Of a stretch of 31,946 bases of DNA, positions 1 to 31,946 are shown piece by piece (the first letter of the stretch is position 1; the number at the start of each line of letters is the position of its first letter). The notes beneath the pieces were generated by a model. It saw only the letters and a list, made by a program, of their open reading frames with translations, did not search any database and was not told the origin of the DNA. The stretch is from a virus. The translations under genes and the position numbers were made by a program. The DNA lies in IMG/VR virus record IMGVR_UViG_3300020442_002376, positions 1 to 31,946 of that record. One strand, 5' to 3'.

Positions 1-675
1 ATCAACTTTTTCAGTTAACTCTTCTTTTGCTTTTGCACTTTCTTGCTCTAATTTGTTGTTGTAATCTGCTTCCATTGTTTCAGCAATCTCTTTAACTTTA
101 GAGTTTACTGCTGATTCAAATACGGTTGCAGCTTTTGTTTTAAATTCTTCGGATAAATCATCTGAACCGGCTGTTAATGCGTCCATATGCTCATCAACTT
201 CTTCTTTTTTCATCTTGTAAGATTTTGAAGCAGTTGTCATTCCGTAACCCTCTTCTTTTTCGTCTTTCTTTTCGTCAGACTTAACTTCTTCGGATTTTTC
301 GGATTTCTCTTCTTTGTCTTCTTTCTTAGCTTGATGTTTTTTCAAAGCGTCAAGAGCAGCTTTTGGCATTTCGCCTTCTTTGATTTCTTCCGAACCTTCT
401 TCAGTTTCTTCGGACTCTTTTAGCTTCGGCATTGGGTCAGCAGCGCCTTGGCTTTTTTGTTGAGCGTCACCAGAAACTTGTTTAACTTTTTTAGTTGCGT
501 CTGGATTAGAATCTGTTGGTTTAACCACAGCTGCACCTAAATCCTCTGCATTATTCATACTTGCAATGTGAGAAGGTTCAGCCGCTACAGCGTTCTTCTT
601 TGGAGCGTCTGCTTGTGGGTTAGCACTAGCTTCTGCCACGGTTTCCAGAGCCTCTACTTTATCTGTCTCGGCCAT
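1..675 (-). CDS. 22: Prohead core scaffolding protein gp22, 3' end cut by window
   Basis: The ATG lies at 673-675 and the frame stays open to base 1, giving the first 225 residues of a longer protein. An AAGGAGA ribosome binding site stands just upstream. The N-terminal part is Ala/Pro/Asn-rich. A strongly charged Lys/Glu segment follows at about residues 85-145, and the visible end is predicted helical (for example KVKEIAETMEADYNNKLEQE). T4 gp22 is the main internal scaffold of the prohead; it is helical and charged, and gp21 protease degrades it during maturation. The call rests on this composition and on its place directly after the gp21 gene, as in T4. The major capsid gene would be expected just beyond the window. 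Sequence similarity to T4 gp22 itself is weak by eye. Confidence 0.75.
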   Translation of the reverse strand, partial: MAETDKVEALETVAEASANPQADAPKKNAVAAEPSHIASMNNAEDLGAAVVKPTDSNPDATKKVKQVSGDAQQKSQGAADPMPKLKESEETEEGSEEIKEGEMPKAALDALKKHQAKKEDKEEKSEKSEEVKSDEKKDEKEEGYGMTTASKSYKMKKEEVDEHMDALTAGSDDLSEEFKTKAATVFESAVNSKVKEIAETMEADYNNKLEQESAKAKEELTEKVD

Positions 676-729
676 TTTAGAAATCTCCTTATTCTTTAAA
701 ATAAACGTTTATTTTATTTCTCTGTAAGA

Positions 730-737
730 TATTTATA
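730..737 (-). promoter_or_regulatory. T4-type late promoter for gp22
   Basis: Exact TATAAATA on the minus strand in the gap between the gp21 stop and the gp22 start, about 55 bases before the gp22 ATG. T4-like phages use this octamer as the -10 element read by the gp55 sigma factor with the gp33/gp45 coactivators. Confidence 0.8.
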
Positions 738-740
738 ATA

Positions 741-1385
741 TTAGAGCTTTTTAAGAAAGTTTTTAAACACTTCCGCCTTAGCCTCAGCTAATCTTATTGC
801 TTTTGCTTTCTCTATATAACTCTTATATTCTTCAATATCCTTTGCCTTAATCTGACCATTGTCCCATATCCACTCTTTGTTTTCCATAATGCCCTCTACG
901 AAAGCGTCTGGAGCGCTTGGGTCTGCAACAATGTCAGCCGCCGTTGCTAAATAGAAGTCTTTACCTACATAGTTAGCACCGCCTTTTGTAACCAAGGAAC
1001 CCATACCTCTTGAAGATACGCCTAATTGAGCGCCTTCATCAATAAGACCTTTTACAATCTTACCGTAAGGTGTGTTCATAATCTTGGCTTCACCCATAAA
1101 ATTTTTACCATCTGGCGTTAGAGAAGTTATCATATGTGATACTCTCTCTAAATTTACCGTAGGACCATCTGGATGGCCTAGTTCACCGAATGCTCTATTT
1201 TTTTGGATAAATTCTCTGTTATATCTGTTTACTTCTTTTGATAGAATATCGTTCTCGTAAATTCTGCCATTTCTATTCTTAATGTCAGATTGTAAAAAGA
1301 CACCACGGATTTTGTAATCTTTTTTACCGTTCTTTTCTTCTACAATATATTCTGCCGAAGCAACTTCTTCTGATATTAGTTTCAT
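741..1385 (-). CDS. 21: Prohead core protease gp21
   Basis: A 214-aa protein, almost the same length as T4 gp21 (212 aa). It is the serine protease that cleaves scaffold, portal-associated and capsid proteins inside the prohead before DNA packaging. Visible family signatures are the His-containing block FGELGHPDGPTVNLERVSHM (His71) and the Ser block LGVSSRGMGSL (Ser124/Ser125). Asp151, in the segment AADIVADPSAPDAFVEG, is a plausible third catalytic residue. These are typical of the phage prohead proteases related to herpesvirus assemblin. The N-terminus carries a charged stretch consistent with a removable propeptide. The gene has its own late promoter and is followed by gp22, the standard T4 order. 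Confidence 0.95.
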   Translation of the reverse strand: MKLISEEVASAEYIVEEKNGKKDYKIRGVFLQSDIKNRNGRIYENDILSKEVNRYNREFIQKNRAFGELGHPDGPTVNLERVSHMITSLTPDGKNFMGEAKIMNTPYGKIVKGLIDEGAQLGVSSRGMGSLVTKGGANYVGKDFYLATAADIVADPSAPDAFVEGIMENKEWIWDNGQIKAKDIEEYKSYIEKAKAIRLAEAKAEVFKNFLKKL

Positions 1386-1406
1386 CTAATCTCTCTCTTT
1401 GTCTTA

Positions 1407-1414
1407 TATTTATA
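1407..1414 (-). promoter_or_regulatory. T4-type late promoter for gp21
   Basis: Exact TATAAATA on the minus strand, 22 bases before the gp21 ATG, in the short gap after the upstream 130-aa gene. Confidence 0.85.
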
Positions 1415-1422
1415 AGGGATTA

Positions 1423-1815
1423 CTACCTAAACTCAACAATTATCGTATAATTGTCGCCTAAAGCAAAGTTTTTAGTAGATAATAGTACATCACCAGTAGG
1501 TGTTGTAGCATTATTTGTAATTTCATTGCCGGCTGTTCTTAAATCCCAATAACCATTTCCACTTAAAATAGCTGCTGTTGAATTTGTTTCTCCGTCCCAC
1601 ACCAATTCAACTGCCGATTTAGTATCAGATACGTTAACTGAATACCAGATTTTGGCAATCTTTCTATTACCATCTTCCGTCATAAAAGTTAACTCTGAAG
1701 CGTCTATCTTTTTAACTAAACTTTCGCCTGTGCCATCTGAAAAGTTTGTTAACTTCGCAACGTATTTTACACCTTGCGTATCAGCTATAGTTTGTGTTGT
1801 TACCGTATCTGCCAT
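1423..1815 (-). CDS. Hypothetical virion protein, beta-sandwich-like, paralogue of the gene upstream
   Basis: 130 aa with no recognised family name. The sequence alternates hydrophobic and polar residues and is Thr/Asn/Gly-rich, suggesting an all-beta protein. The central part (RKIAKIWYSVNVSDTKSAVE, then a segment ending SGNGYWDL) can be laid over the same region of the upstream 129-aa protein (PKISIANVYYEIFGTGSVKL, then SGRGNYGI). The two therefore look like a tandem duplication that diverged. The spacing to the upstream gene is 3 bases, so they are probably cotranscribed. The position between portal and protease genes suggests a capsid or prohead role such as decoration, but that is inference. 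Confidence 0.7.
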   Translation of the reverse strand: MADTVTTQTIADTQGVKYVAKLTNFSDGTGESLVKKIDASELTFMTEDGNRKIAKIWYSVNVSDTKSAVELVWDGETNSTAAILSGNGYWDLRTAGNEITNNATTPTGDVLLSTKNFALGDNYTIIVEFR

Positions 1816-1818
1816 TTG

Positions 1819-2208
1819 TTATACCTCAAATCCTGATTCTTTATGACACTCTAAACTAATGTTAAATTTAGGTACCGTTGAATCTGCTTTTAATTCTACG
1901 TTTTGTTCAGCCTCATCTACCAACTTATTTTCTGTTGGTTTAATTCCATAATTACCTCTACCACTAATAGTTAACTCTTTACCACCAAGTGATAGTTTTA
2001 CACTACCTGTTCCAAATATTTCATAATAAACATTTGCAATACTAATTTTTGGTTGACTAGTTGCGTTCTTTAATTTTGCAACATCAACAATTGTACCACC
2101 GTCAGATTGAATACCTTTTACATTTGTTATAACTTTAAAGTTATCATCTGTCTTATGTGCAATTGATTTAGACTCTTTGTCTAAATTATCAAACCAAAAT
2201 ATTGTCAT
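1819..2208 (-). CDS. Hypothetical virion protein, beta-sandwich-like, paralogue of the gene downstream
   Basis: 129 aa, not recognised by name. It starts with an aromatic N-terminus (MTIFWFDNLDKES), followed by beta-type sequence. Its segment around residues 52-85 aligns by eye with the 130-aa protein encoded just downstream. Its ATG shares one base with the stop of the 79-aa gene before it (TAATG), the usual sign of translational coupling. It lies in the portal-to-protease interval, where T4 keeps its prohead core genes, but the composition is not that of a T4 core protein. A structural role in the head is the most economical guess. Confidence 0.7.
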   Translation of the reverse strand: MTIFWFDNLDKESKSIAHKTDDNFKVITNVKGIQSDGGTIVDVAKLKNATSQPKISIANVYYEIFGTGSVKLSLGGKELTISGRGNYGIKPTENKLVDEAEQNVELKADSTVPKFNISLECHKESGFEV

Positions 2209-2447
2209 TAAACTTGTCCGTCATAGTAAGTTTTTGATAACTCACCACGTTCAACCGTTTCACCAGTCATTCTTGTTTTAATATAAACTTTTGTAACCTT
2301 ACCTGTTCCAGGCGCTGTGTATGTTCTAACACCACCTGAAATAGTTGAGTTTGCACCATCGGCTGAATCAGGATAAGTGTCGCTAACCGTAGCAGCATTG
2401 TCATACTGCCATAAATTGTTTGAACCTGGTACCGTAACCCACGCCAT
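2208..2447 (-). CDS. Conserved hypothetical small protein
   Basis: 79 aa beginning MAWVTVPGSNNLWQYDNAAT. It contains many Gly, Thr and Ser residues in short beta-type stretches, and ends with a segment rich in Arg/Lys and Tyr (VKIYIKTR-like, then GELSKTYYDGQV). Proteins with this type of N-terminus are familiar from marine T4-like phages, but no function is known to me. The stop overlaps the start of the next gene by one base, and the gene lies 1 base after the 86-aa gene, so it belongs to the gp20-gp21 operon. A small virion component is possible. Confidence 0.65.
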   Translation of the reverse strand: MAWVTVPGSNNLWQYDNAATVSDTYPDSADGANSTISGGVRTYTAPGTGKVTKVYIKTRMTGETVERGELSKTYYDGQV

Positions 2448-2448
2448 T

Positions 2449-2709
2449 TTATGCTCCTGTTTCCTTTTCTATGTAATCATAAATTACATCTGTCTCAATA
2501 TTGTGTTTCATAGAAACTTTATCTATTGTTGTTTCTATTTCTTTTACAACATCATTACATTCATAATCTAAATTATCATAAAAATCGGCCACCACATCTT
2601 TATGACGAGGTGATAAATTTTTAAAAGTCGGTGTATCTACCGGCTCTTTACTGATTAACTGGCTGACTCTCTGCACTTGGAACCTCGGCTTCAGGTGTAG
2701 GTTGTTCAT
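2449..2709 (-). CDS. Hypothetical protein in prohead core position
   Basis: Up to 86 aa with mixed charge and mostly helical sequence (for example residues 40-80, rich in Asp, Glu, Val and Ile). Not recognised. The ATG at 2709 gives a long overlap of 62 bases with the upstream 107-aa gene. A GTG at 2674-2676 has a GAGG motif six bases upstream and would shorten the overlap to 29 bases, giving 75 aa, so the real start is uncertain. The neighbours suggest a role in the prohead core or portal region, but nothing in the sequence proves this. Confidence 0.6.
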   Translation of the reverse strand: MNNLHLKPRFQVQRVSQLISKEPVDTPTFKNLSPRHKDVVADFYDNLDYECNDVVKEIETTIDKVSMKHNIETDVIYDYIEKETGA

Positions 2710-2971
2710 TACCGTTATCTGTAAATTCTATCTCTTGACCTTTTGTGTCCATAACTTGGTCTGTTTTAGGACTAGGGTCAATAACTGCCGGTTTAGGGTC
2801 GCTATGAGCTTCTGGCTCTGTACCTGCGAATATTCTACCAGCAATATCTTGTCTAGCAGCGTCAAGTGAAGTTGCTACTTTGTCTCTTAATGCGTCTTTA
2901 AATGCCTCACCAGCACCTGCATTATCACCTGTCGCTAACTTGTCTATAAAGTTTTGTATTTTCTCTGACAT
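2648..2971 (-). CDS. Prohead core protein, gp68/gp67-like
   Basis: 107 aa. The N-terminal half is helical (MSEKIQNFIDKLATGDNAGA, then FKDALRDKVATSLDAARQDI) and the C-terminal half is acidic, Pro-rich and low in complexity. This two-part layout, and the position directly after the portal gene, match the small prohead core proteins of T4-like phages (gp67, gp68), which support scaffold assembly and are processed by gp21. An AGGAGA ribosome binding site precedes the ATG. I favour gp68-like because of the N-terminal helix pattern, but the assignment to gp67 or gp68 is not secure. Confidence 0.6.
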   Translation of the reverse strand: MSEKIQNFIDKLATGDNAGAGEAFKDALRDKVATSLDAARQDIAGRIFAGTEPEAHSDPKPAVIDPSPKTDQVMDTKGQEIEFTDNGNEQPTPEAEVPSAESQPVNQ

Positions 2972-2981
2972 AATTTATCTC

Positions 2982-4496
2982 CTATTTGATTTCTCTAGTA
3001 TATTCGCCTGCGTCTGGCATAGCAATAATACCGTCATCAATTTCTTTCTTAATTTGTTTATCTATTTCAGCAATTTCTCTATCTGTTTGTCTTAATACAT
3101 TCTTTCTAACAAACTCAACAGAGAAATACTTACCAACATAATCTCTCATTGAATCAGCCAGTCTCAATCTTTCCATTAACATTTCTGACTCTTTCAATTC
3201 TGCAAAATGTCCATCTTGTAAGAAATTATATTGTATGTTGTCTCTCAACATAGACCATTCTTGCTCTGCAATTACACCTTTTAAGACTAATTGAGTTTTT
3301 AACAAATCATTAAAGAGTTCAGTAAATTTCTTTCTTAATCTTTGTACAAATTTTGTAAACTTCAATTCGTCTCTTGTAATTTCAGTTGAACGGCCTAAAT
3401 TAAATCCTTGCGAGCCTTCTAATCTACTCACAGGAACGTTTAAAGAACGATATAGTTTCGCTCTAAAATACTCAATGTCAGCAATCTCACCTAAATTCTG
3501 ACCACCTGGTAAAGTATCAATTTGTGTACCTCTACCACCTTCTCTACTTGGTAACCAGAAATCTTCCAACATAGACATATAGTTTCTATCGTCTCTGATT
3601 TCACCTGTACTTGCGTCATAAACAAGTTTGTTTCTATATCTTGCCATAACGTCTCGTAGATATTGTTCAGCTTTTGCTTTAGGTAAATTACCTACATCAA
3701 TCTTAAAAATTCTTCTTTCAGGTGCTCTAGCAATTCTGTAAATAACTGAAGCGTCTTCTATCATACGCAACTGATTTACAGGCTTAATTGCTTTGTGTAA
3801 ATATGATAAAACAATATTCTTGTTTTGGTCAATTATACCAGACGGACAAAATGCGATTGTGTCTGAAGCAATCTTAATACCACCTGAAGTAGTGTTTGAA
3901 ACGCCTTTTTCGTTGTAGATGTAGTATTCTTCAAACTCATCAACAACCGTCAATCCATAAGGTGTAGGACCGTCTGGACGCTTCTTCCTAATCTCTCTTA
4001 TCTTTTTGATTTTTCGTGGGTCAATGTATCTTAACTCTGTAATACCTTTGATTGGCGACTCTCTATCAATAACTTTATGATAGTAAATTCTACCATCAAC
4101 GTACCATCTTCTAAAGATGTCGTGACCTCTAGTACCAAAGTTCATTAACCTTAATACTTCTCTGAATTCTGTATCAATTTTTTTCTTGATTTCTACACCG
4201 TACTCAACACCACTTAAATCCAGCTTTACTGCGTCTTTTAATTCATTGGCAACGATAGCCTCATTGATAATATCTTCAACTGCCATATCACACTCGGGGT
4301 GTAGGGCAATCTCTCTATATCTTCTAATAAGTTCCTGCTCGTTCTTAGCAGTACCCTCCATATCAAGGTACTGACCAAAATAACCACCAGCGGCGACGGT
4401 TTGTGTTCCGTCATCCGCTTGTGGTGTAGTAAAGCTTTGTTTTGGATCCTGCGGCTTTTTCTTCCGTGTGATAGAAAATCCAAATAAATCTGCCAT
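2982..4496 (-). CDS. 20: Portal vertex protein gp20
   Basis: 504 aa, close to T4 gp20 (524 aa). The protein forms the dodecameric portal through which DNA enters the head and on which the prohead starts. Recognisable T4-like portal sequence includes IALHPECDMAVEDIINEAIV (about residues 64-83), ITELRYIDPRKIKKIREIRK (about 152-171) and SRLEGSQGFNLGRSTEITRD (about 357-376). It starts MADLFGFSITRKKK, a common portal N-terminus in this group. It has a late promoter variant 28 bases upstream and is followed after 10 bases by the prohead core gene. Full length with no interruption. Confidence 0.96.
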   Translation of the reverse strand: MADLFGFSITRKKKPQDPKQSFTTPQADDGTQTVAAGGYFGQYLDMEGTAKNEQELIRRYREIALHPECDMAVEDIINEAIVANELKDAVKLDLSGVEYGVEIKKKIDTEFREVLRLMNFGTRGHDIFRRWYVDGRIYYHKVIDRESPIKGITELRYIDPRKIKKIREIRKKRPDGPTPYGLTVVDEFEEYYIYNEKGVSNTTSGGIKIASDTIAFCPSGIIDQNKNIVLSYLHKAIKPVNQLRMIEDASVIYRIARAPERRIFKIDVGNLPKAKAEQYLRDVMARYRNKLVYDASTGEIRDDRNYMSMLEDFWLPSREGGRGTQIDTLPGGQNLGEIADIEYFRAKLYRSLNVPVSRLEGSQGFNLGRSTEITRDELKFTKFVQRLRKKFTELFNDLLKTQLVLKGVIAEQEWSMLRDNIQYNFLQDGHFAELKESEMLMERLRLADSMRDYVGKYFSVEFVRKNVLRQTDREIAEIDKQIKKEIDDGIIAMPDAGEYTREIK

Positions 4497-4523
4497 AATA
4501 ATAATCCTTTGTTTACTACCTAC

Positions 4524-4531
4524 TATTTATG
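4524..4531 (-). promoter_or_regulatory. Late promoter variant for gp20
   Basis: CATAAATA on the minus strand, one mismatch to TATAAATA, placed between the gp19 stop and the gp20 ATG at a distance typical of the exact copies in this window. Confidence 0.6.
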
Positions 4532-4533
4532 TA

Positions 4534-5061
4534 TTAGGTAGTAGTGTTTGTTTCAAAGTATTGATACGAGAAGGTAACAGCAAATTCTTCAATCGCTGTA
4601 GCTTCGTCATACGTCAATTCAATCGGAGCAATCGTTGTAGGAAATACACCTCTTAAAGTGTATGACTTAATCGGAGCACCGTTTCTATCCAATTGGTCAA
4701 CAAATGCGTCAACTTGATAATCTGCTGGATTAGTCAAGCCTTCGTTATCTGTCATATTATTGATACCGTTAGACCATCTTTCAAATGCGTTTCTTAATTT
4801 GAAATCTGTATCGTTATATACGGTAACATTCCAATCTTCAATTGTTCTATCACCAGCAATTTTAATAGCTCTGCCTCTAAAAGGTACGTTGAACGCCGGA
4901 ACGGTCATACCTGGAAGAGCAGTTGCTCTACATAAAAATGCTAGGTCTTCTATCTCTCCACCAACTTGAGCATAACCAGGAAAAGGCATTGTTACCTTAA
5001 ACTGATTGGCTCTTGCGCCACCGCCTGCAAGTTTAGCTTTGAAATCGTTAATGTTTGCCAT
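4534..5061 (-). CDS. 19: Tail tube protein gp19
   Basis: 175 aa (T4 gp19 is 163 aa). It forms the inner tube of the contractile tail, stacked as hexameric rings. Family features are the start NDFKAKLAGGGARANQFKVT, the block LCRATALPGMTVPAFNVPFR (about residues 44-63) and the following WNVTVYNDTDFKLRNAFERW (about 77-96). These are typical of T4-like tube proteins. It follows gp18 after 14 bases, and both are expected in large and similar copy number from the promoter before gp18. Confidence 0.95.
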   Translation of the reverse strand: MANINDFKAKLAGGGARANQFKVTMPFPGYAQVGGEIEDLAFLCRATALPGMTVPAFNVPFRGRAIKIAGDRTIEDWNVTVYNDTDFKLRNAFERWSNGINNMTDNEGLTNPADYQVDAFVDQLDRNGAPIKSYTLRGVFPTTIAPIELTYDEATAIEEFAVTFSYQYFETNTTT

Positions 5062-5075
5062 TTTCTATTCCTCCC

Positions 5076-6995
5076 TTAACCTGCAACTTCGTCAAATGAG
5101 ACGCCAGTTCGTGTTGCGATAAATTGTAATGTGATAAAGTTGATACTTCTTGCTGGTTTAATAAAAATCTCAGCAATAAATTCGTTTCTATCAATTACTT
5201 CGCCTGTGTTATTAGTTTCATCACAAACTACTAAAAAGTCTGTGATACCTCTTCTACCTTGTACTTCTCTTAAAAAAGGTTCTACAATGTTTCTAAAGTT
5301 CGCTCTTGTAAATTCATCATTGAATTCAAACAATTGGAATTTAGAAGCAGTTGCTATCGCCTTTTCTAAAGTGATGAACAATCTTCTTACGTTGATTCTA
5401 TCAAAAGCACTAGGAGCAGATAATCCAGTTTTGTCTCCGAAAAGAACCGTACCTTGACCTGGGAATGTTGCCACAGGATTTACTCTTGCTCTGTACAATT
5501 CGTCTCTTTGAGCTTTAGTTGGATTAAATGCAAGTTTAACAGCACCTCTAACTATACCTCTATTGAAGCCTGCTGGTGAATACCAAGCGTCTGCAATAAG
5601 GTCAGTTCTTGCTGAAAGACCTGCTATGTCTCCGTTTAATGGTACAAAACGATATACGTCATTGTATCTGTCGTATGTATATTTGTAACCACTATCAAAC
5701 ACAATGTAAGATGATGAATTGATTTGATTGAAGAAATCAATTACATTGCTCTTTTGTGTGTTAGCGTTAGCAACACCCACAACATCACTTCTTTCAGGAC
5801 TTGCAAATACAACAGCGTCTTTTCTGTTCTCTGCAATTGTGATTAAGTTATCAATGTGTGTTTTGTCGCCAGCACCTGCTATGATAAGACCAACATCAAC
5901 CGTTTCGCCATCAGCAAATTTTTCATATGCTGTTTTCTTTTGGCCAGTTGTTGCTGTAGTTCCGTCAGAACCGGATTGAAGTGATACACTAGAAACAGAG
6001 GTTACGTCTGTAAACGTTGTTCCTGCTACTGCACTACCCCAGTTGGATCCTGATGGATTGTGGTCCATCCAGTAGATGTAGTTAGATGATTTATAAATTA
6101 CGTCAATATAGTAGTTTACAGAACCTTGAGTTGTTTTAGCGTCTGAAGCTTTTGAAACTGCTTCAAATTTTTCTAAAATCTCGCCTTTAGTTCCTGTAAT
6201 ATCTCCGTCTTCATCAATTACTACTATATGCATTTCGTCATTTACGCCACCTCTTGCTGTCGCATAAGGTGATGTTCCTGGCGCTTTGTCAAATAGTTCG
6301 TAATATTTCCATCTTCTTCTTACTTGAGCGCCATTAGTAGGTGCTTCGTGTAAACCAGAAGAGTCGGAAGTTCCGAAGTAAGCAGGTTCTTCTTTTCTAA
6401 CAATTGATAAATCATTAGTTGCTTTACCTACTACTCTATATTCATACTCACCACCAAAATTTACTATATCGCCGATTTCTATTCCGTTGCCTGAAGAAAC
6501 GGTAACAACCGTATCACCAACAGCCATAGCGGCGTCAGCGACGGTAGTTTTGTTAGTTTCTTCGTAAGCAGTAGCAGAAGCACATTGAGAAATCTGTAAA
6601 GAGTTTCCGAAAGCGCCAGCTGTTCTAGCTGCCCACATACCAACAGAAGCAGAACCGTCAGCATAGTTATCTGTGTAGTCAGTAGTATTCTTAATTACAA
6701 ACGCTGAACCTGATTCGGTTGCGTTTGATACAGATGAATTCTGTACACGTACAATCCTTAAAGCATTAGAATATTGTAAAAAGTTGGCTGCGCTGAAAAA
6801 ATCTTCAAAGTTTGAAGAATCAGGTTTACCGAACGTTGATACAAGTTCTTGCTCACTAGAAATACTTACCACTTCATCTAAAGGACCTTGCTTGAAAGTT
6901 CCAGCAAAGGCACCTATTGATGTAGATACAGCAGGTATAATTCTTGTTAAGTCTTTTTCCTGTACGAGAACACCTGGTGATACTTGAAATGCCAT
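5076..6995 (-). CDS. 18: Tail sheath protein gp18
   Basis: 639 aa (T4 gp18 is 659 aa). It is the contractile sheath subunit surrounding the gp19 tube. The N-terminus (MAFQVSPGVLVQEKDLTRII, then FAGTFKQGPLDEVVSISSEQ) and the C-terminal domain (RRLFITLEKAIATASKFQLF, FNDEFTRANFRNIVEPFLRE, IFIKPARSINFITLQFIATR) are classical sheath signatures. The variable middle part (about residues 100-400) carries surface-exposed insertions as in other members. A strong GAAGGAGA ribosome binding site (7003-7010) precedes the ATG, fitting a highly expressed protein. Confidence 0.97.
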   Translation of the reverse strand: MAFQVSPGVLVQEKDLTRIIPAVSTSIGAFAGTFKQGPLDEVVSISSEQELVSTFGKPDSSNFEDFFSAANFLQYSNALRIVRVQNSSVSNATESGSAFVIKNTTDYTDNYADGSASVGMWAARTAGAFGNSLQISQCASATAYEETNKTTVADAAMAVGDTVVTVSSGNGIEIGDIVNFGGEYEYRVVGKATNDLSIVRKEEPAYFGTSDSSGLHEAPTNGAQVRRRWKYYELFDKAPGTSPYATARGGVNDEMHIVVIDEDGDITGTKGEILEKFEAVSKASDAKTTQGSVNYYIDVIYKSSNYIYWMDHNPSGSNWGSAVAGTTFTDVTSVSSVSLQSGSDGTTATTGQKKTAYEKFADGETVDVGLIIAGAGDKTHIDNLITIAENRKDAVVFASPERSDVVGVANANTQKSNVIDFFNQINSSSYIVFDSGYKYTYDRYNDVYRFVPLNGDIAGLSARTDLIADAWYSPAGFNRGIVRGAVKLAFNPTKAQRDELYRARVNPVATFPGQGTVLFGDKTGLSAPSAFDRINVRRLFITLEKAIATASKFQLFEFNDEFTRANFRNIVEPFLREVQGRRGITDFLVVCDETNNTGEVIDRNEFIAEIFIKPARSINFITLQFIATRTGVSFDEVAG

Positions 6996-7092
6996 TAGGG
7001 TTTCTCCTTCTTAATTTGCAAATTATTTTTATTCATTTACTTCAAAACTCGTATTATTCATACGCCCATAGTCAAAAGTCATACTCTACTGA

Positions 7093-7100
7093 TATTTATA
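7093..7100 (-). promoter_or_regulatory. Late promoter for gp18-gp19
   Basis: Exact TATAAATA on the minus strand inside the 116-base gap between gp17 and gp18. It is about 98 bases before the gp18 ATG, giving a longer leader than other units here. A strong ribosome binding site follows at 7003-7010. Confidence 0.8.
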
Positions 7101-7111
7101 ATACCCAGCAA

Positions 7112-8740
7112 CTAGAGACCCTTACGCACTACTGGATGCCATACCGTACCGTATTCGTCTACCTCTGTCTTTTCGTGGTCTGGAATACCATCATCTACAA
7201 AGCCAAAAGGCGACATATCTTGCTCAATCAACGCTTGTTGTTCTTCATATAACATTTGTCTAGCATTAGTATCGGTCATTTCTTTAAAAAATGGTTGATT
7301 AGACAACCAGCCAAATACTACTAGACACATCATTAAATCGTCTGTATTGCCCTCTTCAGCCTGCCAAGATTGGCCTTTTCTAATAAAAGTTGACATCTCC
7401 TCAATAATATTAAAATCATTAATAACAATCTTATCACTTTCAACTAGTGTCTTAATGTTTGAACAACCTATTTTTTTAATCTGTTTAGTCATCTTAACAC
7501 CAAAGCCAGAACCTCTACCAGAGAAACCAGCACCTAGTATTTGACCAGCACGACCTCTTTGAGTTGTCATTAATAGATTGTCATACTCTAATTCAAATTG
7601 TAATGCCTCTGCTATTTGTTGTCCTAAATCGTTTGTCTCTACTAATACGTGTGCGTGATTATATGCCTTACAAACTTTGTCAATTGTATGAGGAAACAAT
7701 AATGGTTTTATATCATTGTTTCTATATTTGGCCACTATCTTGTATGGCATTTTGGTAACATCTAATACTACAAACGCTGAGTAATCTTTTTGTACACCTC
7801 TTGCTACGTCAACCGTACAAACATATGTATTGCCTTTTACAGGTTGTTCGTAAACATCTAATCCACCACTAGATTGAACAGGATTTTGAAACGTCATTGT
7901 TTTAATTTTAGCAGGACTAATAAGTGTATTAACAGAACCTAAAAACTCACACTCAAACTCTTGTTGAAATTGCTCAGGTGAGGTGTTTCTAATTGTTCTT
8001 TCTTTCCAATCTTCATCACGACCTGGTACTTCCGACCAATGCACTTCAATTGGTACATAATCATTTCTACCATTTTCTGCGTCTGTCCATAATTTGTAAA
8101 ACTGATTCATACCGTAAGGTGTAGATACAATAATCATCTTTGTTTTTTGACCAGAGGAGATTGTAGGATATACAGAGCTAAAAAACATTTCGGCAATATT
8201 AGCAGGTACGAAAGCATACTCATCAAGGAAAATAATATTATAAGAACCACCTCGGATAGCACTTGAAGAAGTTGCAGCCGCCACAATAGTTGACTTGTTT
8301 TCTAATTCTATATTACCTTTGTTCCAATTAATTACTCCTTGTTGCATCCACTTTGGTAAGTTTTCATATGCAAGTTGTAATCTACTTAAAATATCTCTAG
8401 CAGTAGAAGATTTATTGGCAAGTAAAGCAATGTTTGAATTAGGATTAAACAAAGCATAATGCAATAGATAAGAAATTACCGTTGTTGATTTACCTGATTG
8501 TCTTGGTAATTTACAAATTGTGAATCTATTATTATGCATAGTGTTAACAATCTTTTCTTGAAAACCATACATTTTAAAAGGTATTAAACCATCATCAAGA
8601 GATACAATCTGAATATAATTTTTCATAAAGTAAATAGGGTCATCAGCACACTTTTGATATTCTACAATTTGTTCTTTTGTAAATTCAACAGGTGTATTTA
8701 CTTTTTTTAGATTTGGATTACCTAGATATGCGTCAGACAT
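7112..8740 (-). CDS. 17: Terminase large subunit gp17
   Basis: 542 aa (T4 gp17 is 610 aa). It is the ATP-driven DNA packaging motor with a headful nuclease. The ATPase domain shows Walker A LPRQSGKST at residues 78-86, Walker B NIIFLDEYAF at 168-177 with Asp173/Glu174, and coupling motif STPYG at 206-210. The nuclease domain shows the RNase H-like acidic residues Asp311 (TVDVARG), Glu368 (LVETNDLG) and a late acidic pair in NTDDLMMCLVVFGW. It is shorter than T4 gp17, mainly at the ends. It overlaps the preceding ParB-like gene by 8 bases. Confidence 0.97.
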   Translation of the reverse strand: MSDAYLGNPNLKKVNTPVEFTKEQIVEYQKCADDPIYFMKNYIQIVSLDDGLIPFKMYGFQEKIVNTMHNNRFTICKLPRQSGKSTTVISYLLHYALFNPNSNIALLANKSSTARDILSRLQLAYENLPKWMQQGVINWNKGNIELENKSTIVAAATSSSAIRGGSYNIIFLDEYAFVPANIAEMFFSSVYPTISSGQKTKMIIVSTPYGMNQFYKLWTDAENGRNDYVPIEVHWSEVPGRDEDWKERTIRNTSPEQFQQEFECEFLGSVNTLISPAKIKTMTFQNPVQSSGGLDVYEQPVKGNTYVCTVDVARGVQKDYSAFVVLDVTKMPYKIVAKYRNNDIKPLLFPHTIDKVCKAYNHAHVLVETNDLGQQIAEALQFELEYDNLLMTTQRGRAGQILGAGFSGRGSGFGVKMTKQIKKIGCSNIKTLVESDKIVINDFNIIEEMSTFIRKGQSWQAEEGNTDDLMMCLVVFGWLSNQPFFKEMTDTNARQMLYEEQQALIEQDMSPFGFVDDGIPDHEKTEVDEYGTVWHPVVRKGL

Positions 8741-9020
8741 TTATTACTATTCCCTCTATGTGTGTATAACCTAATTGTTTGGCAGCCTGTACTCTTTGAC
8801 TACCTCTCCATACACTATACTCTTTTTCATTATAAGGCACACCACCTACACCGTATCTAGGTTTATCAGATACTTTATGTTTCATAACTTCAATAGGATT
8901 TTGCAACTCTTCACCATTTAATAACTCTGGTAAAGGTGTCATTGATTTGATATAAACTAGATTACTAATCTCCAGATTTATCTTTTTCGGGTTCGTTAGT
9001 TTTGCCTTCAATAATTTCAT
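8733..9020 (-). CDS. ParB-like domain protein between terminase genes
   Basis: 95 aa. The C-terminal half contains EYSVWRGSQRVQAAKQLGYT followed by HIEGIVI. This matches the core of the ParB/sulfiredoxin-like fold, in which a G-S/H-x-R motif (here RGSQR) precedes a helix and a G-Y/h-T turn. The N-terminal part would supply the first strands of the fold. The ATG at 9020 overlaps gp16 by 56 bases. A later ATG at 8942 avoids the overlap but lacks a clear ribosome binding site. In T4 gp16 and gp17 are directly adjacent, so this is an insertion between the two terminase subunits. A role in packaging or DNA binding is inference. Confidence 0.65.
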   Translation of the reverse strand: MKLLKAKLTNPKKINLEISNLVYIKSMTPLPELLNGEELQNPIEVMKHKVSDKPRYGVGGVPYNEKEYSVWRGSQRVQAAKQLGYTHIEGIVINV

Positions 9021-9441
9021 CTTCTTTTTTCCGATTTAACATTTTTTGTAATTCATTTGTTGAACCTACAAATAAAGCGTTCTTAATTTGAGTATTAGTT
9101 TTACCTGGTACTTCTTTTAAATCTTTGAGTTTCTTTTGCAAGTCTTGTAGTTTGTCTACCGTTTGTGCAACTTGGCCAATTAATTGACCTGCAACTTCAT
9201 AGGCTCTAGGGTGTTGGCCTTCTTTTGCAATATCTAATATGCCTTCAATCGCTTGATTGCCTTTGTCAATAAGATTATAATAGTTTTCTCTACTATGTTC
9301 ATAATCATTATCAACATCATTTTTTGTTTCATCAATTTTTCTAGGTACTGGTGCTGGTTGCTCAAAGTCTTTTACTGCAACGTCTGTACTTTTCTTTTCA
9401 ATACCTAAAATTTCGTTTACACTATCCTCAAGTTTACTCAT
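8965..9441 (-). CDS. 16: Terminase small subunit gp16
   Basis: 159 aa from the ATG at 9439-9441 (T4 gp16 is 164 aa). An upstream GTG at 9477 in the same frame would add a hydrophobic stretch unlike the family, and is rejected. The protein starts MSKLEDSVNEILGIE and has a predicted helical core, YYNLIDKGNQAIEGILDIAK, then EVAGQLIGQVAQTVDKLQDL. This is the oligomerising coiled-coil region of T4-like small terminases. The C-terminus is Lys/Glu-rich. It recognises DNA and regulates gp17. The start overlaps the gp15 stop (ATGAGTAA), implying coupled translation. Confidence 0.9.
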   Translation of the reverse strand: MSKLEDSVNEILGIEKKSTDVAVKDFEQPAPVPRKIDETKNDVDNDYEHSRENYYNLIDKGNQAIEGILDIAKEGQHPRAYEVAGQLIGQVAQTVDKLQDLQKKLKDLKEVPGKTNTQIKNALFVGSTNELQKMLNRKKEDEIIEGKTNEPEKDKSGD

Positions 9442-10240
9442 CTGTATCACTAGAAGGATTATAATTTTTACCATCACTAAAACTCAATATTTGAGTTGTG
9501 AATCCAAAATCATCATCTGCATTAGCATTTGCTGGATTTGGAGTAATAATAATCCTTTCCTCTCTTGTTGCTGGTGGTTTGTTAGTATCTGTATATAAGT
9601 CATCTTGTACTTCTTTGATAACTTTACTATTTGCCATTGGACCGAACAAGTAAGTTTTTGCTGTAAATGATAATGTGTATATAACTGCTCTTCTATTAGT
9701 AAAAGTACCGTCATAGCTATCTTCATAATTTACACTATTCAATACAATTGGCACGTCTCTTTTTATATTTAAATCTGGAACCATATTTACGGTTACCGTA
9801 TAATCTGGTTGGAAGAATGGTAAAATTTGTTCTACAATTATTAAACCGTTTTCAGCTGTTGCCGTAAAAATATTAAGGGTATAATTAACGTTGTACGGAA
9901 CAGGAGTATAATTGTAATCCATAACTTTACCATCTTCACCCGCCTTAACCTGTTTAAACTTTTGCATTTTATTTAATTTTCTGCTAGGGTCGTATGATAG
10001 TCCTGTCATTTCAAAACCCATACGAGGTAAGGTAATCGCAAATTCTCTATTGTTTAAATTAGCTTGTTCATCTAATCTAACTAAAAACTTTTCTTTTGGT
10101 GCATATGCTAATGGCACTCTATATCTTTTGGTAACTGCACCTGTTGAAGATTTATTTTGTACAATAATATTATTAAACAACTGACCAAAACCAATTGTTA
10201 ATCTTCTAATACCTTCGTTGTAAAAATGTGAACCAAACAT
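9434..10240 (-). CDS. 15: Tail completion and sheath stabiliser protein gp15
   Basis: 268 aa (T4 gp15 is 272 aa). The protein caps the finished tail as a hexamer and joins it to the neck. It begins MFGSHFYNEGIRRLTIGFGQ, typical of the family, followed by a segment concerned with tail-tube joining (NREFAITLPRMGFEMTGLSY, about residues 64-83). Its ATG shares one base with the gp14 stop, and its end overlaps the gp16 start by 8 bases, so gp13 to gp17 form one tightly packed unit. Confidence 0.93.
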   Translation of the reverse strand: MFGSHFYNEGIRRLTIGFGQLFNNIIVQNKSSTGAVTKRYRVPLAYAPKEKFLVRLDEQANLNNREFAITLPRMGFEMTGLSYDPSRKLNKMQKFKQVKAGEDGKVMDYNYTPVPYNVNYTLNIFTATAENGLIIVEQILPFFQPDYTVTVNMVPDLNIKRDVPIVLNSVNYEDSYDGTFTNRRAVIYTLSFTAKTYLFGPMANSKVIKEVQDDLYTDTNKPPATREERIIITPNPANANADDDFGFTTQILSFSDGKNYNPSSDTDE

Positions 10241-11061
10241 TATTCGTCAACCTCTCCAAAAGGATTTCTTTCTGTAAAGTCTAGTATATCATCAGCTGTA
10301 GAAGTAGTATCATATCCAGCAGCCTCGTTCATATCTAAATTGTTTGCATAACTAGATTGTTGTTGTATTGTTTTTGTGCCTTCAAAAGTTTCTAACATTA
10401 ATAATGCCTTTTGACCTGTAGCATAATCAAAGTAATCTTCTAACTCAATTGAACCATCACCTGTTAATGCAACTTGACCACTCTCTAATGACATTTTGTG
10501 GTTTAATGTATTTAATGAATACTTATCTTCAGCTTGGTCAAGTATTTCTTGGCCTGTATTAATCTCTTCGTTAGAGTATTCAAATCTAGTTACCCTCAAT
10601 TTGTAAACAGGTAAGTTTCCTAATTGAAAGAATGGCTCTTGGTCTTCAACAAACTGAATTTCAAAAAATGAATTCATTAAAGGTAAATAAATTACATCAC
10701 CCTCATTTGGTCTGCCTGTTGCAATTAAATTAGCCTTACTTGCAACGTGTTCCTCAAATCTACGTTTAGAAACAACTAGTGTTGTATCTTCTCTAATTTC
10801 TAAACCAAATTTGTTGATTAATTCTTGTTCGCCAGCAAAGCCTTCAGCAGTTTCAAAATACATTTCAATCATATACGAGTCGTCAAAACGACTTGTAGTA
10901 TCTTCGCCTAAAACTAAATCTCTGTTAACTAATGTTCGTGGTAGGTAATAAACGTCTTGTCCGTAGATTTTTAATCCTTCAATGATTAGGTCTTCGTGCA
11001 ATCTCTTTTCAGCATTATTCCCAATACCTCGTCCACCTTGAAAGTAGTGATTGATTGCCAT
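10240..11061 (-). CDS. 14: Neck protein gp14
   Basis: 273 aa (T4 gp14 is 256 aa). Together with gp13 it closes the head after packaging and forms the tail attachment site. The N-terminal section with NHYFQGGRGIGNNAEKRLHE, then YGQDVYYLPRTLVNRDLVLG, is characteristic of T4-like gp14. The centre contains DVIYLPLMNSFFEIQFVEDQ, also conserved in the family. It follows gp13 after 6 bases and is coupled to gp15. Confidence 0.94.
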   Translation of the reverse strand: MAINHYFQGGRGIGNNAEKRLHEDLIIEGLKIYGQDVYYLPRTLVNRDLVLGEDTTSRFDDSYMIEMYFETAEGFAGEQELINKFGLEIREDTTLVVSKRRFEEHVASKANLIATGRPNEGDVIYLPLMNSFFEIQFVEDQEPFFQLGNLPVYKLRVTRFEYSNEEINTGQEILDQAEDKYSLNTLNHKMSLESGQVALTGDGSIELEDYFDYATGQKALLMLETFEGTKTIQQQSSYANNLDMNEAAGYDTTSTADDILDFTERNPFGEVDE

Positions 11062-11067
11062 AACATT

Positions 11068-11874
11068 TTACCCTATCATCATTGCTGGATTTAATTCATA
11101 TGAGCTTCTTATCTCTTGTTCTAGTTTTTCAATATCTGCTAATGCTTGTGAAAATATTTCTTGACCATTTAAGGTTACGCCACCTATCATTTGTACACCA
11201 CCAAATTTTGATAAGTTAGCACCCCATTGTCTTTTAAATAAAGCGGTTACATATCTCTTTAAGAAAATATCATTGTAAACATCTGTATTAGTATTAGGGT
11301 CTAATTTTCTATAACACTCAATTACTAGATATTCACCAACTTGTAAATCATTTTTCCAGTCCATATCTATATAAAGTTTATTTTCGTGTTGATTAAATCT
11401 CATAGGTTTTTCGCCTACTAAAACGTGGTCTAAAAAATCTAAATGTCTTAATACAACATCATAATTAATTACACTTGTTGATGAGAAGTCATATAGGTCA
11501 TTTAATCTTAATTGGTATCTTACATCAAATAAGTTTAAGTTTCCTTTATTAGAAAAAGGGAATATATTAATTACTGAAAGAATTGAGCTTGGTATTGCTA
11601 AGAAGTTATTGCCTTCTTTCCAAATTGTTGAATCAGAACCAACGGTTGCCGTTTCAGACGAGTCACCTGTCATTCTGTTTTTATCAGCTTGTGTGTATTG
11701 ATATTTTAAATATGTTCTTTTTACACCATCATAATGGTATTGAGCAAAGTATTGTATTGCCTCATCTATTCTATCTTCAAGTTGGTCATCATCTACGTTA
11801 ATCTCAATTACAGGCTTACCTAATGCTCTTAAAGCATATTGTTTTAAATTCTCTCTTGTAGCTGGTTCTGCCAT
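11068..11874 (-). CDS. 13: Neck protein gp13
   Basis: 268 aa (T4 gp13 is 309 aa). It is the head-completion protein that binds the portal and gp14. The N-terminal block YALRALGKPVIEINVDDDQL followed by EDRIDEAIQYFAQYHYDG is a clear family signature. The C-terminal region (LKRYVTALFKRQWGANLSKF, about residues 205-224) is also typical. It is the first gene of the neck-terminase unit and has its own exact late promoter, which separates it from the bilin cassette upstream. Confidence 0.94.
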   Translation of the reverse strand: MAEPATRENLKQYALRALGKPVIEINVDDDQLEDRIDEAIQYFAQYHYDGVKRTYLKYQYTQADKNRMTGDSSETATVGSDSTIWKEGNNFLAIPSSILSVINIFPFSNKGNLNLFDVRYQLRLNDLYDFSSTSVINYDVVLRHLDFLDHVLVGEKPMRFNQHENKLYIDMDWKNDLQVGEYLVIECYRKLDPNTNTDVYNDIFLKRYVTALFKRQWGANLSKFGGVQMIGGVTLNGQEIFSQALADIEKLEQEIRSSYELNPAMMIG

Positions 11875-11895
11875 TGTTTATACCCTTTTCTGGTA

Positions 11896-11903
11896 TATTT
11901 ATA
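11896..11903 (-). promoter_or_regulatory. T4-type late promoter for gp13-gp17
   Basis: Exact TATAAATA on the minus strand, 22 bases before the gp13 ATG and just beyond the stop of the bilin reductase gene. Confidence 0.85.
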
Positions 11904-11907
11904 ATAA

Positions 11908-12615
11908 TTATTTCAAGTAGGGTTGGTTTTCTGAAACAAATGGAAATAGGTTGTCCGAGCAGAATAATTTGATATCCTCTTCAGGCAAACCAAGTGATTG
12001 CATAACTCTAGGCGTGTGAGGATTCTTTTGTTGATGTTCAGAGTAGTAATTTTGTGCCTTAATTACGTCTGCCATTTCAGCCTCGCCTTCGTGATTTCTT
12101 ATCTTGTCAATGTAATTATTTAAATTAGATACTGCCATTGTACAGATTTTATTTAATTCGTCTTCTTCTCTAACGTTACCAGCGGCTATCATACCTCCCG
12201 AAAAGATAGCCTTTGCCCACTCTGGTAACTCTCTCTCTTTACTCGGTTTAAACCACTTGTTTTCTTCTATGAACCATTTTGTTAATGGGTGGTCTTTTTG
12301 TAATAAAGGACTAAAATCGTGAAAGGCGCCTGTGACCTTTTTTTCACCTGCAATAATATCAAAACCGTAAATCGGTCCACCATTTGTCAACATAGGAAAT
12401 AAACATAGATGAGCCATCCAAAGACCTTTAGATTCTCTAACATCAACTACGTCAAGATGAGCTCTTCTAATATATCTGTTATTCCAGGTTCTATTGACCC
12501 AACCTAACTTTTCATTATTGAATCTTTCCATACCTGGTTCATTGTATTCAACCAGATTATTGTTTAAGACTTCAATAGTCTCATCTTTCCACTTAATAAG
12601 TCTTTCCCAAATCAT
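11908..12615 (-). CDS. pcyX: Ferredoxin-dependent bilin reductase, PcyA/PcyX-like
   Basis: 235 aa from the ATG at 12613-12615, chosen because AAGGA stands five bases upstream; the longer frame opens with a TTG at 12648 and no better signal. The enzyme reduces biliverdin using reduced ferredoxin. Family segments are WMAHLCLFPMLTNGGPIYGF (about residues 66-85), DIIAGEKKVTGAFHDFSP and SEHQQKNPHTPRVMQSLGL. His69 and Asp86 align, with identical 17-residue spacing, to PcyA His88 and Asp105, which bind and protonate the bilin. The residue aligning with PcyA Glu76, needed for 18-vinyl reduction, appears to be Asp55. The Asp of the PebA/PebS C-terminal motif is Asn here, as in PcyA. This pattern fits PcyX, reported from uncultured marine phages to make phycoerythrobilin. 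The choice of PcyX over PcyA is inference. It overlaps the heme oxygenase gene by 23 bases. Confidence 0.88.
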   Translation of the reverse strand: MIWERLIKWKDETIEVLNNNLVEYNEPGMERFNNEKLGWVNRTWNNRYIRRAHLDVVDVRESKGLWMAHLCLFPMLTNGGPIYGFDIIAGEKKVTGAFHDFSPLLQKDHPLTKWFIEENKWFKPSKERELPEWAKAIFSGGMIAAGNVREEDELNKICTMAVSNLNNYIDKIRNHEGEAEMADVIKAQNYYSEHQQKNPHTPRVMQSLGLPEEDIKLFCSDNLFPFVSENQPYLK

Positions 12616-13183
12616 ACATTTCCTTAAATAGTTTTGTTGCACTTTCAAAACAAAAGATTGCTTCAGGCAACACGTTTACCTCATATAGGTTTAAATAACT
12701 TTCAACTCTTTCTTTTACAATTCTCTTATATTCTTTTACTTCTTTATGCTTAAAGATATAATATCTATTAGGACCAGGTGTCTTTCTCATAATCATTTGA
12801 CCACCAGATAAATCACCTAAATGTCTAACATAAACGTGAGCATATAACTTTTCGTTTTCACCTCTAATAGTATCTAAATGTTCAACGTAAGCCTTTGTGC
12901 TTTCTGTTAATTCAGGTGGGCTACCAATATCTGTCCATAAGTGTGTGTAATCATAATGAATATGTGGTGCTCTTGGCAAATTTTTTGTGTCCATAAACAA
13001 AGAACTTTCTAAACAATATTCTTCTAGTTTAGAATAACAAGCTAGTTGATTGTAAAGATAAGTTGCATATAATCTTTCGTCTATCTCGCCTGACAATAAT
13101 ATTTTTACAAAGTCTTGTCTTTCTGCGTTCTTATGATATTCCCAAGTTAACTCGGTAATTTTATACTTCTTCTCGTTGTCCAT
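12593..13183 (-). CDS. ho1: Heme oxygenase
   Basis: 196 aa, somewhat shorter than cyanobacterial HO1 (about 240 aa). It oxidises heme to biliverdin, CO and iron, the substrate step for the bilin reductase encoded next. The proximal helix reads ITELTWEYHKNAERQDFVKI, with His17 as the axial heme ligand. The distal helix has the hallmark glycine-rich motif RHLGDLSGGQMIMRK at residues 120-134. A Tyr/Lys-rich C-terminal section is typical. The gene overlaps the 255-aa gene upstream by 23 bases and the reductase downstream by 23, so the three are almost certainly translated from one message. There is only a weak, distant GAGGA upstream of the ATG, consistent with coupling. No ferredoxin gene is visible, so electrons would have to come from the host or from elsewhere in the phage genome. 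Confidence 0.93.
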   Translation of the reverse strand: MDNEKKYKITELTWEYHKNAERQDFVKILLSGEIDERLYATYLYNQLACYSKLEEYCLESSLFMDTKNLPRAPHIHYDYTHLWTDIGSPPELTESTKAYVEHLDTIRGENEKLYAHVYVRHLGDLSGGQMIMRKTPGPNRYYIFKHKEVKEYKRIVKERVESYLNLYEVNVLPEAIFCFESATKLFKEMYDLGKTY

Positions 13184-13928
13184 ATAATAAATCTTCGTCC
13201 TCTAAAAATGGTTTTTCTCTTGTCCACCTGTTATCATCAACACCTTTTCTGTGGTCAATAATTTTACTTTTGTCTAATGGATAATCATCTGGTGTTTTAT
13301 GGTCAACAAAGCCTTGTTTCCATTCTGCAATTACTCTTTCAGAGTCTTTAATTCTCCAATCGCCAAATTCTTTTGTTTCAATCCATAAATCTTTTGTATT
13401 CATAAAAAAGTCAGACATACCAACAATTGCTTTGATAGTATCTTGTCTTGTTATTGCAAATCTTTTTTTATCGTAATCTTTTAATGGTAATAAAAAGGCG
13501 TTTACTTGTTCTTGTTCAACTTTTAATACATCTTTAAATAAATCTACTAATACACCGTAAATAACTTGAACAGAAAATCTATTAATTGATATTTTATAAT
13601 CAGTTGTCCAAGTACCGTTTAGATTATATTTTTCACAAAGATAATCTGTGCCTTCAACTAGAGTTGGTACTTTTTGAAAAGCAGGTGCTCCACCGATTGT
13701 GTTATTTAAAGGAAACGGCCATAATTCTAGCCACTTATTAGTAAAATCTTTTGCAACTTCGTGAGTATCAAAGTTCCAATCTTTCATTAATAATTCTATA
13801 CTATTAATGAGAAACCAAATTTGATACCAGTAAGTAGCTTGTTGCTCTTTAGGATATTCTTTACTAAACTTATCTGAAAAGATTTCGTGTGTTTTGAATC
13901 TTAAATAGTTTTGTTTCGTTTTGTACAT
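13161..13928 (-). CDS. Unknown protein leading the bilin cassette
   Basis: 255 aa, not recognised. The N-terminal third is rich in aromatic residues, especially Trp and Tyr (QQATYWYQIWFLINSIELLM, then FTNKWLELWPFPLN). The middle is helical with alternating charge, and the last 60 residues are acidic and hydrophilic, probably extended. No signal peptide, clear membrane segment, metal-binding Cys cluster or nucleotide motif is visible. It does not resemble the known bilin lyases (CpcT/CpeT, CpcS, CpcE/F) by eye. A GAGG ribosome binding site precedes the ATG, and a near-consensus late promoter lies 30 bases upstream. Its stop overlaps the heme oxygenase start by 23 bases, so it is the first gene of this unit and likely works with it or with its product. 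Confidence 0.85.
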   Translation of the reverse strand: MYKTKQNYLRFKTHEIFSDKFSKEYPKEQQATYWYQIWFLINSIELLMKDWNFDTHEVAKDFTNKWLELWPFPLNNTIGGAPAFQKVPTLVEGTDYLCEKYNLNGTWTTDYKISINRFSVQVIYGVLVDLFKDVLKVEQEQVNAFLLPLKDYDKKRFAITRQDTIKAIVGMSDFFMNTKDLWIETKEFGDWRIKDSERVIAEWKQGFVDHKTPDDYPLDKSKIIDHRKGVDDNRWTREKPFLEDEDLLYGQREEV

Positions 13929-13958
13929 TTTAACCTCATAATAAAAATAGTCAAAAAC

Positions 13959-13966
13959 TATTTATT
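13959..13966 (-). promoter_or_regulatory. Probable late promoter of the bilin cassette (variant)
   Basis: AATAAATA on the minus strand, one mismatch to TATAAATA. It is 30 bases before the ATG of the 255-aa gene and overlaps the stop of the fibre gene. The spacing matches the exact copies elsewhere in the window, which supports a real site. Confidence 0.5.
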
Positions 13967-16205
13967 AGTCGCCTGGCTGTGAAGCCCAATGGGTTCGGTA
14001 GTTATTACCACCCCAAGATGAAATCGTTTGAGTATAGTATCTGTATGGCATAATATCGTATAGATACGTATTGTTATTACCTGCATAACCACAAGTATAT
14101 AACTTACCACTTGAATCTCTAGCCGCAAAGTTTTGAGCAGTTGGATAACCGTAGCAATGTAAGTCAACAATCTTACTATTGTTAGGCATAGTACCTCTTC
14201 TTTTTCTATGTCTGTTTTCAGAGTTACCTTCAAACGCTTGCTCTGGCATATGTTCCCAACCATCTGAATCGTTTGACGGATCCGAGTTAGTACCTGAAGG
14301 ATAGAAACCTTGAGAGTAACCACCGTACCATACTTCACCTGATTCATCAAGTATTAGAGGGAATTCGTATTGATAAGAACCATCACCTCTGTTTTCATTC
14401 ATACCTGCAATGTATCTTACGTATTTTGGTCCTCTTAAATGAGACATCATTCCGTGAATACCACCAGAGTTGTACCAGTATCCGTTTTGTGAACGTGTAC
14501 CTCTACCGCCGTATGTTCCGTAATTACCATCATTTACCCATAACATACCAGTAGATTTTTGTCTCATATACATCCATTTGTGTTCATCACCACCACACCA
14601 GAATTCATCAATATCACCGTTTAAGTGGAAATCTGTTCTTTGAAATTGTGAAATGTATCTTGTAGCGTTATCACCTAAGCCGTACATACCAGGAACTTGA
14701 CCGGCGTTTAAGTAACCTGTGTACCACATATAACCCTCACCATCAAGTACCCAAGTACCTGCGTGTGATTGTGAAGAGTATGACCAATGTTGTAATAGTT
14801 TCATACCACCGTATAAATTCCAGTTTACTTCTACTCTTCTTGGAATGTAATAGTATTTTGTACCTTGAGAAGTGTGAGATTCACTACCAACACCACCACA
14901 ACCGTGAACGTTTTGTCCCCAGAACCATAAGTATCCGTCTTCGTCAAGAGCGTGGAAAAACATTTCTTCGTTACCGTTTGCCCACATATCAACAATTCTC
15001 TTTTGATTAAAAAATGATTGTGGAATTTTAACAGGTCTTTTTACGTTAACTGAATAGAAAGAAAATGAGTAAGGCGAACCTGCGTTTGTATCAGTTGAGT
15101 TGTTAATATTAGGGTTACCACCACCAAATTGACCTTGGTTGTTATGACCCCACATCCATACTGAACCGTCTTCACCTAATGCAAACTGCATACAAGCAGA
15201 GTTGTTTTGACCTTGACCTGAAGAACCAATTTTTACAATTTTAGTTTCGTTAAATGAACGTATATTTTCACCTAACCAGTCAACGGTATCACTAGCTGAT
15301 ACTCTGTTTGTGTAATTTCTGTCGGAAGTATTTGTGTTACCACCTTCGTTATAACCTAATTGATAATGCGAGTTATAACCAGCAGAATAAACTTCTCCGT
15401 TATTCATCAACCACCAAGATGTATTATTTGCTGATATGTGTTGAATACATTTAGGTGCTTCACCATCTGGTGTCACCATATTTCCTGTAAATTCGTTATC
15501 GTAAGCTAAATCTTTATTATCTGAAGAAGTCATCCAGTCAGTAAAAGTAAAACCTACGTTTTTAGGAGAACCACGTCTTGCATTACCTGATTGACCATCA
15601 CCCATACCCATTTGACCATTGTTGTTATTACCACCGTGGCCATAAAAGTCACCATCTGAATGAATACAACCAAGTGTATAGTTGTGTTGTTGTTCTCTTG
15701 AATTTCTACCCATATTGTACTTCCACCCTAAAGGAGCTCTATTAGTGAAAGATACAACTTTATTTCTGTCTGGAGTTTTATAAGGTGATTCGTAAATTTT
15801 CACCCAATATTCACTTGTTGTTCCATCGTGTTCTTCAACCCAAGTATTATAACGTCTTGTTCTTTTAATACATTGATAAATTTTTCTACCAACTGAACAC
15901 ATTTCACCTGGCTCGTATTGTCTGTAAAATTCCCATTCACCAATATCATCTGTTGAACGTAAGAATAATTGCCAGTATTTTGGATTGTCTGGTCTAAAAG
16001 TCTTTTGAACTAATCTCAAAGGATCCATAGAGTAGTTATTCGTGTTGACCATAAAGTCACCAGAAATTGTGTACGCAACAGGACAATCTCTTATACATCT
16101 ATAAGATTTTCCTTTCCACGCAACAATATCATTCTTGGAATAAGCTGTTCTATCTCTCCAAGGACCTTGCCATTTAAGTTTAAATTGTTCTAATTCAAAA
16201 GCCAT
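13965..16205 (-). CDS. Fibre-like protein with RCC1-type beta-propeller (746 aa)
   Basis: 746 aa. The N-terminus FKLKWQGPWRDRTAYSKNDI resembles the short CBM5/12-like modules at the start of the three other large proteins. It is followed by a second, diverged copy (GEWEFYRQYEPGEMCSVGRK). From about residue 180 to the end there are roughly eight repeats of about 50-70 aa with the RCC1 pattern, for example CMQFALGEDGSVWMWGHNNQ then GQFGGG, and NNGEVYSAGYNSHYQLG. RCC1 repeats fold into a propeller that usually binds proteins or ligands. In a phage this suggests a tail-fibre tip or receptor-binding protein. No signal peptide is visible. The first 10-20 residues likely attach to the virion. The gene lies last in the fibre group, next to the bilin cassette. 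The function is inferred from the domain pattern and context. Confidence 0.8.
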   Translation of the reverse strand: MAFELEQFKLKWQGPWRDRTAYSKNDIVAWKGKSYRCIRDCPVAYTISGDFMVNTNNYSMDPLRLVQKTFRPDNPKYWQLFLRSTDDIGEWEFYRQYEPGEMCSVGRKIYQCIKRTRRYNTWVEEHDGTTSEYWVKIYESPYKTPDRNKVVSFTNRAPLGWKYNMGRNSREQQHNYTLGCIHSDGDFYGHGGNNNNGQMGMGDGQSGNARRGSPKNVGFTFTDWMTSSDNKDLAYDNEFTGNMVTPDGEAPKCIQHISANNTSWWLMNNGEVYSAGYNSHYQLGYNEGGNTNTSDRNYTNRVSASDTVDWLGENIRSFNETKIVKIGSSGQGQNNSACMQFALGEDGSVWMWGHNNQGQFGGGNPNINNSTDTNAGSPYSFSFYSVNVKRPVKIPQSFFNQKRIVDMWANGNEEMFFHALDEDGYLWFWGQNVHGCGGVGSESHTSQGTKYYYIPRRVEVNWNLYGGMKLLQHWSYSSQSHAGTWVLDGEGYMWYTGYLNAGQVPGMYGLGDNATRYISQFQRTDFHLNGDIDEFWCGGDEHKWMYMRQKSTGMLWVNDGNYGTYGGRGTRSQNGYWYNSGGIHGMMSHLRGPKYVRYIAGMNENRGDGSYQYEFPLILDESGEVWYGGYSQGFYPSGTNSDPSNDSDGWEHMPEQAFEGNSENRHRKRRGTMPNNSKIVDLHCYGYPTAQNFAARDSSGKLYTCGYAGNNNTYLYDIMPYRYYTQTISSWGGNNYRTHWASQPGD

Positions 16206-16226
16206 TTTTCTACCTTTTAATTTTTA

Positions 16227-16649
16227 TTAACTAATTAATGCTGGTAAACCTTTTGTGGTATATATCGCATTAATGTCAGATTTAAGAGTGTTATGTGCTG
16301 TTTTTACAGCTTCAACATCATTGAACAAAGCGTCATACACTTCAACTTTTGAATATGTATCATCAAAAGCACCTTGTACTTTACTTCTTTCTATTAATAA
16401 TGCTGGCGTTTCTCTTAATTTTTTAAGAATTGCTAAATCATCTGAATCAGTAGCATCCATAACTTTTACCCCATACTTACTAGCATTATCGCCGTCAGTA
16501 GTGATGGTAACATTTGCGTCATCATAGTAAGAATATCCATAACCGTCAATTGTCATTAACGACACAGGACCTGTTCCACTTGACACAACCGGATGAGTGT
16601 AATCATCTTCTAAAGCAATTTCTTTTAGTCTCATTACTTTGATTGCCAT
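16227..16649 (-). CDS. Hypothetical protein between RCC1 genes
   Basis: 140 aa, not recognised. It starts MAIKVMRLKEIALEDDYTHP, then has a beta-type middle (GYGYSYYDDANVTITTDG) and a helical, charged second half. It lies between two large RCC1 fibre genes, 21 bases before the 746-aa gene and 33 bases after the 1209-aa gene, and has an exact late promoter directly upstream. It could be a fibre chaperone, connector or small virion protein; nothing in the sequence decides this. Confidence 0.65.
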   Translation of the reverse strand: MAIKVMRLKEIALEDDYTHPVVSSGTGPVSLMTIDGYGYSYYDDANVTITTDGDNASKYGVKVMDATDSDDLAILKKLRETPALLIERSKVQGAFDDTYSKVEVYDALFNDVEAVKTAHNTLKSDINAIYTTKGLPALIS

Positions 16650-16673
16650 TTTTTTCTCCTTTAGTATTAATAC

Positions 16674-16681
16674 TATTTATA
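16674..16681 (-). promoter_or_regulatory. T4-type late promoter for 140-aa and 746-aa genes
   Basis: Exact TATAAATA on the minus strand, 25 bases before the 140-aa gene, directly after the end of the 1209-aa gene. A TTTTTTCTCCTTTA stretch on the plus strand corresponds to an AAAGGAGAAAA ribosome binding site before the ATG. Confidence 0.8.
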
Positions 16682-16682
16682 A

Positions 16683-19600
16683 TTATCTTCCGTGACCTTG
16701 GTTATAACCTTGGCCATTTGTTGAAGTCCAACCGTGTGTCCACCAGTTATGTCCTGTCAACCAGTTATTTCTTCCCCAATGATATATTTTACCATATTCA
16801 TCTGTAAATCTATAACCACCTGCATATTCAGACGAACCTTGGTCATCTGAAGTTATGTGCATAGTTTTTACTTTAGCGCCAGCAGGTGTGTACCAATGGA
16901 AAGGATAGTAATTACCATCTTCACCAGTCCAGTTTGTACCTGCTTGAGGGTGAACCATTGAATTTCTTGAGTCGTAACCGTAGCAATAACTTCTACCACT
17001 ATCAGTTATCCAAAATGCTTTACCTTGGTCTGAATAGTTACCAGAAACATAAGCTTCTTTAATGTTGGTAACTTTTTGCATAACCGTAGGAGTACCTGTA
17101 CTACCTTGAGCACCACTACCACCAATTCTATATGATTGTGATGAACCTGCGTGATAACAAGTACCATCTTTTGTTCTCATATAAATTGTTTTGTAACCAT
17201 TCCAGTACATAACCCAAATATCAACAATGTCACCACCTGGTGCAACTTCAGTTTTTGTTAACTGCGTGTTGTTATTTGTAGTACCATCAGCAAAGTTACC
17301 GTAGTTGTTTTCACCACAATTCCATAAGTAGCCATTACCATCTAATAGGGTTACCCAACCATCATCACCATTACCGTTTATTGCCCAAACTGCGATACCG
17401 TTGTTTGCAACAGGATCCCAACCTTGCATTTTTGTAGGTCTGTATTTGTCAGTTGTTGTAGTATCACCTAATTGGCCGATACCGTTATTACCCCAAGCGT
17501 AAATGTTATCGCTGGCTGTTCTTGCATATGTACTTCTATTAGTTGAACATATGTCAATAATTTTTTCGTTATCAAAATATTTTGCTGGTATTCTGTAAGG
17601 TGCCACTTTGTTTTGTGTTCTACCATCACCAATTTGACCTTGGTCGTTATAACCCCAAGTCCAAACGGTACCTTTATCATCTATTGCTATTGTGTGATTT
17701 GTGTTATCACTCCATTGGTCACAATGAACTTTAATAATTTTTACATCTTCTAAACCGTGAACTCTAAAAGTACCATTTCTATCACCTTGCTCAGTACCGA
17801 TACCCATTTCACCGTTTGAGGATTCACCAACTACATATAATTCTCCGTTATCCATTAACCAATAACATCTTGAACGACCTTCTTGGATTTGAACACATCT
17901 AGGAGTGTGTAATGGTTTTCTTACCGTACTTCTATTTCTACCTCTGTTTTCATTGTAGCCTGTGTAGTTTAAGTCTTCACTTCTCCACCAGTCTCTCCAT
18001 CTAAAATTAATTTCGTGATAGAATGATGAATAGTAAGAACCATATTGTTGGAAACCTGTTCTAGGATAGTTAATACCCCAAGCAACACCATTTTTGTCAA
18101 TATGTCTGTACATACTATCTTCGTGTGTACAAGTTAATTGACCGTGTTTGTATGGCCAATGAATAGGACCTTTGTTAGGATACCAATGGTTAGCTTCGTT
18201 AATTTGGTTAACTTGACTACCAAAACTTTCCCAATCATTCCAGTATGAATCAATGTGTGCTGGATATTCTTGATATTCTTCTTTAATTAATTTACCACTT
18301 GTTGTTGTAGATTTTGTCATCAAAGGAGACCTTGTCATATCAGCAGGACCCATAACAGGAGGTCTGCCTAATGAATCTCTTATACATCTAAACATACCTG
18401 TTCCTGATTGAGGTTGGAATTCTGCTTTAGTACCATCACCTAATCTTTTTCTTTTTCTGTAAACTACAATATCATTGTATTTGTAGTGAGCTTTAGGATT
18501 GTACTCACCTCTAAATCTGATACCTGTTTGCATCCTATCCCAATGTTTGTAACCTCTCCAAGTTTCTTCAACGTTCCAACCTAAATCTTGGTACATATCA
18601 GTTTTTGAAGCTGCTAAACAGAAAGGATATATCTGCTGACTTCTCATTTTAAAGAAGCCAATTGGTATATAAATTTCTACGTGTCTGTCTTGATTTTTCT
18701 TCCAAGAGTATTGTTGACCACCTCTTGTCAAACCATTTTCAGTTGTGTATGCTGGCATATCACCAGTATAACCTGAACCATCATTTGCAATAGTGTCAGT
18801 AAAAGTTTCTTTGTATTGTGTTTCTGTAACCTGTTTATTGTTTAAGAAATATCTTACTAAACCATTTTTATTAGCACCTCTGTACATAGGAATGTTTGAA
18901 GGAGCATATGCTCTTGCTCTTGAATTAGGAGTTATAGTGTCTGCTGACCAACCCATTCCAGAGTGTTGTGAGCAATAGTAGTAAAGTTTATCAATACCTT
19001 TTCTAATTTTAATTTCTGTATAAGCACCTTTTTTACCAGGTGTACCTACAACTTTTACGCCAGTTGTATATTCTGAACCTGAAGCGTGTGTACCATTAGC
19101 AGTTGTAGAAAATCTTAATGGGTGACCTGTGTTTGAACTATGCGATTGGTCAAATCTGTAAGTTTTACCTTCAGTTAAATTTAAGGTAACATCAGCCGTA
19201 GCAGTTGAACCATTAATTGAATATTTGTTTGTTGAACCTGTATTATAGTAAGGGTGATTAGTTGGATTACCTGAAACTACTTCAACCTCTAAAATTCTTT
19301 CATCAACAGCAGTTGGGTCAATCATATCAGGTAAATAAAAGTTTGTAGAACTTTCATTACTTACCGTTTCATTATTAGGACCTCTTTGTATTTCAGAGAA
19401 ATTAACAACTGAACTTGCACCTGCACCACCCATTCTAGTATCTTCAGCATTTGCACCTGCAGCTGATAGATATAAAGGATAGAAAACACCTGAATCGCCT
19501 GTTGTAGTTTCACCAATTACAAAATAAGGACCATCGGGGTCAGCAGCTAATGAAGTGCCTGGTGTTGAATTGTGAATACCATCAGCAGTTGTTGAAAAAC

Positions 19601-20312
19601 CTAATGGGAAAGTTTTATTTGATTCGTCTCTTTGGTCAAATCTGTATCTGTAGCCTTCTTTGAAATGTGTAAAGTGTCTAAAACCACCACCTTGACCACC
19701 AAAGTTTTCTCTACCTAAATCTGAACTAGGTAATCTATTATCAAATCTAAATCTAATTGAAGGAGATGATTGAACATCTACTCTAAAATTATTTTCTACT
19801 GGAATGTAGTTTTGAAAAATTTGTACTTTATTTGTATTTAATTCACCATAGCCAAAGAAATTACCTCTATCACCCATTGTGTAATCTTCTTCGTCATTTA
19901 ATAAGTGATGTTGATAGTCTAATAAGTAACCGCCGTTATTTGAATTATTTGAGAACCAGTTTGCTTGACCAAATCTTTGGCCGTTTCTAGTTGACTCTTG
20001 CGTATTTTCATCACTACCATATCTTGAAGTATTAAGAATTTGATTACCTGTTTCATTACTTCTTTGGAAGTCATCATCTAATACGTGATAACCTCTTCTA
20101 AAATTAGGGTCATTTGAGAATGTTCTAGTCCAGAAATAACCTGTGTTTTTATCACCTGGAGCATAGTTGTCGTAACCATTTGATAGGTATGGATTAGTAC
20201 AAATCCATAGAGAGTTGTCAAACCAACAAACGTCATCTTTACGATAGTTAGTATTGCTGTTCCAATCTCCTTGGAAACTAAATTTTACTCTTCCTAAATT
20301 TATTTTTGCCAT
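16683..20312 (-). CDS. Fibre-like protein with cupredoxin-like module and RCC1 propeller (1209 aa)
   Basis: 1209 aa. Parts in order: an N-terminal CBM-like module (GRVKFSFQGDWNSNTNYRKD, residues 7-26); a first, degenerate copy of a cupredoxin-like repeat at about 215-285; a second copy at about 375-460 (GKTYRFDQSHSSNTGHPLRF, then YYYCSQHSGMGW); a second CBM-like copy near 595-645; and about seven RCC1 repeats from about 805 to the end (for example DDKGTVWTWGYNDQGQIGDG). The second cupredoxin copy keeps the spacing of a blue-copper site, Cys447-X2-His450-X2-Met453, with His397 as a candidate fourth ligand. The protein is probably a tail fibre or surface adhesin. No cleavage or signal sequence is visible. 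Copper binding is predicted from residues only. Confidence 0.82.
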   Translation of the reverse strand: MAKINLGRVKFSFQGDWNSNTNYRKDDVCWFDNSLWICTNPYLSNGYDNYAPGDKNTGYFWTRTFSNDPNFRRGYHVLDDDFQRSNETGNQILNTSRYGSDENTQESTRNGQRFGQANWFSNNSNNGGYLLDYQHHLLNDEEDYTMGDRGNFFGYGELNTNKVQIFQNYIPVENNFRVDVQSSPSIRFRFDNRLPSSDLGRENFGGQGGGFRHFTHFKEGYRYRFDQRDESNKTFPLGFSTTADGIHNSTPGTSLAADPDGPYFVIGETTTGDSGVFYPLYLSAAGANAEDTRMGGAGASSVVNFSEIQRGPNNETVSNESSTNFYLPDMIDPTAVDERILEVEVVSGNPTNHPYYNTGSTNKYSINGSTATADVTLNLTEGKTYRFDQSHSSNTGHPLRFSTTANGTHASGSEYTTGVKVVGTPGKKGAYTEIKIRKGIDKLYYYCSQHSGMGWSADTITPNSRARAYAPSNIPMYRGANKNGLVRYFLNNKQVTETQYKETFTDTIANDGSGYTGDMPAYTTENGLTRGGQQYSWKKNQDRHVEIYIPIGFFKMRSQQIYPFCLAASKTDMYQDLGWNVEETWRGYKHWDRMQTGIRFRGEYNPKAHYKYNDIVVYRKRKRLGDGTKAEFQPQSGTGMFRCIRDSLGRPPVMGPADMTRSPLMTKSTTTSGKLIKEEYQEYPAHIDSYWNDWESFGSQVNQINEANHWYPNKGPIHWPYKHGQLTCTHEDSMYRHIDKNGVAWGINYPRTGFQQYGSYYSSFYHEINFRWRDWWRSEDLNYTGYNENRGRNRSTVRKPLHTPRCVQIQEGRSRCYWLMDNGELYVVGESSNGEMGIGTEQGDRNGTFRVHGLEDVKIIKVHCDQWSDNTNHTIAIDDKGTVWTWGYNDQGQIGDGRTQNKVAPYRIPAKYFDNEKIIDICSTNRSTYARTASDNIYAWGNNGIGQLGDTTTTDKYRPTKMQGWDPVANNGIAVWAINGNGDDGWVTLLDGNGYLWNCGENNYGNFADGTTNNNTQLTKTEVAPGGDIVDIWVMYWNGYKTIYMRTKDGTCYHAGSSQSYRIGGSGAQGSTGTPTVMQKVTNIKEAYVSGNYSDQGKAFWITDSGRSYCYGYDSRNSMVHPQAGTNWTGEDGNYYPFHWYTPAGAKVKTMHITSDDQGSSEYAGGYRFTDEYGKIYHWGRNNWLTGHNWWTHGWTSTNGQGYNQGHGR

Positions 20313-20331
20313 AGTTTTTAATCTCTCTTAT

Positions 20332-20339
20332 TATTTATC
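20332..20339 (-). promoter_or_regulatory. Late promoter variant for 1209-aa gene
   Basis: GATAAATA on the minus strand, one mismatch to TATAAATA, 20 bases before the ATG of the 1209-aa gene and overlapping the stop of the 1057-aa gene. Confidence 0.55.
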
Positions 20340-23300
20340 CTAAAATTGGTACGTGTGGTGTACAATAATATTGACTATCAGAGTTACCTTGCATATAACT
20401 TCCACCATAACCGTTGATGTAATATCTGTTATCATAAGATTTATATTCCCAAAAAGCGTAAACGTTATCAGAGTTATCTCCGTAACCACAACCTCTTAAA
20501 TCATCAACATTACCTGTTAATGAAGTAGGGAATCTAACTTGAATAAAGTAACCATTGTTAAAATGTTCTTTTAAGTTTTCAGCAGCTCTATCGTTAGTAG
20601 AATTTGTTGAAGACCAACCTACTGAAGCTTGACCATATCTGTTATCACCAGTTGTAAATACGTGTCCGTCCCAAAGTAAAACTTTTGTACTATTATCATT
20701 ATAGTGTGGATAGAAAGACACCTGTTTAACATTATGGAAATCTCTTTGTGTGCTACTATTAACTTGAAACTTCGGTGTTTGCCAATTACTTTGTTGAGAG
20801 TTATTACCAATACCTAATGAGTAATGGTTATTATAACCTACACAATATAATTTACCTAGTGAGTCAATACACCAAGTTTGTGCGTAATCACCGTTACCTC
20901 CCATCCAAAAGTTTTCACAATCGGCGTTAGCAGCATTACCTGGACCATTTGCAGCTATTGTCCAAGTGTTTAAGTTAGTAGTGTTACCATTTCCAAAGTG
21001 ACCTTGGTTATTGTAACCTGCAAAATATAATGTTCCTCTTTCAGTTAAAATACCTACTGATAAAGATGAACTTCTACTTAACATTTGAACTTTTTTAATT
21101 TCACCAACACCTGTGCCATCAAAAGTTACCGTTGTTACCTCTTGAGGAGTGCTTTGGTTTGTAGTATTTCCTATACCTAATTGTCCGTTATTGTTATAAC
21201 CCCAAACATATAATTTTTTCTCTTTAGTATAAGCCATACACATTACATAAGCGTCACCACAAGTCCAAAATGCTTCAATCTCACTATTGTTAAAGTAAGT
21301 TGATTTTGAAATTAATTGTGGTGTGTTATAGTTAGTTGTATTGTTTGTACCTAATTGGCCGTAACCGTTATAACCCCAAGACCATAATTGACCATCTTCG
21401 TCAATTGCATAACAAGAGTGTGTATTAGAGTTGTAACCTTGCCAGTTAGAAGTAAAAATTCTTTTAATTCTTGTATCTCTCCAAACGTGTGAAGATGTGT
21501 TAGCTCTTAAATATACGTTTTGGTTTGAACCACCAACTCTTACGGGGTGGTCTCTGTTTGAAGTTGAAGCGTCACCTGATTGACCGTGACCACCATAACC
21601 CCAATGATAAACTTCACCTGAATTCATAAGAGCCATACCATTTTCATAACCACCTTCAAGTTGAATTACTTTAGGAACTTCTCCGTCAGGAGTTGAGTGA
21701 ACACCTGTTCCACCATTATCTGTACTTGCCCACCAATCATAGTGAGAAAACTGCATTTGTGTAGCAGTCATAAAAGTTTGGTTAGATGAGTTTTGTCCTG
21801 TTGAAGCAGAGCCCCAGAACCAAATATTACCTGTACCACCGTGGAATACTGGCCAGTCAACACAATGTCTTGATGTTCTTTGACCTGCTAATCTGTAATA
21901 TTTGTTATCATCACCTAATGGTCCGTTATTAATTAACGATACACATTCGTGAGGATTACCTGTGTACATAGAAGCAGAGCCTCTAGTTTGTTTTATAGTT
22001 GTAGCAACTTGACAAGTTAAGTCTGCGCCACCACCAAAAATATCTCCATCAAAAGTAAGTGTATCACCAACAACGTTGTTTTCACCACCTGATAACATAC
22101 CTGTTTCTCTAAACCATCTTCTATATCTTTGTGAATTTTGATATTGTCTTTCTACTTCAATTGTAGCTGTACCTGCAACACCAGCACCATTTACTTGGAA
22201 AGTAAAGTCAGCACCACCGCCACCACCTAATGAAGCGTCAGCAATAGTTACCGTTTCATTATTAACATAACCTGAACCACCTGTTGGTGTAGATGATTTA
22301 TTTCTAGTTTTAACTAGTGTAAGTTTGGTTACTGCACCTGTGCTATCTACTACTACGTCAAATTCTGCACCTGTACCAACACCTGTTGTTGCTGATTGTG
22401 AAACACCTGTATAACTACCTGCTGTTCTTGAAGAGTCAGCAGCTGAAAAGTTATCCATTGCTAAAATACTACCATCACCTTGAACGGTAATTTTAAACAT
22501 ACCTGGATGTGCGTTAGCAGCTGAGTTTGATGTTGATTTAGGAGATACATTTCTAAAAACTCCGTGTAATCTTGAAGAGTCAGCAGCTGAAATATTATTT
22601 ACGGTTTCAATTACACCGTTGTCTTCATATCTTTCATCATCTGATTCAAAAGTTGCACCTAATTTTAACCAGTACATATTAGCGTCTGTATCAATATTTC
22701 TATTATAAGGTAAAAATCTTTCTGTACCATCTGTTGTATGTTCTCTTAAACAGATATAAGTTGATAAAGTTTCTTTTTTAGATTGGCCTTCGTAGTCAGT
22801 ACCCATATCATTACTGATACCGTGTCTAATTTTAACAATATCATTTTCATAGTAAGTTAAATAACTACCACTATTGTCTGTATTGTCGTGGAAACCTCTC
22901 CATCTAAATGAATTTCTTAATGGTCTCCAAGTATCCCAATCTGCAACTACAATTTTACCACCGTAAGCTGCACCACCTGTGCCTGCTGAGAAGTACCAAA
23001 TTTCATCTGGTGTATCTTTTGTAAATTCTACTTCAACTTTTCTACTTGTTTTAGTATTATATTTTGATGTGTTTACGTAATCTGTTTGAGAAACAACTTC
23101 CTCATTGTGATAATAGGTTACACCTTCAGTTAAGTAGTTTGAAGTTTGACTTGTAGCTGATGTAGCCAAAGCCAAAGGTTGGTCATCATTGTTATTATTG
23201 TTTTGATGAAAGATGATTTTATCACCTCTTCTTACATATAAATCTTCAGCCCAACGAATAGTTGAAGTTTCATCTACGTCAATCTGGAATTTAGTAGTTG

Positions 23301-23508
23301 AGTCGCTTGGGTCTGTTGTTGTTTGTATGTTGTAGTAATATTGAGTATTTTGTTCTGGTCTTCTTCCACTAACACTAGCTTCTCTTATGTTAAGATAGTC
23401 AGTATTGTTCCAGATAACAATATCATCTTTTTTATAAGTGGCAGAATTATCGTATTCACCACGATAATTAAACCATAAATTTCCGATTTTTGTTCTAGTG
23501 ATTGCCAT
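20335..23508 (-). CDS. Fibre-like protein with RCC1-type beta-propeller (1057 aa)
   Basis: 1057 aa. Order of parts: N-terminal CBM-like module (RTKIGNLWFNYRGEYDNSAT, then KKDDIVIWNN); a cupredoxin-like fold at about 80-190 without the copper ligands (WYFSAGTGGAAYGGKIVVAD where CSQH-type ligands would stand); a Gly-rich beta region at about 310-480 with two AADSSR-type repeats; and about seven RCC1 repeats from about 545 to 1040 (for example YAIDEDGQLWSWGYNGYGQL and TKEKKLYVWGYNNNGQLGIG). It is very similar in build to the 1209-aa and 746-aa proteins. Probably a tail-fibre or receptor-binding protein. Full length with no frameshift seen. Confidence 0.8.
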   Translation of the reverse strand: MAITRTKIGNLWFNYRGEYDNSATYKKDDIVIWNNTDYLNIREASVSGRRPEQNTQYYYNIQTTTDPSDSTTKFQIDVDETSTIRWAEDLYVRRGDKIIFHQNNNNNDDQPLALATSATSQTSNYLTEGVTYYHNEEVVSQTDYVNTSKYNTKTSRKVEVEFTKDTPDEIWYFSAGTGGAAYGGKIVVADWDTWRPLRNSFRWRGFHDNTDNSGSYLTYYENDIVKIRHGISNDMGTDYEGQSKKETLSTYICLREHTTDGTERFLPYNRNIDTDANMYWLKLGATFESDDERYEDNGVIETVNNISAADSSRLHGVFRNVSPKSTSNSAANAHPGMFKITVQGDGSILAMDNFSAADSSRTAGSYTGVSQSATTGVGTGAEFDVVVDSTGAVTKLTLVKTRNKSSTPTGGSGYVNNETVTIADASLGGGGGADFTFQVNGAGVAGTATIEVERQYQNSQRYRRWFRETGMLSGGENNVVGDTLTFDGDIFGGGADLTCQVATTIKQTRGSASMYTGNPHECVSLINNGPLGDDNKYYRLAGQRTSRHCVDWPVFHGGTGNIWFWGSASTGQNSSNQTFMTATQMQFSHYDWWASTDNGGTGVHSTPDGEVPKVIQLEGGYENGMALMNSGEVYHWGYGGHGQSGDASTSNRDHPVRVGGSNQNVYLRANTSSHVWRDTRIKRIFTSNWQGYNSNTHSCYAIDEDGQLWSWGYNGYGQLGTNNTTNYNTPQLISKSTYFNNSEIEAFWTCGDAYVMCMAYTKEKKLYVWGYNNNGQLGIGNTTNQSTPQEVTTVTFDGTGVGEIKKVQMLSRSSSLSVGILTERGTLYFAGYNNQGHFGNGNTTNLNTWTIAANGPGNAANADCENFWMGGNGDYAQTWCIDSLGKLYCVGYNNHYSLGIGNNSQQSNWQTPKFQVNSSTQRDFHNVKQVSFYPHYNDNSTKVLLWDGHVFTTGDNRYGQASVGWSSTNSTNDRAAENLKEHFNNGYFIQVRFPTSLTGNVDDLRGCGYGDNSDNVYAFWEYKSYDNRYYINGYGGSYMQGNSDSQYYCTPHVPILG

Positions 23509-23518
23509 TGTTTAATCC

Positions 23519-23526
23519 TATTTATG
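23519..23526 (-). promoter_or_regulatory. Late promoter variant for 1057-aa gene
   Basis: CATAAATA on the minus strand, one mismatch to TATAAATA, 11 bases before the ATG of the 1057-aa gene. It is the closest to its gene of the sites listed, leaving little room for a leader, so it is less certain than the others. Confidence 0.4.
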
Positions 23527-23531
23527 CCTCA

Positions 23532-26500
23532 TTATTGGTTACTTGGAGTTTCAGAACCTTGCTCTGTATCTCCAGTTGTTCTATAAATTAAATTACCTGC
23601 TTTATCAATCTCAATTCTCATACTACCATTTATAATTTCAAAACCTACGTTTTGTTCTGCACCATTAAATAAAGTATCTTCGTATTGAGTCACCGTATTA
23701 AAGTTAGTAATTACTTTTCTGTTTAACTGACCTGTATCTCTATCAAAAGATAAAGTCTGTAAATTAGGGGTCACATTTTGGTCAACATAATTTTTGTTAA
23801 CAATGTGTGTACCAGCTGTTGGTGTTATGCTAGTAGTTGGTATTGTTGTAAAGTTAACCGTATTTCCTGTTGAAGCAGATATATTTGCTCCTGAGATTGT
23901 TAATTCACCAATCACAGCAGAGTTAACCGTTAAGTTGTTATTACCACCACCTAGTTGTTGTTCAACGAAAGTCCTGATTGCCTTCTCGGTAACAAGGGCA
24001 TTATCAGAGTTATCACCTAAAGTACCGTCTGTTGAAAATTCATTAATTGTTGCACCAAAATTACCTAATGCAACAGAACCTAGAGATAATTGTCTCAAAC
24101 CAGAAAGGTCAAAGGCTTCTGCGTTCAATGTTGCCTTACCAGTTGATTGTTCTACTCTAAACAATTCACCAACTCTAAAGTTACCATCTTGGTCGGTTGA
24201 AGTATAGAATACTCTACCTCTATCTAAATCATCAACTTCGTCTGATTGGTCAGGTTGTTGTGTATAACCATTTAAGTCAGGATAGTTTGTAGTTGAAATA
24301 CCACCTGTACCAATATCTAGGAAGTCGTGACCTGTTAATCTTATGTTAGAATATTTTTCTCTAATTGTAGCAGTTGTTCCGTGTGTTGGAGCATTTGCTT
24401 TTGAAATATTTGGCGACACTTCTAAATTTGTAATACCACCGTTTGTGTGTGATAACACGGTTACGACAATATAACTTACACTTGAAGCGTTTGAGAATAC
24501 AATACTTGAACCTGCTTTTGGTTGACTTGTTAAACCTGAAGTTTTAACCGTTGCACCTACTGGTAAAATATCAGCATAACCATCACCACTTACGGTACCT
24601 GCTGTGTTCTCTTGTTTATAACCTGAACCTGCAGCTTGATAAGTCCATCTTGAAATTACACCATCGCCGATTGAAGCAGTACCTGTTCCTAAGGTTACTG
24701 CGTTAGGGTCAGTTACCGTAATTGAAGGCGCTGATGAATAACCTGCACCACCATCAATGATTAAAAATCTTTTTATTTTTTGGTTTTCAATTTCTACTCT
24801 TGCTAATGCGTTTCTTGTTGGCGAACCACCACCTGAAATGGTAACTCTTGGTTCAATTTCATAACTTGAAGTTGCGTTAGGAGAAACTGCAACACTTGTT
24901 GGACCAAATACATCAAAACCTGCTGAACCGTCTTCTTTAAACATTGTAGCAGTTTTAGTTGCCGCTGTGTATGTTCCAACGTATCCAGTTTGACCTGAGC
25001 CTGTACCATCTGTAATTGTAATTCTCATACCATTATAGAAGTTGTTTGCTTGAGTATCAGAGGCTGCTAATTTAATTGATGTTGTTGAACCACCTTGAGC
25101 AACACCAACGGTAGTAAAGTGACCATCACCGTTAGTTGTTGTGTCAATGTGTTTAACTGCTCCATCAGCAAAGTCAGCTGTGAAGTTAGCATTTGCGCCT
25201 GAACCTGTAATTGTTTCTGTAGCAGATGTATAAGTTTCACCTGCGTATTCTTGTTCTAATCTGTAAACACCAGCGTTTGATACTAATGCTCTACCGATAA
25301 CTGCTTCGTTATCTCTTGTAGTTACCGTTGTTGAAAGAGGAGTTTCGTTTGCGTCAACACCTGAAGCAATTGAACCTTTTTCACCATAAGAGTTGTTTGA
25401 GTTTAGTGAACGAATAACTGCACCTGAGTCAGCAAGATAACCAACGTGGCAGTAATAAGTAAATACTGATACTAATTCTGATTTTGAACCACCTTTTGCC
25501 CAACAACCGATACCACCATCAAGAACTTGCGTAAAGTCATTTGCAAGAATTGATTTGAAACCTGCGTTGTGCAAAGTACCATCAATTTTAATACCTGTTG
25601 CTCTTGTTCCAATAGATGAGCAGTTTTGTACGAAAGGTGACCTTGCAACAATGTGAACTGAAGTGTCTGACGGACCAGAACCTGGATCCAATGCAACAAC
25701 CGTACCTGAAGCATTTGAACCTGTGCCTTCAGTTAATCTTGTTAGACCATCTGAACTAGCTGAACTTGCTAATTGACCTGTCATACCACTAAATGTCATA
25801 CCTGATAAAGTACAAGAGTCATTTAGATAAAACATTGTTTGTCTATTATTAGGTGTAGAGTTATCACTTGAAATACCTGCACCAGCACCATTGTTTGTTG
25901 TAGTATCAGGTGAAACGGTAACACTTCGTAAGTTATCACCGATAATAGCAGTTTTTCTAGGAACTTTAATTGGTAATTGTTCAGTATATGTTCCTGTTTC
26001 TACTTTAATTGTTTTGAAGTTTGTAGTGTCTGAAGCTAATTGAGTACAAGCATATTTAATTGTTCTCCAAGGTAATTCAGGAGATGAACCTCTGCCTGTA
26101 TCAGTATTATCTGTACCTAGTGTTGATACATAGTAAACTTTGTTACCTACATTTGGATATGCCCATTGTAAGTCTGTACCATCTGATTTTAAGAAAGTAC
26201 CTGCTGAACCAATTGGCAATCTAACTCGTTGAGTTGCGTCTCTTGTAAGAATATCACCTCTTGTAGTTAATGTTGCGTTTGAATCACCTTCAGCAAGTAG
26301 TGACCAATCAGTTTGACCTGAAACATCTGGTCTGTTTGACGCTGACGCTGTATGATTTGTTAATGACCTGTAAGAAGATGAACCATAACTAACTGCGTCA
26401 CCTATTTTGTAGGCTGTACCACTTGACCAATTGCTTCTCCAGAAAATTCCTTCTACTACTAAATCCCAATATGTATCAGTAGTACCTGTTGGTTCTTGAC

Positions 26501-27248
26501 CTGTACCATCAATTTTAGCCACATAAAAATGACCACCGTGATTAACGGTATCACCAGTTTTGTATGCTGTAGAATTTGACCAAGTACCTGTGTTATTAAA
26601 TCCTGTTGATAATAATTTCCAGTCAGCAGAGTTGTTGTAAGGAACAACGTTGTTATTTGTTCTTTCTGCAACGTATTGATAACCACCGTAGGTTACAATA
26701 TCACCTAATTGGTAAAGTGTTGAACTTGCCCAACTATCCTCAAACTCTAATCCTGATACGAATAAATTAAATTTAGTTTCGTCTAATGTTGCACCTGAAG
26801 AAGTGTGTTGAGTTGTACATACATATAAATTTGCACCGTATTTTACAACGTCATCATTTCTATAAGCTGTGGCAGTTGCCCAATTTCCTCTCCAACCGAA
26901 ACCACCTGCGAATACTTGCCATTTAGCTGAATCATCATATAAATCGGATTGTGATGTATGACCTGTAATACATCTATATGTTGAACCACCAAAGGTTACA
27001 ATATCATCTACTTTGTAAAGTGTTGTTCCGGCCCAATTACCTTTGTAATCAATACCGCCAACCATTTGTTCCCACTTAGCTGTTGCGTGGTTTAAATCTG
27101 TATAAAAATCTGCGGCTGCTGTGTGGTTGACTAGACAAACAAATGAATTACCACCATAAGTGACCACGTCATCTTTAATATAAGCCGTTCCGGTATTCCA
27201 AGAACCTTTGAAGTGAAACTTTAGTCTACCTAGTACAAAATCTGCCAT
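23532..27248 (-). CDS. Large fibre-like protein with six CBM-like repeats and a beta-helix (1238 aa)
   Basis: 1238 aa. Residues 8-320 are six tandem repeats of about 50 aa with the pattern G-x-W-x-x-x-T-x-Y-x-x-x-D-x-V-x-Y-G-G-x-x-Y, as in WAGTTLYKVDDIVTFGGSTY. These resemble CBM5/12 carbohydrate-binding modules. Residues about 335-370 form a linker, LTTRGDILTRDATQRVRLPI. Then a pectate-lyase-like beta-helix begins with KVYYVSTLGTDNTDTGRGSS and TIKVETGTYTEQLPIKVPRK. The last third contains segments familiar from marine phage structural proteins (TDQDGNFRVGELFRVEQSTG, and GNFGATINEFSTDGTLGDNS). No catalytic pair typical of lyases is recognisable. Likely a virion adhesin or baseplate-associated fibre. 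It is probably cotranscribed with the 149-aa gene upstream. Confidence 0.8.
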   Translation of the reverse strand: MADFVLGRLKFHFKGSWNTGTAYIKDDVVTYGGNSFVCLVNHTAAADFYTDLNHATAKWEQMVGGIDYKGNWAGTTLYKVDDIVTFGGSTYRCITGHTSQSDLYDDSAKWQVFAGGFGWRGNWATATAYRNDDVVKYGANLYVCTTQHTSSGATLDETKFNLFVSGLEFEDSWASSTLYQLGDIVTYGGYQYVAERTNNNVVPYNNSADWKLLSTGFNNTGTWSNSTAYKTGDTVNHGGHFYVAKIDGTGQEPTGTTDTYWDLVVEGIFWRSNWSSGTAYKIGDAVSYGSSSYRSLTNHTASASNRPDVSGQTDWSLLAEGDSNATLTTRGDILTRDATQRVRLPIGSAGTFLKSDGTDLQWAYPNVGNKVYYVSTLGTDNTDTGRGSSPELPWRTIKYACTQLASDTTNFKTIKVETGTYTEQLPIKVPRKTAIIGDNLRSVTVSPDTTTNNGAGAGISSDNSTPNNRQTMFYLNDSCTLSGMTFSGMTGQLASSASSDGLTRLTEGTGSNASGTVVALDPGSGPSDTSVHIVARSPFVQNCSSIGTRATGIKIDGTLHNAGFKSILANDFTQVLDGGIGCWAKGGSKSELVSVFTYYCHVGYLADSGAVIRSLNSNNSYGEKGSIASGVDANETPLSTTVTTRDNEAVIGRALVSNAGVYRLEQEYAGETYTSATETITGSGANANFTADFADGAVKHIDTTTNGDGHFTTVGVAQGGSTTSIKLAASDTQANNFYNGMRITITDGTGSGQTGYVGTYTAATKTATMFKEDGSAGFDVFGPTSVAVSPNATSSYEIEPRVTISGGGSPTRNALARVEIENQKIKRFLIIDGGAGYSSAPSITVTDPNAVTLGTGTASIGDGVISRWTYQAAGSGYKQENTAGTVSGDGYADILPVGATVKTSGLTSQPKAGSSIVFSNASSVSYIVVTVLSHTNGGITNLEVSPNISKANAPTHGTTATIREKYSNIRLTGHDFLDIGTGGISTTNYPDLNGYTQQPDQSDEVDDLDRGRVFYTSTDQDGNFRVGELFRVEQSTGKATLNAEAFDLSGLRQLSLGSVALGNFGATINEFSTDGTLGDNSDNALVTEKAIRTFVEQQLGGGNNNLTVNSAVIGELTISGANISASTGNTVNFTTIPTTSITPTAGTHIVNKNYVDQNVTPNLQTLSFDRDTGQLNRKVITNFNTVTQYEDTLFNGAEQNVGFEIINGSMRIEIDKAGNLIYRTTGDTEQGSETPSNQ
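26289..27227 (-). repeat. Coding tandem repeats, six CBM-like units of about 50 codons
   Basis: Six units in the 5' part of the 1238-aa gene, starting about residues 8, 65, 115, 166, 216 and 267. They share Trp, Tyr, Asp-Val/Ile and Tyr-Gly-Gly positions. The DNA itself has diverged, so these are old protein repeats rather than recent DNA duplications. Confidence 0.75.
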
Positions 27249-27267
27249 TTTTCTTCCCTATATTTTT

Positions 27268-27717
27268 TTAACCTTGCCAGTTTCTTGTTTCGCCATCTTG
27301 CGAAGCACCATACTGGTACGAGTTATTAATTCTTAATACTAAATTACCGTCTGCGTCCATAAAGTATCTAGCATTGTTCTCATCAAAAGTATGTTGTTCA
27401 TACTTTCTGTTTTTAGTATTTGGCTCTCTTGGTTCATCACTTGAACTATAATCAATAGGAATCTCGTTAATATTTGTTCCTACTGGATATGAGCCACTAG
27501 CTTTTGTCAATTCGTTCACTTGAAAGTCACCTACTGAACCGTAAGCAAGACCTTGTCCATTATCCATATCAATATTACTATCTTCAAACCAGTTAACTTT
27601 TGTGTATGTTAGAAGTCCTGTAGCGTCTCTGCTTAAAGCGTGAAAACTATAATCAGCCGTAATCGTTTTGCCGTTTGCGTCTTTGGCTACATATTGTTTA
27701 TTTACGACTAAAGACAT
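27268..27717 (-). CDS. Hypothetical protein, probable virion component
   Basis: 149 aa, not recognised. It starts MSLVVNKQYVAKDANGKTIT and is rich in Asn, Asp and Gly, with beta-type segments such as LLTYTKVNWFEDSNIDMDNG. The end (NLVLRINNSYQYGASQDGET) is polar. Proteins of this type often accompany fibre genes in T4-like marine phages. The gene has an exact late promoter upstream and is followed after 19 bases by the 1238-aa fibre gene, so the two probably form one unit. A connector between fibre and baseplate is possible but not shown. Confidence 0.65.
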   Translation of the reverse strand: MSLVVNKQYVAKDANGKTITADYSFHALSRDATGLLTYTKVNWFEDSNIDMDNGQGLAYGSVGDFQVNELTKASGSYPVGTNINEIPIDYSSSDEPREPNTKNRKYEQHTFDENNARYFMDADGNLVLRINNSYQYGASQDGETRNWQG

Positions 27718-27748
27718 TTATATGTTCTCCTAACTTAAATCCTATGTA

Positions 27749-27756
27749 TATTTATA
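27749..27756 (-). promoter_or_regulatory. T4-type late promoter for 149-aa and 1238-aa genes
   Basis: Exact TATAAATA on the minus strand, 32 bases before the 149-aa gene. This is the unit expected to include the 1238-aa fibre gene. Confidence 0.85.
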
Positions 27757-27764
27757 AAAGTTTA

Positions 27765-28094
27765 TTATGTTAATTCTAAAATTGACAAAAAACATTCCAG
27801 AGTATTAGACGTGCCATATATTCTAATTTTATCATTAGGTTCAAGGTTAATTGGCTTATCTAACTGCAATGTATCAGATGGTGGAACCTCACCATTTGTC
27901 AATACACTTCTAAAAGTTGTACCACCATCAACGGTTACTTTGATTGTAACCTTTTCGGCAGAGAGGGCTGCCGTATTAGAAATGTTAACTGCGTGTAAAA
28001 CGGCTCTGGTATTTGAGGGTGTTGTATAGACATCAGCTGTTGCGTCATCTACTAATCCACATTGTATACCTGCATTTTTAAATACTGAAGCCAT
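27765..28094 (-). CDS. Hypothetical protein, probable virion component
   Basis: 109 aa, not recognised by name. The sequence reads as a beta-sandwich-type domain: RAVLHAVNISNTAALSAEKV, then VTVDGGTTFRSVLTNGEVPP, then KINLEPNDKIRIYGTSNTLE-like strands. Small proteins with this pattern, including a 'base value plus error' type of beta fold, are common in tail or decoration proteins of marine phages. It sits 1 base from the next upstream gene and belongs to the 27765-30718 run of structural genes. Confidence 0.65.
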   Translation of the reverse strand: MASVFKNAGIQCGLVDDATADVYTTPSNTRAVLHAVNISNTAALSAEKVTIKVTVDGGTTFRSVLTNGEVPPSDTLQLDKPINLEPNDKIRIYGTSNTLECFLSILELT

Positions 28095-28095
28095 A

Positions 28096-28527
28096 TTATC
28101 CTCCTAAAGCAATTGCAAAAGCAATGGCGTCACCTTCACCAGTCAATGGGTCACCAGTTGTAGTACCGTCTTTCGTTAAATTTCCAGTAGTGATAATATC
28201 ACCATTTACGTTTGGTAATCTGATAATTCTATCACCTGTTGGTTCAACAACTTTTAAAGTTGTTTCAAATGCGTTTTCTAATAGTCCTTCAAATACAAGA
28301 TTTGAACCGTTAAGTATAATGTCGTTTGTAGTAATATTACCGTTAGTGGTAACGTCTTGTAAAATTACAGAACCAGCACCACCTAACTCTTTAACGGTAT
28401 TGTTTTGTAATTTAGTATAAAACTTACCGTCAGAGGCGTTCATAGCCAATTCGCCGACTTCAAGTGCTGAAGCAGCTGGAATAGCTAATGGAGTAAATGA
28501 ACGTTTTGGTTTAATTACGGTTGACAT
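28096..28527 (-). CDS. Small tail-fibre-like protein
   Basis: 143 aa. It has the typical phage-fibre opening KRSFTPLAIPAASALEVGEL, followed by AMNASDGKFYTKLQNNTVKE. This is a pattern found at the N-termini of many T4-like tail-fibre and structural proteins, where it probably forms the particle-binding trimer base. The remainder is a thin, repetitive beta-type region (ITTNDIILNGSNLVFEGLLE). It may be a short fibre or a fibre fragment. The start shares a base with the stop of the 72-aa gene (TAATG). Confidence 0.65.
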   Translation of the reverse strand: MSTVIKPKRSFTPLAIPAASALEVGELAMNASDGKFYTKLQNNTVKELGGAGSVILQDVTTNGNITTNDIILNGSNLVFEGLLENAFETTLKVVEPTGDRIIRLPNVNGDIITTGNLTKDGTTTGDPLTGEGDAIAFAIALGG

Positions 28528-28745
28528 TATCTTTTATTTCTAACCTTATATTTTATTCTATTAATTAATTTTTGTTTAGATAATCTTCTATCTAATTCTA
28601 TACCGATTTTTCTACCGATAATTTCTAATTCTTTTTTTGTTTTGTATTCTAAATCTGCAAGAGAAACAGCCTTACGTTTAGGCTTTTCTTCGGGCATATA
28701 TGATTTAACAACACTATCAAAAAACTTCTTAACAAATTTAAACAC
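28527..28745 (-). CDS. Small SAP-like protein
   Basis: 72 aa from a GTG start that overlaps the stop of the upstream 571-aa gene (TAGTG). After a basic N-terminus, residues about 29-65 (LADLEYKTKKELEIIGRKIG, then IELDRRLSKQKLINRI) look like a SAP-type helix-turn-helix module. This is the short helix-extended loop-helix unit that usually binds DNA. The protein is very basic, with no metal-binding residues. A role in DNA binding or in head or tail assembly is possible. Similar small SAP-like proteins are familiar in T4-like marine phages, but the function is unknown. Confidence 0.65.
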   Translation of the reverse strand: MFKFVKKFFDSVVKSYMPEEKPKRKAVSLADLEYKTKKELEIIGRKIGIELDRRLSKQKLINRIKYKVRNKR

Positions 28746-30460
28746 TAGAATGTTCCTCCGTCTACCGTTGAAATTTCTACATCACCTGAAGTTACCGAAA
28801 AGTTATCTGAATTAAATTTAGCAACACCAATATTTGATGTACTTGCTAATTCACCTGCAATTGTTAAAGTATTACCTGAAGCAGTTGTGTTCATACCTTC
28901 ACCTGCTAAGAACTCTAAAACACCACCTAATCTTACGTTACCTTGCGTTGAAGATTCGTCTGTAAAATATAATGGGTCAGTTAATTTGCTAGATGAGATA
29001 CTACCTGCTAACATAGCGTCTGTAATACCTAATGCTTTAACTCTTAATGCGTCTGTAGCTACTTCAATTGAAGAGTTATCTACTTCAACATCAAGTCTAT
29101 TACCTGATTTACTTAAAGCTGCACCGGCGTCAATTTGACCTGCACCAGAGAATTGTGCTACATCTAAATTTGTTGTACCAAAAGTTGGAGCACCTGTGTG
29201 TGTAAATACATAACCGTTATTTGCTTGAGTAGTACCTTCTTCAACAAATACGAAAGCACCACCTGATAATTCAGATGGTTGGTCTTCAGGAGTTGCTCTT
29301 GTTAATACGAAAGCAGTTGAGCCATCACCTTGCGTTGATACTACGTAAATACCGTTTTCACTTGCTGTTGATTGGTCTTTAACTAAAATTCTGTCGCCAG
29401 CTGAAAGTGAAACACCGTCAACTACGATAGCACCGTTTGAACCTGCTGTTAATGTTGCACCAACACCTGAACTTCCGTTATTGTAAGTTGCTGATAAGTC
29501 AGCAGTAGTACCTGCTCTACAAGATGGTTTAGTATCTAAACCTTGAGCGACTTGGTCAACATATGCTTTGTTTGCTAATGATTGACTATCAAAACCACTT
29601 CTATCTTCATAACCTGCTGGAACTTTTACCGTTCCTGTTCCGTGTGGATTGATATTAACATCTTTGTTTGCTGAAGTTGTTGATAATGTTTGACCATTAA
29701 TTGTAATGTCATCAACAACTAATGAAGTTAAACCACCAATATCAGTTGTAGTTGCACCTAATGTTAATGTAGAATTACCTAAAACGGTTTCACCATTTGT
29801 AGATAACTTAGCATTGGTAACTGCGTCATCAGCTATTTGGTTAGTATCAACACCAGAGTTTGTGATATTAAATGTAACCTGATTGTTTGTAATTTCTGAA
29901 TCTAAACCAGTACCACCTGTAAATGTCAAAGTCTCATTTGTATTATAAGTGTCTGTACCTACATCACCTGCTAAATCAATGTTTGAAAAGATTGTTTCAA
30001 AAGATAGGTTACCTGAACCGTCAGTTTTCATAAACTGACCTGCTGTACCGTCTCCGTTTGGTAGTGTAAATGTAGTTGAAGCTGTTGTACTATTCGGTGC
30101 TTTTAAGGCAACAAAGTTTGTACCGTTGTTAGTACCCTCGTTAAACTTAATTGTACCACCGATTGTTGCTGAATTACCAACAATGAATTCGTCTATTGCT
30201 TTGTTTGAGTCAACAATTAATGTTGAGTTTGCTGTTAACGCACCGTGAGCGTGGTCGTTAAGGTCGGCAAAATATTTACCGCCGATAATATCAATACTAG
30301 TTGCGTCACCGTTTAAGTCAACTGAACCAGTACCTATGAATAATCTATCACCGTTATTTGCTTGTGTACCTGAACCGTATGTTAAGGCTAATTCACCTTG
30401 TTTTAGCGTTGACGGTGCTGAAGCTGATGAACTTCGTTTTATCTGAATTATAGTTGCCAT
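28745..30460 (-). CDS. Tail-fibre-like protein (571 aa)
   Basis: 571 aa, low in charge and rich in Thr, Ser, Asn and Gly. It opens with MATIIQIKRSSSASAPSTLK followed by QGELALTYGSGTQANNGDRL, a common start in T4-like fibre proteins. The centre has a conserved block, DLSATYNNGSSGVGATLTAG then VVDGVSLSAGDRILVKDQST, seen in many phage fibres. The end has a repetitive beta-type tail with ASTSNIGVAKFNSDNFSVTS. No enzymatic motif is visible. The likely role is an adhesin or connector of the tail. The exact attachment is unknown, and fibre-versus-structural naming is uncertain. Confidence 0.75.
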   Translation of the reverse strand: MATIIQIKRSSSASAPSTLKQGELALTYGSGTQANNGDRLFIGTGSVDLNGDATSIDIIGGKYFADLNDHAHGALTANSTLIVDSNKAIDEFIVGNSATIGGTIKFNEGTNNGTNFVALKAPNSTTASTTFTLPNGDGTAGQFMKTDGSGNLSFETIFSNIDLAGDVGTDTYNTNETLTFTGGTGLDSEITNNQVTFNITNSGVDTNQIADDAVTNAKLSTNGETVLGNSTLTLGATTTDIGGLTSLVVDDITINGQTLSTTSANKDVNINPHGTGTVKVPAGYEDRSGFDSQSLANKAYVDQVAQGLDTKPSCRAGTTADLSATYNNGSSGVGATLTAGSNGAIVVDGVSLSAGDRILVKDQSTASENGIYVVSTQGDGSTAFVLTRATPEDQPSELSGGAFVFVEEGTTQANNGYVFTHTGAPTFGTTNLDVAQFSGAGQIDAGAALSKSGNRLDVEVDNSSIEVATDALRVKALGITDAMLAGSISSSKLTDPLYFTDESSTQGNVRLGGVLEFLAGEGMNTTASGNTLTIAGELASTSNIGVAKFNSDNFSVTSGDVEISTVDGGTF

Positions 30461-30469
30461 ATCTTATTC

Positions 30470-30718
30470 CTAAAAGTTACCACAATTAAATAAGAGCGTT
30501 CCTGTTGTGGTTACTATTTCTGTTCTGGTTACAAATTTTCCATCAGAAGCTCTGTATTGTAATAAAGCACCATCATCTAATTCTGTTGTGTCAACGTCAC
30601 CTAATAATTTTAATTGTAAAGTGCTGTTCCCTGCTGCCTGAGCTGAGGGTAAGGTTACTGAAACTTTTTTTGGACCGGCACTTGTATTTACGTTAATTTT
30701 TGCTGTAATATCAGGCAT
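30470..30718 (-). CDS. Hypothetical small structural protein
   Basis: 82 aa. It carries beta-type sequence (PDITAKINVNTSAGPKKVSV) and a short stretch resembling fibre-type repeats (LDDGALLQYRASDGKFVTRT). It could be an adaptor for the 571-aa protein encoded nine bases downstream. Function not recognised. An exact late promoter lies upstream. Confidence 0.6.
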   Translation of the reverse strand: MPDITAKINVNTSAGPKKVSVTLPSAQAAGNSTLQLKLLGDVDTTELDDGALLQYRASDGKFVTRTEIVTTTGTLLFNCGNF

Positions 30719-30738
30719 AAAACTCCCTCTCTTTACTA

Positions 30739-30746
30739 TATTTATA
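30739..30746 (-). promoter_or_regulatory. T4-type late promoter for the 82-aa gene and following run
   Basis: Exact TATAAATA on the minus strand, 21 bases before the 82-aa ATG. It is the likely promoter for the 27765-30718 group of closely spaced genes. Confidence 0.85.
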
Positions 30747-30765
30747 ACAAAAATGAACTAGAATT

Positions 30766-31101
30766 TTAAGTAGTTACCTGAGGTCTTACGTTTATGACAC
30801 CTTCAATTACTCTTGTCACCACATCTCCAGTCTGAATTTCTAGGTCATATACGTACCTAGTATCTTCAAGAGCTGCTGTTTGTGTGGCTGATAGGGATAG
30901 GGTTACCACTCCAGAAGCTGCGTCTGAAGCGATAGTTGTTGTGAAATCTTGACGTGTTCTTGTAGAGGCATATCCTTTAGCTAATTTTGCTCTTGCTGTA
31001 TAACCAGCGAGATTAAAAGGGTTACCATTTGCGTCTTTTACGGTTACATCTGAAGTAAAAGAAGCGCCTTGGTCTATTTGTAAATTAGCTATGGCAGCCA
31101 T
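30766..31101 (-). CDS. Hypothetical structural protein, beta-sandwich-like
   Basis: 111 aa. It has a regular beta pattern: NLQIDQGASFTSDVTVKDAN, then PFNLAGYTARAKLAKGYAST, then GVVTLSLSATQTAALEDTRY and YDLEIQTGDVVTRVIEGVIN. This resembles the N-terminal domain of BppU-type baseplate and upper-fibre proteins, used for docking. It is common in marine T4-like phages but unnamed. It probably forms part of the virion, close to the fibres. There is no gap to the 71-aa gene upstream. Confidence 0.65.
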   Translation of the reverse strand: MAAIANLQIDQGASFTSDVTVKDANGNPFNLAGYTARAKLAKGYASTRTRQDFTTTIASDAASGVVTLSLSATQTAALEDTRYVYDLEIQTGDVVTRVIEGVINVRPQVTT

Positions 31102-31317
31102 CTATTTTTTCTCTTCTATTTTATCTACTTGTTCTTGTTCTTTTTTAAGCAAATCTACGATTTTTGAATTATAGTGTTTAGTTAAAACGTCAATCTTCTC
31201 AATTTCTAGTGTCAATCTAGTTTTATTCACTTGAATTTCTTGTCTTACTACCAAATAATTCTGTAATTCGGGACTAAATTTAGTCTCGTCATATTCTTTA
31301 CCATCAATTGTAATCAT
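31102..31317 (-). CDS. Small coiled-coil protein
   Basis: 71 aa. It opens MITIDGKEYDETKFSPELQN, then forms a long, charged helix (LTLEIEKIDVLTKHYNSKIV, KKEQEQVDKIEEKK), probably a coiled coil. No known function. It abuts the 111-aa gene and is the first gene downstream of the minus-strand half of the divergent promoter pair. A small baseplate or chaperone-like protein is possible. Confidence 0.65.
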   Translation of the reverse strand: MITIDGKEYDETKFSPELQNYLVVRQEIQVNKTRLTLEIEKIDVLTKHYNSKIVDLLKKEQEQVDKIEEKK

Positions 31318-31340
31318 TTCAATTCTCCTTCTTACTCTAT

Positions 31341-31348
31341 TATTTATA
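31341..31348 (-). promoter_or_regulatory. T4-type late promoter, minus-strand half of divergent pair
   Basis: Exact TATAAATA on the minus strand, 24 bases before the 71-aa gene. It is separated by a single base from an identical octamer on the plus strand. Confidence 0.85.
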
Positions 31349-31349
31349 T

Positions 31350-31357
31350 TATAAATA
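31350..31357 (+). promoter_or_regulatory. T4-type late promoter, plus-strand half of divergent pair
   Basis: Exact TATAAATA on the plus strand, 21 bases before the plus-strand 111-aa gene. It faces away from the minus-strand copy at 31341-31348. Confidence 0.85.
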
Positions 31358-31378
31358 AAGCTGTATAGGAGAAAAAAT

Positions 31379-31714
31379 ATGGCATACTGGAGATTGACTA
31401 CATATACTAGACCAGATACAGGTAGAGAGTTTTATATTAGAAGAACGGTGGCTCAGGTAAAAACCTCGTCTGTTATAGGTGCTAAAGTTATGGAGTTTGA
31501 AAACGCTGGAAAAATTACTCACTACTCTATTCATTATAGTGAAGATTTACTAACTCAAAAAATAAAAATAGGTTTTGATACAGAATCGTCTTATAATGAG
31601 TTTAAAACTTATTGTGAGGGTGAAGATGAATATACTACATTAAAGAGTGATTTTATAACTAATAATAGTTTAACTGAATCTGTTGTTGAATCAGCTGAAG
31701 AGCCTAGTGTATAG
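31379..31714 (+). CDS. Hypothetical protein, only confident plus-strand gene
   Basis: 111 aa, not recognised. It opens MAYWRLTTYTRPDTGREFYI and has a mixed beta-helical sequence with a Glu-rich C-terminus (VVESAEEPSV). An AGGAGA ribosome binding site six to eight bases upstream and an exact late promoter support it as a real gene. It is oriented opposite to all other genes here and ends inside the 3' end of the converging minus-strand gene, overlapping by 11 bases. No signal peptide or membrane segment is visible. Confidence 0.75.
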   Translation: MAYWRLTTYTRPDTGREFYIRRTVAQVKTSSVIGAKVMEFENAGKITHYSIHYSEDLLTQKIKIGFDTESSYNEFKTYCEGEDEYTTLKSDFITNNSLTESVVESAEEPSV

Positions 31715-31946
31715 ACTTATTAGGTAATTGAATATTATCGGTGGTGGCAGATACGTTTTGCCAACCAGTAATAGAGTTAGAACTAGTTTGATACAATCCA
31801 GGTAAAGCCCTATATCCTAAATCATCAACCAATTTTGTTAATCGTTTTAAAGAGTTTCTTTTCTTTGACGTTTGTATTGAAAAGAAACAATCAAAACCTC
31901 TTGCCTTTGCCCATTTAGTTTGATATGGTATAAAGTAATCGGCAGC
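31704..31946 (-). CDS. C-terminal end of an unidentified gene, cut by window
   Basis: The last 80 codons of a minus-strand gene that starts beyond the window, ending with TAG at 31704-31706. The visible part reads YQTKWAKARGFDCFFSIQTS, then LKRLTKLVDDLGYRALPGLY. This looks like a soluble mixed alpha/beta protein, slightly reminiscent of acetyltransferase ends, but not enough is visible to name it. No start or domain boundary can be placed. The frame is open to the window edge. Confidence 0.65.
   Translation of the reverse strand, partial: AADYFIPYQTKWAKARGFDCFFSIQTSKKRNSLKRLTKLVDDLGYRALPGLYQTSSNSITGWQNVSATTDNIQLPNKSIH

Follow-up and report, generated by a model that had tools for sequence, protein, structure and literature searches.

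Gene organization of the locus

The window, that is, the whole 31,946-nucleotide stretch of viral DNA that was analysed, carries on its minus strand a compact three-gene cassette. It lies between the gene of a fibre protein with Pfam RCC1 and RCC1-like domains (16205-13965) and the gene of the neck protein gp13 (11874-11068; head-tail adaptor Ad2, PHROG 211). The cassette consists of a gene for a 255-aa protein of a phage-only family (u255; 13928-13161), a heme oxygenase gene (HO; 13183-12593) and a gene for a ferredoxin-dependent bilin reductase (12615-11908), here identified as the phycoerythrobilin (PEB) synthase PcyX. The overlaps of u255 with HO and of HO with PcyX are both 23 bases long, with PcyX taken to start at the ATG (12615) and not at the TTG of the extended frame (12648). 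These three overlapping frames between the fibre genes and gp13 had been recognized in the preliminary description, and the ORF list confirms them on the minus strand. The location corresponds to a variable island named the host recognition cluster (PMC7029224). At 13965-23508 of the window, three consecutive genes encode RCC1-like fibre proteins (746, 1209 and 1057 aa) with beta-propeller repeats; the use of RCC1 repeats in phage fibres may deserve attention in its own right.

Dozens of independent contigs carry the same cassette. Mean protein divergence, calculated over 30 loci, was 4% for PcyX, 9% for gp13, 11% for HO and 45% for u255. The dN/dS values indicated strong purifying selection on HO (about 0.06-0.14) and PcyX (0-0.06), and were 0.35-0.49 for u255, which evolves much faster than HO. 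Given this recurrence and the strong purifying selection on HO and PcyX, the cassette is not a product of chance.

HO and PcyX are predicted to convert heme into PEB

The HO protein, an enzyme type that converts heme into biliverdin IX alpha, Fe2+ and CO, scored 69 bits against PF01126 (Pfam cut-off 23) and is similar to solved heme oxygenases. Its proximal His17 is invariant in 74/74 sequences, and the GDLSGGQ loop is intact and conserved. The reductase scored 60.4 bits against PF05996 (cut-off 31) and matches PcyX_EBK42635 (crystal structure 5OWG) at 235/235 residues; Asp55, Asp86, His53 and His69 are invariant in 78/78 relatives, and Asp55 is the PcyX-specific catalytic residue (PMC11480375). 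The PcyX enzyme of phages reduces biliverdin, with 15,16-DHBV as the intermediate and phycoerythrobilin as the product (PMC6755814; PMC11480375). Thus, at the level of sequence, the active-site residues of both enzymes are shown to be complete, and PcyX has the sequence of a crystallised enzyme for which PEB formation has been reported. The route from heme through biliverdin to a reduced bilin, which the preliminary description had assigned to these two genes, holds as a prediction. Its comparison with the ho1-pcyX pairs of uncultured marine phages proves to be more than an analogy, as the reductase is letter-for-letter the crystallised PcyX. For this reason, and because the pelagiphage origin of marine hemO-pcyX has been published (PMC11480375), the HO-PcyX pair itself is not new.

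The nearest isolate is Pelagibacter phage Mosig, isolated on SAR11 strain HTCC1062, in which PcyX (85% identical) and HO (65% identical) occupy the same place before gp13. Since cyanophages carry ho1, pebS and pcyA, we also considered an ordinary cyanophage photosynthesis AMG pair (ho1/pcyA or pebS). Against the above identities to Mosig, however, cyanophage PcyA reaches only 23-31% and cyanophage HO about 26-32%. A cyanophage origin was rejected on these values and is extremely improbable; the ordinary cyanophage ho1/pcyA clade with a cyanobacterial host, which the preliminary description had named as the outcome that would speak against its reading, is not what was found. A contig with different neighbours (L504:3520-4567) encodes a very divergent HO (30%) together with a bilin reductase (33%).

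The host group is probably SAR11

The gp13 protein is 83% identical to that of Mosig and 63% to that of HTVC008M. A 109-kb relative that carries u255-HO-PcyX shares 92% (MCP), 88% (TerL) and 83% (DNA polymerase) identity with Mosig. A published gp13 phylogeny likewise puts the hemO-pcyX contigs among the pelagimyophages (PMC11480375). A non-photosynthetic host, which the preliminary description had considered, is borne out by the SAR11 host of Mosig. In HTVC008M, an isolated SAR11 myophage, u255, HO and ferredoxin were unmatched at the thresholds used.

We then searched 197 Pelagibacteraceae genomes for four domains, namely PF01126 (HO), PF05996 (bilin reductase), PF00502 (phycobiliproteins) and PF00360 (PHY), and found them in 0/197; the BphP GAF domain alone, GUN4/BchJ and the HugZ- and IsdG-type heme degraders lie outside the scope of this search. 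Ferrochelatase, used as a control, was present in 167/197. Despite the many incomplete single-cell assemblies in this set, we judge zero of 197 to be a strong result. These data support SAR11 as the host group and indicate that its sampled genomes lack HO, bilin reductase and the known bilin acceptors tested. Because none of the four domains was found against 167 genomes with ferrochelatase, the host appears to be devoid of a bilin pathway and of any known bilin acceptor, so that an acceptor, if there is one, should be encoded by the phage. Among the phage genes, u255 would be the best candidate for this role in the infected cell. Mosig_00059 (L002:11357-12124) is annotated as a putative ferrochelatase and by eye looks more like another 2OG-oxygenase-type protein; this annotation has no Pfam support and was dropped as evidence of heme supply.

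Distribution of the cassette among pelagimyophages

Among 54 loci that were seeded by gp13 and had at least 1.4 kb of upstream sequence, 23 carried PcyX and 31 carried neither HO nor PcyX; HO without PcyX was never seen in this census. In the cassette-free loci inspected, gp13 mostly lies directly behind fibre genes. In the near clade (PcyX at least 91% identical), u255 directly precedes HO in 35 loci. The Mosig-type clade keeps HO-PcyX and is devoid of u255, so HO-PcyX does not need u255.

A sister lineage (PcyX about 52% and gp13 about 75% identical) has the order fibre, u270 (259-277 aa), HO, PcyX-like reductase, AlaS and gp13, as determined from 17 contigs, some of which are cut at an end. 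In most cases an ORF of about 65 aa lies between AlaS and gp13. The 5-aminolevulinate synthase scored 564 bits against TIGR01821 (cut-off 339); a sister-lineage phage supplies the first step of heme synthesis as well as heme breakdown. The ORF list of the window contains no AlaS, either in the PcyX-gp13 interval or at any other place. The u270-HO-PcyX-AlaS operon of this lineage can be seen in contigs L487-L503, for example at L493:2588-6933. The order fibre-u-HO-PcyX is common to both lineages, with u255 in one and u270 in the other.

Links through u270 support descent of u255 from heme oxygenase

The preliminary description had left u255 as an unknown gene; we judge it the most interesting part of the cassette, as it can be tied to HO through u270. 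By itself, u255 matched nothing in Pfam, NCBIfam or the PDB sequences, nor could a PHROG be assigned convincingly. In contrast to this, u270 is a clear HO homologue: it matches the adjacent HO by BLASTP (44 bits over 124 residues) and by hhalign (probability 98.5%, E=1.5e-15), and nearly all of the best 50 PDB fold matches of its AlphaFold model (pLDDT 76.5) are heme oxygenases (probability 1.00, best E=6e-3). In turn, u255 is connected to u270 by hmmsearch (E=1.4e-7 among 12,910 ORFs) and hhalign (91%, E=1e-6 over 66 columns). When the u270 profile was run over the 9,286 unique ORFs of all the DNA analysed, the hits with E<1 were u270 itself, 90 heme oxygenases and 30 u255 proteins, and nothing else. 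Direct comparison of the u255 and HO profiles is weak (0.5%), yet in the same register. The homology of u255 to HO therefore depends on u270 as a link and is found mainly in the N-terminal 65-120 residues. Together, these sequence relationships support a common descent of u255 and HO. Profile comparison with all neighbour clusters was negative, by which u255 as a diverged 2OG oxygenase or another island protein was rejected; the viral fold library searched gave no useful match.

The AlphaFold model of u255 (pLDDT 79, pTM 0.72) is all-helical, and most of its best PDB folds are TenA, AetD, BesC, CADD and UndA, with E >= 0.85 and thus not significant. These proteins belong to the heme-oxygenase-like fold superfamily. 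One reading of these matches is that u255 and u270 are non-heme di-iron oxidases of HO-like fold (as UndA, BesC, AetD and CADD) whose substrate would be a bilin or some other compound, and the invariant E49, H121, E123, D169, H173 and H176 of u270 would suit such an enzyme. In u255, however, His14 is the only invariant His, so the metal site is not shared, and the closest folds of u270 are heme oxygenases rather than di-iron enzymes. We therefore hold a di-iron oxidase to be very unlikely.

u255 has lost the catalytic motifs of HO

The heme-ligand His17 of HO aligns with an invariant Arg12 in u270, and the GDLSGGQ of HO is replaced there by HSEI..NQ. By extrapolation of this alignment from u270, u255 has no His at the place of the HO proximal His, and the distal glycine-rich motif GDLSGG is absent from it. 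With the proximal-His and distal-glycine motifs lost, u255 should not cleave heme. A globin of the BBAG/phycobiliprotein type was rejected, as u255 has no globin or phycobilisome Pfam match and no invariant Cys that could serve covalent bilin attachment (CXRD attachment site).

An alternative to a role in bilin metabolism is that u255 is an unrelated structural or fibre-associated phage protein, such as an adhesin or a chaperone, which merely happens to be placed before HO. It lies behind a fibre gene, evolves fast and lacks catalytic motifs, and its divergence tracks that of gp13 better than that of HO (Spearman 0.51 vs 0.31). Its distribution, on the other hand, speaks against this. A scan of viral contigs by u255 alone returned 34 loci, nearly all of them already known HO-PcyX contigs, and wherever the context is visible the u255 homologues adjoin HO-PcyX; u255 was not found in fibre-gp13 loci without HO-PcyX, and a pattern scan of GTDB contigs gave no homologues. 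As u270 is in addition an HO homologue by both profile and fold, we regard a structural protein of this kind as unlikely.

We infer from these comparisons that u255 is an HO-derived pseudoenzyme and a candidate heme- or bilin-binding partner of the neighbouring enzymes. That it binds a tetrapyrrole of some kind is a serious possibility, though we would stop short of calling it probable. Two observations speak against such binding: phages of the Mosig type manage without u255, and its fast divergence could equally point to interaction with something that differs from strain to strain, for example a fibre or a host factor. More tentatively, and with the balance of our judgement against it, u255 might be a phage-encoded biliprotein, in which an HO copy past catalysis binds the PEB (or the biliverdin or heme) of the next two genes. 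If true, a bacterium without bilin biology of its own would contain a protein loaded with bilin, which might be virion-associated or respond to light.

Electron supply and transcription

Both HO and PcyX use ferredoxin. A 2Fe-2S ferredoxin gene lies beside the DNA polymerase gene in Mosig (2701-3027), in the 109-kb relative and in 71/71 related phages with enough sequence; one copy is located at L308:5874-6200. In the phage collection, ferredoxin matches at E 1e-5 were confined to Mosig. Since all of these 71/71 related phages have the gene, regardless of the cassette they carry, a cassette-specific ferredoxin was rejected; the gene belongs to the core of the lineage, and the cassette can draw on it. 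The phage ferredoxin may well serve HO and PcyX.

The T4-type late promoter motif TATAAATA occurs nine times in the window, against a chance expectation of 4.3, and nine copies were reached in 4/100 shuffles. Eight copies are on the minus strand in gaps between genes (positions 730, 1407, 7093, 11896, 16674, 27749, 30739 and 31341), and the motif may be useful for mapping the late operons of pelagimyophages. A perfect copy at 11896-11903, directly after PcyX, represents the promoter of gp13 and is conserved upstream of gp13 in 142/150 relatives. The motif is absent upstream of u255 (0/36) and of HO (0/43). The late-promoter setting proposed earlier thus holds only in part: the motif stands in front of gp13, and a late promoter that drives the cassette is unsupported. 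With no copy before u255 or HO, read-through from the fibre genes probably accounts for transcription of the cassette, with gp13 probably restarting from its own promoter. The short gap before u255 (13929-13970) contains an AT-rich element, TAATAAATAGTTTTTGACTATTTTTATTATGA (TAATAAATAGTTTTTGA...), which overlaps the fibre stop codon and is also found, slightly altered, in the relatives shown. A hairpin at this place was rejected, as the predicted fold was no better than that of shuffled sequence.

Proposed role of the cassette

Taken together, we consider it probable that the cassette is a pelagimyophage operon which converts host heme into the pink pigment PEB late in infection, with u255 as an HO-derived, non-catalytic partner. 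The late timing would follow from the position of the cassette. HO would open host heme to give biliverdin, Fe2+ and CO, and PcyX, fed by ferredoxin, would reduce the biliverdin to PEB. The partner u255 would bind heme or bilin, and may hold or hand over the tetrapyrrole or control HO. PEB itself, beyond the released iron, would be the selected product.

The iron, however, offers another explanation, in which the Fe2+ that HO frees from host heme supplies the iron enzymes of the phage, its many Fe(II)/2-oxoglutarate oxygenases among them, PcyX only removes or recycles biliverdin, and u255 delivers heme or is dispensable. The HO-PcyX pair lies directly behind 2OG-Fe(II) oxygenase genes for 16/79 HO genes, Mosig included, and Mosig has about a dozen annotated Fe(II)/2OG oxygenases together with rubrerythrin and a class I RNR; SAR11 is without HO, and PMC11480375 discusses an iron role. 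Yet the 2OG neighbourhood is a hypervariable island (PMC7029224), so this adjacency may be incidental, and the AlaS of the sister lineage makes a heme precursor, rather than the phage only scavenging heme. Moreover, iron release needs HO only. PcyX always accompanies HO and is the most constrained of the cassette proteins, which suggests that PEB, or the removal of biliverdin, is under selection. Iron supply is thus in our view rather unlikely as the main purpose, and we favour PEB production with u255 as its partner. In other pelagimyophages, tryptophan-halogenase genes were observed among the 2OG-Fe(II) oxygenase genes directly before HO-PcyX (L036:2085-3635, L040, L058, L061 and L066).

PEB production by phages of non-photosynthetic bacteria has been called enigmatic (PMC11480375). 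The operon encodes a conserved HO derivative, predicted to be non-catalytic, which two diverged lineages have retained; it is a concrete candidate for the acceptor and offers a direct way of testing what purpose the bilin serves.

Comparison with known systems

The marine phage hemO-pcyX cassette is reportedly the subject of Ledermann et al. (2016, 2018). The PcyX of that cassette (PcyX_EBK42635, 5OWG) is identical to the protein encoded here, HO lies directly upstream in the same way, and the same reactions are expected; the papers compared, which do not include the two by Ledermann et al., say nothing of a conserved gene ahead of HO. The phage of the window is like Mosig EXVC030M (MT647606) in having HO-PcyX at the gp13 border, a SAR11 host and a ferredoxin of its own. 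Mosig is, however, without u255 and has four to six 2OG-oxygenase-type genes in that place instead. The hemO-pcyA/X-valaS cassette (PMC11480375) also places HO and FDBR genes beside gp13 in pelagimyophages, whereas the window has no alaS, and the u270 that precedes HO in the marine AlaS lineage is unmentioned in that text. The pseudo-HO before HO-PcyX, conserved in two lineages, accordingly appears to be new with respect to the text of PMC11480375, a comparison that does not cover Ledermann 2016/2018.

Bilin-binding globins (BBAGs) encoded next to pre-PcyA (PMC10151467) resemble u255 in that their gene stands beside HO and FDBR genes in non-photosynthetic bacteria, and the BBAG product binds bilin. 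They are globins, unlike u255, which has neither a globin match nor an invariant Cys.

Pseudo-heme-oxygenases are known from eukaryotes: Arabidopsis HO2 (AtHO2) has Arg for His, and Plasmodium PfHO, from which the His is absent, is inactive in heme degradation and essential for gene expression in the apicoplast (PMC11634067). As in these proteins, the heme-ligand His is missing from the HO-derived proteins described here, and the Arg of AtHO2 occurs in u270 as well; the likeness described here is one of motif. AtHO2 and PfHO are proteins of eukaryotic organelles, whereas u255 would be a pseudo-heme-oxygenase in phages, encoded beside its active parent within the operon of the active enzyme.
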